From Cytobacillus sp. NCCP-133 (lineage in GTDB: Bacteria > Bacillota > Bacilli > Bacillales > Cytobacillaceae): a stretch of 64,000 nucleotides of DNA. Each line of letters begins with the position of its first letter. Position 1 is the stretch's first letter. Shown one piece after another: positions 1 through 64,000 of the stretch. Under the pieces are notes generated by a model that made no database searches, was not told where the DNA came from, and worked only from the letters and a program-made list of their open reading frames with translations. The position numbers and the translations under genes are program-made. The stretch is from positions 1 through 64,000 of the forward strand of contig NZ_BRVM01000013.1 of the NCBI RefSeq assembly GCF_026011715.1, given 5' to 3'.

Positions 1-312
1 AAGTTAACCCCACTCTCATAACACAGGGTGATCCCAAGTTTATTTATTTTCACAGAAAAAGCGCAAGGCGCCTTGACCACGAAGGAACGCAGACTAAAAG
101 CGCCACGTCCTGTGGCAAACGCCTGCATAACCCCCGTCCTGGGGGCCTCATAAGTCAAGCCCTGTAAGAAGGTGTTCTTTCCTTCTGGAAGGAATCGGCT
201 TATGACCCCGAGTCCCTAGGAGCCGCAACTAGACAAGCTTGTGACCTTGAGGGGGTAGGCGCCTGGAGCTAGACAGTTATCCAAGTTCAAAAGGATATAA
301 ATTCTGATATTA
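1..312. repeat. structured intergenic repeat, copy 1
   Basis: No gene is visible here. The stretch is more GC-rich than its surroundings and full of short stem-loops, for example CCAC-GTCCT-GTGG and CCCCC-GTCCT-GGGGG around 107-152, and CCTTCTGGAAGG near 180. The right end (about 252-312) recurs in inverted orientation at about 10088-10135, sharing the words AGAATTTATATCCTTTTG and CTAGCTCCAGG. It looks like an interspersed repeat of the kind scattered between genes in Bacillaceae. The left boundary lies outside the window. Confidence 0.6.
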
Positions 313-321
313 CAAAAATAA

Positions 322-342
322 GGCCGGGAGCACGCCCCGGCC
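322..342 (-). terminator. terminator of GH18 gene
   Basis: The GC-rich hairpin GGCCGGGG...CCCGGCC is followed on the minus strand by TTATTTTT, just after the stop of the GH18 gene. Confidence 0.75.
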
Positions 343-345
343 ATT

Positions 346-2067
346 CTACTTTTTAGTTACTTCCCCCTTGTCCAAAGACAAAGCCGTCCATGCTGTTTCA
401 TCCGCAAAAAACCGGCTCCAGCTTGCAACTCCTGAAAGCTTATACTTTCTTGCCAGATCAGAACGTTTACTCAGCGATAATTCGTCTTCGAGCCACAGTT
501 TGTAGGTGATTTTTTCTTCCTCAGAATAATATTCGGCATAATTTTGTCCGCTTTTCTGGTCATATACAGGATTAATTTTTTTGTCACTAAGCCATTTTTT
601 AACATTGCTCATGGATAGGGCTTTTGATGAAATTTCCCCGTTATCTTTTTGGGCCCATAACCTTGTATAGAAAGGCACTCCCAATATCAATTTCTCATTG
701 GGTACTACCTTCAGCAGCTCTTTCAGATTTCCCTCCACCCAGGGCAGACTTGCGACACTTCCTGCTACTGGTGAACTGGCCCAATGCTCATCATAAGCCA
801 TTACAACCATATAATCTGCTGCTTCGGAAAGTTTGTCCCGTTCATAAAATGCAGACCAATTCCCGCTTGATGAAATGAATGTAATATCCATTGAAACAAT
901 TAATCCTGCCTCATGAAAGTAAGGTGTCGCCTCGCGAACAAATTGGGTAATCATAGGTCCATCTTCCGGGTTTACATTTTCGATATCAAGATTAATGCCG
1001 TTTAATTCATACAGCTTGCTAAAGTGCAGCAGCTGTCGAATCATCTTCTTCCTTGTTTCGAATGATTGGAAGGCTTCATGGGTCAAGACCGGATCGAACG
1101 CATTGGAGAACAAGCCCCAAATTTGGAGGCCTTGCTTCTGTGCCCATTTTGAAAATTCGATTGAGCCTCGATTATTAATGGACCCATCCTCTCCCGAGAG
1201 TTCAAACCATGTTGGCGAAATCACATTGACACCAGGCATTTTTGGTATCTGTATAGGTAAGGGATTGTGTGAATAAACAGCTTCCCAGGTGAGCTGGATC
1301 GGCCCTTCTATTTTTGGCACAGGATTCACCTCTTCATTAATGTTGACTGTGATATGCTCTGTCTTTCCTTCTTGAATATATACGTTTTTAATATATCCTG
1401 CCGTACCGTCTTCTTTTCTGACAAAATAGTAATCCCCTTTAACATCTTCAATACTGATCCTTTCTTTAGGTGAAACGGAAGCTGTATAAGGGGCCTTTAA
1501 GCTTGCGTCCGAACGAAGACGAAGCAATTCTTTATTTATCTCTTTTTCAGCCACTTCTCCATACTTCATTTCTTCCCCATCTTTTTGGACCCATATAGCA
1601 CCTGTATCAGACAGAACTGAATAAGTAATGGGATAATAGGAGATTAGCGGTTCAACTGCCAGATATTTCTCTTCCCCTTTTTGTATGACAGGACTATATT
1701 TTAGCTCTACTGGCTTTTCATTCATATAATATGTAAGAGATTCACACGGCATCTGCAAAACATTATTTCTCGTTGTAATTATAATAGATTGAGATTTTAC
1801 GTCAAAAGTAATCGTTTCATCTATGAACTCACGCATAAATGAAAGCGGTAAGTAAATTGTTTCTTCCTCTTTTAAGGCATTCCCTTGCTGCTTGCCCAAA
1901 AATAATATGGGGTGTTCGCCTTTAAAATAAGAAATATGCTCTTTTGAAGCAAAAGGGTACAACAGCATAATTACATTTGAAAAAACCAGTATAAAAGCAA
2001 ACAAAAGCCCCGCAAAAATGAATTTTTTTGCCGGAAGCTTTCTCTGGATTGTTTCAATATTTGACAT
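346..2067 (-). CDS. membrane-anchored glycoside hydrolase family 18 protein with SH3-like domain
   Basis: Predicted 573-residue extracytoplasmic glycosidase. Residues about 16-38 form one signal-anchor segment. About 50-160 resemble a copper-amine-oxidase N-terminal-type domain, about 175-235 a bacterial SH3 domain (SDASLKAPY...GTAGYIKNVYI), and about 265-560 a GH18 barrel. The GH18 signature reads NGINLDIEN, keeping the Asp and the catalytic Glu (E363) of DxxDxDxE while two Asp are Asn, as is common in the YaaH/SleL-like spore hydrolases; MVVMAYDEH follows. The family acts on GlcNAc-containing polymers, so peptidoglycan or cortex is the likely substrate (inference). The ATG follows GGGGAGG. 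It is transcribed alone and ends at its own terminator. Confidence 0.85.
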   Translation of the reverse strand: MSNIETIQRKLPAKKFIFAGLLFAFILVFSNVIMLLYPFASKEHISYFKGEHPILFLGKQQGNALKEEETIYLPLSFMREFIDETITFDVKSQSIIITTRNNVLQMPCESLTYYMNEKPVELKYSPVIQKGEEKYLAVEPLISYYPITYSVLSDTGAIWVQKDGEEMKYGEVAEKEINKELLRLRSDASLKAPYTASVSPKERISIEDVKGDYYFVRKEDGTAGYIKNVYIQEGKTEHITVNINEEVNPVPKIEGPIQLTWEAVYSHNPLPIQIPKMPGVNVISPTWFELSGEDGSINNRGSIEFSKWAQKQGLQIWGLFSNAFDPVLTHEAFQSFETRKKMIRQLLHFSKLYELNGINLDIENVNPEDGPMITQFVREATPYFHEAGLIVSMDITFISSSGNWSAFYERDKLSEAADYMVVMAYDEHWASSPVAGSVASLPWVEGNLKELLKVVPNEKLILGVPFYTRLWAQKDNGEISSKALSMSNVKKWLSDKKINPVYDQKSGQNYAEYYSEEEKITYKLWLEDELSLSKRSDLARKYKLSGVASWSRFFADETAWTALSLDKGEVTKK

Positions 2068-2212
2068 GTGAGATCCTCCCCTAAAATCATCGTATCCAAA
2101 TGCTCAGAAAATGGGAAGGGATATTTTATTTTTATGCTATTCATTCTAAATCTCTTACCCTCTTTTAAAACGAAAGAAGTGTAAGAAAAGTTTCAGGTAA
2201 ATACAACTAAAT

Positions 2213-3655
2213 TTAATAAGTTGTAAACTGAGTTAGCTTCTGTAGCCTGTAGATTATATATTTTAAAGCCGGGAGCTTTTCATTTGTTTGATAATCATGA
2301 GTATAAATGGCCCCTTTATTTTCCCAAAGCTTTTGGAAATACCCATCAACATCCCGCATGACTTCCGAGTCCTCAGGTCCATAAATTTTTAAATTTGTTT
2401 CTAAATTCAAGTCATCTAAATTTCTTCTCGTAAAATTGGCAGAACCAGCGATGATTACGCTGTTTTCCTTGCCTGTTATATACATTAGCTTTGGATGGTA
2501 CTGTTCAAAACCTGTGTTATACCAGCGGATGCTAATATTCTCATTCCCAAGTTTATCAAATTCTGCTGCAACAGGTATATTGGGTAGGCCCGCCTTTTCT
2601 GATCCAAAAGCGTTCTGGTTGGGATCAAGAATCATCTTAACTTTCACAGCACGATCGGCAGCTTCTTTTAAAGCATTTACCACTTCACGATCTGCAAGAT
2701 AAAACATCCCAAGCCAGATCGTCTGACCTTTATTCGCTTGGTTAATCTCTTTGATAACGTGTTTATAAATTTTTCCTTCTGTCAGCACTTGAGCCTTTAT
2801 AGAACTGTTGCTTCCTTTAGCCCCAGGTTTCACTGAAGGTAATTTGCGTGATGCAGAATAATCCACAACTGCCTGCTCTGTCTTGACTATGTCAGCTAAT
2901 ATGGGCCCGTTGACCTCAAACGCGATATTTGAATGGAATCCGCTGGCGTTATGAGGATTCCCAGACGTGATAATTCCTTTTTTTTCAGTTACAAAAACTT
3001 TTCGATGATTTGCTTTGATATTCATCAAGTCCAGATAAGATCTGAATGTAACATCAGGGGCATTTTTGGCTAACGGATTAGGCAGCCATCCTTCTCCCCC
3101 TTGGCCGAACCATTGTAGAAATACCCTCCAGAAGGCTGAATAAATTGGATTTGAATCTCTTAAAGGTATAAGTGCAGTAAAGACAACTATAATTCCATTC
3201 TCTTTAAGCTGCTCAAGTTCGGGAACACTATGTGAACCATATGTACTATTGATGCGGTCTGTAATAACGGTTATTTCCATATCGGGATTATCCTTTTTTT
3301 GAGCTATTAGTGCATCGGTTAATTCACCGCTAATGTCTGGATACTTTTTATCTCCGTCATGATAGCTATTAAATAAAAACATGTCCATTACAATAAAGTC
3401 TTCTGCTTCGCCAATCGCTTCTATAATTCGCGGAAAAATCAACTGCTCATTGACCCTCTTGCCATCTTTGTTTTCGAAATTTAGATCAAATAAAAATTGG
3501 ACGTTTTCGACTGAATAAATATCTCCCTCATAAGAAAGGCCGTCCGGCAAAGCTTTGTTGGTTTGATAGATAATCGTCGCAGTTAATATAAGAACCAGGC
3601 TTAATATGGGGATCCATACCATTTTTTTTTTTATAAATTCCTGAACTCTTCTCAC
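2213..3655 (-). CDS. phospholipase D family protein, membrane-anchored
   Basis: Predicted 480-residue phospholipase D superfamily protein. It has one N-terminal membrane segment (KKKMVWIPILSLVLILTATI) and two HKD half-sites: NHRKVFVTEKKG with downstream GNPHN, and YHPKLMYITGKENSVIIAGSANF. The superfamily cleaves or transfers phosphodiester bonds in phospholipids; whether this one is a hydrolase or a cardiolipin-synthase-like enzyme cannot be told. I chose the GTG at 3655 (VRRVQEF) because GGGGGAG lies five bases upstream; the longer frame to 3745 adds 30 residues and runs into the preceding terminator. The substrate is unknown. Confidence 0.85.
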   Translation of the reverse strand: MRRVQEFIKKKMVWIPILSLVLILTATIIYQTNKALPDGLSYEGDIYSVENVQFLFDLNFENKDGKRVNEQLIFPRIIEAIGEAEDFIVMDMFLFNSYHDGDKKYPDISGELTDALIAQKKDNPDMEITVITDRINSTYGSHSVPELEQLKENGIIVVFTALIPLRDSNPIYSAFWRVFLQWFGQGGEGWLPNPLAKNAPDVTFRSYLDLMNIKANHRKVFVTEKKGIITSGNPHNASGFHSNIAFEVNGPILADIVKTEQAVVDYSASRKLPSVKPGAKGSNSSIKAQVLTEGKIYKHVIKEINQANKGQTIWLGMFYLADREVVNALKEAADRAVKVKMILDPNQNAFGSEKAGLPNIPVAAEFDKLGNENISIRWYNTGFEQYHPKLMYITGKENSVIIAGSANFTRRNLDDLNLETNLKIYGPEDSEVMRDVDGYFQKLWENKGAIYTHDYQTNEKLPALKYIIYRLQKLTQFTTY

Positions 3656-3736
3656 TAGAACTCCCCCTAAAATTAGATACCTATATATAGACCATTTTTG
3701 ACTTTTATAAACGTTTCCATGCTTCCACAGCAATAT

Positions 3737-3774
3737 AAAAGGCACAGAGGCTTTATTAGCCCCTATGCCTTTTT
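3737..3774 (-). terminator. terminator of DUF3243 gene
   Basis: Near-perfect stem AAAAGGCA..AGGCT/AGCCCC..TGCCTTTTT, with a T-run in the minus direction, just past the stop of the DUF3243 gene. Confidence 0.75.
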
Positions 3775-3792
3775 GACAATTTATTTAATCCA

Positions 3793-4116
3793 TTATCCTA
3801 CCAGTTTGACAAGCATATGTGAAAGCTTATGCTTTTCTTCCTCAGTCCCAACTTTCCAGAGCTCCTGCAGAAGCTTCTCTTCACGGTTGCGAGGTTCTTC
3901 TTTTGAAGCTAAGTAGTCCCCCGCTTTTTGCGCTGTATTAGCAAGCTGTTCTTCGCCCATCCCCATTTTTTTGCCCATTGATACTTTGCCGCTGAGGTAT
4001 TCTTTAAACTCATCAAAATTTGAAAGGATTTCTTCTTTTTTTTCGCTTCCCATATTTTTAAGCTTTTGTTCTACATTTTCTGCTTGGCCATTTGTATTAT
4101 TCATATGTTGTTCCAT
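3793..4116 (-). CDS. DUF3243 family protein
   Basis: A 107-residue soluble, charged, mainly helical protein. The core (NFDEFKEYLSGKVSMGKKMGM...KAGDYLASKEEPRNREEKLLQELWKVG) matches the DUF3243 family, which includes B. subtilis YmfJ. The function of the family is unknown. The start MEQHMNN is chosen because AAGGAGAG lies a normal distance upstream; the frame is open for another 19 codons without such a site. Compared with YmfJ there is an N-terminal extension. The gene is monocistronic and divergent from plsY. Confidence 0.75.
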   Translation of the reverse strand: MEQHMNNTNGQAENVEQKLKNMGSEKKEEILSNFDEFKEYLSGKVSMGKKMGMGEEQLANTAQKAGDYLASKEEPRNREEKLLQELWKVGTEEEKHKLSHMLVKLVG

Positions 4117-4321
4117 TTCTGCATCTCTCCTTAATTGATTTGATTGCTGTGACAATACTAAAAATACCCGCATTAATTAATATCAAACAAAACAGAGATA
4201 GTTTAACAGGTTTAAAATGCAGTTTAGAAAAATATATGGATAACTTTTCAATTGGACATGGTATGCATGTTTGGTGGCATGGTACAATATAGTAACGAAG
4301 AATGTGTGAAGGAGAGTTTTC

Positions 4322-4921
4322 ATGATTTATGGCATTATTATCATTTCAGCCTATTTGCTTGGCTCCATTCCTTCCGGTTTAATTGTCGGAAAAGCTTTTT
4401 ATGGAGTGGATATACGGGAGCATGGGAGCGGAAACTTAGGAGGAACCAATACATTTCGGACCCTGGGTGTAAAGGCAGGTATGGCCGTTACCATATCAGA
4501 CATTTTGAAAGGTACTCTTGCTGCAGCCCTTCCTTTTTTCTTTGGATCGGATATGCACCCGTTAATGGCCGGGGTGTTTGCCGTTGTTGGACACATGTAT
4601 CCACTTTTTGCAGGTTTCCGGGGAGGTAAAGCAGTTGCTACTTCAGGTGGCGTACTTTTGGCCTATGTGCCTCTTATGTTTCTTATTATTCTTGGCGTTT
4701 TCTTTTTAAGCCTATACACAACGAAGTATGTATCCCTGTCTTCTATTTTGGCTGCTTTAGCCTCTATCATTTACGCACTTATTTTATGGGATATTCCTCT
4801 GATCATTGTTGTTTCTATTCTTGGTTTCTTTGTCATTTATCGGCATAAAGCAAATATTAGACGTATTAAAGACAAGACAGAGCCAAAAATAAAATGGCTT
4901 GGCAAAAACAAAATGACATAA
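4322..4921 (+). CDS. plsY: acyl-phosphate:glycerol-3-phosphate acyltransferase PlsY
   Basis: An integral membrane enzyme of 199 residues that acylates glycerol-3-phosphate from acyl-phosphate, the first committed step of phospholipid synthesis. Family motifs are visible: [11 protein letters not shown] near residues 14-24, [17 protein letters not shown] near 33-49, and [12 protein letters not shown] near 98-110. There are about five to six hydrophobic segments and a basic C-terminus. AAGGAGAG precedes the ATG. In B. subtilis plsY (yneS) follows yneR; here several genes have been inserted between the two. Confidence 0.97.
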
Positions 4922-4923
4922 AT

Positions 4924-4954
4924 AAAGCAGCAGAATTTTTTTCTGCTGCTTTTT
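4924..4954. terminator. bidirectional terminator plsY / RsbR-like gene
   Basis: AAAGCAGCAG...CTGCTGCTTT with U-rich tails on both strands, between the convergent plsY and RsbR-like genes. Confidence 0.85.
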
Positions 4955-4963
4955 CTATTCTAT

Positions 4964-5800
4964 TTAACTTACTCTGGTGATTCCAAAATTTTTTAAAGCT
5001 TGCATTAGGTTGTTGTACATCTTTACATGATCAAAATGGATTCCTAGCGAAACAACTGTATGTGCAAGCTCCGGCCTCATGCCTGTCAAAGTTGCCTTTA
5101 CCCCAGTAAGTTCAAGCGCCTCAATGACTTTAAACAATTCATGAGCAACCATTGTGTCTACCACTAAAACACCTGACAAATCGATAATTAAACAGCTTAC
5201 CTCTTTCCCGCTGCATTCTCTTAACGAGTGCTCCATAAGTTTTTTTGCCCTATGGGTGTCAATATCCCCAATTAAAGGAAGCACAGCAATTCCATCAATT
5301 ATTGTAATGATCGGTGTACTTAAATCATCAATCATTTCCTGTTGGGCGCGCATCCTTTTAATTGTATAAGCATGATAAGAAGTTAAAAAGCCTTCTGTCA
5401 ATCCATCCAGGGTTTTATCGACCTTTCTTCCAAGCTTTAAAGCCTCTGATGTGCCAATTTCATTTTCACTGAAAAATCGTTCAAGGAAATCCCAAACGAT
5501 ATCCCTGAATCCATTAAATTGTGAAATGGAACTAGTAATCCCGATATCTAGTCTTGCTCTTTTCTCGCCTGCTTCCCTGCTCCACAATTGCAGATTTTTA
5601 TCTTGTTCATCTGATAGACTGGCAGCAATTCCTTTAATGAGTTCATAGTTTGAAGCAATTAATTCATTTATAATGTTTTGCGGCATACGGCTCGAATATT
5701 TAGATAAATCATCTTCTCCCCGACTGATTGATAGCCATTTTTGAATAATCATATCGCTATTATAAAGCAGATATTCCTTAAGTTTTTCTCTTCCTGTCAT
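4964..5800 (-). CDS. RsbR-type stressosome protein (STAS domain)
   Basis: 278 residues. The N-terminal ~150 residues form a helical RsbR_N-like sensor domain. Residues about 160-275 form a STAS domain (PIITIIDGIAVLPLIGDIDTHRA ... LIIDLSGVLVVDTMVAHELF). Family members RsbRA-RD of B. subtilis build the stressosome with RsbS and control RsbT and so sigma-B. The segments around DLSGV and the following TxxAHE loop hold the kinase-target Thr/Ser sites in the family; here VVDTMVA keeps the Thr. It is most like the RsbRB-RD paralogs, but which one cannot be decided from the sequence alone. No rsbS or rsbT is adjacent. Confidence 0.85.
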   Translation of the reverse strand: MTGREKLKEYLLYNSDMIIQKWLSISRGEDDLSKYSSRMPQNIINELIASNYELIKGIAASLSDEQDKNLQLWSREAGEKRARLDIGITSSISQFNGFRDIVWDFLERFFSENEIGTSEALKLGRKVDKTLDGLTEGFLTSYHAYTIKRMRAQQEMIDDLSTPIITIIDGIAVLPLIGDIDTHRAKKLMEHSLRECSGKEVSCLIIDLSGVLVVDTMVAHELFKVIEALELTGVKATLTGMRPELAHTVVSLGIHFDHVKMYNNLMQALKNFGITRVS

Positions 5801-6076
5801 ATCGTTTCTCCTTCAATATTATATCGTTTTGTTGATTCTGAGTTTTCGTAAATTTCATGCTAATCACAAATAACTATATCCACGATCTATCAGGAATCGA
5901 GTTTATCCTTTTAAACCACTTCATTTTTTTATTACATAAAAAGACATAACCTGTTTTCATTCGCCATACATTAATTTAGGGCTGATAATTACTTTTTACT
6001 TACCACATTAAGAGATTGATAAACTTTCGCTAAAAATCTTCATCAGCCAAAAACTTAAAGTAAGGATGGTATAAGA

Positions 6077-7177
6077 ATGGTTTTAACTGAGACCCTGTGT
6101 GAAAAGCTGCCTTTTCCATATTTTTTGATAACTGACAAATATGAGATTCTTACTGCCTCTTTAGATGATCATGATCACTTATCTGGTCGGTTATTTACTG
6201 ATTTATTGTCTTCTGATGAAAGGGAATTCTTTACTAATCTATTAAATGATAAGGGGAATGGTGTTTTTAATATAAAAATTGAGGACGATTACAACCCACA
6301 CCGGGTTTATCTGGCAGCAGCTGAAGTTAACCGCTTTCATCTATTCTGTTTTCCCCTTTCTATCGAAGATGATGAAACCAAGAAAACGGCTGCCCAGCTT
6401 GATAAAAAGCTTTTTCAAAATAATCTGCAGCTAATGGAGAAAAAGAAGTATATTGAAAGAACAGCAATAGAAATTCATGAAGCCTCTCTCGCATCTGATT
6501 ATATGGCAAATGTAGATCAGCTTGCCGCTGGCATTGCACATGAAATCAGAAATCCATTAACAACTGTAAAAGGATTTATTCAACTATTAAAACCGTATTT
6601 ATTTGAAATTGGTAAAGAGCAATATGCGGACATCGCTTTAGGAGAAATCAATCGAGCTAATGAGATTATTTATGAATTTCTCAATACAGCAAAACCGGCA
6701 AAAAATATAAAAACGGATATCGCGATCAACAAGATCATAAAAGAAATGGCCATTTTGTTTGATAGTGAGGCCCGTCTCCAAAATATTGATCTTTCCATCG
6801 AACTTAGCAATGCCGATCCGTATGTTGCAGGCGATAGCAAACAGATAAAACAGGTATTAGTGAATATAATAAAGAATGCTTTGGAAGCCCTTCAGTATAA
6901 CAAAAGACCACAGAGCTGCATTCAAATTAAATCAGAAGTTAAGCATTCAAAATCCATTATTATCGTAGGAGATAATGGCCCAGGTATGGCACAGGAAACA
7001 CTTGATCAGTTATTCACCCCTTTTTTCACCACAAAAGAAAAAGGAACAGGCATAGGGCTAATGGTTTGCAAAAAAATTATCGAAGCGCATGAAGGCTGCA
7101 TTCTTATCAATTCCCAGCCGGATGCCGGCACTATTTTCAAGATTGAACTCCCGCTATCTAAAACCAATGCCAAGTAA
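6077..7177 (+). CDS. cytosolic sensor histidine kinase (sporulation-kinase-like)
   Basis: 366 residues with no membrane segment. Residues 1-110 look like a degenerate PAS-type sensor. The HisKA domain carries the phosphoacceptor His155 in GIAHEIRNPLTTVKGFIQLL, and the HATPase domain has N (NIIKNALEAL), G1 (GDNGPGMA), F (FFTTKEKGTG) and G2 (GTGIGLMVCKKI) boxes. The HEIRNPLTTVKGF block is typical of the KinA-E/phosphorelay kinases of Bacillus. No response regulator is adjacent, so it probably feeds a phosphorelay in trans (inference). AAGGATGG precedes the ATG. The gene is divergent from the RsbR-like gene across 276 bp in which I see no clear site. Confidence 0.88.
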   Translation: MVLTETLCEKLPFPYFLITDKYEILTASLDDHDHLSGRLFTDLLSSDEREFFTNLLNDKGNGVFNIKIEDDYNPHRVYLAAAEVNRFHLFCFPLSIEDDETKKTAAQLDKKLFQNNLQLMEKKKYIERTAIEIHEASLASDYMANVDQLAAGIAHEIRNPLTTVKGFIQLLKPYLFEIGKEQYADIALGEINRANEIIYEFLNTAKPAKNIKTDIAINKIIKEMAILFDSEARLQNIDLSIELSNADPYVAGDSKQIKQVLVNIIKNALEALQYNKRPQSCIQIKSEVKHSKSIIIVGDNGPGMAQETLDQLFTPFFTTKEKGTGIGLMVCKKIIEAHEGCILINSQPDAGTIFKIELPLSKTNAK

Positions 7178-7271
7178 TATTGTCATAAAATATTCAAAAA
7201 ATAATGAAAATTCTTCACCACTAGATAGTAAACTAAATGTAGATAGATACATTTAGCGGAAGGTGGATTTA

Positions 7272-7466
7272 ATGAAAAATACACAAATAGCAAAAAAACC
7301 ATGGTATATCTTTACCACTTCTGTCACCGAATCTGCAGGGAAAGAAAGCTTTTTGGTTGAGCTATTTGAATTTTCTCCTGAAATGGAATGCAATGTTTCC
7401 CCTCTAAAAGTCTTGAAAGGTTTTGATGAACTAATTGATTTTGTCGAAGAATTAGAGACACATTAA
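7272..7466 (+). CDS. small conserved hypothetical protein
   Basis: A 64-residue acidic protein starting MKNTQIAKKPWYIFTT. The product is not recognised. There is no signal peptide or membrane segment. The ATG at 7272 follows GGAAGGTGG by five bases; an upstream in-frame GTG at 7263 lies inside that ribosome binding site and is rejected. A shared bidirectional terminator separates it from the convergent HesB-like gene. Confidence 0.65.
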   Translation: MKNTQIAKKPWYIFTTSVTESAGKESFLVELFEFSPEMECNVSPLKVLKGFDELIDFVEELETH

Positions 7467-7497
7467 AAGCGATGCCACATTAGGCACCGCTTTTAAT
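7462..7497. terminator. bidirectional terminator
   Basis: ATTAAAAGCG-TGCC...GGCA-CGCTTTTAAT stem between convergent genes; T-runs on both strands. Confidence 0.8.
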
Positions 7498-7659
7498 GAA
7501 TGGAGCTCTGCGTACTTTAAAGCTTTCGCAATTGAAATCGTCCACTGCCTAATGCATCTTGTACGAAATCCAGCTTTGTGTTTTGAAAATAAACTTTATC
7601 ACGTTCATGGATCAGTACATGAACCCCTTCCATTTCCATAACTTCATCATTACTTAATG

Positions 7660-7679
7660 GCTGCCCCTCCAGAGACAGC
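7660..7679 (-). promoter_or_regulatory. candidate bacterial SECIS element (HesB-like gene)
   Basis: On the minus strand GCUGUCUC-UGGA-GGGGCAGC can fold as an 8-bp stem (six Watson-Crick, two G-U pairs) with a four-base loop. The loop begins 25 nt after the UGA and has G at its second position. This agrees with the published bSECIS rule (G among the first two loop bases, loop 16-37 nt from UGA). Confidence 0.65.
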
Positions 7680-7705
7680 TTTAATTGCGGATTCCCTCAG
7701 CCAAT

Positions 7706-7746
7706 GCCCATTGACAGACGAAGATACAATTCGTCTGTCAATGGGC
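7706..7746. repeat. perfect 17-bp inverted repeat inside HesB-like gene
   Basis: GCCCATTGACAGACGAA, a 7-base spacer, then its exact reverse complement. The repeat straddles the point where the reading frame shifts. Removing the 13 bases at 7736-7748 restores one frame (KKD-DELYLRL) and leaves only a small palindrome. Confidence 0.9.
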
Positions 7747-7991
7747 TGATCCTTTTTCTCATTTTGAATGGCCTTGGTAATAACATTCACTGCATTGTCT
7801 GTCATTTTAATCATTGAAGCCCCCTATATTGATTTTCCCTTATTTTACCCTATAAAAGAAAAAAGAAACGACAGGCATTGGCATAGATAAGTAAATTGTA
7901 AAAATATAAGGAAAAATCGTTAAATTTGTATTATATTAGAATTATCAATAATTTTATAATTTAATACTTAGCTTTAAGGGGATTAATAAAA

Positions 7992-9152
7992 ATGAGTATT
8001 AGAAAATCGCTTCTTTTTACCAGCTTGTTCTGTACAGCTTTAGTATTGGTCTCTTCCTTCTTTGTTTTTAAAACGCTTGCGGAAGATAACGCTGCCGCTG
8101 CAATCAAGAAATCAGCTCAATTACACTATCAATCCCGAGAAACTCTAGTGGGAAACAAAGAGTTCAGAGAGCAGGCTACCCTTGGAGCAATCGGAGACAT
8201 CCTGATTCATGACTGGATTTATAATGATGCCAAAACGAAAACTGGTTATGATTTCAGCCCGATGTTCAGCCACATTAAACCCATACTTGTCAAACCCGAC
8301 CTTCTTCTTGCTAATCAAGAGACGATTTTAGGCGGAACAGCAATTGGCATCTCCAGTTATCCGATGTTTAACAGTCCCCAGGAAGTTGGAAATGCTCTAA
8401 TTCATGCTGAAGTTGATATTGTCTCAACTGCAAATAATCATTCTCTGGATAAGGGCGAAAGAGGACTGATAGCTTCTCTCGACTATATGGACAAAATTGG
8501 ATTGCCTCATGTAGGAACAAGCAGGTCGAAAAGCGAACGTGATACTCTAAAAATCATGAACACAAACGGCATTAAAGTAGCTTATCTTTCCTATACATAT
8601 GGTACAAATGGCATTCCAATCCCAAAAGAAAAAGAATATCTTGTTAATTTAATTGATAAGCCTGCAATGCAGCACGACATTCAACGGGCAAGGAATGAAG
8701 CCGACGTGGTTGTAATGAGTCTGCATTGGGGAAATGAGTACCAGCTTCTTCCTACTGATGATCAAAAAGAGCTGGCAAAGGATCTTGTAAATGAAGGTGT
8801 TGATATCATATTTGGGCACCACCCGCATGTCCTGCAGCCAATGGAATGGATTGAAGCAGTGGATGGCCGGAAAGCCCTAATTGTATATTCTCTTGGAAAT
8901 TTCCTATCCGGACAAATGCGTGATTATAAGGATATTGGGGGCCTTGCAACTGTAGATGTAACCAAATATATCAATCAAAATGGAGTGAGAGTTGAACTCT
9001 CCAATCCTGGTTTCTCTCCAACTTATGTAAGCAATAAGCATTTAACAGGTTATAGGATTGTCCCCTTACAAGAAGCTGGCAGCTTCGGACTTCAGAATGC
9101 GGATGCAAAGTTTAAAGAAATTCAGGAGCATATGCTGAAAAATCTCCATTAA
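7992..9152 (+). CDS. CapA family (PGA_cap-type) metallophosphatase-like protein
   Basis: 386 residues with an N-terminal signal anchor (about 8-30) and an extracellular CapA domain. Typical family motifs occur in order: GAIGDILIHD, LLANQETILGG, STANNHSLDKG, SLHWGNEY, FGHHPHVLQPMEW and YSLGNFLSGQ; their Asp, Asn and His residues form the metallophosphoesterase-like centre. CapA proteins take part in poly-gamma-glutamate capsule synthesis or export, but many lone homologs like this one have no capBC neighbours, and none are seen here. The exact role is therefore unknown. AAGGGG precedes the ATG. Confidence 0.88.
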   Translation: MSIRKSLLFTSLFCTALVLVSSFFVFKTLAEDNAAAAIKKSAQLHYQSRETLVGNKEFREQATLGAIGDILIHDWIYNDAKTKTGYDFSPMFSHIKPILVKPDLLLANQETILGGTAIGISSYPMFNSPQEVGNALIHAEVDIVSTANNHSLDKGERGLIASLDYMDKIGLPHVGTSRSKSERDTLKIMNTNGIKVAYLSYTYGTNGIPIPKEKEYLVNLIDKPAMQHDIQRARNEADVVVMSLHWGNEYQLLPTDDQKELAKDLVNEGVDIIFGHHPHVLQPMEWIEAVDGRKALIVYSLGNFLSGQMRDYKDIGGLATVDVTKYINQNGVRVELSNPGFSPTYVSNKHLTGYRIVPLQEAGSFGLQNADAKFKEIQEHMLKNLH

Positions 9153-9219
9153 AGCGCCATGATACGAGGCTTTTATCATATAAAAAATGGTAAAATAATC
9201 GGCAGGAATAGGAGGAGAT

Positions 9220-10044
9220 ATGGTGAAAAGCCAAACTGCCTCTAACAAAGAATTTGCTTATTTGCAGCTGGGCGTTTTTCTGTCTGTTGTTTTGCTGTTT
9301 CAATATAAACTATTTACTTTCGCTTTTATTTTATCCTTTGGGCTGATTCTTATCTTGGTATTCATATCAAAGGAGGAGCGAGTATTTTCCTGGATCATTG
9401 CCGCCTATTTATCTGGAAATTTACTGTTTCTATATGGAGACAGGCTGCTGGATGAACTGCCATTTCAAGCCTTTGTTTTATTAATACTTAACCGTTTCTT
9501 CCTAATCATGCCTATTTTGCTTATGGTTTATGTATCTAGGAAATTTAATAAGATCCCCAACCGCTTTTTGCAAAAGACAGATTGGAATGGCCGCATTTAT
9601 TTTCCTTTTATTTGGAGGGGTTTTCATTCAATTACTGTTAAAAAGTTTTTATTTGCAGCCGTTTTAATAAATTTTGCCATATTAGGTCCACAGATATTTT
9701 CAAGTGGAAACCCATTTAGCAGCACGAACTTTTATCTATTCCTGATTGGGTTTTCAGCGGTAAATGCATTTATGGAAGAGGTGATATGGCGAGGAATCTT
9801 ATTAACTGGAGCAGCTGATTTGGCAGGAGAAAAAGCCTCAGTGATATTAACCGGGATTGCTTTTGGTTTTTCCCATTTGATGCTTGGCTACTCACTTGCG
9901 GCTTGTCTTTTATTTGCTGCAGGTGGAATTTTCTATGGAGCCATAACTGTCAAATCAGGCAGCATGTTTCCTGCCTTACTATGGCATTTCGCGCTCAATA
10001 CTTTAATGATTTTGTCTGGTTCCATCCCCTTTCCAGGCTATTAA
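9220..10044 (+). CDS. CPBP family intramembrane metalloprotease
   Basis: 274 residues with about seven to eight hydrophobic segments. The C-terminal CPBP (CAAX protease/bacteriocin-processing, Abi) domain shows the three motifs: MEEVIWRG (EExxxR), FGFSHLMLG (FxxxH) and LLWHFALNT (HxxxN), which hold the glutamic acid and histidine active-site residues. The target is unknown. AGGAGG precedes the ATG. It lies 67 bp after the CapA-like gene with no clear terminator between them, so read-through is possible. Confidence 0.9.
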   Translation: MVKSQTASNKEFAYLQLGVFLSVVLLFQYKLFTFAFILSFGLILILVFISKEERVFSWIIAAYLSGNLLFLYGDRLLDELPFQAFVLLILNRFFLIMPILLMVYVSRKFNKIPNRFLQKTDWNGRIYFPFIWRGFHSITVKKFLFAAVLINFAILGPQIFSSGNPFSSTNFYLFLIGFSAVNAFMEEVIWRGILLTGAADLAGEKASVILTGIAFGFSHLMLGYSLAACLLFAAGGIFYGAITVKSGSMFPALLWHFALNTLMILSGSIPFPGY

Positions 10045-10046
10045 AG

Positions 10047-10083
10047 GAGCACTCGCATGTTTTTTGGCGAGTGCTCTTTTTTT
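10047..10083 (+). terminator. terminator of CPBP gene
   Basis: GAGCACTCGC...GCGAGTGCTC followed by TTTTTTT; ten base pairs, very strong. Confidence 0.92.
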
Positions 10084-10087
10084 ATAA

Positions 10088-10182
10088 TATAAGAATTTAT
10101 ATCCTTTTGAACTTAGAGAACTGCCTAGCTCCAGGCCTTGTGCTTGTCGGGGGTGGTCAAGGTGTCTTGAGCTTTTCTTACA
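10088..10182. repeat. structured intergenic repeat, copy 2 (inverted)
   Basis: About 48 bp here match the reverse complement of 252-312 (shared AGAATTTATATCCTTTTG, AACT, CTAGCTCCAGG). The remainder up to 10182 is looser but keeps TCAAGGT. It is shorter than copy 1 and lies between two genes. Confidence 0.6.
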
Positions 10183-10184
10183 TC

Positions 10185-10445
10185 TTAGTGTGCTCCTCCA
10201 AAGATCAAAACCTGAAGAAAAATCATTCCTGTAGAAAGCACAAACAATACAGCCATTAACGGAACAAAAAGATTTCTGTTTTTATGAAAAATAAAAACAA
10301 GGATAAAATATAACAGTGCAGAAACAGCAACAAAGATTCCTGCCTCCGTGAGTTTCTTTGAACCGCTGGTTTGGATGAACATCTGAAGGGCTATTCCCCC
10401 AAATAGGATAGCGCCTAAAATGTTGAAAAGCCGATATGAAGTCAT
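10185..10445 (-). CDS. small membrane protein of unknown function
   Basis: 86 residues, almost all in three hydrophobic segments (about 7-24, 36-53, 60-82), with the short basic loop FHKNRN between the second and third. I do not recognise the family. AGAGGTG precedes the ATG at a normal spacing, which supports expression. It stands between the CPBP gene and yneR and is divergent from yneR. Confidence 0.65.
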   Translation of the reverse strand: MTSYRLFNILGAILFGGIALQMFIQTSGSKKLTEAGIFVAVSALLYFILVFIFHKNRNLFVPLMAVLFVLSTGMIFLQVLIFGGAH

Positions 10446-10563
10446 AATATCACCTCTACTAATGAATTTAAGTCAAATTAAATTGGCTAAATAATTCAAT
10501 TACTCGCACTCCTAAAAAAACTAGCCTATAATATTACTATCACCCAAGAGGAGGATTTTCAAA

Positions 10564-10869
10564 ATGAAAATACATATTAAAGATGAAGCCGCCGCATGGT
10601 ACCAAGAAGAAATGCTCTTAAACAAGGGTGACTATGTCCGCTTTTTTGCACGTTATGGCGGCTGCAGCACAGTCCAGCAGGGCTTTTCACTAGGCGTTTC
10701 TAATGAACAGCCTCACAATGCAGGTGTATTGTCAGAAAAAAACGGAATTACCTACTTTATAGAAGAGAAAGATCTTTGGTATTTCGATAATCATGATTTA
10801 TATGTTGATTTTAATGAAAAAGCGCAGGAGCCAGTTTTTAACTATGATAAACAAGAAAAGCACTGTTAA
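10564..10869 (+). CDS. yneR: HesB/YneR family protein
   Basis: A 101-residue soluble protein of the HesB/IscA-like superfamily, YneR subfamily. Features are MKIHIKDEAAAWYQEEM at the start and FARYGGCSTVQQGFSLGVSN in the middle. The three conserved Cys of true IscA scaffolds are not all present, so iron-sulfur assembly cannot be assumed. AAGAGGAGG precedes the ATG. In B. subtilis yneR lies between yneQ and plsY, which agrees with this order. This is a different subfamily from the frameshifted HesB-like selenoprotein at 7.5 kb. Confidence 0.85.
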   Translation: MKIHIKDEAAAWYQEEMLLNKGDYVRFFARYGGCSTVQQGFSLGVSNEQPHNAGVLSEKNGITYFIEEKDLWYFDNHDLYVDFNEKAQEPVFNYDKQEKHC

Positions 10870-11157
10870 ACTAATGCTTTTTGTTGTGCGAAAATTAAGC
10901 TATCGGAAGCGTTCCTTGCAGAGCCAGATAGGAATCAACGTTCAAAATTTTAGATCAAGAAAGGAAGCAGGCTTAGTCTTTAGTCTGCATTCTTTTTTAG
11001 CTAGCCAAAAACTTTTTGCTGTGCTTCAAACTTTTCAAACTGAATTGGCTTCTCGGCAGCGTTCACCCTGCTGTTCACTAGACTTGCTCAGAATAGTTTT
11101 GGATCTCTCAAAGTCTTTTTTTTACATTCCAGCTCCTAACTGAGATTTCAAGTTCTA
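10870..11157. other. 288-bp gap without a gene
   Basis: Intergenic stretch between the convergent yneR and yneQ. No ORF with a ribosome binding site is present on either strand. A weak stem (GCAGGC...GTCTGC, near 10965-10990) may end yneR transcription. The rest shows no structure I can name. Confidence 0.5.
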
Positions 11158-11496
11158 TTATTCGTTATCCTCCTGGTGCTGTCCATTGACCCCAACTCCT
11201 TGAAGCCGCCTTAATTGACCTAGCAAATTTTCCTTTTTCAAAATTTTTTTTTGCCGTTCCCCCACTAAATCGAAGTGTGAATAGCCATCATTTCTAAAAT
11301 CGATCCATTCTGGCTTCAGATTGTGTATTTTTCCCCAAGCAATCAATTTATTCAGGTCGGAACAGCCGACTTTTGTAACTGTATTGCAGCCAGGAAATCG
11401 ATCATCAATCCAAAAATGTGTTAAAAAGGCAATTTCACCCTGATCTATTTTCATTTTCCATTCACGAATATCCGCTTTTCGAAGACCAAATGCCAT
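11158..11496 (-). CDS. yneQ: YneQ family hypothetical protein
   Basis: A 112-residue soluble protein (MAFGLRKADIREWKMKIDQGEIAFLTHFWIDDRFPGC...). It matches the YneQ family by sequence and by position between yneP and yneR as in B. subtilis. The role is unknown. The conserved-looking HFWIDDRFPGC and RNDGYSHFDL segments are worth noting. It follows yneP by 39 bp and is probably in the same transcript. Confidence 0.8.
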   Translation of the reverse strand: MAFGLRKADIREWKMKIDQGEIAFLTHFWIDDRFPGCNTVTKVGCSDLNKLIAWGKIHNLKPEWIDFRNDGYSHFDLVGERQKKILKKENLLGQLRRLQGVGVNGQHQEDNE

Positions 11497-11535
11497 ATTC
11501 CTAATTCACCCTCTTAAACAAGGAGCAAACTGAAA

Positions 11536-11973
11536 TTAACTGATCGCTTCTTCAGGCTGCTTCTTGGCTTTTTCATATGCTTCATGCCAATTAGGATACT
11601 TCTTTTTAATGGATATAGGTCTAAATGAATCCTTTTTGACACAAACATGTTTAGAAAAACCTGTTACTGCAAGCTCACTCTCGCTGTTATAAATTTCATA
11701 GCCATAACTTACCCGGAAACCATCATATTCTTCAATCCAAGTCTTAATCATAGCGGTTTGACCGTAACGAAGCGGCTTTTTGTAAGATGCCTGTATATCC
11801 AGAACAGGAGAAATAATTCCATCTATTTCCATTTCTGCATAACTAAACCCCAAATCTTTAATGATTTGTGTTCGGCCAAGTTCCATCCAAACTAGGTAAT
11901 TTGCATGATAAACAACGCCCATTTGGTCTGTTTCTGCATATCTGACTTCAACTTCTTTTTTTGATACGAGCAT
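11536..11973 (-). CDS. yneP: hotdog-fold acyl-CoA thioesterase YneP
   Basis: 145 residues of the 4-hydroxybenzoyl-CoA thioesterase/YbgC type. The signature VRYAETDQMGVVYHANYLVWME lies near residues 9-30 and contains the catalytic Asp. It hydrolyses acyl-CoA; the physiological substrate in Bacillus is not known. Its start is two bases from the end of the AAA gene, so the two are co-transcribed. The position agrees with B. subtilis yneP. Confidence 0.9.
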   Translation of the reverse strand: MLVSKKEVEVRYAETDQMGVVYHANYLVWMELGRTQIIKDLGFSYAEMEIDGIISPVLDIQASYKKPLRYGQTAMIKTWIEEYDGFRVSYGYEIYNSESELAVTGFSKHVCVKKDSFRPISIKKKYPNWHEAYEKAKKQPEEAIS

Positions 11974-11975
11974 GT

Positions 11976-14291
11976 CTATTCTCCTTTATTCGCTTTTTTT
12001 AATGCTGTTTCGAAGTCCTCTCTCTCCAAAATGCTAACCCGGTCAACTTTAGCGACGTCAAGTAATGGAACGATTCTCATTGCCTGTGCCTGCATCGCTT
12101 CGTCCGCAAGATTTGCAGCAAAACGGCCGTTTCCGTTTAGGTCCATTTCCAAAAGAGTTTCCATCAGAAAATCACGTGCTTCATCGGTTAGTGTGTATTC
12201 GTACTGACCTGAATAGGAAACAATGATTTCCAAGAGCTCACTTACTGTATAATCCTTAAAGAGGAAAAATTTCTTAAAACGGGATTTCAGCCCTGGATTG
12301 CTATTCAACAGTTTCTCCATTTCATTTGGATAGCCAGCCAATACAACTACTAGGTTTTCATTATGTTTTGTCATTTCATCTACCAAGGTATCAATCACTT
12401 CTTTTCCAAAGTCACCTGCCATTTGGGATAAAAGCGAATACGCTTCATCAATAAATAGCACTCCGCCTAATGCTTCACGTATTTTTTTCTTTGTTTTAAG
12501 GGCGGTTTGGCCAACATAACCAGCAACAAAATCTGCCCTGCTTGAGACCATAAGATGGCCTCTTTTTAGAAATCCGCAATCCTTCAGAAGTTCTGCATAA
12601 ATTTTTGCAACAGTTGTTTTCCCCGTCCCCGGATTACCGGTAAATAATGAGTGCAGTTGAATAGGAACAACAGGAAGATCTTTTTCTCGGCGTATTTGCT
12701 GCATTTTTACAAACGAAACAAGGTTCTTGACTTCGGTTTTAACGGTTTCGAGACCAATTAACTTGTCAAGCTGTTCATGGGGATTGATCTGTTTGTCCTC
12801 TTCTTCGATTTCAAAATCTTCTTTTTCTAAAAGTGTGTATGCCATGATATTCTGATTTATTTTTGACTGGGAGCCTTTTTTAAAAATGGCATCCAGAACA
12901 ATATTTCGTACCGTCCTGGCATTGCCGAAAGTGTCATCAACCCGCTCTTTTTCAATCCGTTTCGTTAACTCCTGTTTGGCACCGTCAGTAAGGACATAGT
13001 CATTATCTTCTGCCAGCTTTTCTGCAATAAGAAGGAGCTCCTCATTTGAGTAATCTGGCAGTGAGATAAAGTTTGATTCAGGAAAACGGCTGCGAAGCCC
13101 GGGGTTGCTATCAAGAAACTGTCTCATCTCTTCCGGATAACCAGCCATGATAACCGCGAACTTACCGCCATATTCCGTTCCCGTCATAAGTGAAACGAGC
13201 GTATCAATTGCAGTCTGCCCATAATCGCTGCCAGTCTGTCCTTCACGTTTTAGACTATAGGCTTCATCGATAAAGAGAACTCCCCCTATTGCTTTTTCAA
13301 CGGCAGCCCTGACATTTTCTTCAGTCTGTCCAACAAACCCGCCTACAAGCTGGGAGCGGTCAGCCTCAATTACTTCTTCCCGCGGCAAGACGCCAAGGCT
13401 ATGATAAATTTTGGCCAAAAGCCGGGCAATTGTTGTTTTGCCTGTCCCGGGGTTGCCTGTCAGAATCATATTAAGGCTTAGTTCATCTTTTGTTTGAAAG
13501 CCAAGCGATTTTCGTGCATTTTGATATTTTAAAAAACGGTAAAAATCATGGACTCTGCTCTTGACAGTCTTTAATCCAACCATTTCATTCAGCTCATCCA
13601 GCGGGTTTTTCTTAAGTAGCGTTTCTTCTTGTTCAGCTTTAAAAACTTTTTTCCAATCATCTTTTAGCCTGGTAATAACATTTAAGTGTTTTTTCATATC
13701 AGTGTAATAGGTAGATGTATGAAAAACGCCTGATATGGATTGTTCATATTCTTCAGAAGCCTTTAACAGCAAAGCTGTTTCTGCAATTGCTTCTTCAAGC
13801 AGTTCTTCAAGCTTCTGATATTCAGGGTCCTGATAAGCCCTATTTTTCTTTTGAAGATCCTCAAGCTCATCGTCTGCCTTGTTTATAAAGCTTCGGCAGA
13901 TTTCAATGAATTGTTCTGCCGTTTTCTTTTTAGCTGCCCTGTTATCCGTTTCCCGGATTGGAGGGAATGTTAGCGAATCCAGAATATTCACTTTATTTTT
14001 CCATTCTGATTTTCCCAATTGGGCAGCGGCAATATTATTTTCCGGATCCAAATTGACCGCTTTTTGAAGCCAGGCAGTTCCAAGGTGGTCTCCATTTATT
14101 TTATTGCATCTTGAAAGAGCTGCCAAAGTTAATAATTCAGACAGAAGCTTTGGCTCATCTTGTTCATTTAAATACTTGATAAAATAAAGCAATTCTGCTT
14201 CGTTCTGTATGTACCCTTTATGATCAACTTCTTTTTTCCATTTCTGAATCTGAATGTCTGTTGGTTTTTCGTACCTTACTTGCTGCGCCAT
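11976..14291 (-). CDS. tandem-AAA ATPase (CbxX/CfqX, SpoVK-like)
   Basis: 771 residues. The N-terminal ~240 residues are helical, TPR-like and coiled-coil-rich. Two CbxX/CfqX-type AAA modules follow: module 1 has LTGNPGTGKTT and GGVLFIDEAYSLKRE, module 2 has FTGNPGTGKTT and GGVLFIDEAYSLLSQ, each with NPGLRSRFP or NPGLKSRFK (Arg finger region). B. subtilis SpoVK has one such module and is half this size. The family remodels protein complexes, Rubisco activation by CbbX being the model; the client here is unknown. I prefer ATG 14291 (MAQQVRYEK); ten more codons are open upstream. To my knowledge this gene is not at this locus in B. subtilis. Confidence 0.88.
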   Translation of the reverse strand: MAQQVRYEKPTDIQIQKWKKEVDHKGYIQNEAELLYFIKYLNEQDEPKLLSELLTLAALSRCNKINGDHLGTAWLQKAVNLDPENNIAAAQLGKSEWKNKVNILDSLTFPPIRETDNRAAKKKTAEQFIEICRSFINKADDELEDLQKKNRAYQDPEYQKLEELLEEAIAETALLLKASEEYEQSISGVFHTSTYYTDMKKHLNVITRLKDDWKKVFKAEQEETLLKKNPLDELNEMVGLKTVKSRVHDFYRFLKYQNARKSLGFQTKDELSLNMILTGNPGTGKTTIARLLAKIYHSLGVLPREEVIEADRSQLVGGFVGQTEENVRAAVEKAIGGVLFIDEAYSLKREGQTGSDYGQTAIDTLVSLMTGTEYGGKFAVIMAGYPEEMRQFLDSNPGLRSRFPESNFISLPDYSNEELLLIAEKLAEDNDYVLTDGAKQELTKRIEKERVDDTFGNARTVRNIVLDAIFKKGSQSKINQNIMAYTLLEKEDFEIEEEDKQINPHEQLDKLIGLETVKTEVKNLVSFVKMQQIRREKDLPVVPIQLHSLFTGNPGTGKTTVAKIYAELLKDCGFLKRGHLMVSSRADFVAGYVGQTALKTKKKIREALGGVLFIDEAYSLLSQMAGDFGKEVIDTLVDEMTKHNENLVVVLAGYPNEMEKLLNSNPGLKSRFKKFFLFKDYTVSELLEIIVSYSGQYEYTLTDEARDFLMETLLEMDLNGNGRFAANLADEAMQAQAMRIVPLLDVAKVDRVSILEREDFETALKKANKGE

Positions 14292-14375
14292 TTTCATCAC
14301 TTCTCTTCTTAGTTTCCACAACTTATCTTATCATATTTCCTCATTATTCTATAAGAATGCGCTTTTAATTCGAAA

Positions 14376-14408
14376 GAAAAGACCTAATCACAAAGATTAG
14401 GTCTTTCG
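14376..14408 (-). terminator. terminator of tlp
   Basis: AAAGACCTAATC-ACAAA-GATTAGGTCTTT with a T-rich tail on the minus strand, past the tlp stop. Confidence 0.85.
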
Positions 14409-14421
14409 GAATTCTTATGAT

Positions 14422-14667
14422 TTAGTCATTATCGCTTTTGTACCCATTTTGCTGTGCCTGGTATTCATCTTTTACCTCGGAACGGAAAGATGCAATACTT
14501 TCTCGGCGGCGCTCGTTTTTCGCTTCTATTCTGGCAAGGTCCTCGGCATTTGCAAACTTCATTGACTCTTCCGCTTCGTCCATGTTTTCAATGGTATGGA
14601 CAATCATTGATTGAAGCTTTTCTACATTATCGCTGCGGTCATCAGGATTTGGTTTGTTATGTGCCAT
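14422..14667 (-). CDS. tlp: small acid-soluble spore protein Tlp
   Basis: 81 residues, charged and helical: MAHNKPNPDDRSDNVEKLQ... then RREsIASFRSEVKDEY. Tlp is a minor, forespore-expressed spore core protein (sigma-G regulon in B. subtilis). It is next to sspN as in B. subtilis, where the two form one operon; here the hairpin at 14780 separates them. AGGGAGG precedes the ATG. Confidence 0.93.
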   Translation of the reverse strand: MAHNKPNPDDRSDNVEKLQSMIVHTIENMDEAEESMKFANAEDLARIEAKNERRRESIASFRSEVKDEYQAQQNGYKSDND

Positions 14668-14779
14668 GATAAGTTCCTCCCTTAGGTGAGTGATGGTACA
14701 AAATTAGTTTGTGAAAGAGCGGAAAAATTATCGGCGGAAAAGTGTGGGTCTCTTGCCTGAAGAATTTTTATAAATAAAA

Positions 14780-14801
14780 CCTGCCGCATTTTTGCGGCAG
14801 G
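14780..14801 (-). terminator. terminator of sspN
   Basis: CCTGCCGCA-AAAA-TGCGGCAGG, then TTTTATTT on the minus strand. It lies between sspN and tlp, so tlp either has its own promoter or depends on partial read-through. Confidence 0.8.
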
Positions 14802-14813
14802 CAAAAATCCTTT

Positions 14814-14957
14814 TTATTCACCTTTTGTTTGGATAACTTGCGGATGCTGGCCGGATGTGTCCTGCATTTTCTTACCTTTATTGCCGCCAAATCCGTGTGA
14901 TTGTGTACCAATATGGTTTGGAACAAAATGCTCTGGGTGTTTTTTCGGGTTTCCCAT
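14814..14957 (-). CDS. sspN: small acid-soluble spore protein SspN
   Basis: 47 residues: [20 protein letters not shown] followed by [17 protein letters not shown]. This is almost the B. subtilis SspN sequence, a minor forespore SASP of unknown binding mode. GGAGGG lies seven bases before the ATG. Its size hides it from gene finders with higher length limits. Confidence 0.93.
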
Positions 14958-15020
14958 TTTAAATCCCTCCTCATTTTAAGTATGGTCCCATGAATAGGGT
15001 TTCATGAATGGGAAGTACTG

Positions 15021-15152
15021 CTATTCTGCCTTATTTAGATGCTTTTTCTCTATGCGTTCTTCTATTTTTTCCATGGCAGCTTGATCTCTAAGCAATTGAC
15101 GCTTGTTTTCTAACACTAAATCAGCAAAGGAGCGTTTTCTAGGTTTTCTCAT
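15021..15152 (-). CDS. FbpB-like small basic protein
   Basis: A 43-residue strongly charged peptide, MRKPRKRSFADLVLENKRQL followed by LRDQAAMEKIEERIEKKHLN. It resembles the Fur-regulated basic protein FbpB family, which in B. subtilis works with the sRNA FsrA in the iron-sparing response. GGAAGGTG precedes the ATG. It stands between sspN and yneN, 1.5 kb downstream of citB, itself an iron-sparing target in B. subtilis. I could not recognise a convincing Fur box. Confidence 0.75.
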   Translation of the reverse strand: MRKPRKRSFADLVLENKRQLLRDQAAMEKIEERIEKKHLNKAE

Positions 15153-15554
15153 AAGAACATTCACCTTCCTTTAACAACATTGTAACAGTCATTATGTCCA
15201 AAAACCGTTCAAATTATTACAACTTTTTGAAAATTTAATCCACTACAAGTGAAAGATTTCCATTGCTTTATATGCTTTATATGCCTTATATGCTTTATAT
15301 GCTTTATAAAAAGATGCCATTTAAAAAAATATTCAGAAAAATAATCGTGATGCTTGCCTTACTAAACGTTTCCCCTTTTTACTCCCTTTAAAACCAGGAA
15401 CCGAAGCAGCTTAATCATAAAGCAAGGATATTAATAAGGCTCTTTTCTTGATGCTTAGCTAATAATCTTAGTGTTTAATTTGCGCTACAGGCTCTCGCTC
15501 CAATTTACTCAATGGTCGAACTTGGTTAGAAAGCAGCAAACTTAACTAAACTAA
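15153..15554. other. intergenic gap upstream of the FbpB-like gene
   Basis: About 400 bp without a supportable gene. It holds the 9-bp tandem repeat at 15264-15308 and AT-rich DNA. A 25-codon plus-strand frame at 15312 lacks a ribosome binding site. The promoter of the FbpB-like gene should lie in 15160-15240. Confidence 0.5.
15264..15308. repeat. five 9-bp tandem repeats
   Basis: Five head-to-tail copies of TGCTTTATA (the third reads TGCCTTATA), in non-coding DNA. Confidence 0.95.
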
Positions 15555-15581
15555 AAAGCACCTGCTCACAGCAGATGCTTT
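15555..15581 (-). terminator. terminator of yneN
   Basis: AAAGCA-TCTGCT-GTG-AGCAGG-TGCTTT followed by TTAG on the minus strand, directly after the yneN stop. Confidence 0.75.
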
Positions 15582-15585
15582 CACC

Positions 15586-16104
15586 TTACATTTCATCTAT
15601 ATACTGTCTCATCATATCTATAGACATGGCACTCAAGTATTTATTCCTTATAATACCCTGTTCATCGATAAAAAAAGTTGTGGGAATGGTTAAGATTTGA
15701 TAAGCCTTAACTGCTTTTTCATCCTCATCAAGCAAAATCGGAAAGTTCACGCGCATTTCTTTGGCAAAGCCTTCAACATCATACTGTGGATCGATGTTAA
15801 CAGCCAAAATGACAATTTTATTCCCTTTTTCTGTATAAAACTTTTGGATATCCGGCATTTCAGCCTTGCAAGGGGGACACCATGTTGCCCAGAAATTCAG
15901 CATTATTTTCTTTCCTTTATAATCGGAAAGCTTTACTGTTTCACCCTCTAGATTTTTTAATTCAAAATCAGGTGCTTTTAGTCCAATCCCTAAACCAGTT
16001 TGATTAACAGGTTCGCTCTGAGGCTCCTTTTTCTCCGCCTGAACAATGGCTGCTGTGATTAATACAAACAATACCGTTGCTGCAAAAAACATCTTCCTAA
16101 ACAT
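15586..16104 (-). CDS. yneN: thiol-disulfide oxidoreductase YneN (ResA/TlpA type)
   Basis: 172 residues. An N-terminal signal anchor (about 5-23) is followed by an extracytoplasmic thioredoxin fold of the TlpA/ResA type with active-site NFWATWCPPCKAEMP and the cis-Pro region LTIPTTFFID. It reduces or exchanges disulfides outside the membrane; the partner is unknown. A ribosome binding site (AGCTGGAGGG) precedes the ATG. It lies downstream of an integral membrane protein gene (62 bp gap) with which it probably forms a unit. Confidence 0.92.
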   Translation of the reverse strand: MFRKMFFAATVLFVLITAAIVQAEKKEPQSEPVNQTGLGIGLKAPDFELKNLEGETVKLSDYKGKKIMLNFWATWCPPCKAEMPDIQKFYTEKGNKIVILAVNIDPQYDVEGFAKEMRVNFPILLDEDEKAVKAYQILTIPTTFFIDEQGIIRNKYLSAMSIDMMRQYIDEM

Positions 16105-16166
16105 GCTGACAGTCCCTCCAGCTCACGAGGCTAAACAGCCTTTTGCTTTATTGTTTGTATTGTAAC

Positions 16167-16583
16167 CTAAAATACTAAAATAAATAAGGTTCTGAAAAGC
16201 CAAAAAGCGAGCATAAATGTGACAGTTCCGTAAACAATTCCGCTTATCCAGCTTTTGAACCAATAAGTGTATTTTTGAATTCTCCATCCGACATAGCTCA
16301 TAGCCAGAATAATGCCTAAAATCACCCCTTTTGTTCCTCCGGAGATATAGAGAATCGCAATTGGATTACTCATTACATTTTCTGTCTGAAAGAGGATGGA
16401 ACTAAACTTATATGAAAAAAATCCAATTAAAACTCCATTTGTGATCTCATTCAAAAAATCTTTTTTAAATTCTCGGGTTTTACTGAACGACAAGCTTATT
16501 GCAATATAAGATACAATGCCAGCCAGCAAAATTAGAACCCATTCATATTTGATTAATAATGGTCCCAGCATAAAAGCGCCCAT
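16167..16583 (-). CDS. integral membrane protein of unknown function
   Basis: 138 residues with four to five hydrophobic segments (about 5-28, 44-65, 72-95, 113-137). I do not recognise the family. GGAGGG lies seven bases before the ATG. It sits immediately before yneN in the same direction, so a membrane partner for the exported thioredoxin-like protein is possible (inference). No Cys pair that would suggest a CcdA-type electron carrier is seen. Confidence 0.7.
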   Translation of the reverse strand: MGAFMLGPLLIKYEWVLILLAGIVSYIAISLSFSKTREFKKDFLNEITNGVLIGFFSYKFSSILFQTENVMSNPIAILYISGGTKGVILGIILAMSYVGWRIQKYTYWFKSWISGIVYGTVTFMLAFWLFRTLFILVF

Positions 16584-16646
16584 TTGTTAGCCCTCCAAAA
16601 ACTCATCTAAAGCTAAGATACCTAATCCCGTATCTTTTGTAAAATA

Positions 16647-16684
16647 AAAAACCGCCATGTGGTGTGAATCACATGGCGGTTTTT
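16647..16684 (-). terminator. terminator of citB
   Basis: AAAACCGCCATGTG-ATTCACAC-CACATGGCGGTTTT; long, with T-runs on both sides. Confidence 0.93.
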
Positions 16685-16694
16685 ATCAAAGCAA

Positions 16695-19403
16695 TTAATT
16701 TGCCAACTTATCACGAAGAACCATTTGCAGAATTCCGCCGTGACGGTAGTAATCAATTTCAACTTCAGAGTCGAAACGAACAAGTGCTTCAAAAGTAGTC
16801 TTGCTACCATCTTCATCTGTAGCTGTAACTTTTACAAAGTCACGAGGTCTTACGTTTTCGTCGATTTGTACGTCGATTGTTTCTTTACCAGTTAAGCCAA
16901 GAGCTTCAGCGCCTTCGCCTTCCTTGAACTGGAGCGGAAGCACTCCCATTAGAACAAGGTTGGAACGGTGAATCCGCTCATAGCTTTCAGCAATAACTGT
17001 CTTAATTCCAAGTAAATTCGTACCTTTTGCAGCCCAGTCACGGGAAGATCCCATTCCATAGTCTTTGCCGGCAAGAATTACTAGTCCTGTTCCGTCTTCT
17101 TTGTACTGCATGCAAGCATCATAGATGGAAGTAACTTCTCCGGTAGGCCAGTAGGTAGTGAATCCGCCTTCTGTTCCTGGAGCGATCTGATTGCGGATAC
17201 GGATGTTTGCAAATGTACCGCGCATCATAACTTCATGGTTTCCGCGGCGGGATCCATAAGAGTTGAAGTCGCGTGGCTCAACACCGTTCTCGCGAAGATA
17301 TTTTCCTGCTGGTGTATCTTTTCCAATTGCACCTGCCGGGGAAATATGGTCAGTTGTAACAGAATCACCAAACTTGCCGACAACACGCAATCCTGATAAA
17401 GGTCTAACTTCATCAGCATTAGGTGTTAAGCCCTCAAAGAATGGCGGATTCTGGATATAAGTTGAATTATCATCAAATGAATATAATGGCTCATTGCTAG
17501 TTTGAATTTGGTTCCAGCGAGCATTGTCATCAAACACATGTTCATATTCTTTACGGAACAATTCAGGTGTAACAGTCTGCTTAACCACTTCATTCACTTC
17601 AGCAGTAGATGGCCAGATATCATTAAAGAATACATCATTTCCATTCTTATCCTTGCCGATCGGTTCCTTTTGAAGATCGATATCAACAGTTCCAGCCAAT
17701 GCATAAGCAACTACTAATGGCGGAGACGCAAGGTAGTTTGCTTTCACAAGCGGATGGATACGGCCTTCAAAGTTACGGTTACCAGAAAGAACTGATGTTA
17801 TTAGGAGATCGCTTTCAGCTACAGCTTTTTCGATTTCTTCTCTTAATGGACCAGAGTTACCGATACATGTTGTACAGCCATATCCTACAAGGTTGAATCC
17901 AAGCTGCTCCATGAAAGGAAGAAGGCCTGAATCACGCAGGTAGCCAGTAACAACTTTTGAACCAGGAGCCAAAGAGGTTTTTACAAACTTAGGAACTTCC
18001 ATTCCAAGTTCAACTGCTTTTTTCGCAACTAAACCGGCTCCAACTAAAACGTAAGGGTTTGAGGTGTTTGTACAGCTAGTAATCGCTGCAATGGCAACTG
18101 CACCCGTTTTCATTCTAGTTGAATCTCCATTTGCGAATTCAACAGTGACTTCTTTATCGATTTCTTTCTTGCCTAAACCGAAGCCCTGGTTGCCTTGAGG
18201 AGCTGTGATAGCATCATTGAATTCCTTTTTCATTTGAGAAAGCGGAATTAAATCCTGCGGACGCTTTGGACCTGAAAGGTTCGCTTCAATTTCGGAAAGA
18301 TTGATTTCAACTACATTTGTATATACTGGCTCTAGAGATGGATCAAAGAACATTCCATTTTCTTTGCAGTATTTTTCAACAATTTTGATTTGTTCTTCCG
18401 GGCGTCCAGTTAGGCGCATGTAATCAAGGGCTTCTGCATCAACAGGGAAGAATCCGCAAGTAGCACCGTATTCTGGAGCCATATTAGCAATGGTTGCACG
18501 GTCTGCAAGTGGCAGCTGTGTCACACCAGAACCGAAAAATTCAACGAATTTGCCAACTACTCCCTGGCTGCGAAGTACTTGAGTTACCTTCAATGCAAGG
18601 TCAGTAGCAGTTGTTCCGTTAGGAAGCTCGCCAGTAAGCTTAACCCCTACAACTTCAGGTACAGGGAAGTATGAAGGCTGTCCTAGCATACCTGCTTCAG
18701 CTTCAATACCGCCTACACCCCAACCAAGAACGCCGATTCCGTTGATCATTGTTGTATGGGAGTCGGTACCAACAAGTGTATCCGGGAATGTTTCGAAATC
18801 GCCTTCAGTTGTTTCAAGGGCGTGAACGACATTTGCCAAGAACTCAAGGTTAACCTGGTGAACGATACCTGTTGCCGGCGGAACCGCACGGTAATTGTTA
18901 AATGCCTTTTGAGCCCAGCTTAAGAACTGGTAACGCTCAGCATTACGCTCGAATTCAAGTTCCATGTTCGCTTCAAGCGAATCTGGAGTTCCATATTTAT
19001 CAACCTGTACAGAGTGGTCGATAACAAGATCAACCGGCTTCTCAGGATTGATTTTGTCCGGGTCGCCACCCATGTCTGCCATTGCTTTGCGCAATGAAGC
19101 CAAGTCAACTACTGCTGGTACTCCAGTGAAGTCCTGCAGAATGACGCGTGAAGGTTTAAAAGGAACGTCAACCTCTTTAACTTCGGATGTTCCCCATTTT
19201 GCTAAGTTTTCAACATGCTCTTTTGTAATTACACGACCGTCATATTGACGAAGTACCGATTCCAATAAAACCTTAATGGAATAAGGCAGTTTGGAAACAT
19301 TACCTACTCCAGCTTCTTCTAGAGCGCCTAAGTGATAGTAATGATAGCGCTTCCCGTCTAGATCAAAGGATTTGCGGGAATTGAACACATCATTCTTTGC
19401 CAT
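16695..19403 (-). CDS. citB: aconitate hydratase CitB/AcnA
   Basis: 902 residues, the size of IRP1-type aconitases. It interconverts citrate and isocitrate in the TCA cycle with a [4Fe-4S] cluster; cluster ligands are in [11 protein letters not shown] and [34 protein letters not shown] and the swivel-domain [14 protein letters not shown] and [10 protein letters not shown] motifs are intact. B. subtilis CitB is also an RNA-binding iron sensor. I chose ATG 19403 (MAKNDVFN) because AGAGGGGG lies just upstream; the seven earlier codons are part of the leader. It is monocistronic, with a CcpC-type control region upstream. Confidence 0.98.
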
Positions 19404-19502
19404 ATGTATTACCCCCTCTTTCATTAAACATCATATACCAAGTGATAGGTAATTGTCGAAAAGTTTGAATTTTAGTCCATCCTCACTTTTCTCACAGCTT
19501 CT

Positions 19503-19531
19503 ATATTAATACAACCTTTTATATAAGTAAA
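19503..19531 (-). promoter_or_regulatory. citB promoter with downstream CcpC half-site
   Basis: Minus strand TTTACT-N17-TAATAT predicts a start near 19496. A half-site (TTAT on the minus strand, 19523-19526) lies near -27 and overlaps the spacer. Confidence 0.6.
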
Positions 19532-19554
19532 TAACAAGAAAGTTATTGTTTCTG

Positions 19555-19569
19555 ATAAGTTTTACTTAT
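19555..19569 (-). promoter_or_regulatory. CcpC dyad box of citB
   Basis: Exact ATAA-N7-TTAT, the CcpC consensus, centred 66 bases before the predicted start. The dyad at -66 plus half-site at -27 reproduces the B. subtilis citB arrangement, in which citrate-responsive CcpC represses citB. Confidence 0.75.
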
Positions 19570-19756
19570 ATTAAATTTTATTTCTGCTCCATAAGCCTTT
19601 CAAAAGCCCTAATTGAAAGCGTTTTTCAATTAGATGATTATATAACGTCATTATAGTTATTATGCTGAAAAAACAAAATGTATTTCCTTCCTCTGTTGAA
19701 ATCTATCATATTTTGTCACTTCACAAGGAAAAATATCTATATGGAGGTGATTAATT

Positions 19757-19906
19757 TTGGCTAAACGAAAAGCAAACCATATTATTGAGGGTATGAATGC
19801 AGCAAAGGGGCAAGGCATGGGTGCTGGCTACAATGAGGAATTATCGAATGAATCTTTAACTGTTGCTCAGAAACAAAATAATAAAAAGCGGAAGAAGAAT
19901 CAATAA
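19757..19906 (+). CDS. sspO: small acid-soluble spore protein SspO
   Basis: 49 residues from [23 protein letters not shown], then GAGYNEEL, ending [10 protein letters not shown]. This is a clear SspO match (minor SASP; sigma-G dependent in B. subtilis). ATGGAGGTGATT precedes the TTG. In B. subtilis sspO and sspP are adjacent and co-transcribed. Here a convergent gene (19965-20222) separates them. Confidence 0.94.
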
Positions 19907-19924
19907 AGTAATCACACAAAAAAT

Positions 19925-19951
19925 ACCCCGGCTCTATGAAAATGCCGGGGT
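19925..19951. terminator. bidirectional terminator after sspO
   Basis: CCCCGGC...GCCGGGG; TATTTTTT follows on the minus strand, a weaker T-run on the plus strand. It lies between convergent genes. Confidence 0.75.
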
Positions 19952-19964
19952 TCCACTTATTTAT

Positions 19965-20222
19965 TTAGTATTGATTCACATCATCCACCATTGACTTTAG
20001 GTCCTGCTGGAAACGCACAAGCTGTGCTCGCTGATGCTCAGAAGCAACCTCAAGCGCATTTTCGATTTGGGCAAATGCTTCATTTACTTCCTGCTTAAGA
20101 TGTTTAAGCTGATGACCATAGCTTGCTGAATCTTTTACAATCTCAGCATATAGCTCTTGAGCGTCCTCCATTCCCTGCTGTGCTGCCTGAAATGCCTGCT
20201 GTTTATCTTTATGGTATGGCAT
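19965..20222 (-). CDS. small coiled-coil hypothetical protein
   Basis: 85 residues, helical throughout (heptad-like QLKHLKQEVNEAFAQIENALEVA), rich in Gln and Glu. The family is not recognised. The start MPYHKDKQQAF is preferred because AGGAGTGAGGAAGG precedes it. It lies between sspO and sspP on the opposite strand. A sporulation role is possible by context only. Confidence 0.65.
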   Translation of the reverse strand: MPYHKDKQQAFQAAQQGMEDAQELYAEIVKDSASYGHQLKHLKQEVNEAFAQIENALEVASEHQRAQLVRFQQDLKSMVDDVNQY

Positions 20223-20421
20223 ACCTTCCTCACTCCTCATTAAAATTTGTACCATTAAATTGCGCAATAGCTGACAAAAATATTCCGCAATCTATTACAG
20301 AAGCAAATGTTCAATTCCAGCCACATTTTGCAAGGTGATTTTCCACCAGAAACAAGCCAAACTAACAAAAGAAGTTAAGGTGGAACACACCTTATTCTTC
20401 ATTCAGGAGGAGGGAAATCAA

Positions 20422-20565
20422 ATGAATAAAAATAATGGAAAAGATATGCGCAAAAATGCAACTAAGGGACATAATGAAGGGCAGCCTGAGCCTTTAAGCG
20501 GATCAAAAAAAGTGAAAAACCGCAACCATACCAGGCAAAAGCATAATTCCCATCATAATATGTAA
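20422..20565 (+). CDS. sspP: small acid-soluble spore protein SspP
   Basis: 47 residues: [20 protein letters not shown], then [20 protein letters not shown] and HNSHHNM. Nearly identical to B. subtilis SspP. AGGAGGAGGG precedes the ATG. The upstream in-frame extension to 20335 has no ribosome binding site and is ignored. Confidence 0.95.
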
Positions 20566-20577
20566 CAATAGTTAAAA

Positions 20578-20602
20578 CAGCTGCCGTTCTTAGCGGCAGC
20601 TG
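20578..20602. terminator. hairpin between sspP and selA
   Basis: CAGCTGCCG-TTCTTAG-CGGCAGCTG between convergent genes. The T-run is weak, so it may act mainly as a 3'-end barrier. Confidence 0.6.
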
Positions 20603-20618
20603 CCATCATTGCTTTAGT

Positions 20619-22022
20619 TTAGATAGCGGCAAATGAATGAATGATGACAACCTCTTCTTCTTCTGTTACTGTCCGCAAATCAACTAAGATTTCCTCCTTT
20701 TGGATTCTGACAATAACAGCAGGAGTAAATCCTGTTCTTAACTGCCTTCCTACATACTCAGCGGAATATTTCTTATGTTTTAAAACTACAATCCATGAAG
20801 GAAGCTGCACATCTGGCATGGTTCCGCCGCCTACCTGTCCGACACTTTCTTTCATGGACATATCATAATTTTTAGAGGCTGATTCCAATTTACGAAGGAA
20901 ACTTTCCGTTCTCTGTTTCAGTTCTTTGCCAGCCGTCAAAACATCCCGGACTACAGGTATGTTTTTCACGCCATCTTCCCCTTTTAAGTAGTCAATAAGA
21001 GTACCTTCAAGAGCTGCAAGCGTCATTTTATCAACACGAAGCACTCTGGCTAGCTGATGTTTTTTCAGCTTATCAATCAATTCCTTTTTGCCGGCAATAA
21101 TACCGGCCTGCGGTCCGCCCAACAGCTTATCTCCGCTGAATGAAACAAGATCTGCTCCCATTTCAATAACCTTTCTCACAACAGGCTCGTCGCCGATTCC
21201 TTTACTTGCAAAATCAAAAAGCGCTCCGCTGCCAAGGTCTTCATAAAAAATGACATCCCGCTCTCTAGATAGCGATGCAAGTTCCTGTGTACCAACTTCT
21301 TTTGTAAATCCAATAATTTTAAAATTACTTGTATGCACTTTTAAAATCATCGCAGTTTTATCATTTATTGCTTTTTCATAATCTGATATATGGGTCTTAT
21401 TTGTGGTTCCCACTTCAGCAAGCCTTGCCCCGCTCTCTGCCATAATGCTCGACACCCTAAATGATCCCCCGATTTCTACAAGCTGTCCTCTCGAGACGAT
21501 CACTTCCCGATCAGTTGCCAAAGCTTTTAATATAAAATAAACTGCAGCAGCGTTGTTATTAACAACCATGGCGGCTTCTGCATCAGCCAGTTCTTTGATA
21601 AGCCCTTCTACATGACTATGCCTCGAACCGCGCTCTCCCTCACTCAACTTATACTCCAAATTGGAATAATTCATGGCAGTTTCAAGCATATGGGCACAAG
21701 CCCTGCTGCTTAATCTTGCTCGCCCAAGATTGGTATGCAGGATGGTTCCTGTAGCATTGATAACTCTTTTTAGCGTGTACCCATAACGGCTGCGGATTTT
21801 TTCCTCCGCCAAATGAAAGAGCTTGTCTGTAAATTCCTTCGTACCAGGAGAGTCACCTTCCCACTGTCCATCCAGGATAGTCTGCCTAATGCCTGCAATA
21901 ATTTCCTTTAATATGTTTGTTGTATGTATGAAATCAAGTCCATTCACAGCCATCAGCTCATTGAATTGCTCCTCTTTTTGCAATTCATGAACGGGCGGTA
22001 TTTCTCTAAGTTTATTTTTCAA
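20619..22022 (-). CDS. selA: L-seryl-tRNA(Sec) selenium transferase SelA
   Basis: A PLP enzyme that converts seryl-tRNA(Sec) to selenocysteyl-tRNA(Sec) using selenophosphate. At 467 residues it has the usual length (E. coli SelA 463). Family motifs: RVINATGTILHTNLGRA, SNLEYKLSEGERGSRHSHVE, AMVVNNNAAAVYF, YEDLGSGAL and the PLP-lysine SFSGDKLLGGPQAG. TTG 22022 (MKNKLREIPPV) is chosen because GGAGGG lies just upstream; 40 further codons overlap the cotM promoter. Unlike most selA genes it has no selB, selD or tRNA-Sec neighbour in this window. It sits between sspP and cotM, which are adjacent in B. subtilis. Confidence 0.96.
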   Translation of the reverse strand: MKNKLREIPPVHELQKEEQFNELMAVNGLDFIHTTNILKEIIAGIRQTILDGQWEGDSPGTKEFTDKLFHLAEEKIRSRYGYTLKRVINATGTILHTNLGRARLSSRACAHMLETAMNYSNLEYKLSEGERGSRHSHVEGLIKELADAEAAMVVNNNAAAVYFILKALATDREVIVSRGQLVEIGGSFRVSSIMAESGARLAEVGTTNKTHISDYEKAINDKTAMILKVHTSNFKIIGFTKEVGTQELASLSRERDVIFYEDLGSGALFDFASKGIGDEPVVRKVIEMGADLVSFSGDKLLGGPQAGIIAGKKELIDKLKKHQLARVLRVDKMTLAALEGTLIDYLKGEDGVKNIPVVRDVLTAGKELKQRTESFLRKLESASKNYDMSMKESVGQVGGGTMPDVQLPSWIVVLKHKKYSAEYVGRQLRTGFTPAVIVRIQKEEILVDLRTVTEEEEVVIIHSFAAI

Positions 22023-22118
22023 AGCAATCCCTCCAGCTCTAGCCTGATTATTATACCACTTTTCACTTATTAGCAAGGAATGAATACTATAGAAAGAACA
22101 AAGCAAGGGGGTAATGAA

Positions 22119-22517
22119 GTGGACAAGAAAGAAGATAAGCACCCATTTAATTTAAGTGAAATGGAGGAATGGATGGAAAAGTTTTTCCTTGATCCTCATA
22201 CATCCTATATGGATCAGTTTACCTTTCGGATTGATCTATTTGAAACAGAGACAGAAATAATTGTTGAAGCGCTATTAATCGGCTGTGTACCAAAAGATGT
22301 AACCGTTTCCTTGAAGGATAATAAGGTGATTATAAAAGCTCAAAAAAAAGAACTGCCCACAGAAAATAGTGGCCAACCCTGCATAAGAAAGGTAGAACTT
22401 CCTTTTCCAGTCATTGACAAAAAGGTAGGGGCCGCCTTTTCAAACGGAATATTGGAGATTTTTATAGCCAAGAATGAAGCTGGGCCTGGCTGTAATAGAT
22501 ATATAACGATCCCTTGA
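22119..22517 (+). CDS. cotM: CotM-like Hsp20/alpha-crystallin spore coat protein
   Basis: 132 residues with an alpha-crystallin domain (FRIDLFETETEIIVEALLIG ... GAAFSNGILEIFI). The N-terminal NLSEMEEWMEKFFLDP resembles CotM of B. subtilis, an outer coat protein made in the mother cell under sigma-K. The locus also matches: cotM neighbours sspP in B. subtilis. GTG 22119 follows AAGGGGG. It could instead be a general Hsp20, but the locus favours CotM. Confidence 0.8.
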   Translation: MDKKEDKHPFNLSEMEEWMEKFFLDPHTSYMDQFTFRIDLFETETEIIVEALLIGCVPKDVTVSLKDNKVIIKAQKKELPTENSGQPCIRKVELPFPVIDKKVGAAFSNGILEIFIAKNEAGPGCNRYITIP

Positions 22518-22594
22518 TTAAAACTGAGTTAGAGTATGCCTGATTTCTGCTCATAAGTTTACATAATATTAATATCGTTCACTTGCCTATTAAT

Positions 22595-22621
22595 AAACCT
22601 TCCCCTATATGGAGAAGGTTT
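22595..22621. terminator. bidirectional terminator cotM / SelW-like gene
   Basis: AAACCTTC-CCCTATATGGA-GAAGGTTT between convergent genes. Confidence 0.7.
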
Positions 22622-22625
22622 CAAA

Positions 22626-22862
22626 TTATTCTTGCATTTTTTCAATAATATCCTTGGACTTCGGAAAAACGCCCGTATTCAATTTGGAATAAAGCTTTTC
22701 TCCATTAACCGTCAATTCAAACGCTCCGCCCGAACTCGGAATAAGCTCCATTTTTAAGATATCGGAACGGAAATGTGTAAATAGTTCTTCCGCGAAACTC
22801 GCGGCTTTTGGTGCATAGTTTCACATCATGCAAAATTCAATGGTAACTTCGTAAGGTTTCAT
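22626..22862 (-). CDS. SelW/Rdx family selenoprotein (TGA = Sec14)
   Basis: A 78-codon gene with one internal TGA (22821-22823) and TAA at 22626. Read with Sec it gives MKPYEVTIEFCMMU, then NYAPKAASFAEELFTHF, and continues IPSSGGAFELTVNGEKLYSK and FPKSKDIIEKMQE. This is a full-length SelW/SelT/SelH (Rdx) thioredoxin-like redox protein with CxxU in place of CxxC and the following N-Y-x-P-[RK]-A motif. GGGGGAG lies five bases before the ATG. Coding potential continues unchanged after the TGA, a SECIS-like hairpin follows, and selA lies 0.6 kb away. Sec insertion still needs experimental proof. Confidence 0.9.
22790..22804 (-). promoter_or_regulatory. candidate bacterial SECIS element (SelW-like gene)
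   Basis: Minus strand CCGCGA-GUU-UCGCGG: a perfect 6-bp stem with G as the first loop base, the loop starting 22 nt after the UGA. It fits the bSECIS rule and lies inside the reading frame. Confidence 0.75.
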
Positions 22863-23027
22863 ACTAACTCCCCCAAATGTAATATTCTAGAATGTAAATA
22901 TACTCACATTTTAGTACAATCTCTAGCTGACTGCAAATTGTTCCTCCCTTCTTGCCATTAACTAAATTCGGGCAGGCGATTTTGCCGCTGTCTGGATGGA
23001 TTGACATTTCAATTTCAAAATATAAAG

Positions 23028-23050
23028 AGGACAGCTGTATCGGCTGTCCT
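23028..23050 (-). terminator. terminator of tdh
   Basis: AGGACAGC-CGATACA-GCTGTCCT followed by CTTTATATTTT on the minus strand. Confidence 0.75.
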
Positions 23051-23063
23051 TTTGGATTTATGT

Positions 23064-24005
23064 TCACTTTGTTTTTAGCTTATCAAGCATATCTGCTGTC
23101 ATTTTTGCAAGATCAAATTCTGCTTTAAAGCCCCACTCTTCTTTTGCTGCTGTGGCATCTATCGAATTTGGCCAGCTGTCAGCAATAGCCTGGCGTACAG
23201 GATCGACATCGTAGGAGAGTTCAAATCCTGGGATGTGCTTTCGGATTTCAGCAGCAATCTGCTCCGGTTCAAAACTCATCGCAGTAACGTTAAAAGAATT
23301 GCGGTGACTTAATTTATCAGCGTCCGCTTCCATTAAATCTACAATTGCATTTAATGCGTCAGGCATATACATCATATCCATGTAAGTGCCTTTATCGATA
23401 TAGGACGTATAACGGCCATTTTTAATGGCTTCGTAATAAATCTCAACGGCATAATCCGTTGTTCCTCCACCAGGAGGAGTAACATAGGAGATTAAGCCTG
23501 GAAAACGTAAACCTCTCGTATCAACACCAAACTTATGGTAGTAATAATCAGATAACAATTCGCCTGCCACTTTATTTACACCGTACATTGTAGTTGGCCT
23601 GTGGATTGTATCCTGCGGCGTATTGTCCTTTGGCGTAGAAGGTCCAAAAGCGCCAATGGAGCTTGGCGTAAAGAATTGAGCTTTGCATTCTCTAGCTGTT
23701 TCCAATGCGTTCAGGAGGCCGCCCATATTCAAATTCCATGCAAATACAGGATTGGCCTCAGCGGTAGCAGACAAAAGCGCGGCCATATGAATAACTGTAT
23801 CAATATCATATTTTTTCGCCGTTTCTAACATTGTTTTTGCATCGGTTACGTCAACCATTTCAAAAGGTCCAGAGTGAGCTGCTTCAGATTCATTTTTTCT
23901 GATATCCGTTGCGATTACATTATCTGTCCCATATATGTCTCTTAATTTTAAGGTGAGTTCGGAGCCGATTTGTCCTAATGCACCTGTAATCATTATTCGT
24001 TTCAT
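23064..24005 (-). CDS. tdh: L-threonine 3-dehydrogenase, SDR/epimerase type
   Basis: 313 residues of the extended SDR (NAD-dependent epimerase) family. It has the Rossmann motif [12 protein letters not shown], catalytic [10 protein letters not shown] and YGVNKVAGE (YxxxK), and the threonine dehydrogenase-like [21 protein letters not shown] segment. The reaction is L-threonine + NAD+ to 2-amino-3-oxobutyrate. Its neighbour kbl, 157 bp upstream, uses that product, which strongly supports the assignment over UDP-sugar epimerase. Confidence 0.92.
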
Positions 24006-24162
24006 TATTACCCTCCACTTTTCCTCTTTGCCTTAAAAAGTTTGTCTATTAACATCTTTGTTGGCTCTCGTATATTTTTTTTTCTAAAATTCTGCCCGTT
24101 GGTTAACCTTAGTTATCGATTTAATAACAACAAACTTTACGAAAACCACCATTATTAAGAAA

Positions 24163-25353
24163 CTAAATAATTCCCATTTCTTTGCCGACTTTTTCATAGA
24201 TGGCAATGGCATGATCAAGCATTTCTTTTGTATGCGCCGCAGAAGGCATGTTTCTGACACGTCCTGTTCCTTTAGGGACCGTTGGGAATACGATTGATTT
24301 CGCATATACGCCTTCTTCATTAAGCTTTTTGCTGAATTCCTGTGTTTTTACCTCATCACCGACAATGCAAGGTGTGATTGGTGTTTCACTTTCACCGATA
24401 TCAAAACCTAATTTCTTCAGGCCATCTTTTAAATAGTTGGCATTTTCCCAAAGCCTTTCATTAAGCTCAGTGCTTTCCATTAATAGCTCGATTGCCCTGA
24501 TGCTTGCTGCTACATCTGCAGGAGTTAAGGATGTTGAGAATAAGAATGGTCTGCTGCGCACTTTGAGCCAGTCAATTAAGTCCTTCTTGCCAGCCACATA
24601 TCCGCCTACTACTCCAATTGCCTTCGAAAGTGTACCGATTTGGAAATCGATTTTATCAGATAATCCGAAATGCTTAACAGTTCCAGCTCCTTTTCCAAGA
24701 ACACCCGACCCATGCGCATCATCAACATAAGTAATTAGATCAAGTTCTTCAGCAATCTCCACAATCTCAGGAAGCTTCGCAATATCACCATCCATTGAGA
24801 ATACACCATCAGTGATGACCATGATTTTCTTGAATTGTCCTGATTCCTTTGCTTCCTTTGCTTTCGCTCCTAAATCTTCCATATCTGAATGGTTGAAACG
24901 AATGATTTTTGATCTTGATAAACGGCATCCATCAATAATGGAAGCATGGTTTAACTCATCTGAAAGAATGGCATCATTTTTATCCATAACAGCTGATATT
25001 GCAGCCATGTTACAGTTAAAACCAGACTGGTAAGCGATAGCTGCCTCTGTATGCTTGAACTCCGCGAGCTTCTCTTCCAGCTTTGTGTGGAGTTCAAGTG
25101 TTCCATTGATCGTGCGGACAGCGCCTGCCCCCACTCCATACTTTTTAACCGCCTCGATTGCAGTCTTCTTTAGTCGTTCATCTGTGGCCAAACCTAAGTA
25201 GTTATTGGAAGAAAGGTTAATGAGTTTTCTGCCTTTAATTTTTATTATTGGTCCATTTGGACTTTCAAGAGGATCAATTACATTATAAAGGCCTCTATCT
25301 TTTAAATCTTCCAGATTTTCTTTTAAAAAAGAATCTAAGATTTTGCTTGTCAC
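24163..25353 (-). CDS. kbl: glycine C-acetyltransferase (2-amino-3-ketobutyrate CoA ligase)
   Basis: 396 residues, PLP-dependent alpha-oxoamine synthase family. The N-terminal [35 protein letters not shown] and the PLP-lysine [16 protein letters not shown] are present. It converts 2-amino-3-oxobutyrate and CoA to glycine and acetyl-CoA, completing threonine breakdown begun by the downstream tdh. GGGGGAATTATTAA precedes the start. 7-keto-8-aminopelargonate synthase is a close alternative by family, but no biotin genes are near. Confidence 0.93.
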
Positions 25354-25900
25354 TTAATAATTCCCCCTATACATTTTTAATAAATGTCGCTAACTCAAAA
25401 ACAACTGTTTTTCTAGAGAGGACATAAAATCCTTAGGTAAGTAAAGCTATGTAAAGGTTTTTCAAATATTACTTTAACACATTTTTTGACTTTGTACACT
25501 TATGGAGGACACAGTTTTATAAAAAATGTCCTCCACGCTAAAATAGTTTACCCCTTTACCCTGAAACTGTTTCAATTATTTCTAAAGTTGTCCATTAAGA
25601 GTACCCATCTAAATCAATCCGTAATCCTGAATAAAATACACAAAATTGAGCTGTTTACTCAATCTATTTCCGGGGAACCAATTCAACAAAGGAAAAATTG
25701 ATCAGGCATAAGTCCTTTGAGGTACTAAAATAAACCCTCCATTAAATGTAACTTTCATAAGTGCATCCGAAAACCGATTCGTTTAAATTTCTAAAAGCAG
25801 TTCTTTTAAAGTATCAATTAAATATAAATATACTAATGCCCTTAAAAACAAGCATCTTTAATTAACTTTTATAAGAGATATTACTTTATAATTTATTTAT
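25354..25900. other. AT-rich intergenic region between kbl and katA
   Basis: Divergent intergenic DNA of about 650 bp up to katA. No gene with a ribosome binding site is visible. It contains a perfect 9-bp inverted repeat at 25503-25535 and, at the katA end, a PerR-like box and a promoter. Confidence 0.55.
25503..25535. repeat. inverted repeat in the kbl leader region
   Basis: TGGAGGACA, 15-base spacer, TGTCCTCCA. It lies 150 bp upstream of the kbl start. It may be a stem-loop or an operator; no T-run follows. Confidence 0.6.
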
Positions 25901-25915
25901 TAATAATTATTATAA
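25901..25915 (+). promoter_or_regulatory. PerR-like box of katA
   Basis: TAATAATTATTATAA matches the PerR consensus TTATAATNATTATAA at 14 of 15 positions. It lies upstream of a catalase gene, a classical PerR target in Bacillus. Confidence 0.6.
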
Positions 25916-25922
25916 AAAAGTA

Positions 25923-25950
25923 TTGATTTTATATTGATAAATGTTATCAT
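25923..25950 (+). promoter_or_regulatory. probable katA promoter
   Basis: TTGATT-N16-TATCAT, downstream of the PerR-like box. It predicts a start near 25957 and a leader of about 45 nt before the GAGGTG ribosome binding site. Confidence 0.45.
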
Positions 25951-26001
25951 TAATTTTATAAGCAACCTATTAAATTAAATTATTTATGAGGTGAAGAAAG
26001 A

Positions 26002-27459
26002 ATGACTAAAAACAACAACCTTACTACTAGCTGGGGCGCACCTGTAGGCGATAATCAACATTCTATGACTGCTGGCTCAAGAGGGCCAACATTAATCCAG
26101 GATGTATATTTACTTGAAAAGCTGGCTCACTTTAACAGAGAGCGTGTGCCTGAGCGAGTTGTACATGCAAAAGGTGCTGGTGCACACGGCTATTTTGAAG
26201 TAACTAATGACCTCACAAAATATACAAAGGCAGCATTCCTATCAGAAGTAGGAAAACACACTCCCCTGTTTATTCGCTTTTCCACAGTGGCTGGAGAGCT
26301 TGGATCAGCTGATACAGTCCGTGACCCCCGTGGTTTTGCAGTTAAGTTTTATACGGAAGAAGGAAACTATGACCTGGTCGGGAATAACACTCCTGTATTC
26401 TTTATCCGCGATGCGATCAAGTTCCCTGATTTTATCCATACACAAAAACGCGACCCTAAAACTCACCTAAAAAATCCAACAGCTGTTTGGGATTTCTGGT
26501 CGCTGTCACCTGAATCTCTTCATCAGGTAACAATCTTAATGTCTGACCGCGGAATTCCTGCCACACTAAGACATATGCATGGTTTCGGAAGCCATACATT
26601 CAAGTGGGTCAATGATAAAGGTGAAGGGGTTTGGGTTAAATATCATTTCAAAACAGAGCAAGGCGTCAAGAATCTCAGCGTAGAAGCTGCAGCTAAAATG
26701 GCTGGAGAAAACCCTGATTACCATACAGAGGATTTATTTAATGCAATTGAAAATGGAGATTACCCATCATGGAAGCTATGTGTACAAATCATGCCTCTTG
26801 AAGATGCGAATACTTACCGTTTTGATCCATTCGATGTTACAAAAGTTTGGTCACAAAAAGACTACCCATTAATCGAAGTAGGACGCATGGTTCTCAATAA
26901 AAATCCTGAAAATTACTTTGCAGAGGTTGAGCAGGCTACCTTCTCTCCAGGAACTCTAGTACCAGGCATTGATGTATCACCTGACAAAATGCTTCAAGGC
27001 CGCCTGTTTGCTTACCATGATGCCCACCGTTACCGTGTAGGGGCGAACCATCAAATGCTTCCAATCAACCGTCCTAAGAATGAAGTTAAAAACTATCAGC
27101 GCGACGGTCAAATGCGATTTGATAACAACGGCGGCGGATCTGTCTACTATGAGCCAAACAGCTTTGGCGGTCCAACAGAAGTATCTGAACACAAGCAGGC
27201 AGCCTATCCTGTTTCCGGATTGGCTGAAAGTGTCGCCTATGACCATAATGACCACTATACACAGGCCGGTGACTTGTACCGCTTAATGAGCGAAGATGAG
27301 CGCTCCCGCCTCGTGGCAAATATTGTGGCAGCCATGAAGCCTGTGGAAAAAGAAGAAATCAAACTTCGCCAGATTCAGCACTTCTATAAGGCAGATCCTG
27401 AATATGGCACACGGATAGCTAAGGGGCTTGGCTTGGCAATCCCACAGGGTGTTAAGTAA
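26002..27459 (+). CDS. katA: vegetative catalase KatA (clade 3, haem)
   Basis: 485 residues, a small-subunit monofunctional catalase. The distal site [20 protein letters not shown] holds the catalytic His, the Asn region lies in [14 protein letters not shown], and the proximal haem ligand Tyr is in [15 protein letters not shown]. It breaks down hydrogen peroxide in the cytosol. GAGGTG precedes the ATG. It is monocistronic, with a PerR-like box upstream. Confidence 0.97.
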
Positions 27460-27521
27460 TAGACTATTAATAGAGAGAAACTCCTTCTATTTTCATTTTC
27501 ATTGTTAAATTATCAATTAAG

Positions 27522-27554
27522 AAGACACTCATTGACGACCAATGGGTGTCTTTT
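27522..27554 (+). terminator. terminator of katA
   Basis: AAGACACTCATTG-ACGAC-CAATGGGTGTCTT followed by TTA; 13-bp stem with one G-U/mismatch. Confidence 0.85.
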
Positions 27555-27746
27555 ACATTCCTCCTCCCTTGACACATGAATTAATAATCGCTGTGACAAA
27601 TTGTAAATTTTCTCGTCAGAAAGGTATTTTAGATGCAGAATTAAAATTAATATCTTCAATCCAGCCGTTTCCGTCTAGTCTAAGCGATAAAAATCTAGTA
27701 TTATGTAGAGATGGATTATTTAAGGATAAAGCGAGGATTAAAAACA

Positions 27747-29306
27747 ATGAGTTTATTAACTGTAGATAAATTGAGCCACACATTCGGGGACCGTACATTA
27801 TTCAAAGATGTAACGTTCCGTTTGCTAGCAGAAGACCATGTAGGTCTTGTAGGTGCAAATGGAGTTGGTAAATCAACACTAATGAATATTATCACAGGCC
27901 AGCTGATTCATGATTCAGGCCGTGTGGAATGGACACCAGGAACAGAATATGGTTACCTTGATCAGCATACGGTGCTAACACCCGGCAAAACAATGCGTGA
28001 TGTCCTTAAGGATGCGTTCCTTCCTCTATTTGAACAGGAAAAAGAATTAAATGAAGTTACTGCCAAAATGGCAGATGCTGCACCAGAAGAACTTGAAGAA
28101 CTCCTGGGAAAAATGGGTGAGATCCAGGACCGCCTTGATGCTGGCGGTTTCTATTCTTTAGATATAAAAATTGAAGAAGCGGCACGAGGACTTGGTCTTG
28201 ATGCAATTGGGCTAGACCGAGATGTTTCAGCTTTAAGCGGCGGACAGCGTACGAAAGTCCTTTTAGCGAAACTCCTATTGGAACAGCCTAAAGTTTTGCT
28301 CCTTGACGAGCCGACAAACTATCTGGATGTCGAACATATTCGCTGGCTGACGAACTATTTAAAAGAATACCCTTATGCTTTCATGCTGATTTCCCATGAT
28401 ACTGAATTCATGAACCAGGTGTCCAATACGATTTTCCACTTGGAGTTTTCTAAGCTTGCGCGCTACACAGCAAGCTACGAAAAGTTTCTTGAATTAGCAG
28501 AAATAAATAAGAACCAGCATCTAAATGCATATGAAAAGCAGCAGGAATTCATTAAGAAACAGGAAGACTTTATTGCAAAAAACAAAGCTCGCTACTCAAC
28601 GACAGGCCGAGCAAAAAGCAGACAAAAACAGCTTGACCGTATGGAAAGAATTGACCGGCCTGAAACTGCTATGAAGCCAACTTTTGAATTCAAAGAATCA
28701 CGCGGCAGCAGTCGTTATGTGTTCCAGGGTGAGGACTTTGAGATTGGTTATTCGCATCCATTATTGCCGAATATGTCCATGACAATTGAGCGCGGTGAGA
28801 AAATAGCGATTGTCGGCTGCAACGGTGTGGGAAAATCGACTTTGCTGAAAACCATGCTTGGTAAAATAAAGCCAATCAGCGGCAAGATTGAACAGGGTGA
28901 CTTCCTCTTCCCTTCCTACTTTGAACAGGAAGTAAAAGCAGGAAATATGACGCCGATTGATGATGTCTGGAGTGAATTCCCTGGAATGGATCAGCATCAG
29001 GTTCGTGCCGCTCTAGCAAAATGCGGATTGAAAAATGAGCATATCTCCCGCCCAATGAATCAGCTTAGCGGAGGAGAGCAGGCAAAAGTCCGACTCTGCA
29101 AACTTTTAATGAATGAAAGCAACTGGCTGCTGTTTGATGAGCCTACCAACCACCTTGATGTGACAGCAAAAGAAGAATTGAAACGGGCGCTGAAAGCCTA
29201 TAAAGGTACAGTGGTACTTGTTTGCCACGAACCTGATTTTTATGAAGATTGGATAACAAAAGTATGGAATGTTGAAGAATGGTCACAGCAATTGAATGCC
29301 AACTAA
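27747..29306 (+). CDS. yfmM: ABC-F family ATPase YfmM
   Basis: 519 residues with two ABC cassettes and no membrane domain: Walker A GANGVGKST and GCNGVGKST, signatures LSGGQRTK and LSGGEQAK, and Walker B LLLDEPTNYLD and LLFDEPTNHLD. A linker rich in Lys/Arg (KKQEDFIAKNKARYSTTGRA) separates them. ABC-F proteins bind the ribosomal E site and affect translation or antibiotic protection. The sequence follows B. subtilis YfmM closely over its whole length. The start MSLLTVDKLSHTFGDRTLF is supported by family conservation and GCGAGGA upstream. Confidence 0.93.
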   Translation: MSLLTVDKLSHTFGDRTLFKDVTFRLLAEDHVGLVGANGVGKSTLMNIITGQLIHDSGRVEWTPGTEYGYLDQHTVLTPGKTMRDVLKDAFLPLFEQEKELNEVTAKMADAAPEELEELLGKMGEIQDRLDAGGFYSLDIKIEEAARGLGLDAIGLDRDVSALSGGQRTKVLLAKLLLEQPKVLLLDEPTNYLDVEHIRWLTNYLKEYPYAFMLISHDTEFMNQVSNTIFHLEFSKLARYTASYEKFLELAEINKNQHLNAYEKQQEFIKKQEDFIAKNKARYSTTGRAKSRQKQLDRMERIDRPETAMKPTFEFKESRGSSRYVFQGEDFEIGYSHPLLPNMSMTIERGEKIAIVGCNGVGKSTLLKTMLGKIKPISGKIEQGDFLFPSYFEQEVKAGNMTPIDDVWSEFPGMDQHQVRAALAKCGLKNEHISRPMNQLSGGEQAKVRLCKLLMNESNWLLFDEPTNHLDVTAKEELKRALKAYKGTVVLVCHEPDFYEDWITKVWNVEEWSQQLNAN

Positions 29307-29314
29307 AGAATGTA

Positions 29315-29345
29315 AATCTCCTGCTAATTTGCAGGGGATTATTTG
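29315..29345 (+). terminator. terminator of yfmM
   Basis: AATCTCCTGC-TAATTT-GCAGGGGATT followed by ATTTGTTT. Confidence 0.7.
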
Positions 29346-29483
29346 TTTGGCCCGGGTATACGGCTGATTGACCGTTAAAGGTGAAAATTCGACATATAAA
29401 CCTAGGTTTTTGGCCGATAAAATTAAGTTATGCAATGTTTGGCCAAATAAAAAGGATTGGATTGTATTTTTAGATATTCAAAC

Positions 29484-29516
29484 AAAAAAGCTGCACTCCC
29501 ACAGGAATACAGCTTT
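29484..29516 (-). terminator. terminator of small membrane gene
   Basis: AAAGCTG...CAGCTTT followed by TTTTG on the minus strand, just past the stop at 29543. Confidence 0.6.
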
Positions 29517-29542
29517 AATTCTTCTTTTAAATGAAAATAGCT

Positions 29543-29749
29543 TCATATAATCACCTTTTTAAGAGTTCCCCCGTCATTCCCTACATACGGCTGATGGTTT
29601 CTTAGTGTATAATAAGGTGAATTTACAGAATTAAAAACGGTTAAATTTTTCCAAAAATAAAGAACTAATACATACATGACGATGACGAATAATATCAGCT
29701 CCACAATCACAGCCATGACGGTGAAGGAACGCTGGCGATTATTTGGCAT
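29543..29749 (-). CDS. small single-span membrane protein
   Basis: About 68 residues (MPNNRQRSFTVMAVIVELIL...). One long hydrophobic segment (about 10-33) is followed by a polar tail with NSPYYTLRNHQPYVG. The function is unknown. The start is uncertain: neither MPNNRQ nor MAVIVEL (29716) has a good ribosome binding site. A terminator on each side supports an independent unit. Confidence 0.45.
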   Translation of the reverse strand: MPNNRQRSFTVMAVIVELILFVIVMYVLVLYFWKNLTVFNSVNSPYYTLRNHQPYVGNDGGTLKKVII

Positions 29750-29762
29750 AATGAAAAGTAGT

Positions 29763-29796
29763 AAAAAGCACTCTCCCAATTTGGGAAAGTGTTTTT
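29763..29796 (-). terminator. terminator of the homogentisate operon
   Basis: AACACTTTCCCAAA-TTGGGAGAGTGCTTTTT on the minus strand, immediately after the hmgA stop. Confidence 0.85.
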
Positions 29797-29798
29797 AT

Positions 29799-30953
29799 TC
29801 ATTCAGCCCATGTATACATGTACTTATCATCTTCTATTAGTTTCGCCTGTTTCACTACTTTTAAAGGCCTGAAGGTATCGATCATAACAGCAAGTTCAAG
29901 AGTTTCCTTTTTCCCAATGCTGGCTTCTGTTTTTCCAGGATGCGGACCATGCGGGATGCCGCTTGGATGAAGTGTTATCGATCCTTCCCTGACGCCCTTT
30001 CGGCTCATAAAATTCCCCTTTGCATAGTAGAGGAGTTCATCGCTGTTCACATTGCTATGGTAGTATGGTGCTGGAATAGCTTCGGGGTGGTAGTCATAAA
30101 GCCTTGGAACAAAAGTACAGACAACGAAATTGTGCCCTTCAAAAGTCTGATGGACGGGAGGAGGCTGATGCACTCTGCCGGTAATCGGTTCAAAATCTTC
30201 TATATTAAACACCCAGGGATAAAGATAGCCATCCCACCCTTCCACATCAAGCGGATGGTGATTCAGGATATGCGAATGCAAATATCCTCTCGTTTTCGTG
30301 ATGACCTCGTATTCTCCTTTTTGATCGTATGTCTCCAATTTTTCCGGACCACGTATATCTCTTTCACAAAATGGGCTATGTTCAAGCAGCTGCCCATATT
30401 CATTGCGGTATCTCCTTGGAGTGGTGATTTGGCTAAAAGACTCGACAAGAAGAACTTTAGTAATTTCATTGTCTTTTGGAATAACCCGATAAATGGTCCC
30501 GATTGGAATGATGACGTAATCACCCGGGCGATAGGTCAGTGTGCCAAACATTGTTTCTATTTTTCCGGTTCCATAGTGAATATAAAGCATTTCATCACCA
30601 TCGCCATTCCGGTAAAAGCTTTTCATCGGATCGGTAATATTTGCTGTGCCGATTAACAGATCATCATTTCCAAGCAAGTATTCTCTCGCTGCTAAAGCAT
30701 CGCCGTTTTTCACTATCTGATCCGTCAGCAAATGGCGGTGTTTCAGGCTATCCTGATCCTCGTATTCAGGGGTATACTTTCCAATTAATTCAGTGCGTGA
30801 CACTTCTGTCGGCATGTAGTGATGATAAAGAATCGATTGTGTCCCAGAAAATCCTTTCGTTCCCATTACCTGTTCCCGAAATAGGCTGCCGCCTGATTTT
30901 CTGAACATAGTATGCCGTTTATGCGGGATGTTTCCCAATTGGCGATAATACAT
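29799..30953 (-). CDS. hmgA: homogentisate 1,2-dioxygenase
   Basis: 384 residues, cupin-type Fe(II) enzyme that opens the ring of homogentisate to maleylacetoacetate. The C-terminal cupin holds the metal site in YYHSNVNSDELLYYAKGNF and LHPSGIPHGPHPG. It has the shorter bacterial form compared with ~440-residue proteobacterial or eukaryotic HmgA. It is the last gene of the run hpd, aminotransferase, flavin reductase, FAH-like, hmgA and lies 9 bp after the FAH-like gene. Confidence 0.94.
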   Translation of the reverse strand: MYYRQLGNIPHKRHTMFRKSGGSLFREQVMGTKGFSGTQSILYHHYMPTEVSRTELIGKYTPEYEDQDSLKHRHLLTDQIVKNGDALAAREYLLGNDDLLIGTANITDPMKSFYRNGDGDEMLYIHYGTGKIETMFGTLTYRPGDYVIIPIGTIYRVIPKDNEITKVLLVESFSQITTPRRYRNEYGQLLEHSPFCERDIRGPEKLETYDQKGEYEVITKTRGYLHSHILNHHPLDVEGWDGYLYPWVFNIEDFEPITGRVHQPPPVHQTFEGHNFVVCTFVPRLYDYHPEAIPAPYYHSNVNSDELLYYAKGNFMSRKGVREGSITLHPSGIPHGPHPGKTEASIGKKETLELAVMIDTFRPLKVVKQAKLIEDDKYMYTWAE

Positions 30954-30962
30954 ATTTCCACC

Positions 30963-31886
30963 TCACTCTTTTTCGATTCTATTTTTTAAGATTCCCAGGC
31001 TGCTTATTTCAAGCTCCACTTCATCCCCTGGCTCAAGCCATCGATGCACATCGGTACCCAGTTCGAGAATACATCCGCTGCCAACGGTGCCCGAGCCGAT
31101 GATTTCACCAGGGCACAACGTGACACCTTCAGACGCACGTTCAATCATTTCGTAAAAAGAATAATAGATATCCTGCATATTTCCTTCTGATAATAGAGTC
31201 CCATTCACTTTAGCTGTCATCTGCAAATCGTAGCCATTATCAACACGATCATTTTCCAGTTCATCTTTTGTAATGATATAAGGGCCGATGGAAGTTGCGA
31301 AATCCTTGCCTTTTGCAGGTCCCAGCCCAACCTTCATTTCTTTTCTCTGGATATCTCTTGCACTCCAGTCATTTAATATGCAGTATCCAAAAATATATTT
31401 ATCTGCTTCAGATGCTTTAATATCCTTGCCTTCTTTTCCAATAACACAGGCAATTTCCAGCTCATAATCCAGCCATTCACAATTTTTCGGACGCGCTATT
31501 TCTTCATTTGGACCTGTTATGCCAAGATGATTAGAAAAATAGAAAACAGGGATGTCATACCATTCAGGTAACATATCAAGTCCTCGATTTGCTCTTGCTG
31601 TTTTCACATGTTCTTCGAAAGCATAAAAATCCCGGAAGCTTTTCGGGTTTGGAAGAGGAGCTTTCAAAGCAACTTCTGACATGGGATACACGCCTTTGTC
31701 ATTATCCTTCAGCGTTTTGCTGGTTGATAAGTATTCCATGTAAAATGCATGATTCTCCAAGAAAGCAAGCATGGTTTTGGGCAGCACGCCATTTGTCGCT
31801 TCATGCATATCAACGGCATACTCCTCATTTTTCAGCCACCCTGCTCTTATAGATCCATCTTCTTTTTGAAAGGTTATAAATTTCAT
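30963..31886 (-). CDS. fumarylacetoacetate hydrolase family protein
   Basis: 307 residues with the FAH C-terminal fold. Metal-binding acids lie in EWLDYELEIACVIGKEGKDI and the ILNDWSARDIQRKEMKVGLGPAKGKDF block is intact. In this position it should cleave fumarylacetoacetate to fumarate and acetoacetate. It is shorter than classical FAH (~420 residues) and could also act on related 2,4-diketo acids. No maleylacetoacetate isomerase gene accompanies it. AAGGTG precedes the ATG. Confidence 0.88.
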   Translation of the reverse strand: MKFITFQKEDGSIRAGWLKNEEYAVDMHEATNGVLPKTMLAFLENHAFYMEYLSTSKTLKDNDKGVYPMSEVALKAPLPNPKSFRDFYAFEEHVKTARANRGLDMLPEWYDIPVFYFSNHLGITGPNEEIARPKNCEWLDYELEIACVIGKEGKDIKASEADKYIFGYCILNDWSARDIQRKEMKVGLGPAKGKDFATSIGPYIITKDELENDRVDNGYDLQMTAKVNGTLLSEGNMQDIYYSFYEMIERASEGVTLCPGEIIGSGTVGSGCILELGTDVHRWLEPGDEVELEISSLGILKNRIEKE

Positions 31887-31890
31887 AGCA

Positions 31891-32511
31891 TCACCTTGGC
31901 TCCGTTTTTCGGATTAATTCAAAAACATCTGTCATAGGCTTTGTGTAGATATGGCCAGCCATCCGGCCGACCGGCTTTAGTTTCTCGGAATTAATCCTTC
32001 CATTTTCATATACCTCTTCTGCTACATGTACATGTTCAACCTTTCCAATCACGAGGCTGCCTGAACCGGCATGTTCTCCAAATGGAAGCACTTGGTATAA
32101 ACTGCACTCCAGGTGCACTTTCGATTCCTTTACTCTTGGCGGCTTAACAGCTGCGCTTTTTTCTTTTGCAAGCCCGGCTGCATCCAGTTCATCTGTAAGG
32201 GGTGGGTAATCGGCTGCACATATATTCATCTTATCTGTAAAGTCCTCACTGACGATATTGATGACGAATTCCTTTGTCGCTTCAATATTAGAGAGAGTAT
32301 CTTTCTTGGAGCCATCCGTCCCTTTTCTCATGGGGGAAAAGCAGATTAGCATAGGATCAGCACAAATGGCTGTAAAAAAGCTGAAAGGTGCAGCATTAAC
32401 ATTACCGCTTTCATCTACAGTTGTGATAAATGCTATGGGACGGGGAAGGATTGAACCTACCATCAATTTATAAGCTTCTTTCCATTCAAGACTTGCAGGA
32501 TTAATTTCCAT
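31891..32511 (-). CDS. flavin reductase-like domain protein
   Basis: 206 residues of the FMN-binding flavin reductase-like split-barrel family: VGSILPRPIAFITTVDESGN, AAPFSFFTAICADPMLICFS, and C-terminal GRMAGHIYTKPMTD. Start ATG 32511 with AAAGGGGTG upstream, one base after the aminotransferase stop, so translation is coupled. Its role in tyrosine catabolism is not established. It may supply reduced flavin or handle a quinone by-product (inference). Confidence 0.85.
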   Translation of the reverse strand: MEINPASLEWKEAYKLMVGSILPRPIAFITTVDESGNVNAAPFSFFTAICADPMLICFSPMRKGTDGSKKDTLSNIEATKEFVINIVSEDFTDKMNICAADYPPLTDELDAAGLAKEKSAAVKPPRVKESKVHLECSLYQVLPFGEHAGSGSLVIGKVEHVHVAEEVYENGRINSEKLKPVGRMAGHIYTKPMTDVFELIRKTEPR

Positions 32512-32512
32512 T

Positions 32513-33610
32513 TTATTTACACCCCTTTTCATTTAAAAGCTTTTTGATCACATTTACAGCTGCTTCGTTGTCATCCCTTGTGCCAAGCGTCATCCGACAG
32601 GCATCCGCATATCCCGGCAGCTTCATCTGCCGTACAACCAGACCCTGTGAAATCAGGCCTTCTGCTATTAGATGCTGACTGAAGATATAGATAAAATTAG
32701 TTTGGGAAGGGAAAAATCCAATTTTCAGCTCTTTGAGTTTCTGGCAGACAAATTTCATTTCATTTGCATTTTTTTCTGCACAGTCCTTCACAAAAGCTTG
32801 GTCATTAAGCGCAGCTGCTGCAGCTGCCTGGGCCAGATGGTTTACATTATATACATCCTTTACTTTATGGAGTTCTTTAACAATATCAGAATCCATCATA
32901 CCATAACCCACTCGAAGTCCGGCAAGGCCATATATTTTTGAAAAAGTCCTTAGGATGATCAGATTAGGATATTTGTCAAGAAGCGAAATCGAATCCAGGT
33001 AATCTTCAGACCTCACGTATTCATAATAAGCTTCATCCAAGACGATTAAGATGTTCGGCGGGATTTTTTGTATGAAACTATATAGGTCTTTTTTTGCGGC
33101 AATTGTACCTGTAGGATTGTTAGGGTTGCAGATAAATACCATTTTTGTTTCAGCATTTATCTTCGCATACATACCTTCTAAATCATGTGTGCCATTTTGC
33201 ACAGGGACGGTTACTGACTTACCGCCTTCAATGGCTACATTTGTCTGATATCTCGGAAAGGTGATTTGAGCCATTACTGCTTCATCGCCCGGGCTTATGT
33301 AGGCTCTAGTCAGAAGACGGATGATTTCTTCAGAGCCGTTGCTGACCAGAAATTTCTCTTCATTGATCCCATAGAATTCAGCCAACTTGCGTATCAGCTG
33401 AGAAACTGTGCCATCCGGATAAAAATATAAGCTGCTAATTGCTTTACTGATGCTTTCTTTTACATCAGGAGAACAGCCGTAGACGTTCTCATTATCGGAC
33501 ATTTTGCGAACAGCCTTTAAATTGAATTTTTGTTTAATCTCTTCTGGAGAGCTTCCCAGCGGGTAAGACATGATCTTTTTCACTGCGCTTCTCGTCTGGA
33601 TTTTTGCCAT
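32513..33610 (-). CDS. HisC-like aromatic aminotransferase
   Basis: 365 residues, class I/II PLP aminotransferase of the histidinol-phosphate/aromatic type. Motifs are SNGSEEIIRLL, FICNPNNPTGT, VLDEAYYEYV and the PLP-lysine RTFSKIYGLAGLRVGYG. No his genes are near. Between hpd and the rest of the homogentisate operon, the expected substrate is tyrosine (and phenylalanine), giving 4-hydroxyphenylpyruvate. AAAGGAGG precedes the start. A terminator-like hairpin in front of it may lower expression relative to hpd. Confidence 0.87.
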   Translation of the reverse strand: MAKIQTRSAVKKIMSYPLGSSPEEIKQKFNLKAVRKMSDNENVYGCSPDVKESISKAISSLYFYPDGTVSQLIRKLAEFYGINEEKFLVSNGSEEIIRLLTRAYISPGDEAVMAQITFPRYQTNVAIEGGKSVTVPVQNGTHDLEGMYAKINAETKMVFICNPNNPTGTIAAKKDLYSFIQKIPPNILIVLDEAYYEYVRSEDYLDSISLLDKYPNLIILRTFSKIYGLAGLRVGYGMMDSDIVKELHKVKDVYNVNHLAQAAAAAALNDQAFVKDCAEKNANEMKFVCQKLKELKIGFFPSQTNFIYIFSQHLIAEGLISQGLVVRQMKLPGYADACRMTLGTRDDNEAAVNVIKKLLNEKGCK

Positions 33611-33644
33611 AGATATCGCCTCCTTTGCTCGGATTTTTGTTATT

Positions 33645-33671
33645 AAAAAAAGGAGACAGCATCTCCCTTTT
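33645..33671 (-). terminator. terminator or attenuator between hpd and aminotransferase gene
   Basis: AAAAGGGAGA-TGCTG-TCTCCTTTTTTT on the minus strand; a typical intrinsic signal inside an apparent operon. Confidence 0.7.
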
Positions 33672-33679
33672 CAGTTTGT

Positions 33680-34795
33680 TTATAAGTTTCCGCGTCTTTC
33701 CTGCTCGCGTTCAATCGATTCGAAAAGAGCTTTAAAGTTCCCTTCACCAAAGCCTCTGGCGCCTTTGCGCTGAATTACTTCAATGAATAGTGTTGGACGG
33801 TCAACGATTGGCTTTGTAAATATCTGCAGTAAGTAGCCTTCATCATCTCGGTCAACCAGAATATTTAATTCTTTCAGTTTATCAATCTCTTCATCAATTT
33901 CCCCAACCCGTTCAGAAAGCATTTCATAATAGGAATCAGGAGTGCTTAAAAACTCGACCCCATTCTTTCGCAGAATACTGACTGTGTTCACAATATCTTC
34001 CGTTAGAATGGCAAGATGCTGAACACCGGGTCCATTATAATATTCAAGGTATTCTTCAATTTGGGACTTGCGCTTCCCTTCAGCCGGCTCATTGATTGGA
34101 AATTTTATTCTTCCTCCATTATGCATGACTTTGGACATGAGAGCGGAATATTCAGTTGTGATGTCCTTATCTGTGAAATGTTTCATTTCCTTGAAGCCCA
34201 TCACGTTCGCATAATAGTTCACCCATTCGTCCATTCTTTCTACATTTCCGACAACATGGTCGATGCCGATAAACCCTGCATCCTCAAAAGGGACTTGCGT
34301 TTCATAAGGCTCAAAGCCAGGCATGAAAACTCCCCTATAATTATTCCGCTGGACCAATGTATGGATGGTATCTCCATATGTACCGATGACTGCTTTTTTC
34401 ACTGTGCCATTCTCATCCTTCGTTTCATAGGGAGGCTGTATTTCTATAGCACCTCTTAAAACTGCCGCTTTATAGGCCTTTTCAACATCCTCAACCGTTA
34501 AAGCAATATCTTTGACTCCATCTCCATGCTTTTTAATAAAGCTTGATACTCGAGAGCTATCGTTTAAAGTACCGGTGATGACCAGGCGAATTTTTCTTTG
34601 CTGAAGAACATAGGAAACCGTTTCTCTATTGCCTGTTTCCAATCCTGAATACGCGACAGGTTCAAAGCCGAAAGCAGTACAGAAATAATGGAAGGACTGC
34701 TTCGCGTTACCGGAATAGATCTCTAAATAATCCACTTCCTTTACAGGGAAGAAATCCTCTGTTTTTTGTTCCTTTAACATTTTTTCTTCTTGCAT
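33680..34795 (-). CDS. hpd: 4-hydroxyphenylpyruvate dioxygenase
   Basis: 371 residues of the vicinal-oxygen-chelate fold in two halves. The C-terminal half carries the Fe(II) ligands (GIDHVVGNVE, GVQHLAILTEDI, and the Glu in TLFIEVIQRKGARGFGEGNF). It converts 4-hydroxyphenylpyruvate to homogentisate. ACGGAGGG precedes the ATG. It is the first gene of the homogentisate operon. Confidence 0.95.
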   Translation of the reverse strand: MQEEKMLKEQKTEDFFPVKEVDYLEIYSGNAKQSFHYFCTAFGFEPVAYSGLETGNRETVSYVLQQRKIRLVITGTLNDSSRVSSFIKKHGDGVKDIALTVEDVEKAYKAAVLRGAIEIQPPYETKDENGTVKKAVIGTYGDTIHTLVQRNNYRGVFMPGFEPYETQVPFEDAGFIGIDHVVGNVERMDEWVNYYANVMGFKEMKHFTDKDITTEYSALMSKVMHNGGRIKFPINEPAEGKRKSQIEEYLEYYNGPGVQHLAILTEDIVNTVSILRKNGVEFLSTPDSYYEMLSERVGEIDEEIDKLKELNILVDRDDEGYLLQIFTKPIVDRPTLFIEVIQRKGARGFGEGNFKALFESIEREQERRGNL

Positions 34796-34972
34796 GTATA
34801 TCCCTCCGTTAGAATATTACTAATATTTAGAATTATCATATATGAAACTTGCAAATCATCTCAAGAGTTCAAATTAAAGCTATAATGCACTTATGCAGTA
34901 AAGTAAATAAATTCTCCTAAAGGAATTCACTTACAGTTATAGCATGTAAATATGAAGCCCTTTCAGTCATCT

Positions 34973-36412
34973 TTAAACTTTCATCCTCTCTTCTTTCTTG
35001 CTCAGCGGCATATGGATTGCCTTATTCTTTAAGGCTTCCACAGCTTCCAGCAATCCTTCATTCACGCTAGGATGAGGATAATTTGGGAAAATCATATCTT
35101 CGTCCCTTGCTGCCATTTCCAAAGCTGTGATTCCGCTTGAAATTAATTCAATCGCACCACTTCCAATCATATGGATACCGAGAAGAACATGCTTTTCCTT
35201 ACAGCTGATCACCTTAATAAATCCATCTTTCTGACCTGTTAATATGCTGTATCCGTTAGCCGAAAGTGGAAATTGGCCAATGTCAATATCATGGCCCATT
35301 TTAATAGCTTCTTCTTCCGTTAAGCCCACACTGGCAATTGGTGGCTGGGTATGTGCTACTAATGGAATAAAATGAAAGTCTGATTCGGATTTGATTCCTG
35401 CAATTGCTTCTGCAGCTGTTTTTCCTTGTTTAATAGCCTTAACAGCAAGTGCCGGGCCATCTGTTACATCACCGACCGCAAAAATATTAGGCTGTGTGGT
35501 TCTGCTTCGGTGATCCACCTTAATAAAACCAGCAGGACATTGTTCAACCCCTATACGATTCAGGCAAAGCTGATCCGTATTCGGTTTTATAGATGCAGAG
35601 ATAAATAATTGCGAACCAGTAATGGTTTCTGACTTTCCCTCTGACTCCAAAGTTAGCACTACATGATCTTCAGCCAACAGTGAATCCATTACATCTACAT
35701 TCCTAAGAACATTTATTTTTTTCTTTTTAAACATCCTCTTCAGCTCCCGGCAGATTGAGTGATCAAAATCGAACTCAGTTTTGCCTTCATCGAGGATAAA
35801 AATCACTTCAGAACCAAGAGCCTGAAAAGCCATACCTATTTCCAGCGCAATATAATCACTTCCATAAACTAAAAGCTTCTTGGGTGTTTCACTCAGTTCT
35901 GCAAATGAATGAATATCGAACACCCTTTCACTTTTTTCCTTAAGCCATAGAGGTTTTTTTGGTGTTCCTCCGGTTGCGATTATCGCATCTTTAAATTTGA
36001 ACACTTCAAATCTGTCGCCATGTTCGATTCCTACCCTATCCTCCGACAGAAAAGATGCCGAACCTTCAAGAATCTCTACTTTATTGGTTCGGCAAAGAGC
36101 TTCAATTCCAGCCCGCAGCTGTTCAATCGTCTTCTTCATGTACTGGTTAAGCTTTTTCAGGTTAACTGATATAGCCTCCCCTTCTAAACCCCAGATTTCC
36201 CCGTCCTGAAAAGCAGTGAATTTCCCAGCAGACTGTGTAAGGATTTTCGAAGGAATACAGCCTTTATTTAAACAAATGCCGCCAAGCAAGCTCCTTTCAA
36301 CTAAAGTAACATGGCGCCCAAGCTGTGCAGCTCGAATCGCCGCATGGTATCCCCCAGGGCCGCCGCCGATAATGATCACGTCACGCTCATGTGCAAGTTC
36401 ACCAACTACCAT
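34973..36412 (-). CDS. dihydrolipoyl dehydrogenase (E3) of 2-oxoacid dehydrogenase complex
   Basis: 479 residues, pyridine-nucleotide disulfide oxidoreductase. FAD motif IIIGGGPGGYHAA, redox pair C47/C52 in GGICLNKGCIPSK, second dinucleotide fold LLVYGSDYIALEIGMAF, FAVGDVTDGPALAVKA, and the C-terminal NYPHPSVNEGLLEA His-Glu pair. It reoxidises dihydrolipoyl groups of the E2 encoded just upstream; the stop of E2 touches this start. The pyruvate complex normally has its own pdhD, so this is a dedicated E3. Confidence 0.93.
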   Translation of the reverse strand: MVVGELAHERDVIIIGGGPGGYHAAIRAAQLGRHVTLVERSLLGGICLNKGCIPSKILTQSAGKFTAFQDGEIWGLEGEAISVNLKKLNQYMKKTIEQLRAGIEALCRTNKVEILEGSASFLSEDRVGIEHGDRFEVFKFKDAIIATGGTPKKPLWLKEKSERVFDIHSFAELSETPKKLLVYGSDYIALEIGMAFQALGSEVIFILDEGKTEFDFDHSICRELKRMFKKKKINVLRNVDVMDSLLAEDHVVLTLESEGKSETITGSQLFISASIKPNTDQLCLNRIGVEQCPAGFIKVDHRSRTTQPNIFAVGDVTDGPALAVKAIKQGKTAAEAIAGIKSESDFHFIPLVAHTQPPIASVGLTEEEAIKMGHDIDIGQFPLSANGYSILTGQKDGFIKVISCKEKHVLLGIHMIGSGAIELISSGITALEMAARDEDMIFPNYPHPSVNEGLLEAVEALKNKAIHMPLSKKEERMKV

Positions 36413-37633
36413 TTATACCAACTCCAGAACAATCATTTTCGGATTTTGAATCAGTTCAGCAAACCGGTTTGTAAAGCGTACTGCAGTTGCTCCGTCTGCA
36501 ACTCGATGGTCAAAGGACATGGATATATTCATAATTGAGCGGATTACAATTTGGTCGCCATCTGCCACAACAGGCATTTTTTTTGTTTTGTGAAAAGACA
36601 CAAGAGCTGTCTGCGGATGCTGAATAATAGGCGTCGCTCCGAAACTTCCGCCTAGCGGACCCACATTGCTAATCGTAAATGTCCCTCCAGCAATCTCTTT
36701 CTCAGTTAGTTTATTTTCAATCGCTTTCCCCGTGAGACGCTTCATCTCCGCATGAATTTCCCGTATCGATTTATTACTAACATGCTTAATAACCGGAACG
36801 ATCAGGCCCTCTTCCGTATCCACAGCCATACCGATATGATGCTCACTGTGCAAATGAATTTCTTCTTTTGCTTCATGTAGCTCCCCATTGAACACCGGGA
36901 ACTCGTTTAGGCAGATGGATAAAGCCTTCAGGAAGAATGCCGTTGCCGATATATTTTGATTCAGACTCTTGAGTTCTTTTCTAAACGAGATCAGCTCTGT
37001 TACATCGACCTCTTCAAAATGGGTACAATGGGGAATGGTAGAAAGCGATTTTTCCATTTTCTTGGCAATCACTTTTCTTCTGCCTCTAAAAGGGATGATG
37101 CCTTTATCTGTAGTCGTTTTTTCCAAATGTTCCGGTGAAAATGCTATTTCCAGTTCAACAGGTTTCGTCTGTGCCGATGCCATACATTTAAAAATATCTT
37201 CATCCATCACACGGCCAGCAGGACCTGTTCCTATAACATTATCAATGTCGATTCCATTCTCGCGTGCAATTTTTCTCGTAAAAGGAGAGGCAAGCACTCG
37301 TTTGCCTTTAAATGCGGCAAAAGAATGCAGGAGCTCTTGCTGCGGCTTAAATGCTGCCCCCATGGAGATGGCTTCCTCTTCATTTTCCGGACCGGCTTGG
37401 CCTTCCTCCTCTAAAATTAAAATTGTGGTCCCAACTGAAACCGTTTCGCCAGGCTGGACTTTAAATTCCTTAATAATACCTGCTCTGGGAGCCGGAATTT
37501 CTGCAGTCATTTTATCAGTCTGTACTTCGACAAGCGGTGCATCAGCTTTAACTGCTTCCCCGGGTTTGACCAAGAAGCAATTGATCTCTGCTTCTGTCAA
37601 GCCTTCTCCAATATCATGCAGTTTAACTTCCAC
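36413..37633 (-). CDS. dihydrolipoyllysine acyltransferase (E2)
   Basis: 406 residues. One lipoyl domain (about 1-76; lipoyl Lys41 in EVQTDKMTAEIPAP), a peripheral subunit-binding domain (about 112-147; SPFTRKIARENGIDIDNVIG), then the catalytic domain ending with SFDHRVADGATAVRF (His and Asp of HxxxDG). GTG start after AGGAGGGG. This E2 accepts the acyl group from E1 and makes acyl-CoA. From the neighbours the likely product is phenylacetyl-CoA, though branched-chain or pyruvate activity cannot be excluded by sequence. Confidence 0.92.
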   Translation of the reverse strand: MEVKLHDIGEGLTEAEINCFLVKPGEAVKADAPLVEVQTDKMTAEIPAPRAGIIKEFKVQPGETVSVGTTILILEEEGQAGPENEEEAISMGAAFKPQQELLHSFAAFKGKRVLASPFTRKIARENGIDIDNVIGTGPAGRVMDEDIFKCMASAQTKPVELEIAFSPEHLEKTTTDKGIIPFRGRRKVIAKKMEKSLSTIPHCTHFEEVDVTELISFRKELKSLNQNISATAFFLKALSICLNEFPVFNGELHEAKEEIHLHSEHHIGMAVDTEEGLIVPVIKHVSNKSIREIHAEMKRLTGKAIENKLTEKEIAGGTFTISNVGPLGGSFGATPIIQHPQTALVSFHKTKKMPVVADGDQIVIRSIMNISMSFDHRVADGATAVRFTNRFAELIQNPKMIVLELV

Positions 37634-37646
37634 GACTTCTCCCCTC

Positions 37647-38642
37647 CTAAAACTTCATTACTTTTTCGATGCTATGCTGGATTCTCACTGGAGTCGGCAG
37701 ATAATGATCCTCGAAACCAAAATATGGCACCGGCGAATCAAATCCTGTTACTCGCTCGACAGGAGCTTTTTGATATAAAAAGGATGTGTCATTAATGATG
37801 GCAAGCACATCATTTCCGACTCCCCCAGTAGCATGTGCTTCGTGAACAATCACTGTTCTGCCTGTTTTTTGAACAGATTCGGCAATTATATCTTTATCAA
37901 GAGGGAAGAGTGTCCTTAGATCGATCAAATCACATTGAATCCCCTTTTGCTTCATCTTCTTTGCCGCTTGCATAGCCTCGGGCACCATCGCTCCCCATGT
38001 AATGACTGTTACATCATCACCTTCCATAAGCTTTTTTCCTTTTCCAATTTCTATTGTATATCTTCCTTCAGGCACTTCTTCCTTTGCTGAACGATAGCAG
38101 CGCATCGGCTCAAGGAACAGGACAGGATCCGGATCTTCGATGGCTGCAATTAGAAGGCCTTTTGCGTCATAAGGGCTTGAGGGGCAAACAACCTTAATTC
38201 CTGGCATATGGGTAAAAATGGCTTCCGTTGAATCACAATGAATTTCAGGAGCCCTAACCCCTGCACCATAGGGAGCCCGAATCACTATCGGGACGGTAAA
38301 GTGGCCCATTGTTCTCATTCGCAGCCTGGAAGCATGGGTCATGATTTGCTCATAAGCCGGATAAATAAAACCAAGAAATTGAATTTCAATGACTGGCAAA
38401 AAACCATTAACAGCCATCCCAATCCCTGCTCCAACAAAGCCGGCTTCACTTAAAGGAGTATCAATGACCCGGCTTTCGCCGTATTTAGCCTGAAGGCCAT
38501 CAGTAGCTCGGAAGACTCCGCCATTTTTCCCTATATCTTCACCGAGCAGCAAAACTTCTTTCCTTTCATCAAGCATCGTATCCAGCGCATCGGTAATGGC
38601 TTGCACTAGTGTCATGGTTTTTGCACCCACTGCTGTTTTCAT
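37647..38642 (-). CDS. 2-oxoacid dehydrogenase E1 beta subunit
   Basis: 331 residues, transketolase-like pyrimidine-binding and C-terminal domains: VLLLGEDIGKNGGVFRATDG, DTPLSEAGFVGAGIGMA, and EAHATGGVGNDVLA. It forms the alpha2beta2 thiamine-diphosphate E1 with the overlapping upstream gene (4-bp ATGA overlap). Probable substrate phenylpyruvate, by context. Confidence 0.93.
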   Translation of the reverse strand: MKTAVGAKTMTLVQAITDALDTMLDERKEVLLLGEDIGKNGGVFRATDGLQAKYGESRVIDTPLSEAGFVGAGIGMAVNGFLPVIEIQFLGFIYPAYEQIMTHASRLRMRTMGHFTVPIVIRAPYGAGVRAPEIHCDSTEAIFTHMPGIKVVCPSSPYDAKGLLIAAIEDPDPVLFLEPMRCYRSAKEEVPEGRYTIEIGKGKKLMEGDDVTVITWGAMVPEAMQAAKKMKQKGIQCDLIDLRTLFPLDKDIIAESVQKTGRTVIVHEAHATGGVGNDVLAIINDTSFLYQKAPVERVTGFDSPVPYFGFEDHYLPTPVRIQHSIEKVMKF

Positions 38643-39709
38643 TCTCGGCCACCCCCAATCACTTTCAGGTAGTCTTCTTTTTGCTGTTTAATTTGCCATG
38701 TCGGCTCTGCAAAGACATGGTCAAAAATAGCTGCCGGATCAGCAGGAGGAAACTCTTCCATCTCAGCTACAGCATGGTCGATTTCTGCTGTTGCCTCTTC
38801 CTCTGCGGCCTGCACCCATTTTTCATCAAATATTCCCTGATTTTGCATCCATCGTTCCAATCTTAGAACGGGATCTGTCTCCTGCCTTCTGGCCCTGCTT
38901 TCCGATTGATCCCGATATTTTGAAGGATCATCCGCCGTCGTATGGGCCCCGTATCTCCAGGTAACAGCTTCAATTAGTGAAGGCCCTTCGCCTTTCCTCG
39001 CCCTTTCAAGAGCTTTTAATGTTTCAAAATAGACGATAAAGATATCATTGCCGTCTATTCTAATTCCTGGCATACCATAAGCTAGAGATTTTTGAGCTAT
39101 TGTCTTTGTATTCATTTGCTTTTCGATTGGTACGGAAATGGCATATTGATTGTTTTGGTTAAAAAAGACGACTGGGGCTTTAAAGACGCTGGCAAAGTTT
39201 AAGCCTTCATGGAAATCTCCCTCAGATGTCGCCCCATCGCCAAAATAAGCAATGGCTGCATTTGCAGTGCCTTTTTTCTTTTCTGCAAAAGCCGCACCTG
39301 CCGCATGCGGGATTTGGGTTGCAATTGGGATGCCTGGCGGAAAAATCCTTTTTCCATCAGGTGGTATGCATCCTTCATTTCTTCCGTTCCAAAAAAGAAG
39401 AACATTTCTCAGTGAATGGCCAAATGACATAGCTGCGCCATGGTCACGATAGGTCGGAAACATCCAATCATTTCCCGCTAATGCTGCGGCTGAACCCACC
39501 TGGGAAGCTTCCTGTCCTTCGAATGGTGCATACGTTCCAATCCTGCCCTGACGCTGAAGCGAAATGGCTTTACGGTCAAAAATTCGTAATCTCAGCATTT
39601 GTCTGTAAAAATCTTTTGCTAGTTTTTCAGTTATTTTTTCTTTGTACTCTGCGGCAATAACATTCCCATTTTTATCTAATATTTGCCGGATTGGAAAGTG
39701 ATTTTCCAT
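38639..39709 (-). CDS. 2-oxoacid dehydrogenase E1 alpha subunit
   Basis: 356 residues, thiamine-diphosphate-binding alpha subunit with GDGATSEGDFHEGLNFASVF ending in the NQNNQYAIS of the GDG...NN motif, plus TYRDHGAAMSFG. It resembles PdhA-type alpha subunits rather than BkdA. ATG 39709 (MENHFPIRQIL) follows AAAGGGTGAG; 14 upstream codons are rejected. It is the first gene of the E1a-E1b-E2-E3 operon, located between phenylalanine dehydrogenase and the homogentisate operon. That context suggests oxidative decarboxylation of phenylpyruvate. Confidence 0.92.
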   Translation of the reverse strand: MENHFPIRQILDKNGNVIAAEYKEKITEKLAKDFYRQMLRLRIFDRKAISLQRQGRIGTYAPFEGQEASQVGSAAALAGNDWMFPTYRDHGAAMSFGHSLRNVLLFWNGRNEGCIPPDGKRIFPPGIPIATQIPHAAGAAFAEKKKGTANAAIAYFGDGATSEGDFHEGLNFASVFKAPVVFFNQNNQYAISVPIEKQMNTKTIAQKSLAYGMPGIRIDGNDIFIVYFETLKALERARKGEGPSLIEAVTWRYGAHTTADDPSKYRDQSESRARRQETDPVLRLERWMQNQGIFDEKWVQAAEEEATAEIDHAVAEMEEFPPADPAAIFDHVFAEPTWQIKQQKEDYLKVIGGGRE

Positions 39710-39795
39710 TTTCTCACCCTTTAGCATAATTATTTTTGGCTTTTTTCTCATAGATTGTTGTTTTTGTTTATGAATTTAGCCGTTGATTTCAGCAC

Positions 39796-39955
39796 GAGGT
39801 ACTTGCTTTCCGCGGGGAGGAACGGAAGCCTCCTCGACGCTCTGCGTCTGTGGGGTCTCCCGCTCCCTCTCCTCCCGCAGGACATTGAATAATCTTCCTC
39901 GAATCAACACCGCACGAAGAAAATGCGGATGCATTTTCGAGGATCAAGTACCCTC
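39796..39955. repeat. foldback intergenic repeat with terminal inverted repeats
   Basis: The ends GAGGTACTTG and CAAGTACCCTC are inverted repeats. The interior contains CTTTCCGCGGGGAGG, CCTCCTCGACGC and CTCCTCCCGCAGGA. It resembles the GC-rich Bacillaceae intergenic repeat family recognised by TTTCCGCGGG...TCCCGCAGGA. No gene is supported. It lies between phenylalanine dehydrogenase and E1 alpha and is much more GC-rich than its surroundings. Confidence 0.7.
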
Positions 39956-40072
39956 CGTTCCAATCAACTAGGTAAATATAACTAAGATATTGTAAAGCAA
40001 CATACTTTACGAAAACAGCCTTATTTTTTCAAAACTTATTAATGGTACATATATTGTTAACTATTCAAAAAA

Positions 40073-41182
40073 TTAGGTTCTAACCGCCCACTTCGGACGT
40101 TTCATATGGGAAAAGAAGCTGTTTCTGCGTGTGCGTGCTTCAATGCGGCTCTCGCAGAATTGATTGGATGCTTCCACAGTTGTAATTCCATTTGCTTCAG
40201 CATGTTCGTAGATGTTTAGAAGAGAATTGTAGATTGCCTTTGTTTTGCGAAGTACCCTTTCTTTATTTGGAGTATAAAGTTCATCAGCAACCTGGATTAA
40301 CCCGCCTGCGTTTACAATATAATCAGGCGCGTATAAAATTTCTTTTTCCTTCAGGATTTGGCAATGGTTTATTTTCAATAGCTGATTATTGGCTGAACCT
40401 ACGATAGCTTTTACTTTTAATTGGCAGATTGTTTCATCGTTAATGATTCCACCCATAGCACAAGGAACAAAAATATCAGCTTGTGCACCGTAAATTTCAT
40501 TGCTGGATAAGACCTTAATTCCTGCACCTATTTCTCTGGCTTTTGTTAGCAGCGGGTCTATTGCTTTCTGGTTAATATCGGTTACATAAAGATCAGCACC
40601 TTCTTCGAGTAATCTTTCAGCCACTTTATAGCCAACTTTCCCCAGTCCTTGTATTGAGTAGCTTTTTCCTGAGAGGTCATCTGAACCTGTCAATACTTTA
40701 TTCGTTGCCTGCAGGCCGTAAATAACCCCTTGTGCAGTTGGGACAGACGAATCTCCGCTGCCTCCGTATACCTCATCAACACCGACAATGCAGTTGGTTT
40801 CTTTTAGTGCATGAACAAAATCTTCAGTGGATGTACCCATATCTGTTCCAGTATAGAAGCGTCCATTTAATGATTCCACAAATTGTCCGAAAGCACGGAA
40901 TAATTCTGGCGTTTTATCCCTTGAAGGATCACCAATAATTACTGCTTTTCCTCCTCCGAAGTCAACATCTGCTGCCGCACACTTATATGTCATGCCTTTC
41001 GATAAACGGAGGACATCTTCAAGTGCATCATCAACACTGTTATAAGGAAACATGCGGCAGCCTCCCATGGCTGGCCCCAGTCTTGTACTATGGATTGCAA
41101 TGATTGCCTTTAACCCAGTGGATTCATCATTGCAGAAAACGACTTGTTCATGATTTTTGATTTTTTGAAACATATCTGCCAT
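40073..41182 (-). CDS. phenylalanine dehydrogenase
   Basis: 369 residues of the Glu/Leu/Phe/Val dehydrogenase family. It oxidatively deaminates L-phenylalanine to phenylpyruvate with NAD+. N-terminal [55 protein letters not shown] (catalytic lysines), FYTGTDMGT, and C-terminal [14 protein letters not shown] follow Bacillus/Lysinibacillus phenylalanine dehydrogenases closely, more so than leucine dehydrogenases. Rossmann motif [20 protein letters not shown] precedes the ATG, and a cre-like site lies 21 bp further upstream. It stands directly before the 2-oxoacid dehydrogenase operon. Confidence 0.87.
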
Positions 41183-41202
41183 TTCATTCTCCCCTTTACT
41201 TA

Positions 41203-41216
41203 TGATAGCGCTTACA
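41203..41216 (-). promoter_or_regulatory. cre-like site upstream of phenylalanine dehydrogenase
   Basis: TGATAGCGCTTACA matches the CcpA consensus TGWAANCGNTNWCA with one mismatch. Placed between the gene and its presumed promoter it would mediate carbon catabolite repression. Confidence 0.55.
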
Positions 41217-41272
41217 ATAAAATCAATTAAAAAAGCCGATAGGATCTTTTAAGCTTGAATATTTACAATCTT

Positions 41273-41662
41273 TTATTCTCGCTTAAGCATTTCGTCAATT
41301 TTGCTTTTAGGCAGGATTACCTGTTTTACTTCACCTTTGCCTACCAGTTTTTCTCCATTATGGACAGTTACATCTGTGTGCACGAAATTTACATCCAGCC
41401 TGGCAACTGTTGCTGTAATCGTTAAGGATGCTCCTTCTGGTGAAGGGGCAAGATGGCTAGCGGAAACTCCACCTCCCATCCCCTCTTCTTCTTCATCCAG
41501 GCAGGGAAGAATCAGCATACGAGAAGCCCACTCCATATGATAAATCATAGTTACAGTTGAATACGCCCGGTGCACCGTGTTCCCTTCAAATTGAGCAAAC
41601 ATTTCCGGAGTAACAACTGCATGGATAACCGCCTGATTTCCTATTTTCAGCCCAGGTTTCAT
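41273..41662 (-). CDS. hotdog-fold thioesterase (FlK/FcoT-like)
   Basis: 129 residues of the fluoroacetyl-CoA-thioesterase-like hotdog family: EGNTVHRAYSTVTMIYHMEWASR, GVSASHLAPSPEGASLTITA, and VTVHNGEKLVGKGEVKQVIL. The conserved His in SASHLAP is in place. By context it may release CoA from phenylacetyl-CoA or dead-end ring-CoA products, the role played by PaaI in enterobacteria, although it is not a PaaI ortholog. GGGAGGG precedes the ATG. A probable PaaX operator lies 31-53 bp upstream. Confidence 0.8.
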   Translation of the reverse strand: MKPGLKIGNQAVIHAVVTPEMFAQFEGNTVHRAYSTVTMIYHMEWASRMLILPCLDEEEEGMGGGVSASHLAPSPEGASLTITATVARLDVNFVHTDVTVHNGEKLVGKGEVKQVILPKSKIDEMLKRE

Positions 41663-41692
41663 AATATCCCTCCCGCGCTTAACAATAATATG

Positions 41693-41715
41693 TATGACGT
41701 TTAATTAACGATATA
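41693..41715 (-). promoter_or_regulatory. candidate PaaX operator C (thioesterase)
   Basis: TATGACG-N9-CGATATA, the same spacing as the site before paaK and 18 of 23 bases identical to it. It ends 31 bp before the thioesterase start. Confidence 0.65.
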
Positions 41716-41785
41716 ATACCATTACGTCAAATAAATAGTCAATAAATTGTAAAAATTTTAAATACTCTTTTGGTTTTGTGGACAT

Positions 41786-41826
41786 AGAAAAAGGATTAAC
41801 ACATCCATTTGGCTAATCCTTTTTCT
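41786..41826 (-). terminator. terminator of ABC transporter operon
   Basis: AGAAAAAGGATTA...TAATCCTTTTTCT stem, immediately after the ATPase stop on the minus strand. Confidence 0.8.
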
Positions 41827-41830
41827 ATTT

Positions 41831-42634
41831 CTATGAAAGAAGGGCACGATCACTTGCCATTTTTGTCCCGCGAATACGCTGGAATTCGTTCAGAAGCTGT
41901 TCAATTGTTAGCTCCTCCTTCTGTTTCTCATCCACTTCAAGTATAATCTGTCCTTTATCCATCATGATCAGCCTATTTCCCAGGTCCAAGGCTTGCTGCA
42001 TATTATGGGTAACCATTAAGGTTGTTAAATTGTATTTTTCTACAATTTCTTTTGTGAGTTTCGTGATGAGTTCAGCACGTGCCGGGTCCAGGGCAGCCGT
42101 ATGTTCATCAAGCAATAGAATGGAAGGCTCCGTAAAGGTAGCCATCAGCAATGAGAGTGCCTGCCTTTCTCCCCCAGATAATAATCCAACTTTGGCATTT
42201 AACCGATCTTCAAGTCCAAGATGAAGGGTTTCAAGCACTTCACGAAAATAATCTTTGCGCTTCTTCGTAACCCCTTTTTTTAATGTTCTTGTTTTATTCC
42301 TTGAGTAGGCCATAGCCAAATTTTCCTCAATGGTCATCAAAGGAGCAGTTCCAGCCATCGGGTCCTGGAATACACGTCCGATGAGTTTTGCGCGTTTATA
42401 TTCCGACATCGCAGTTACATTTTGGCCATCAATATAAACGGAACCTGCATCCGGGAAGATTACCCCTGAAATGATATTCATTATAGTCGACTTCCCGGCT
42501 CCATTGCTTCCAATTACAGTGACAAAATCACCTTCATTTAATATAAGGCTGATCGTATCAAGTGCAAGTTTTTCATCCGGTGTACCTTCATTAAAAACTT
42601 TATGAATCTGATTTAATTGCAGCACCGGCTTCAC
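41831..42634 (-). CDS. ABC transporter ATP-binding protein (TrpZ-like)
   Basis: 267 residues: Walker A GSNGAGKST, signature LLSGGERQAL, Walker B ILLLDEHTAALDP, and H-loop MVTHN. It energises the permease encoded upstream; the genes overlap by 35 bp. It belongs to the substrate-binding/permease/ATPase set of the TrpXYZ type. Reading starts at GTG. Confidence 0.92.
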   Translation of the reverse strand: MKPVLQLNQIHKVFNEGTPDEKLALDTISLILNEGDFVTVIGSNGAGKSTIMNIISGVIFPDAGSVYIDGQNVTAMSEYKRAKLIGRVFQDPMAGTAPLMTIEENLAMAYSRNKTRTLKKGVTKKRKDYFREVLETLHLGLEDRLNAKVGLLSGGERQALSLLMATFTEPSILLLDEHTAALDPARAELITKLTKEIVEKYNLTTLMVTHNMQQALDLGNRLIMMDKGQIILEVDEKQKEELTIEQLLNEFQRIRGTKMASDRALLS

Positions 42635-43631
42635 CCTTTCTGCCTGAAGGCAATTCGCTTAAAGATACGCTTTCTGCAAGTCTCTTAGCTTTGCGCTTCT
42701 TCTCTTTTGTCCTGTCAATTATTTTCGGCATAATTAAAGCCAGAATAACGATCGTCGCAGTAATTAGCTTCATATCACCTGGTTCTAGGAATTCTACCCG
42801 GAGTGCCATCGTTACAACGATTCGGTAAATGATGGCTCCGCCAATAACGGCAAGTGTCGTTCTTGCAATCGTTTTAGTGCCAAACAACGCTTCCCCGATG
42901 ATAACTGAAGCCAGACCGATAATAATCATTCCAATCCCCATCCCAACATCGGCAAATCCGCCTTGCTGGGCAATAAGAGCCCCTGATAAAGCCACCATGG
43001 CATTGGACAAGCCCAAACCCAAAATGACCATTAAATTCGTATTGGCAGAAAGGCTTCTTATCATCCTTTTGTTATCGCCTGTAGCCCGTAATGCTAATCC
43101 AATCTCAGTGCTAAGAAAACGGTCTGTGAAGAATTTAATCGTAAAGGTGACTAAGACCATAAAAATAATGATACCCCATGTTCTTGGCAGGCTGTCTCCA
43201 AGTCCAACCATGGATAAAAGAATGTTGAAAAAAGAATCAATCCCAATTTTATCCCAAAATTCCCTTACATAAGTTAAAGCCGTTTCGGTATTAAGCAGCG
43301 GTACGTTTGATTTCCCCATAATCCGTAGATTAATCGAATACAGGGCAATCATCATTAAAATTCCCGACAGCAAGGCATTGATCTTTCCAAAAGTATGAAT
43401 AATACCAGTGAGACAGCCTGCAATAAATCCAGCAAACATAGCAATAATCGTTGCAATAAAAGGGTTAACCCCGCTGACAATCATCGTAGCTGCCACTGCT
43501 GCACCAGTTACAAAACTTCCATCAACAGTTAGATCTGGAAAATCCAATACTCTAAAAGATAAATACACTCCAAGTGCCATAATTGCGTATATAATTCCTG
43601 ACTCAAACGCACCGAATATGGCTGTAAACAC
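42600..43631 (-). CDS. ABC transporter permease (TrpY-like)
   Basis: 343 residues with about eight to nine membrane segments of the branched-chain-amino-acid/ribose permease superfamily (RVLDFPDLTVDGSFVTGAAV, IGLALRATGDNKRMIRSLSA cytoplasmic loop contacting the ATPase). The basic C-terminal tail is cytosolic. GTG start. It pairs with the downstream ATPase and upstream lipoprotein. A GC-rich stem-loop lies between it and the lipoprotein gene. Confidence 0.92.
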   Translation of the reverse strand: MFTAIFGAFESGIIYAIMALGVYLSFRVLDFPDLTVDGSFVTGAAVAATMIVSGVNPFIATIIAMFAGFIAGCLTGIIHTFGKINALLSGILMMIALYSINLRIMGKSNVPLLNTETALTYVREFWDKIGIDSFFNILLSMVGLGDSLPRTWGIIIFMVLVTFTIKFFTDRFLSTEIGLALRATGDNKRMIRSLSANTNLMVILGLGLSNAMVALSGALIAQQGGFADVGMGIGMIIIGLASVIIGEALFGTKTIARTTLAVIGGAIIYRIVVTMALRVEFLEPGDMKLITATIVILALIMPKIIDRTKEKKRKAKRLAESVSLSELPSGRKGEAGAAIKSDS

Positions 43632-43699
43632 TAAGAATCACGCCCTTTTCCTATATAATGCCGTATATAGTTTTACAGAAGTTTATTAAAACGAAGATA

Positions 43700-43734
43700 G
43701 CCGGCAGGTTTTTAAAACGGCTTAGCCCGCCGGC
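43700..43734 (-). terminator. intra-operon stem-loop after the lipoprotein gene
   Basis: GCCGGC...GCCGGC with an inner AGCC/GGCT pairing possibility. The weak T-tract suggests mRNA end protection or partial termination, which would raise expression of the binding protein relative to the transporter. Confidence 0.5.
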
Positions 43735-43749
43735 AAATCCTTAGCTCTT

Positions 43750-44760
43750 TTATTCTTCATAGAACTCAGCAATTTCTGACCATTCTTCTTTTACTTCCAG
43801 CCCCTGTGCTTTTGCAGCTTCTTTATTGATGACTAGCTGTAGGCTGCCAGGTAGTTCAACAGGAATTTCAGATGGTTTTTTCTCTCCTTTTAAAACCTCT
43901 GCCGCCATTTTGCCTGTTTGGTATCCTAGGTCATAATAGCTGAATCCGCTAGCGGCAATAGCACCGCGTTTCATTGAATCCAACTCTCCGACAAACAAAG
44001 GAACCTTTTTGCTGTTAGCCACCGAAATAACCGACTCCAATGCAGAAACAACAGTGTTATCAGTAGGAATATAGATGGCATCCACCCTGCCTATCAGAGA
44101 ATCTGCCGCCTGTTTAACTTCCGCAGAAGTAGAAACAGATGCCTCGATAATTTTGGCCCCTTGCGGTTCAGCCAGTTCTTTTACCTGCTTTACCTGGACT
44201 TCGGAATTCTGTTCCCCCGAGTTATAAATGATTCCAATATTTTTGACGCCAACCTCATTAATCATAAAATCAATTGTCTTCGAAGTCCCTTCCGGATGGT
44301 TATCTGTTGTACCAGTAATGTTATCTCCAGGCTTATCGAAGGACTCAACCAGCCCAGCTCCAACAGGATCAGTCACTGATGTAAACAAAATGGGAATGTC
44401 CTTTGTGGCATTTAAGGCACTGACAGCACTAGGTGTTGCATTGGCAAATATCATATCCACTTTGTCACCCACAAAATTATTGGCAATTGTTTGAGTATTA
44501 TTCATATCAGCCTGGGCATTTTGAAAGTCAAACTTAACATTTTCTCCTTCTTTGTAACCTTCATCTTCCAATGCCTTCTTAAATCCTTCAGTTGCTGCAT
44601 CAAGGGAAGGATGTTCAACAAATTGTGTTATGCCAATCGAGTACTGTTTCTTTTCATTTCCTTCTTCAGACGAGCCATTCGATGCCTCCTTTCCACAGCC
44701 GCTTAGCACAAGCATGCCAGAAGCCATTAATAAAGATATAGCCCTAAACGGTTTTTTCAT
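43750..44760 (-). CDS. ABC transporter substrate-binding lipoprotein (TrpX-like)
   Basis: 336 residues with a lipoprotein signal (MKKPFRAISLLMASGMLVLS|GCG; lipobox LSGC). The mature protein has the ABC_sub_bind fold (SIGITQFVEHPSLDAATEGF, ANATPSAVSALNATKDIPIL, FTSVTDPVGAGLV). The family includes tryptophan/tyrosine-type importers. In this island aromatic amino acids, phenylacetate or a related ligand are plausible. GGGGGATACAGA precedes the ATG. A candidate PaaX operator and a cre-like site lie upstream. Confidence 0.9.
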   Translation of the reverse strand: MKKPFRAISLLMASGMLVLSGCGKEASNGSSEEGNEKKQYSIGITQFVEHPSLDAATEGFKKALEDEGYKEGENVKFDFQNAQADMNNTQTIANNFVGDKVDMIFANATPSAVSALNATKDIPILFTSVTDPVGAGLVESFDKPGDNITGTTDNHPEGTSKTIDFMINEVGVKNIGIIYNSGEQNSEVQVKQVKELAEPQGAKIIEASVSTSAEVKQAADSLIGRVDAIYIPTDNTVVSALESVISVANSKKVPLFVGELDSMKRGAIAASGFSYYDLGYQTGKMAAEVLKGEKKPSEIPVELPGSLQLVINKEAAKAQGLEVKEEWSEIAEFYEE

Positions 44761-44817
44761 TCTGTATCCCCCTATTCTAATTAATTTCTACCAGAAGTCT
44801 GATTATGCCAACTATTA

Positions 44818-44831
44818 TGTATGCGCTTACA
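44818..44831 (-). promoter_or_regulatory. cre-like site upstream of the ABC transporter operon
   Basis: TGTATGCGCTTACA, one mismatch to the CcpA consensus; 58 bp before the lipoprotein start. Confidence 0.5.
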
Positions 44832-44900
44832 TAATGCTGTAAAAGAAAGCTGAGAAATCACCTCTGTCCTGTTAGTAACGTTTATATGATATTTACTTTT

Positions 44901-44923
44901 AATATCGTAAATACAACGTTATA
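44901..44923 (-). promoter_or_regulatory. candidate PaaX operator B (ABC transporter)
   Basis: AATATCG-N9-CGTTATA; 12 of 14 half-site bases match TATAACG/CGTTATA with identical spacing. A second TAACG half lies at 44876. The site is about 140 bp upstream of the start. Confidence 0.55.
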
Positions 44924-45068
44924 TTATCATCAGACCTACTCAAGTGTCAATAATATTCCAAAAATTTAATATATTATGATAAATATAGGCATTTTACTTT
45001 AAAAACTCTGCTCTACTTGATGTTAGCATACAAATACATCCAATTATTGCATTAACAGAAACAAAAAA

Positions 45069-45095
45069 AGCATGCAGATAACTCATCTGCACGCT
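45069..45095 (-). terminator. terminator of nitronate monooxygenase gene
   Basis: AGCGTGCAGAT-GAGTT-ATCTGCATGCT followed by TTTTTTTG on the minus strand. Confidence 0.85.
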
Positions 45096-46044
45096 AGCTT
45101 AATATACTTTTTGCCTTCAGAAGCTGGTGACTCGCATCATTTACCATTCGGTCCAAAAGCTCCTTCACGCTCGGCAAGTCAGCAATCAGCCCCGAAATTT
45201 GGCCGCTGTTCATAAATCCTTTATCTCCGTTTCCCTCTAAAGCTCCGATTTTATGAAATTTCTCTGTAGTTAAAGAATTAAAATCTTCAAGACTGACTCC
45301 CTTATTTTCTATATCCAGCAGCTTATAAGCATAGCCTGTTGAAAGAACTCTCCTGATCCTGCCAACTGATCGTCCGACTATAACGGTTGCATGGTCGGAC
45401 GCTTCAATAATCTTCTTTTTATAATCAGGATGAAAGGGTGCTTCTTTTGTGGCAATAAATCTTGTGCCCATTTGGACGCCGCTTGCTCCAAGTGCCAGCA
45501 TGGCAGCAAGTCCTTTTCCATCAGCAATCCCCCCGGCAGCAGCTACAGGAACGGAAACCCGGCTGACGATTTGCGGGACCAGTGCAAGTGTGGTTGTTTC
45601 AAGTGCAGAGTTGATTCCCGCTGCTTCATATCCCTCAGCCACAATGATATCCGCCCCAGCTGCCTCTGCTTTCATCGCCTGTCTGACAGAAGCTGCAACA
45701 GAAATAACCTTTACACCATTTTCATGCAATTTCGGTATAAAAGGAGCGGGGTTTCCGGCTGAAAGAGACACAACCGGCACCTTATGTTTAATCACAAGGG
45801 AAAGGATCTCCTTTACATGCGGACACACACTCAGTGCTAAGTTGACAGCAAAAGGCTTTTCAGTCCTTCTTTTTGTTTCCATAATGATTTTTTCAACTTC
45901 ATCAGGAAGCATCGTACCAGCTCCTATTGTGCCAAGTCCCCCGGCTTCTGATACTGCAGCTGTTAAAATGGCATTGCTTATATTTCCCATGCCACCCTGG
46001 ATTATTGGATATTTAATATTCAAGGTACTCAACAACATATTCAA
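45094..46044 (-). CDS. nitronate monooxygenase / 2-nitropropane dioxygenase family protein
   Basis: 316 residues, FMN TIM barrel: YPIIQGGMGNISNAILTAAV, GGLGTIGAG, DIIVAEGYEAAGI, AAGGIADGKGLAAMLALGASG, and VQMGTRFIATKEAP. The family includes nitronate monooxygenases and FabK enoyl-ACP reductases; the AEGYEAAG segment lacks the His found in typical nitronate monooxygenases (AEGxEAGGH), so the reaction is uncertain. It lies inside the aromatic island, divergent from the paaY-like gene. Confidence 0.82.
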   Translation of the reverse strand: MNMLLSTLNIKYPIIQGGMGNISNAILTAAVSEAGGLGTIGAGTMLPDEVEKIIMETKRRTEKPFAVNLALSVCPHVKEILSLVIKHKVPVVSLSAGNPAPFIPKLHENGVKVISVAASVRQAMKAEAAGADIIVAEGYEAAGINSALETTTLALVPQIVSRVSVPVAAAGGIADGKGLAAMLALGASGVQMGTRFIATKEAPFHPDYKKKIIEASDHATVIVGRSVGRIRRVLSTGYAYKLLDIENKGVSLEDFNSLTTEKFHKIGALEGNGDKGFMNSGQISGLIADLPSVKELLDRMVNDASHQLLKAKSILS

Positions 46045-46133
46045 TAAAATTCCCCCTTCGTTAAAATAATGTTATACTAATGTTAATCATTTGACAATTA
46101 AGAAAAATCCACTTTAAGACAGGGGGAATCACT

Positions 46134-46640
46134 GTGCAATTATCTTACAATGACAAAATGCCTCGAGTCCATCAGTCCGTTTTTCTGGCTCCAGGATGCT
46201 ATGTGATAGGTGACGTGGAAATTGGGGAAGAATCAAGCATATGGTTTAATGCAGTCCTAAGAGGAGATGAGGATGCCATTAATATTGGTAATCGGTGCAG
46301 TATCCAGGACAATGTAACTTGCCATCTATACGAAGGCTCTCCTCTAATGATCGAAGACGAGGTAACGGTTGGCCATAATGCCATCTTACATGGATGTACC
46401 ATTAGAAAGAAAACGATTATTGGAATGGGAGCAACGATACTCGATGGTGCCGAAATCGGAGAGGAGTGCATTATCGGGGCAAATACGCTGATACCTGCAG
46501 GCAAAAAGATTCCGCCGCGTTCACTTGTAGTCGGTTCTCCAGGAAAAGTCGTCAGAGAACTGTCTGTAAAGGATCTTGAGCTAATTCAGCTTTCCATCGA
46601 AACTTATGTAAAAAAGGCCAAGAGTATAAAAGCAATTTGA
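46134..46640 (+). CDS. gamma-carbonic anhydrase / PaaY-like hexapeptide-repeat protein
   Basis: 168 residues, left-handed beta-helix built of hexapeptide repeats. The metal-site residues of gamma-carbonic anhydrases are in NVTCHLYEGSPLMIEDEVTV and GHNAILHGCTI. PaaY in enterobacteria is a thioesterase of the same fold in phenylacetate clusters. The location suggests a PaaY-like role, but the homologous YtoA/YrdA carbonic anhydrase-like proteins cannot be excluded. The GTG start follows AGGGGGAATCACT. Confidence 0.82.
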   Translation: MQLSYNDKMPRVHQSVFLAPGCYVIGDVEIGEESSIWFNAVLRGDEDAINIGNRCSIQDNVTCHLYEGSPLMIEDEVTVGHNAILHGCTIRKKTIIGMGATILDGAEIGEECIIGANTLIPAGKKIPPRSLVVGSPGKVVRELSVKDLELIQLSIETYVKKAKSIKAI

Positions 46641-46690
46641 CAGAAGTGATTAATACTAGGGACATGACAAAATACTGAAAATAAAAGCTG

Positions 46691-47188
46691 TTATTCAGCG
46701 GCTTTTTCAAGTTTTAAACTTGTATGATAAAAAAATATTTGCACAATCTGGGCAATTAAATAGATCGGAAAGGACCAAAACATGCTATATCCTTTATCAT
46801 AATGATACACACCTGCTTTTAACGAAAGCAGCTCCATTAGTAAAGAAAATAAAGACCATGCGGAAACATACAGCAAATTTTTATATCCCTTAATTTCTAA
46901 CTTTTTGTAAAGGTATATAAAAATATAGGCATATGGCCCGTACGTTATATAGCTTAAAAAATCCATAAACTGAAATGCTGATGAATCATTCACATCAAAA
47001 AAATCCCAAGGCTTGATACTTATAGTGTGATCATAAAAAGTCACAACAAGCATTCCATATAAAAAATGCGCTGTCCCCTCTAAAGGTGATAAAATTTTCG
47101 GTAATTTCCATATAATTATTAATCCAAAAAGGCTGACTATCACAAACCATTCATTCCAATCAAAAGCTCTCTCATAAACTGTTACCAT
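46691..47188 (-). CDS. CBO0543-like integral membrane protein
   Basis: 165 residues with about four to five membrane segments (for example EWFVIVSLFGLIIIW, SFPIYLIAQIVQIFFYHTSL) and few charged residues between them. It resembles the CBO0543 family of Firmicute membrane proteins of unknown function. It is one base downstream of a similar-sized membrane protein, with which it must be co-expressed. A link to aromatic catabolism is not evident. Confidence 0.65.
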   Translation of the reverse strand: MVTVYERAFDWNEWFVIVSLFGLIIIWKLPKILSPLEGTAHFLYGMLVVTFYDHTISIKPWDFFDVNDSSAFQFMDFLSYITYGPYAYIFIYLYKKLEIKGYKNLLYVSAWSLFSLLMELLSLKAGVYHYDKGYSMFWSFPIYLIAQIVQIFFYHTSLKLEKAAE

Positions 47189-47189
47189 A

Positions 47190-47654
47190 CTATGAACTCA
47201 CCCGCTTAAGATATTTTACCCCTTTTGCTAACCCCAGACCCAGCATAAGGAATGCACCGTTGGCTAATGCAGCGTAAAACAAGTTCCATTTTATATATGT
47301 AACAACCCCAAAAATCTGGCTTAATATATCTAAAAGAAGCATGGATAATACCATTGCGATAAAGATAATACCTTTTTTTCCAAACGTTTTTCCCCCTGCA
47401 AAAACGTTAATAAAAACAAGTACAAACAAGGGTTTGATTATATCCCGGTTAAGCAAATAAAACATAAATAATAAAGAATCTTCCGTAACATCCAGCCATT
47501 TTAGCTGTAGATTAATAATGGTTGAAAAATATGTTAAAAGTATAAAAATAAACATAAAAACGATTGAGTTTTGCAGAAATGATAAACGTTTTTTTAATAA
47601 ATAGAAAAAATATATTTGATATAAGGTTATAACAATTGCTGCAGGCAGTGCCAT
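47190..47654 (-). CDS. integral membrane protein, partner of the CBO0543-like gene
   Basis: 154 residues with five hydrophobic segments (about 4-22, 30-48, 60-82, 93-112, 120-145). The family is not recognised. It is the first gene of the two-gene membrane protein unit between paaX and the paaY-like gene. Confidence 0.6.
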   Translation of the reverse strand: MALPAAIVITLYQIYFFYLLKKRLSFLQNSIVFMFIFILLTYFSTIINLQLKWLDVTEDSLLFMFYLLNRDIIKPLFVLVFINVFAGGKTFGKKGIIFIAMVLSMLLLDILSQIFGVVTYIKWNLFYAALANGAFLMLGLGLAKGVKYLKRVSS

Positions 47655-47757
47655 AATATCACCTTAGTGGTCAGTCTCTTTAATTAGTTATTATTTCTTT
47701 GGGGCTATAAAAAAATTCATATAAAGCCAATCAATCTAATCCAGCCAGTGAAAAAGG

Positions 47758-47796
47758 AAAAGCCATCCGTTCCCGCTGGGCAACATGATGGCTTTT
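47758..47796. terminator. terminator of paaX
   Basis: AAAAGCCATC...GATGGCTTTT, T-runs on both strands, directly after the paaX stop. Confidence 0.8.
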
Positions 47797-47798
47797 TA

Positions 47799-48674
47799 TT
47801 ACTCTACCATGTATGGATGGTTAAGAACGTCATAATCGGCATCCCGTTTTTTCAGTTCATTCCCTTCCTTAAACACACTCTCGAAAAATTTTGATGCAGG
47901 TTCTGCCAGCTCTTTGTAATAATCACTAAACAAAGCAGCGGCGTGACTGCCGAGCCACTTATCAGGAAGAAGCTCCTCAGGAAGCCCCGGATCAACAAAA
48001 AGAAATTTCCGGTATTCATGAACAAGCTTCGTTCTTTCGACAAAACATTCTGCTTCACTCATATTTCCTTTTTGTATTTTATGTTTATCTATTATATATT
48101 TCTGGCTGTATTTCGAAATAAACTCCTGATATCTATCATTTATTTCTTGAAGATTCCAGCTCTTTTCGACGATTTCATAATTTTTATGCGGACCTGCATA
48201 TCTGGCAATAAAAAAATCGACATAGTTGGCAATATCGTATTTATCTATCAGATCAAATACTTGTTTTTCAAGATTATTTGCAGAAATCCAGCAGCTGCTA
48301 GACATGGAGCCAAAACCGCTCCAAACCAGTTCTTTCCGCAATTCATCACGTACACTCCGGATTTCTTCAGGGATAGTATACATAAGGATCCGCCATTGTC
48401 CATCCCAATCTTCAGGCTTCAATTTAAAAATACGTTTTGCTGCTTCCTCAATCCTTTTCTGACCTCTTGGCGTTAAAGAATAGTAGCTTTTATTGCTAAT
48501 CTTTTCCGACTGGACCCACCCCTGCTTATTCATTCTGGAAATAGCTGCCCTGACCGATTGGTCATTATGTCCAAATTCACTCAATAGCTTAATAAGGCTG
48601 CCAATCCAAATTTTACTCCCATAATGCGAAATATAATCTCCATAAAGTGTAAAAATCATTGACCTCGTATTCAA
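47799..48674 (-). CDS. paaX: phenylacetate-responsive transcriptional repressor PaaX
   Basis: 291 residues. N-terminal winged helix of the PaaX type (FTLYGDYISHYGSKIWIGSL, GHNDQSVRAAISRMNKQGWV), a middle domain (WRILMYTIPEEIRSVRDELR), and the PaaX C-terminal domain (VDPGLPEELLPDKWLGSHAA). In other bacteria PaaX represses paa genes and is released by phenylacetyl-CoA. TTG start after GAGGATG. A TATAACG half-site with the shared spacing lies 31-53 bp upstream, which suggests autoregulation. Confidence 0.94.
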   Translation of the reverse strand: MNTRSMIFTLYGDYISHYGSKIWIGSLIKLLSEFGHNDQSVRAAISRMNKQGWVQSEKISNKSYYSLTPRGQKRIEEAAKRIFKLKPEDWDGQWRILMYTIPEEIRSVRDELRKELVWSGFGSMSSSCWISANNLEKQVFDLIDKYDIANYVDFFIARYAGPHKNYEIVEKSWNLQEINDRYQEFISKYSQKYIIDKHKIQKGNMSEAECFVERTKLVHEYRKFLFVDPGLPEELLPDKWLGSHAAALFSDYYKELAEPASKFFESVFKEGNELKKRDADYDVLNHPYMVE

Positions 48675-48704
48675 CTTGCTTTCATCCTCATTTCATTAAG
48701 TGGG

Positions 48705-48727
48705 TTGCACGGAATTAATTCGTTATA
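48705..48727 (-). promoter_or_regulatory. candidate PaaX operator D (paaX autoregulation)
   Basis: Minus strand TATAACG-N9-CGTGCAA: one perfect half, the CG of the other half at the right distance. It is the same distance from the paaX start as site C is from the thioesterase start. Confidence 0.5.
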
Positions 48728-48930
48728 TAACAATTGTACTAAAATTGGGGGAATTTGAAAAATATTTTTTCGTAATACTAAATATTTTGTGTCAGAGATA
48801 AAGTGAAACTTTAATTATTGGGCCCTAATTGTTAGTTGCCAATCGGGCCTACAGGCATTTTGACTCCCATCTATTCTCCTTTAACTCTGATTATTAGATT
48901 GGAGGTCTTACTGCCCGTTAGAGTGCAGTA

Positions 48931-48958
48931 AAACCATAGAGACACAATCTCTATGGTT
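48931..48958 (-). terminator. terminator of paaJ
   Basis: AACCATAGAGA-TTGTG-TCTCTATGGTTTT on the minus strand. Confidence 0.88.
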
Positions 48959-48966
48959 CTGGCTTG

Positions 48967-50172
48967 TTAGCTATCATCACGCTCAACGATGGTTGAAATC
49001 CCCTGGCCGACGCCTACACACATGGTAGCAAGACCATACTTTGAATTTCTTCGCTTCATTTCATGAAGAAGAGAAGTGAGGATCCGGGCACCGCTCGCCC
49101 CAAGCGGATGACCAAATGCAATTGCACCGCCGTTAATATTCACCCGTTCTGAATCCGCTTCGAGCTCTTTTATGCATGCAATGGACTGTGAAGCGAAAGC
49201 TTCATTTAATTCTACTAAATCGATATCTTTTATTGTAAGATCAGCCCTTTTTAAAGCCTTCCTTGTGGAATATACCGGGCCTATTCCCATAATTGATGGT
49301 TCAAGCCCTGCCGTGGCAGAAACTACATAGCTTCCCAGAGGCTTTAACCCAAGTTCTCTCGCTTTCTCCGCTGACATCAGCAGCAATCCAGCTGCCCCAT
49401 CGTTTACTCCTGAAGCATTTCCAGCTGTAACAGACCCTCCCTTAAAAATAGGCTTTAATCCTGAAAGCTTTTCATATGAAGTTTCCGGACGGGGATGTTC
49501 GTCACGATCTACAATGATCTTATTTCCTTTTCTATCCAAGTAAGCCACAGGAATAATCTCATCATCAAAAAGACCATTGTCTAAAGCCGACTTAGCTCGC
49601 ATTTGGCTTTCAAAAGCAAAGCGGTCCTGCTCTTCGCGAGTAATACCATACTTTTCAGCCACATTCTCTGCAGTTTGCGGCATGCTGTCAGCACCATACA
49701 TCTCTTCCAGCTTGCTGTTTGTAAAGCGCCAGCCGATGGTTGTGTCGTACATTTCTATATTCCCTCTTGGGAACTCGCTGTTTGGCTTGGCCATAACAAA
49801 AGGTGCCCGAGTCATGCTTTCAGTGCCGCCGGCTATAAAAATATCCCCTTCGCCTGCCAAAATGGCGCGTGCAGCATAATTTACAGCATCTAATCCCGAA
49901 CCACAGAGCCGGTTCACAGTTGCAGCTGCCACTTCGACTGGAAGCCCAGCCAGAAGAGCTGACATTCTGGCCACGTTTCGATTATCCTCACCAGCCTGAT
50001 TGGCATTCCCTAGTACAACCTCTTCTATTTCACTTGGATTTACTTGAGGATTTCGTTCTAACAGGGCCTTAATAACTATTGCTCCCAGGTCATCAGGACG
50101 TATGTTCTTTAAAGCGCCTTTATATCTTCCAATTGGAGTCCTGACGGCATCAACGATAACCACTTTTCTCAT
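48967..50172 (-). CDS. paaJ: thiolase, PaaJ-type beta-ketoadipyl-CoA thiolase
   Basis: 401 residues, type II thiolase with acylation Cys90 ([15 protein letters not shown]), [21 protein letters not shown], and the second Cys in [10 protein letters not shown]. In the pathway it would cleave 3-oxoadipyl-CoA (and the 3-oxo-5,6-dehydrosuberyl-CoA intermediate) to acetyl-CoA and succinyl-CoA. It overlaps paaH by 4 bp. General acetyl-CoA acetyltransferase activity is the alternative by sequence. Confidence 0.9.
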
Positions 50173-51035
50173 TGTACAACTTCCTCTTTTGCAGAATAAT
50201 CGTATACACCTCTCCCAGATTTACGTCCTAGCCTTCCTGCCTTCACATATTGTTCAAGTAGAGGTGCAGGACGGTATTTCTCCCCAAGCTTGCTGTGAAG
50301 ATATTTTAAATTATTCAGTCGTGTATCTAGACCAACTAGATCTCCAAGCTCAAATGGTCCCATCGGATAATTCAATCCAAGCTTTATCGCTTTATCAATT
50401 TCTTCCGGAGTGCCCACACCTTCCTGGAGCATGTAGAACGCTTCATTCCCGACAAGCGCGCTGATCCGGCTCGTTACAAATCCCGGAAACTCATTAATGA
50501 TGACTGTTTCCTTTCCCATTTGCTGGGCAGCCTTTTTTATTGCTTCTGCTGTTTCTTCACTTGTTTCGAGTCCTTTTATGATTTCTACAAGCGGCATTTT
50601 GTGTACCGGATTAAAGAAATGCATGGCGATTACTTTATCAGGCCGTTTTGTATAGGAGCCAATTTCCGTCGGACTCATTGTAGAAGTATTAGTAGCAAAA
50701 TAACAGCATTCAGGAGCGTGCTGATCGATTACTTCAAAGATATTTTTTTTAATGTCCATTACTTCAGGAACCGCCTCAATTACAAGATCGGCTTCTTTCA
50801 CATGCTGAGCAAGACTTACTGAATAGTGAAGTCGGCTTTTGCATTCTTCTAAATCAGCAATCGTTAACTTTTTTCTTATAACCCCTTTTTCAAAAATGCT
50901 ATTAATCTCTTTTTCTGCACGGATTAATTGTTCCTGGCTGATATCGACCAGTGTAGTATGAAACCCTCCGACCGAGCTTATATAGGCAATTCCGCGTCCC
51001 ATTACCCCAGACCCAACCACAACTAGATTCTTCAC
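50169..51035 (-). CDS. paaH: 3-hydroxyacyl-CoA dehydrogenase PaaH
   Basis: 288 residues, NAD fold VVGSGVMGRGIAYISSVGGF and catalytic AMHFFNPVHKMPLVEI (His-Glu pair), the C-terminal domain with EFPGFVTSRI. It oxidises 3-hydroxyadipyl-CoA to 3-oxoadipyl-CoA. The GTG start follows AGGAGG. A terminator-like hairpin precedes it, so paaHJ may be expressed separately from the upstream paa genes. Confidence 0.92.
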   Translation of the reverse strand: MKNLVVVGSGVMGRGIAYISSVGGFHTTLVDISQEQLIRAEKEINSIFEKGVIRKKLTIADLEECKSRLHYSVSLAQHVKEADLVIEAVPEVMDIKKNIFEVIDQHAPECCYFATNTSTMSPTEIGSYTKRPDKVIAMHFFNPVHKMPLVEIIKGLETSEETAEAIKKAAQQMGKETVIINEFPGFVTSRISALVGNEAFYMLQEGVGTPEEIDKAIKLGLNYPMGPFELGDLVGLDTRLNNLKYLHSKLGEKYRPAPLLEQYVKAGRLGRKSGRGVYDYSAKEEVVQ

Positions 51036-51103
51036 ATTAAAGCCTCCTTCTTGATTTTTACAAGCAGCAAAATCCCTACTGCTGAAGGTTTCACTTAAAA
51101 AAG

Positions 51104-51128
51104 ACGAGCATCCGCAGTGAGATGCTCA
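51104..51128 (-). terminator. terminator-like hairpin between paaG and paaH
   Basis: GAGCATC-TCACTGCG-GATGCTC then GTCTTTTTT on the minus strand. Confidence 0.75.
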
Positions 51129-51199
51129 CAAAAAAGATATAACGGGCAGAATATTTGATTGCACTTTCCAGTCAGACTCGGCTCGTGATGATTGCTTAT

Positions 51200-51973
51200 C
51201 TATTTCCCTTGAAAAACAGGCTTGCGTTTCTCCATAAAAGCCTTGACGCCCTCTTTATGGTCATGAGTAAGTCCTGCAATGCGCTGGCCTTGTGCGTCCC
51301 TTTCCAGGCTCTCCTCCAGAGTGGATTCCCAGCTCGCCTTGAGGTTCTTTTTTATGATGCCAATAGCAGCTGTCGGCATGCTGGCCAGCCGTTCAGCAAA
51401 AGAAGCAACTTCATCTTGCCAATTCTCCATCGGAATAACCATGGTAGCCAGACCCAGGTCTTACGCATCCTCAGCAGTTATCTTTTCACCGAGCACGGCA
51501 AGTTCCATCGCTTTCGCGTGACCTATAAGCTTTGGCAGAAAATAAAGGTTCCCCGCATCCGGCACCAGTCCTACATGGATAAAAGCCTCTAAAAAGCTCG
51601 CTTTTTCAGAAAGAATCCTGAAATCGCATGCCAAAGCAAGGCTCATTCCTGCTCCCGCTGCCACACCATTTACTGCAGCAATGATCGGCTTTTCACACCT
51701 ATGCAGCTCCATTACCATCGGGTTATAGAATTTGCGTAGTACTTCGCCATGATCCATATCTTCGTTAACACCTTGAAGATCCTGACCTGAGCAAAAGGCG
51801 CGTCCTTCACCTGTGATCACTAAGCAGCGTACCTCTTTATCCCTGCTTGCCTGTTTAACGGACAGCTGGACCTCTTTATTTACTTGCTCTGTAAAAGCAT
51901 TCAGTTTATCTGGCCGGTTTAGTGTAATCCAGGCTACGCCCTTGGCCACTTCATATTTCACCGTTTCGAACAT
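51200..51973 (-). pseudogene. paaG: enoyl-CoA hydratase/isomerase PaaG, interrupted by TAA
   Basis: Reading from 51973, FETVKYEVAKGVAWITLNRP to AVLGEKITAEDA, then TAA (51461-51463), then in the same frame DLGLATMVIPMENWQDEVAS to KRKPVFQGK. The whole gene would be 257 residues, the normal length of PaaG, the ring-1,2-epoxyphenylacetyl-CoA isomerase. Oxyanion-hole segments (EGRAFCSGQDL, NGVAAGAGMSLALACD) lie before the stop. A single base change from a sense codon such as AAA or GAA explains it. It is TAA, not TGA, so selenocysteine is not the explanation. A re-start at ATG 51442 gives an 80-residue fragment with no catalytic site. Confidence 0.85.
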
Positions 51974-51991
51974 GTGGTATGTACACCTCCT

Positions 51992-52771
51992 CTATTTCCC
52001 TTTAAATTCAGGCTTGCGCTTTTCAATAAAGGCCCTCATACCCTCTTTTTGATCTTCAGTAGAAAATAATAGATAGAAGTTTTTGCGTTCAAGTTCCATT
52101 CCTTCATTTAAAGGAGTATCCACCGATTTAAGAACAGCTTCTTTAATAAACCTAATCGAAACTGGAGCCTGATTTGCTATAAGCTCAGCAGCCTTAATCG
52201 TTTCTTCCAATAAGAGCTCCTTTGCAATCAGGGTATTAACAATGCCGCAGTGAAGCGCTTCACGTGCCGATATTCTTTTTCCAGTAAAGAGCCATTCCAT
52301 CGCCCTTGTTTTCCCAACAAGCTTCGTCAGGCGCTGTGTTCCTCCAGCCCCAGGCATGACCCCGAGGTTCACTTCGGGAAACCCAAACTCTGCGTCATCA
52401 GCTGCGTAAAGCATGTCACAGCATAAAGCCAGCTCGAAGCCGCCTCCTAGTGCGAAGCCCTGAACAGCACCAATAATAGGCTTCTTAATCATAGCGAGGC
52501 GATCCCAATCCTTGAATTGGTTACGAAGTTCAAAATCAATTGCGTTATCATTTGCCATTTCATCTATATCTGCTCCGGCAGCAAAAGCTCTGCCCTTGCC
52601 GCTTAACACAATGGCCCTGACGCTGCTGTCTGCCTCAAAGTTTTCCATCGCATCTAAGATTTCTGAAACCATCGGCCGATTAATAGCATTCAGCACCTTT
52701 GGTCGGTTTAAAGCAATTAAGCCTAGCTTCCCTTGCTTTGATACTTCAATTAATTCATAGTTTTTACTCAT
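51992..52771 (-). CDS. paaF: enoyl-CoA hydratase PaaF-type
   Basis: 259 residues of the crotonase family. SGKGRAFAAGADIDEMA and the catalytic pair in FPEVNLGVMPGAGGTQRLTK (Glu) plus GFALGGGFELALCCD (Glu) are those of true hydratases. It would hydrate 2,3-dehydroadipyl-CoA to 3-hydroxyadipyl-CoA. It overlaps the EthD-family gene by 8 bp and is 18 bp from paaG. Confidence 0.9.
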   Translation of the reverse strand: MSKNYELIEVSKQGKLGLIALNRPKVLNAINRPMVSEILDAMENFEADSSVRAIVLSGKGRAFAAGADIDEMANDNAIDFELRNQFKDWDRLAMIKKPIIGAVQGFALGGGFELALCCDMLYAADDAEFGFPEVNLGVMPGAGGTQRLTKLVGKTRAMEWLFTGKRISAREALHCGIVNTLIAKELLLEETIKAAELIANQAPVSIRFIKEAVLKSVDTPLNEGMELERKNFYLLFSTEDQKEGMRAFIEKRKPEFKGK

Positions 52772-53072
52772 CTACTTCCTCACCGATCATGAGGGTGATT
52801 AAGTCCCCGGCAAATTTCATGGCATCCTTCCCTGAAGCCTTTCCCTCATCAGTTTTCATTGCTGACTGCAAAGCTTCATGGCTGTCATAATACATTTCAC
52901 ACATTAAATAGTACTTCCCTTCGCCCCCCATAGGACTGCCAACAATTTTTGTAACCTCCATTTTACGGAGACCCGGTATTTTGGCTGTAAGCGGCGCGTG
53001 CGTATTAAAATAATGGTCATCAAATGCCTCCTTATTTTCAGGATGCTTATAAAGCGCGATTAGTTTTACCAT
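52764..53072 (-). CDS. EthD family protein
   Basis: 102 residues, dimeric alpha-beta barrel family: MVKLIALYKHPENKEAFDDH, YFNTHAPLTAKIPGLRKMEV. EthD-like proteins accompany ring-hydroxylating and other oxygenases; the exact role is unknown. It starts a sub-operon with paaF and paaG, downstream of the 21-bp tandem array. AAGGAAGTTGTCCAA precedes the ATG. Confidence 0.83.
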   Translation of the reverse strand: MVKLIALYKHPENKEAFDDHYFNTHAPLTAKIPGLRKMEVTKIVGSPMGGEGKYYLMCEMYYDSHEALQSAMKTDEGKASGKDAMKFAGDLITLMIGEEVDE

Positions 53073-53185
53073 TTGGACAACTTCCTTTCGGTATAGTAGT
53101 AGAATTACTCATTTATTAATATTCCTGGAGAGGAAATCATATGTTATTTGGTCCATTTCAAATAAAATATTGGGAACTCCAGGAT

Positions 53186-53311
53186 TTATCTAGCCTATTT
53201 ACCTGTTTATCTAACATAGTTCCCCATTAATCTAGCACCTATTAAAATTTATCTAGCATGTTTTCAGTTTTATCTAGCATTTATTAAAATTTATCTGGCA
53301 TTTAGCACAGT
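53186..53311. repeat. six 21-bp tandem repeats between paaD and the EthD gene
   Basis: Six contiguous 21-bp units beginning 53186, 53207, 53228, 53249, 53270 and 53291. Each opens with TTATCTAGCAT or a one- to three-base variant, and the second halves are AT-rich and more variable (TATTAAAA recurs in units 3 and 5). The 304-bp gap that contains it (53073-53376) has no gene. Confidence 0.92.
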
Positions 53312-53376
53312 TTGACCGTTTGCCCAATGAAACTGCCTGTCATTCACCCAGAATAGTGTCATCAGAAAATCATCAC

Positions 53377-53874
53377 CTACATCATTGTCGATACTGGCTT
53401 CATTGCCTCAAATGGATTCCGGCATGCTTTGCAGTAAAGAATGCTTCGGCATGCAGTCGGCCCAAAAAGATTATCCATTGTGGTATAAGCCGAGCCGCAA
53501 AACGGGCACTCCACATGCCATTCACCTGTCTCACTGATCCGTTTGGGAGGCGGGCCGATTCCGAATTCCTTCAGCTGCTTCCTGCCCTTCTCCGTAACCC
53601 GGTCAGAAGTCCATGGAGGATGATGGATAAATTGAACTTCTATTCTTTCAAAAACGCCAGCTTTTCTTAATTCTGCTTCTACATTTTTTCGTATTATATC
53701 TAGCGCTGGACAGCCCATAAAGGTAGGCAATAGTTTAACTGTTACCTCCCTTACCTCAGCCTCCAAAATCTCAACCATTCCCAAATCAACAATTGAAATG
53801 GAATCAATTTCAGGGTCTTTCACCTTTTGAAGTGCTGCCAACGCTGTTTCTGCCAACAATTGCTCCTGCGCCAT
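53377..53874 (-). CDS. paaD: phenylacetyl-CoA epoxidase subunit PaaD
   Basis: 165 residues. An N-terminal MIP18/DUF59 domain (VKDPEIDSISIVDLGMVEIL, LLPTFMGCPALDIIR) and a C-terminal zinc-finger-like region with CPFCGSAYT and CRSILYCKAC. PaaD helps to mature the iron centre of the PaaABC(E) epoxidase. Start ATG 53874 with AAAGGGTG upstream, 20 bp after paaC. It is the last gene before the tandem repeat array. Confidence 0.92.
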   Translation of the reverse strand: MAQEQLLAETALAALQKVKDPEIDSISIVDLGMVEILEAEVREVTVKLLPTFMGCPALDIIRKNVEAELRKAGVFERIEVQFIHHPPWTSDRVTEKGRKQLKEFGIGPPPKRISETGEWHVECPFCGSAYTTMDNLFGPTACRSILYCKACRNPFEAMKPVSTMM

Positions 53875-53894
53875 ATCTATCACCCTTTTACAAC

Positions 53895-54710
53895 TTACCA
53901 GCTTGCGGCCGGATCTGCGCTGTACACTTCACTTAAAGTGGACAATGCAGCATCAAGGTCGGCTGTATGCTCTCCTTTACGCCCATTACCATTCTTCATT
54001 GCAAAGTCAGCTTCGGAAACCGTTAGATTTACAGATTCGAAGATCGGTTTCATCATCAAAAACCAGCGCTGCTTTAATATTTCTTCCTCTTCAATTAGAC
54101 CTTGTTCCCCCATTTCCTTTGCAAGCGGCCCCAAACTGAGGACTCCTCCGAAATCGGCTAGTGTCTTTTTTACGGCAGCTTCCATTCTTGATCTTGCTTC
54201 GCCACCTGCCTCCATCAGCTGCACAAACCAGGTTTTCCAGTGAAGAAGATGATAATAAAGTTCCATATTGACCTTTACTGCCACTTCGGCTAGCGGCTGA
54301 TAAGATGAGTTTTTAAGCGAATCCATTCGAATCTTCTTTGATTGAATGTAAAAATAATTTCTTATTACTGCAAAAGCCCAGTCATATTGTGCAGTCGATA
54401 AATAGTGCCCAGGACCATTTACCATTTCTAAAAGGACCGCATTTTTCCGTTCTGAAGATTTTCTGCCATGTGCAAGATGATCTACATCTCCTTCACCGAA
54501 ATCCTGAAGCAGCTGATAAAACATCGCCGCATGTCCCATTGTGTCCTGGCTGATTGATGAAAAGGCGACATCTTCTTCAATATGCGGGGCAAGGCCAAGC
54601 CATTCCGAACCGCGATAAGCAAGGATGAAATCATCATCAGCCAGCTGATAGAGTAAAGAGGTTAACGCTGGGTTTATTTCATCAATCAGCTTTCTTTCTG
54701 GTTTACTCAC
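53895..54710 (-). CDS. paaC: phenylacetyl-CoA epoxidase subunit PaaC
   Basis: 271 residues, ferritin-like structural subunit (LADDDFILAYRGSEWLGLAP, AFSSISQDTMGHAAMFYQLL). It has lost some di-iron ligands in the family and stabilises catalytic PaaA. GTG start, overlapping paaB by 8 bp; GGGGAGGG lies in the end of paaB. Confidence 0.93.
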   Translation of the reverse strand: MSKPERKLIDEINPALTSLLYQLADDDFILAYRGSEWLGLAPHIEEDVAFSSISQDTMGHAAMFYQLLQDFGEGDVDHLAHGRKSSERKNAVLLEMVNGPGHYLSTAQYDWAFAVIRNYFYIQSKKIRMDSLKNSSYQPLAEVAVKVNMELYYHLLHWKTWFVQLMEAGGEARSRMEAAVKKTLADFGGVLSLGPLAKEMGEQGLIEEEEILKQRWFLMMKPIFESVNLTVSEADFAMKNGNGRKGEHTADLDAALSTLSEVYSADPAASW

Positions 54711-55053
54711 TTTTTTTCAACCCTCCCCAAGATAGGATTTCGTTCTCATCAAGCATCTCCTGTTCATAATGACGCCATTTTTTCTTCAAATACCCGTAGC
54801 CTTTTGTCGTGCGGTAGTCTTTATTATCCAGGCGCTGAAGTGATTGTTTTTCATCTAATGACATCTTTCTGATATCTGAACGCTTGACTACCCAAATATC
54901 AGCCACCGGCTCTCTCCTCATGAAATTCTCCTGCGCCATAACAAGGGCAAGTTCCCGGTTTGGTGCCAGCAATGAAAATTGATATTGAAGAGGAGACGTG
55001 TCGGTTCGTTTGCTAAAAACCTCGAATTCCTGATAAAAACCTTCGCTTCCCAA
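54703..55053 (-). CDS. paaB: phenylacetyl-CoA epoxidase subunit PaaB
   Basis: 116 residues. The PaaB fold is recognised in EGFYQEFEVFSKRTDTSPLQ, LLAPNRELALVMAQENFMRR, and VADIWVVKRSDIR. TTG 55053 is taken as start because GGGAGGG lies six bases upstream; the long open frame beyond it overlaps paaA and is a shadow. PaaB links PaaAC dimers. Confidence 0.9.
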   Translation of the reverse strand: MGSEGFYQEFEVFSKRTDTSPLQYQFSLLAPNRELALVMAQENFMRREPVADIWVVKRSDIRKMSLDEKQSLQRLDNKDYRTTKGYGYLKKKWRHYEQEMLDENEILSWGGLKKSE

Positions 55054-55078
55054 AGTGTTCCCTCCCAACTTATCCATA

Positions 55079-56038
55079 TTAATTTGCTGTATTGAGGGCT
55101 TCGCGCACCCACTTGTTTGTATCATAAGCAGTGCGGCGCAGGCTGAGACGCTCGTTGGATTTTGGTCCATTATTTTTGATAATATTCTTGAATTTGTTCC
55201 AGTCAGGCTGTTTGTACACCCAAAGATTTTTTTCCTGGTCAAAATACATCGTTTCATCCGGGAGTGTAAGACCAAGCGAAAGAACACGCGGAATATACTT
55301 TGTAAAGAAATCCTGTCTTAGATCTTCGTTGGTCTTTGTACGGATTTTATACTTTATGGTTATATCCTGTTTCGAAGTGCCAGTAGTTGAAGCATCACCT
55401 GGCCCGAAGAACATTAAAAGAGCCTCCCACCAGCGGTTCACCGCATCCTGGACCATCACTTTTTGCTTTTCGGTACCCTCAGCCAAGGCCATGATAATGG
55501 CTTCACCATGTTGGGCATGGAAGACTTCTTCAGCACAAATCCTTTTTAGTGCCCGGGCATATGGTCCGTAAGAGGCATTCAGCATATTGGTCTGGGTGAT
55601 GATTGCCGCACCATCGACCAGCCAGCCGATCAATCCTGCATCTCCCCATGTTGGTGCCTCCATATGGAAGACATTATGAAACTTAAGTCTGCCGCTAAAT
55701 AAATCCTGCATGATATCTTCCCGCGTTCTGCCAAGCGGCTTCATCAAATCCTCTGCAACACGGAGCAGCAGCTGCCCATGCCCCATTTCATCCTGAACCT
55801 TTGCCATAATGCCAAGCTTTCTTTTTAATGAAGGAGCTTTAGGAACCCACTCTTTTTCAGGCAGGGCCCCCATGATTTCACTAATGCCATGCATGCTAAT
55901 CAATTTAATCAATGTCATCCTGTAATCTTCCGGCATCCAGTCATCCGCTTCTATTTTTTCGCCTACTTCGATGCGTTTCATAAAATGAGCATATTTTTGT
56001 TCGTCTGTCCATTCTTGATATAAAGTTGCTTCAGACAT
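55079..56038 (-). CDS. paaA: phenylacetyl-CoA epoxidase catalytic subunit PaaA
   Basis: 319 residues, ferritin-like di-iron oxygenase: KVQDEMGHGQLLLRVAEDL and RICAEEVFHAQHGEAI supply the carboxylate/His ligands. It epoxidises the ring of phenylacetyl-CoA with O2 and electrons from PaaE. ATG 56038 (MSEATLYQEWTDEQ) after GGGGGTG. No paaE is found in the window, so the reductase must be elsewhere or replaced. Confidence 0.95.
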   Translation of the reverse strand: MSEATLYQEWTDEQKYAHFMKRIEVGEKIEADDWMPEDYRMTLIKLISMHGISEIMGALPEKEWVPKAPSLKRKLGIMAKVQDEMGHGQLLLRVAEDLMKPLGRTREDIMQDLFSGRLKFHNVFHMEAPTWGDAGLIGWLVDGAAIITQTNMLNASYGPYARALKRICAEEVFHAQHGEAIIMALAEGTEKQKVMVQDAVNRWWEALLMFFGPGDASTTGTSKQDITIKYKIRTKTNEDLRQDFFTKYIPRVLSLGLTLPDETMYFDQEKNLWVYKQPDWNKFKNIIKNNGPKSNERLSLRRTAYDTNKWVREALNTAN

Positions 56039-56073
56039 AGAGTTCACCCCCAATGAAATAAAATTGTTTCTCT

Positions 56074-57381
56074 TCAGGTAACTGCATTTTCCTTTAAGCG
56101 ATTCACGATCCGAACAGCTTTGCCTTCCGACCTTGGCAAGGTCTTCGGCGGATGGATTTCTAGTGCTATGCTGATAAAGCAATGATGTTTTAGCATTTGC
56201 TGGATCTTCTTTTTTACCAATTCGGGCTGAACCATATTTCGATAAAAGCCGTCGCTCCATTCACATTGAAGCTCCAATGCTTTTAAACTTCCTTTTTGAG
56301 TGACATGAATTTGATAATGAGGTGCGAGCTCTTGAATCCTAAAAATGCACCGTTCAATTTCGGAGGGGAAAACATTAACCCCATTTATATTGAGCATGTC
56401 ATCTATCCGGCCTTTCACATGGCTCATTCGTATAGTCGTCCTGCCGCAGCCGCATTTTTCTTTTGATAGTGATGCAATATCGCCTGTACGATAACGAATA
56501 ACCGGGAAAGCTTCCTTTGTTAAGCTTGTAAATACCAATTCGCCTTCCTCGCCACTTGGAAGCGGTTTCATTTTTATGGGATCAATCACCTCGGCATAAA
56601 AATGATCTTCTGCAATGTGCAGCCCATTCTGTGCCTCATGACATTCCATGGCTACTCCTGGCCCCAGAACTTCACTCAGCCCATAAATATCACACGCTTT
56701 AATGCCAAGTTTTCTTTCAAGGGTATGCTTCATCTCTTCTGACCAGGGTTCAGCACCGAAAATGCCATATTTTATAGATGTACTTGCTGGGTCTATCCCT
56801 TGCTCTTCCATCTTTTCAGCAAGATTCAAGATATAGGAAGGAGTTCCGCAAATGACTTCTGGCTCAAAGTCTTGGATCAGCATAATCTGCCGGTCAGTAT
56901 TTCCGCCTGAAATAGGGACCGTGGCCATTCCGAGCTGTTCGCTCCCATAGTGAAGGCCCAAACCACCTGTAAAAAGACCATACCCGTAGGCATTATGCAA
57001 TGTTTGGCCCGGAAGTCCTCCCCCAATCGTGATCGCACGGGCTATGAGAGTGCTCCACATTTGAATGTCTTTCCTTGTATATCCCACAACAGTCGGCTTT
57101 CCGCTTGTTCCAGAGGAAGCATGAAGGCGAACGATTTCTTTTTTCTCCACGGCAAAAAGCCCGAATGGGTAATGTTCACGCAGATCTGCTTTAACGGTGA
57201 ATGGCAGCTTTTGAATATCATCCAGGCTGTTAATATCCTCAGGTGTAATATTACTTTCCAAAAATTTTTTCCGATAAAAAGGGACTTTGTTAAAAACACT
57301 GTTCACTGTCTGCTTGAGCCGGCCCAACTGCAATTCTTCAATATAACCGCGGCTTTCCGTTTCAATATTATGCAGAATCAA
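56074..57381 (-). CDS. paaK: phenylacetate-CoA ligase
   Basis: 435 residues, AMP-forming ligase of the ANL family. ATP-binding RLHASSGTSGKPTVVGYTRKD, CDIYGLSEVLGPGVAMEC, YRTGDIASL, and HVKGRIDDMLNINGVNVFPS. It activates phenylacetate to phenylacetyl-CoA and is the first gene of the paaK-ABCD run. TTG 57381 follows GGGAGG. A perfect TATAACG-N9-CGTTATA dyad lies 45-67 bp upstream. Confidence 0.95.
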   Translation of the reverse strand: MILHNIETESRGYIEELQLGRLKQTVNSVFNKVPFYRKKFLESNITPEDINSLDDIQKLPFTVKADLREHYPFGLFAVEKKEIVRLHASSGTSGKPTVVGYTRKDIQMWSTLIARAITIGGGLPGQTLHNAYGYGLFTGGLGLHYGSEQLGMATVPISGGNTDRQIMLIQDFEPEVICGTPSYILNLAEKMEEQGIDPASTSIKYGIFGAEPWSEEMKHTLERKLGIKACDIYGLSEVLGPGVAMECHEAQNGLHIAEDHFYAEVIDPIKMKPLPSGEEGELVFTSLTKEAFPVIRYRTGDIASLSKEKCGCGRTTIRMSHVKGRIDDMLNINGVNVFPSEIERCIFRIQELAPHYQIHVTQKGSLKALELQCEWSDGFYRNMVQPELVKKKIQQMLKHHCFISIALEIHPPKTLPRSEGKAVRIVNRLKENAVT

Positions 57382-57425
57382 AGCAAAACCTCCCACACTA
57401 ATTATCATACTAAGATAATTAATTA

Positions 57426-57448
57426 TATAACGTTTATATATCGTTATA
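57426..57448 (-). promoter_or_regulatory. candidate PaaX operator A (paaK operon)
   Basis: Perfect dyad TATAACG-N9-CGTTATA. It is the best copy of the motif shared with 41693, 44901 and 48705. Confidence 0.7.
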
Positions 57449-57573
57449 TTTAATATGTGTCATATATTTAACACAAAGATACCTTGTAAATAGTAAAAAG
57501 TCAACTTATTTTCTGAATATTTACTAATTTAATTTCTATGGTGTATAAAATGACCCATTGGAAATTTGTTCGC

Positions 57574-57600
57574 AAAAAAGCCCGCGGATTTGCGGGCTTC
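57574..57600 (-). terminator. terminator of membrane protein gene
   Basis: GCCCGC-AAATCC-GCGGGC followed by TTTTTTG on the minus strand. Confidence 0.85.
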
Positions 57601-57605
57601 TCATT

Positions 57606-58178
57606 TTATTGCCACTCCTTTAATTTCCTGGCAATGCTATCTTTCCATTGTGAAAGAAGAGTCTCTTCACCTTTTGATGTCTTTTGTTTTTGCCACTCGT
57701 TATAGCTGGCTATAGAAATAAGAAGAGAGCCCGTTAATAAGAGGTATGCCCACCATGGGAGGTTTCCCCCATAAGGCCTCGTCTGCAGCATAACGTTCAA
57801 TAATAAAACGCCCGATCCTACAAAGAAATAGGATTTAATCCGGTAAAAAGTTCCAGCAAGCACTGAGGCTAGTGATAGCGTTCCAACGATAAGCGCATCG
57901 TATACCGTGTTGCTTGCAAGCCCATCCTGTACCAGCAGCATTGAAACAATAATGAGGACACCCCATTGCAGCCGATGTGTTACTTTGCAAAATCGATCTT
58001 TGAGAATTTTCTTTGCAAAAATAATGAGAGAAACGAGCGGCAGCACATATAGTTCACTTGTGAACAAAACAGGCACCTCAATATTCCGCAAAATTGCATA
58101 ATAAGGTTCCAATAACATGACACCAGACAACAGGATTGGAATCCATGAAAATTTTTCAGACAATCTCTTACGCTGCAT
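57606..58178 (-). CDS. membrane protein, possibly a C-terminal remnant
   Basis: 190 residues with five to six hydrophobic segments and a basic C-terminal tail ending AIARKLKEWQ. The part VLAGTFYRIKSYFFVGSGVL, QTRPYGGNLPWWAYLLLTGS looks like the C-terminal end of a much larger multi-span Bacillus membrane protein. The start has only a weak AAGG. It may therefore be a truncated gene with its own terminator retained. Confidence 0.55.
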   Translation of the reverse strand: MQRKRLSEKFSWIPILLSGVMLLEPYYAILRNIEVPVLFTSELYVLPLVSLIIFAKKILKDRFCKVTHRLQWGVLIIVSMLLVQDGLASNTVYDALIVGTLSLASVLAGTFYRIKSYFFVGSGVLLLNVMLQTRPYGGNLPWWAYLLLTGSLLISIASYNEWQKQKTSKGEETLLSQWKDSIARKLKEWQ

Positions 58179-58520
58179 CCTTGTTCAATACCTTACGGAA
58201 AAATTTAAAGTTTATAAATTGGATTTTTTACGGAAGTCTTAACTTTATGAACAAGCTTATGGGGTATTGAAGATAAAAATTATTTTATAAAAATAAAGGT
58301 AAAATTAGTTAATTAAGGAAAAATTAATAATTCCAGGAGCAAACAAGTTTATAAACTCCAGCTATAATCCTAGATAAATCAGCATTTTATACCCCTGCTA
58401 AACATTCAAAAAAAATCCTATTATTATAGCTGATAAATAATGAAATAACAATTCTATCCGAAAAATATTTTTTCCCTTATATTATTCTAGAATTTATTTT
58501 CTATTACGGAGGAATCACCT
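58179..58520. other. AT-rich intergenic region upstream of the surface protein gene
   Basis: 342 bp, very AT-rich. No gene is seen. It should contain the promoter of the surface protein/sortase operon, but I could not single out one hexamer pair. Confidence 0.5.
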
Positions 58521-59708
58521 TTGAAAAAACTGCACATATTATTAACTGCTATTCTATTAATCGGTTTGTTCCCTGCTGCAAGCTACGCAGCTCCAACCGA
58601 AGAAGATTTGGCTGAATTCCTGGAAAAAGTCAATTGGACTGAAGCAGAGCTTAATGATCACCTCGAATATTTTTGGGATGTAAGCGTAGAGGATTTTGAC
58701 ACAGCGGAGGAATTAATCGCTTTCCTTGGTGAACCGATTACTGAAGAAAACCTGCAGCAATTATTGGATGACTATGGATTTGCTAACGAGGAAGAATTAA
58801 TAGCACTTCTGGTGGAAAATGGAGAAATGGAAGCGAACGAAAATGTTCGTGACGTTTTTAAGTACATTGATGCACTGAATATAACAACCTCATTCCTAAC
58901 ATATACAGGCACGGAGATTAACGATGAAACGCTTAAAGTGCTCCTGGACGAATATGGGCTTACTCTTGAAGAACTGCATGCATTGCTAAAGGATAATGAG
59001 GATTCTTTGGAAAACTACGATTATATTGAAGACCTTGATATCATGGTTTCTATTTATCTAGGTGCAGAAGAAATGCCTGGAGAAGACGAGCTTACACAAA
59101 TGCTTGCTGATATTGGCCTTACTGATGAAGAACTTGAAGCATTAATGATGCATTTTATGAGTCTGGATTTTGAAGACCCTCCACTGCTTGACAAAATGAT
59201 GGGCCTTGAAAGCCGCTTAATGGCATTCGGCCATTTTGAGAGCGCTGAGGATTTGACTGAGGAAGAAATCGCTGAACTGATCAGCGTCATGCAGGAAATG
59301 ATGGACCTCTTCCAGCTTGATGCAGAATTTTACTTGGTAAATAATAGTGGTGAAAAAATTCACTTAACTACCGAAGAAATGATGATTTTGGAAGAAACAA
59401 ATGGCTATGACCTGCTAATCGAGCTATATAGCACTCAAGGTGAATTCCTTGCTGATATGATTATTACTGCTGATATGTTCAGTTCAGAATTGATTGAAGA
59501 CACAGTAAGTGATCTGAATCAGGCGGAAACTGTTATTAACAAACAGGAGCCTGCTAAAGCAATGCCAGCTCCTAAGAGCATAAAAACAGTTAAAGGCGGC
59601 AAGCTGCCAAATACCTCAGGTAATTATGCAGAAGGTATTTTAGCAGGTATGAGCTTAATTGCTTTAGGCGCATTTATCATCCGTAAACGGAAAGTGAAAT
59701 CTGCGTGA
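58521..59708 (+). CDS. acidic cell-wall-anchored surface protein (LPNTS sortase signal)
   Basis: 395 residues with a signal peptide (about 1-23, cleavage near SYA-AP), then a very acidic helical body. Four related motifs of the form LxxLLxDYGxxxEELxALL recur near 35, 75, 150 and 192. The C-terminus has the sorting signal KLPNTSGNY, a hydrophobic span and the RKRKVK tail. It fits the 'processed acidic surface protein' type found beside class D sortases. The function is unknown. GGAGG precedes the start. The stop overlaps the sortase start by 4 bp (GTGA). Confidence 0.88.
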   Translation: MKKLHILLTAILLIGLFPAASYAAPTEEDLAEFLEKVNWTEAELNDHLEYFWDVSVEDFDTAEELIAFLGEPITEENLQQLLDDYGFANEEELIALLVENGEMEANENVRDVFKYIDALNITTSFLTYTGTEINDETLKVLLDEYGLTLEELHALLKDNEDSLENYDYIEDLDIMVSIYLGAEEMPGEDELTQMLADIGLTDEELEALMMHFMSLDFEDPPLLDKMMGLESRLMAFGHFESAEDLTEEEIAELISVMQEMMDLFQLDAEFYLVNNSGEKIHLTTEEMMILEETNGYDLLIELYSTQGEFLADMIITADMFSSELIEDTVSDLNQAETVINKQEPAKAMPAPKSIKTVKGGKLPNTSGNYAEGILAGMSLIALGAFIIRKRKVKSA

Positions 59709-60301
59709 ACAGACTTTTAAAGGTTCTTGGAATTGCTGTTATCATGGTTGGAATATGGCTTATCTTTTTTTATAGCAAGCCCTTTTTCACTGCCTATAAA
59801 ACGACTGCAATTACCGATCAAAAACCGATCGAACAGAATAACACGCAGCCTGTACCAAAAGGGATGAAAGCAGAGGCAGCTTCTTTGTATCCGGAACTTC
59901 CTGCTATCGGAGAAGAGATTGGGATACTTTCCATACCCAAAATTTCTGCAAGCCTTCCTATTTTCCATGGAACTGACGAAGATGAACTGGAAAAAGGGGT
60001 TGGCCATTTCGCAGGGAGCGTTCTTCCTGGCGAGCCTGATAATTCTGTCCTGTCAGGCCATCGAGATACCGTATTCCGAAAGCTGGGCGAAGTAGCAGTA
60101 GGGGACTTGCTTGTGGTAACCACTTCTGCTGGTGAGTTTACCTATAAAATCCGTAAAGTAAGAATAGTAGAAGCCGATGATCGAACAGTCATCGTACCTA
60201 AGCCTAGAGCAACTCTCACGGTGACTACCTGTTATCCTTTTGATTTTATTGGGGATGCACCACAGCGTTATATTTTAGTTGCTGATTTAGTGAGAAAGTA
60301 G
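59705..60301 (+). CDS. class D sortase
   Basis: 198 residues, N-terminal membrane anchor (about 5-24) and sortase barrel with His119 (SGHRD), Cys176 (LTVTTCYPF) and Arg188 (APQRYI). Class D sortases cut LPNTx/LPxTx signals and attach the protein to the cell wall. The overlapping upstream gene has LPNTS and is the obvious substrate. Confidence 0.93.
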   Translation: MNRLLKVLGIAVIMVGIWLIFFYSKPFFTAYKTTAITDQKPIEQNNTQPVPKGMKAEAASLYPELPAIGEEIGILSIPKISASLPIFHGTDEDELEKGVGHFAGSVLPGEPDNSVLSGHRDTVFRKLGEVAVGDLLVVTTSAGEFTYKIRKVRIVEADDRTVIVPKPRATLTVTTCYPFDFIGDAPQRYILVADLVRK

Positions 60302-60333
60302 AATTACTACTGCTGTTAGCGGGCAATAATACA

Positions 60334-60362
60334 GGAAGGCCTTTCTCAAGGCCTTCCTTTTA
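60334..60362. terminator. terminator of sortase operon
   Basis: GGAAGGCCTT-TCTC-AAGGCCTTCC followed by TTTTATT; perfect ten-base-pair stem. Confidence 0.9.
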
Positions 60363-60551
60363 TTCAGTAATCGTTACTAATTTAACGTCAGCAAAATCAA
60401 ATCGGTGGTATTGATCTTCAGAATCTGTCATTTCAACGAACCCCTCAAGATCCTTTATTTTGCCAATCACCTCAGATTTGTTTTCTGCTTCAACAACTTC
60501 AGTAACTTTTACATCTTTTTCAAAAGTATAAATAATTTTAAACGAATTCAT
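60360..60551 (-). CDS. small hypothetical protein
   Basis: 63 residues, acidic, beta-strand-rich (MNSFKIIYTFEKDVKVTEVV). No known family is recognised. AAAGGAGAG lies nine bases before the ATG, so it is probably translated. It lies between the sortase operon and helD. Confidence 0.65.
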   Translation of the reverse strand: MNSFKIIYTFEKDVKVTEVVEAENKSEVIGKIKDLEGFVEMTDSEDQYHRFDFADVKLVTITE

Positions 60552-60687
60552 GTAGTAAAACTCTCCTTTCGTCGTTTATCTTCCCGGCAAATGATGCGAT
60601 TAAACTCCTCATTAAATAAATGCCGAGATGCGACACTTTACGCAGCAAATTGCTAGCAAACGCTATCACTCTGCTACTCGACAAATA

Positions 60688-63000
60688 TCAATTAATATCT
60701 ACATTATGATACGTATTTTGGTCTATACTTCCGATAAACAGACAATTTTTACCAAGCGAAAATAATAATAAACGGTGCATGGCTCTGGTACAAGCCGTAT
60801 AAAAAAGCTTTCTTTCCCTTTCCTTTCTGTATTCTGATGCATCGAAAATGATCACTGCATCAAACTCAATGCCCTTTGCAAGATAGGATGGTATAACGAT
60901 GATTCCGCCTTCAAAGGAACCCGTACCTTTTTCGATTAGCCGCACATTTACCATTTCCTTTAAAATTGAAAAAGCTTCTAGGCTTTCCTTGGCAGTTTTA
61001 CATATTACTGCTATCGATTGATGTCCCTCATTTTGCAAAGATTCAATTTCTTTCTGCAGCTGGACATTCCTCACTTCTTTATCCGCTGCTTTTATCACAA
61101 CAGGCAGATCTCCATTTCGATTAAATGCTTCAATCTTTTCTCCGCCCGGAATGATGCCTCTTGTAAATTCCACGATTTGCCTGGTTGAACGATAGCTTTT
61201 CATGAGGAGAAATGTTTCTTTTTCATTTTCCTCAACAGTCTCGAAAATGGTCGAATTGCCTGCCTGCTGCAAATAAATGGCCTGATTTATATCTCCAAGC
61301 AATGTCATTTTGCTAAATGGGAAAAGTTCACAGATATAGGCAAATTGCAACGGTGAATAGTCCTGTGCTTCATCAATAAATACATGCCTGATGGATGTAT
61401 TTGATTTCTTTCCTTCTATCTTATCCTGTATATACAAATATGGGGCTGCATCTTCATAAGGCATTTGAGCGCTGCTTATTTTCATGATGGTTTGTTTGCT
61501 TATTTCCTCCCAGTTGTCAGCAGATCCATCCATACCCTTATAAAAACCCTCGTAAATAGCAGGCATATCCAAGAATTTATATTGCTTTATTTTTTTCTTA
61601 ACCGGTTTAAACGCTTTGCTGACAACCATTTTTGCCAGATATTTTTCCTCCATCTCCTGGTCATCAAAAGTATACTCTTCTTCTCTTTGTCTTCTTTGGT
61701 GCTGTTTGAAAGCTTCCAAATAATCTTCTTTATCCAGGTACCCAATCGCTTTCTCTACCCATTCCTTTTTTCGCTCGCGTTTTTCCTGCTGCCTGATCTC
61801 GGCCAGAAGCCATTCCTGAATGAGTTGAATCCGATTGGGAATTGAAAAGGAGGAATCAAGAGAATAAAATTGTTCCGAAATTTGCCTGCTTTTTATTAGA
61901 ACTTTATCTTTCAAGGAGATATCCCTGAAAACAAGGCCCTTGTCAGATAGAGTAAGCAAATATTGATCCATCCTTTCTTTAAAGTTTAAATCTGCCTTTA
62001 ATGCGATTCCTGTCATTCTTATTTTTAAATTTTGATCATCTTCAGAAGTAAGGATTTCTTCAAGTTGTGTAAACGGATCTTCTACTTGAAAATCATTTCC
62101 TAGCCGATGTGTTAAATATCCCTGGAAGGTCGTTTGTCTCATGCTTTCTTCTCCCAGCTCGGGTAGGACTGTTGCCACATAGCTGTTGAAAAGAGGATTA
62201 GGTGAGAAAAGCATGATATTTTCAGAGTTTAAAGTTTCCCGGTATCTATATAGCAGGAATGCTGCACGCTGAAGTGCGGCGGATGTTTTTCCGCTGCCTG
62301 CAACTCCCTGTACAACAAGAATTTTGCTTCTTTCATTTCGGATAATTGCATTCTGCTCTTTTTGGATGGTTGCGACGATACTCTTCATCTGAGAATTAGC
62401 CTGATTTCCTAGCACTTCCTGAAGAAGCTGATCTCCAATTGTAACTCCGGTATCAAACATTCCTTCAATAACACCATTTCGAATGATAAATTGCCGCTTC
62501 AACGTCATTTCTCCATGCATCCGTCCGATAGGTGTCCGATATTCGGCTGCACCCGGTGAATAATCATAATAAAGGCTTGAAATCGGAGCCCGCCAATCAT
62601 ATATGATAAAATTTTCATCCTTCTCATCCATAAGGGAAGCAATGCCTAAATAAATGGGCTCTATTTCACTCTCACCTTCTTCTTTAAAGTCAATTCTCCC
62701 AAAATATGGCGACTTCTCAAGACGGTTAAGCACTTTTATCTGTTTATCTAGATGCCCCTTTATTCTTTCACGTTCGGAGAGCAATTCTGCCTGCTGCTTA
62801 ATGCTTGTAAAAGTCTCAATAACATCATCCGGTTCATCGAGATTGACTGTTACATCATCCCAAAACGTTTGCCGTATCTCCCATACATGAGCTCCCACAT
62901 TCTGAGTCTTTTCCAAGTAGGAACTTATTTTAAACTGGATTAGATCGACAATTGAATTTACTCTTTTTTGTTCTGCAGCTTTGTTTTGCATCTCACTCAT
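60688..63000 (-). CDS. helD: DNA helicase HelD (RNA polymerase recycling factor)
   Basis: 770 residues, UvrD/Rep-like superfamily 1 ATPase of the length of B. subtilis HelD (774). N-terminal coiled-coil arm (EMQNKAAEQKRVNSIVDLIQ), Walker A VQGVAGSGKTSAALQR, Walker B RHVFIDEAQDYSPLQF, motif III GDINQAIYL, motif IV SYRSTRQIVEF, and C-terminal KGIEFDAVIIFDASEY, YTACTRAMHRL. HelD binds RNA polymerase and removes stalled complexes from DNA. ATG 63000 with GGGGAGTGG upstream is chosen over an upstream frame of 44 codons. Confidence 0.93.
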   Translation of the reverse strand: MSEMQNKAAEQKRVNSIVDLIQFKISSYLEKTQNVGAHVWEIRQTFWDDVTVNLDEPDDVIETFTSIKQQAELLSERERIKGHLDKQIKVLNRLEKSPYFGRIDFKEEGESEIEPIYLGIASLMDEKDENFIIYDWRAPISSLYYDYSPGAAEYRTPIGRMHGEMTLKRQFIIRNGVIEGMFDTGVTIGDQLLQEVLGNQANSQMKSIVATIQKEQNAIIRNERSKILVVQGVAGSGKTSAALQRAAFLLYRYRETLNSENIMLFSPNPLFNSYVATVLPELGEESMRQTTFQGYLTHRLGNDFQVEDPFTQLEEILTSEDDQNLKIRMTGIALKADLNFKERMDQYLLTLSDKGLVFRDISLKDKVLIKSRQISEQFYSLDSSFSIPNRIQLIQEWLLAEIRQQEKRERKKEWVEKAIGYLDKEDYLEAFKQHQRRQREEEYTFDDQEMEEKYLAKMVVSKAFKPVKKKIKQYKFLDMPAIYEGFYKGMDGSADNWEEISKQTIMKISSAQMPYEDAAPYLYIQDKIEGKKSNTSIRHVFIDEAQDYSPLQFAYICELFPFSKMTLLGDINQAIYLQQAGNSTIFETVEENEKETFLLMKSYRSTRQIVEFTRGIIPGGEKIEAFNRNGDLPVVIKAADKEVRNVQLQKEIESLQNEGHQSIAVICKTAKESLEAFSILKEMVNVRLIEKGTGSFEGGIIVIPSYLAKGIEFDAVIIFDASEYRKERERKLFYTACTRAMHRLLLFSLGKNCLFIGSIDQNTYHNVDIN

Positions 63001-63034
63001 AAAACCACTCCCCGAAAAAAATTGCGGCCATTTT

Positions 63035-63064
63035 ATTGACACTGTCAAACCAGATGTGATATGA
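63035..63064 (+). promoter_or_regulatory. sigma-A-type promoter on the plus strand between helD and yeeI
   Basis: TTGACA-N18-TATGAT: perfect -35 and 5/6 -10. The -35 is part of the palindrome TTGACAcTGTCAA, which could also be an operator. It points away from helD towards a 200-bp region with no plus-strand gene. Confidence 0.4.
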
Positions 63065-63070
63065 TTAGAG

Positions 63071-63265
63071 TAGATAATATTATTCATTTTTTGTGAACAA
63101 TTGAAATAAACCGCGTTTTTTGATTTTAACATGCAATCGATTTTTTCACAACGTTTTTATCTAGAAATTCTTAAATTTAACCCACCTGTTTACATAATAT
63201 TATTATGTAAAACAATCTCATCTAAAAAAAGGAGTCCAGCATTAATTTAATGTGGACTCCTTTTT
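63071..63265 (+). ncRNA. candidate small RNA between helD and yeeI
   Basis: Bounded by a plus-strand promoter (63035-63064) and a strong hairpin with T5 (63231-63265). Inside is a 10-bp palindromic stem TTTACATAAT-ATT-ATTATGTAAA at 63189-63211. There is no ORF with a ribosome binding site. It may only be the leader of helD on the other strand, so this is tentative. Confidence 0.25.
63231..63265. terminator. terminator of yeeI
   Basis: GGAGTCCA-GCATTAATTTAATG-TGGACTCC flanked by A-run/T-run, so it can act in both directions; it directly follows the yeeI stop. Confidence 0.9.
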
Positions 63266-63271
63266 ACAAAT

Positions 63272-63991
63272 CTATTCACCTAAATCAACATTATGATAAA
63301 CTCGCTGAACATCCTCTAAGTCTTCCAGCGCATCAATCAGTTTTTCGAATTGTGCCTGGGCATCCGGATCCAGTGTCACTTCATTTTGAGGAAGCATTGT
63401 CAATTCAGCGACCGTATACTCCAAAATGTCTGCCGTTTTAAAAGCTTCCTGAACTGCGTGAAATTGATCAGGCTCTGCATAGACAATGATCGTACCATCT
63501 TCTTCTAATATATCACGGGCATCAACATCCGCTTCCATTAAAATTTCAAGCACTTCTTCTTCTGACTTGCCTTCCATTCCAATAACTGCTGTTGAATCAA
63601 ACATATAGGATACTGATCCGCTCACTCCCATATTGCCGCCATTTTTCCCGAAGGCAGCACGCACATTGGAAGCTGTACGGTTAACGTTATTTGTTAATGC
63701 ATCAACAATAACCATAGACCCGTTTGGCCCAAACCCTTCATAGCGAAGCTCATCATAATTTTCTTCTGCTCCGCCTTTTGCTTTTTCTAATGCACGGTCG
63801 ATGATATTTCTTGGTACATTATATGTTTTTGCACGTTCAAGCACAAATTTTAAAGCTTGGTTTGCTTCTGGATCAGGCTCGCCTTGTTTGGCCACAACAT
63901 ATATTTCAAGTGCAAACTTGGAATATATACGGCTCGTATTCGCGTCCTTTGAAGCTTTCTTCTCTTTAATATTATTCCATTTACGGCCCAT
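63272..63991 (-). CDS. yeeI: YebC/PmpR family protein YeeI
   Basis: 239 residues, full length. [60 protein letters not shown] and the C-terminal YHNVDLGE follow B. subtilis YeeI closely. YebC-family proteins have been viewed as DNA-binding regulators; recent work connects them to translation of proline-rich stretches. ATG 63991 is chosen; the frame to the window edge adds only three codons. Confidence 0.92.
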
Positions 63992-64000
63992 ATGTCCCAC

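Follow-up and report, generated by a model that had tools for sequence, protein, structure and literature searches.

The locus considered here raises the question of whether an in-frame TGA in a short gene of Cytobacillus sp. NCCP-133 is decoded as selenocysteine (Sec). A sequence-only reading of this DNA had proposed as much, describing a SelW-type selenoprotein with a CxxU motif and a fitting SECIS hairpin. The window analysed is a stretch of 64,000 nucleotides on contig C13, part of a 4.3-Mb assembly whose completeness is rated at 99.96%. The frame in question (22626..22862) belongs to the minus strand, a detail missing from the earlier reading, and the particulars that it listed hold there: 78 codons followed by a TAA stop, a ribosome-binding site, and a sole TGA at codon 14 (22821..22823, minus strand), the predicted Sec codon. 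When translated from 22862 to 22626 with TGA as U, the product opens with MKPYEVTIEF, continues with CMMUNYAPKA and ends with IIEKMQE; in full it is MKPYEVTIEFCMM-U-NYAPKAASFAEELFTHFRSDILKMELIPSSGGAFELTVNGEKLYSKLNTGVFPKSKDIIEKMQE. A Shine-Dalgarno-like GGGGGAG (22868..22874, minus strand) lies 5 nt before the ATG, and 159 of the 223 distinct sequences that we assembled have a GGAG, GAGG or AGGA core ahead of an in-frame selW start. With the standard code the longest ORF in this frame is a 41-residue segment 3' of the UGA, in line with the expectation that gene callers would miss or truncate the gene.

When the TGA is read through, the product is recognized as a thioredoxin-like Rdx protein with the motif C11-M-M-U14, both by the Pfam Rdx model (PF10262; 78 bits, cut-off 22.6) and by NCBIfam TIGR02174 (63.4 bits, cut-off 34.2). 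The epithet "unannotatable", which the gene had been given, is therefore too strong, as existing family models match it once the TGA is passed. The equivalog model NF041051 (SelTWH_Campy), which by its name we assign to the epsilonproteobacterial SelW, returns 77.6 bits against a cut-off of 88, and for this reason we do not file the protein under it. An AlphaFold2 model built from 19 aligned sequences (mean pLDDT 89.4) shows a strand at residues 4-11 and a helix at 17-30, with the CxxU motif closing the first strand ahead of the first helix. Positions 11 and 14 are invariant in these 19 sequences, in which Sec is shown as C and of which one is a genuine Cys form. Foldseek (E ≤0.001) recovered 21 matches, all of them chains of six bacterial SelW-type entries with the same fold (2fa8, which is Atu0228, 2obk, 2oka, 3dex, 2ojl and 2p0g; query TM 0.82-0.93). 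Among these Cys-type structures, the best matches, the SelW-related 2fa8 and 2obk (query TM 0.85-0.91), have Cys in the place of Sec: the second Cys of their CxxC aligns with Sec14, the outcome of an alignment that had been suggested as a check. Mouse SelW (2npb) is more remote, with a weak sequence match (E 0.17), a TM of 0.72 and 20% identity. In eukaryotes, mouse SelW included, the SECIS element resides in the 3' UTR.

The genome also carries the machinery that such decoding would call for, another check that had been proposed, with a lack of selB, selD and selC named as a sign against the reading. The selenocysteine synthase gene selA (20619..22022, minus strand) matches TIGR00474 with 560 bits (cut-off 267.9; the piece searched was 20622-22028). 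Its TTG start was inferred by eye from the sequence, and on this basis selA begins about 0.6 kb from the selW stop, the distance given earlier. A tRNA-Sec with the anticodon TCA was detected by ARAGORN and by Rfam RF01852 (58.3 bits against 47), selB lies on the window's own contig (86207-88066; 388.6 bits, cut-off 242.25), and selD is found on contig C18 (422.3 bits, cut-off 125). As judged from these matches, the predicted Sec-decoding set of selA, selB, selC (anticodon UCA) and selD is complete. The families searched for further selenoproteins in this genome were SelW, SelD and FdhA. SelD itself contains an in-frame TGA (...SSKGGUGCKIG...), whose U presumably occupies the catalytic position. 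None of the nine matches to the formate dehydrogenase model TIGR01591 has an in-frame TGA; comparison by eye puts a Cys in each of the two best at the site occupied by U in the Sec-type enzyme of a relative (G032). A formate dehydrogenase homologue in this genome (contig C11, 71099-73150) has an in-frame TAA and is possibly a pseudogene.

The hairpin held to direct Sec insertion lies at 22790..22804 on the minus strand, as described earlier: a perfect 6-bp stem (CCGCGA/UCGCGG) closes a GUU loop that begins 22 nt past the UGA. We compared it with the constraints on bacterial SECIS elements that PMC13188914 sets out in the legend to its Fig. 2. Those constraints specify an apical loop of 3-9 nt on an upper stem of 4-16 bp (here 3 nt and 6 bp), a G at loop position 1 or 2 that is mostly followed by G or U (here GUU, with G at position 1), 16-37 nt from the UGA to the apical loop (here 22 nt) and a minimum free energy of at most -7.5 kcal/mol (here -9.3 kcal/mol over 49 nt). 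Ten Rfam matches up to E 10 were obtained across 22400-23100, all below their gathering scores and none to a SECIS family. Taken as a single sequence the hairpin is not beyond chance (z -1.59; 15 of 200 shuffles as good), a signal too weak to decide the matter, and we therefore turned to covariation across relatives.

For this purpose selW sequences were pooled and made unique by DNA, giving 223 that include the window's own, 222 with TGA and one with TGT; the pair counts use the 222 and leave the Cys form out. The first loop position is G in all 222 and the second is T in 213 and G in nine. Four of the six stem pairs are largely set by the protein sequence, and the remaining two connect third codon positions. 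The pair 20/32 (codons 20 and 24) occurs as CG in 166 sequences, TA in 48 and TG in eight, and the pair 23/29 (codons 21 and 23) as GC in 207, AT in ten, CG in four and TA in one, so that each is paired in 222 of 222. The corresponding shuffle means are 186.1 and 202.9, and in neither case did any of 2000 shuffles reach the observed count. When 1,770 combinations of variable third positions, separated by 6 nt or more, were tested in 221 sequences, these two came out first and second, whether scored by the paired fraction or by the excess. In six of the 222, one of the four remaining pairs is absent. An earlier pass over 173 distinct sequences had used 172, excluding one with N, and counted pairs on 167 after setting aside the Cys form and four members of a distant subfamily.

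Shared descent was taken into account with a SelA tree of 193 of the 223 loci, namely those with a SelA piece of at least 350 residues, the TGA form and no N in the first 60 nt. This tree requires at least 25 changes at pair 20/32, for which 13 independent contrasts on supported branches gave on average 8.3 concordant, 4.7 neutral and none opposite, with a median p of 0.008. For pair 23/29 there is a single supported contrast, which proves nothing by itself, and an earlier, smaller tree of 79 loci yielded four contrasts and no significance. The six stem pairs contain 37 G-U cells against one A-C cell, with 24 of the 37 falling at pair 24/28, which is constrained by the protein; at pair 20/32 there are eight U-G cells and no A-C or C-A. 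This excess indicates that the hairpin pairs better as coding-strand RNA. Comparison of relatives thus indicates that the hairpin is beyond chance and is selected as RNA. The sole Cys-encoding selW (L044, from genome G032) has TGT at the site, and its pairs 20/32 and 23/29 read A-G and C-T. Exactly the two synonymous pairs are broken and the protein-fixed ones persist, a pattern that, for this one sequence, points to relaxed constraint after the loss of Sec.

The gene is widespread among the relatives. SelW was found in 160 of the 193 genomes of the window's GTDB family, with TGA in 159 and TGT in G032; among the 159, one (G182) has its frame cut by a run of N and one (G065) has a distant copy only. 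A draw from the order gave SelW in 165 of 397 genomes (E ≤1e-6), 16 of the 165 being of the same family, and TGA is present in every SelW row among the matches listed. Differences between 213 relatives and the window 3' of the TGA, with the hairpin excluded, number 2975, 1313 and 6645 at the first, second and third codon positions; the count leaves out the Cys form, sequences with N and those of at most 58% identity to the window. This third-position bias implies that the frame downstream of the TGA is under coding constraint. A distant SelW subfamily with the motif C-T-A-U also has TGA (L062, L064, L065 and L066); it accompanies the main form in G019, G022 and G024 and stands alone in G065.

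SelB is present in 170 of the 193 family genomes, although in Bacillus subtilis, included as a control, no SelB exceeds the cut-off. Neither these figures nor the order-wide count of SelW agree with the earlier statement that Bacillaceae seldom use selenocysteine, and the idea of the bacilli as a group in which it is rare needs correcting. When genomes that are not among the matches listed are placed by elimination, 157 of the 193 have both SelB and SelW, 13 SelB alone, three SelW alone and 20 neither. A Sec-type formate dehydrogenase (E ≤1e-230) occurs in 129 of the 193, and among the matches listed each such FdhA has one TGA, with one having a TAG as well. The 170 SelB genomes divide into 117 with SelW and Sec-type FdhA, 40 with SelW only, ten with FdhA only and three with neither. 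In these last three (G008, G050 and G098) SelB is present and both SelW and Sec-type FdhA are below the thresholds used. Two fragmented assemblies without SelB (G006 and G145) have a Sec-type FdhA, and G032, the carrier of the Cys-type SelW, keeps both SelB and a Sec-type FdhA. SelD was detected in 180 of the 193 genomes. It lacks the in-frame TGA in at least seven genomes without detected SelB (G066, G166, G167, G169, G175, G176 and G192), and the other rows listed have TGA.

We had considered that SelW might be the principal user of Sec throughout the family, given that seven of ten sampled genomes with SelW-TGA lacked a Sec-type FdhA; this was dropped, and the claim was cut to 40 genomes, because the full search gave Sec-type FdhA in 129 of 193. 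At the threshold used, 43 of the 170 SelB genomes are without Sec-type FdhA, and 40 of these 43 have SelW. A tentative and rather doubtful picture would have the Bacillales SelW as a near-obligate selenoprotein resident in the Sec locus, which in a sizeable minority of lineages, the window's among them, might be the main reason for keeping the Sec machinery.

The neighborhood of selW was compared in two sets of loci, 173 from the family genomes and named records (some of other families) and 50 from families of the order other than the window's; as the flanks mostly extend 3 kb, neighbors counted here represent lower bounds. In 214 of the 223 loci (165 and 49) selA lies 3' of selW and shares its strand, selD is upstream and divergent in 143 of 173 and 40 of 50, and selB is further upstream in 12 of 173 and 29 of 50. 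An hsp20-like gene in the opposite orientation lies downstream of selW in 101 of 173 and 5 of 50. In the window this gene (22080..22517, plus strand; PF00011, E 8.3e-08) is situated between selW and selA, and an Hsp20-like match between the two in the same orientation as in the window is seen in 106 of the 223 loci. In the window's genome selD sits on a different contig, and upstream of selW there are two genes that we take to be tdh and kbl, the first of which is an epimerase-family match. The recurrent place beside selD and selA suggests, as a guess, some function in the homeostasis of selenium or of redox state.

A hairpin scan places a terminator-like hairpin directly 3' of the selW stop (22597..22619, minus strand), and similar hairpins follow selW within 250 nt in 187 of the 214 loci with selA. 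Where hsp20 is absent they occur in 35 of 44 loci of the order set and 57 of 64 of the first set (4 and 6 when the gaps were shuffled once), and where hsp20 is present in 3 of 5 and 92 of 101 (1 and 13 when shuffled once). Given this hairpin, selW may be a separate transcript or may feed selA by read-through.

Several other explanations of these data have to be weighed. If the TGA were a plain stop and the locus a decaying pseudogene, a standard gene caller would see an in-frame remnant of 41 residues only, as it would here; the interrupted frame of G182 could be cited too, except that the run of N marks an assembly gap, as could a distant-subfamily row (G019, L065) that has a TAA as well, which falls ahead of the start codon. 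Decay, however, is at odds with a TGA held in 222 of 223 sequences across many genera and with change after it that favors third codon positions. The sequence-only reading had itself named a decayed downstream frame in TGA-bearing relatives as a sign against it, and the frame is kept instead; with a conserved TGA and a constrained downstream frame we reject the pseudogene as vanishingly improbable. It is only slightly less improbable that the UGA is read as another amino acid (e.g. Trp or Cys) without SelB. Cys does occur at the site in one relative, and three genomes have SelW without SelB, all of them incomplete or fragmented assemblies (two with 66% completeness each and one with 94%, the latter split into about 720 contigs). 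Against this, SelW with TGA tracks SelB. In the 33 family genomes without a SelW hit, of which 20 are without SelB, nothing reaches the TIGR02174 cut-off, and there are at least three weak matches with E 0.03-0.04. The selection on the hairpin as RNA, and its decay in the Cys form, also speak against such a recoding. The hairpin might alternatively be a transcription terminator or a product of chance and no SECIS at all, and a pattern scan does list it as terminator-like, albeit on the opposite strand, with the unremarkable z-score of the single sequence pointing the same way. This too is very unlikely in view of the covariation, a loop that opens with G and then U or G in all 222 TGA sequences, and the excess of G-U over A-C cells, both overall and at pair 20/32, that favors RNA of the coding strand.

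A further proposal grants the selenoprotein and makes selW in addition a selenium-sensing leader, in which SelB on the SECIS, or a stop at the UGA, would alter terminator read-through into selA. The same-strand selA 3' of selW in 214 of 223 loci suits it, as do the terminator-like hairpins in the loci without hsp20, well above their shuffled counterparts, and a paper on E. coli reportedly concerns, by its title, SECIS RNA in translational control. On the other hand, the opposite-strand hsp20 separates selW from selA in the window and in 106 of 223 loci, and a plain terminator predicts the same hairpins, which are present in 95 of the 106 hsp20 loci too. We consider such a leader unlikely, if less so than the preceding alternatives.

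Thus we conclude that selW almost certainly encodes a SelW-like selenoprotein of the Rdx family, with its UGA decoded as predicted Sec; the sequence-only reading of the gene is borne out in the family scores, SECIS constraints and covariation. The evidence behind this is comparative: the frame, the family, the position of the CxxU, the presence of selA, selB, selC and selD, the conservation of the TGA and the selection on the hairpin can all be read from sequence. Several points weigh in the other direction, namely that the window's hairpin is not significant against shuffles, that six of 222 sequences lack one pair, that the Cys form is one sequence, that SelW is missing in 13 SelB genomes and that the NF041051 cut-off is missed. 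By analogy with the established bacterial pathway, SelB carrying Sec-tRNA(UCA) would bind the hairpin and insert Sec at UGA 14, allowing the ribosome to complete the 78-residue protein. The fold and motif suggest that the product is a small thioredoxin-like thiol/selenol oxidoreductase with Cys11 and Sec14 as its redox pair, and these two residues might form a reversible selenenylsulfide.

SelW-like proteins are an already established family of bacterial selenoproteins. In the parts available, the 2006 survey PMC1794560 reports ten SelW-like proteins, counts three selenoproteins for Bacillales that it does not name there, and states that, among organisms that contain Sec, Cys homologues of the Sec form of SelW are absent or extremely scarce; its additional files hold all 285 sequences of the survey. 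In the accessible portions of later sources, ocean metagenomes yielded 427 Sec and 56 Cys forms of SelW-like proteins (PMC2398784), a 2016 study whose abstract covers more than 5200 organisms found SelW-like proteins in 35 (PMC5029168), and a 2026 review lists the bacterial SelW-like proteins under "Predicted with high confidence" (PMC13188914). The window's protein resembles these in belonging to the same Pfam family (PF10262), in its CxxU and in a SECIS predicted inside the coding region (PMC1794560, PMC2398784, PMC13188914); in contrast to what is seen here, the published counts are low (ten proteins in 2006, 35 organisms in PMC5029168), and the accessible text describes no spread in Bacillales, no place in a sel locus and no hairpin covariation. 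A close precedent is that of the Epsilonproteobacteria (PMC4607533), in which SelW genes were missed by annotation and the SECIS has 5 or 6 bp, an invariant loop G and support from covariance, there over several selenoprotein families. The available parts of PMC9312934 and PMC5322559 contained nothing on SelW in bacilli. Our literature search, to which most subscription papers were out of reach, returned no description of SelW in Bacillaceae, and in the literature searched we did not find its spread in Bacillales, its residence in the sel locus there or a Cys form with a decayed hairpin.

The prediction of this bacterial selenoprotein becomes much firmer because the hairpin covaries across many genera and because a natural Cys form exists in which it is broken. 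Ordinary gene finders would cut selW short, and many bacilli keep it next to the genes for making Sec. Carriers with names, for which 80 of 202 relatives in a search of named records were kept, include Cytobacillus, Mesobacillus, Neobacillus, Robertmurraya, Sutcliffiella, Evansella, Aquibacillus, Tenuibacillus and Bacillus methanolicus (L195); bacilli such as the last are hosts in which the role of a bacterial SelW could be tested. Three further records, which bear the names Sporosarcina globispora, Pseudomonas sp. and Paenibacillus sp. (L187, L188 and L189), have selW on contigs of Cytobacillus-type genomes, and their names are probably wrong.
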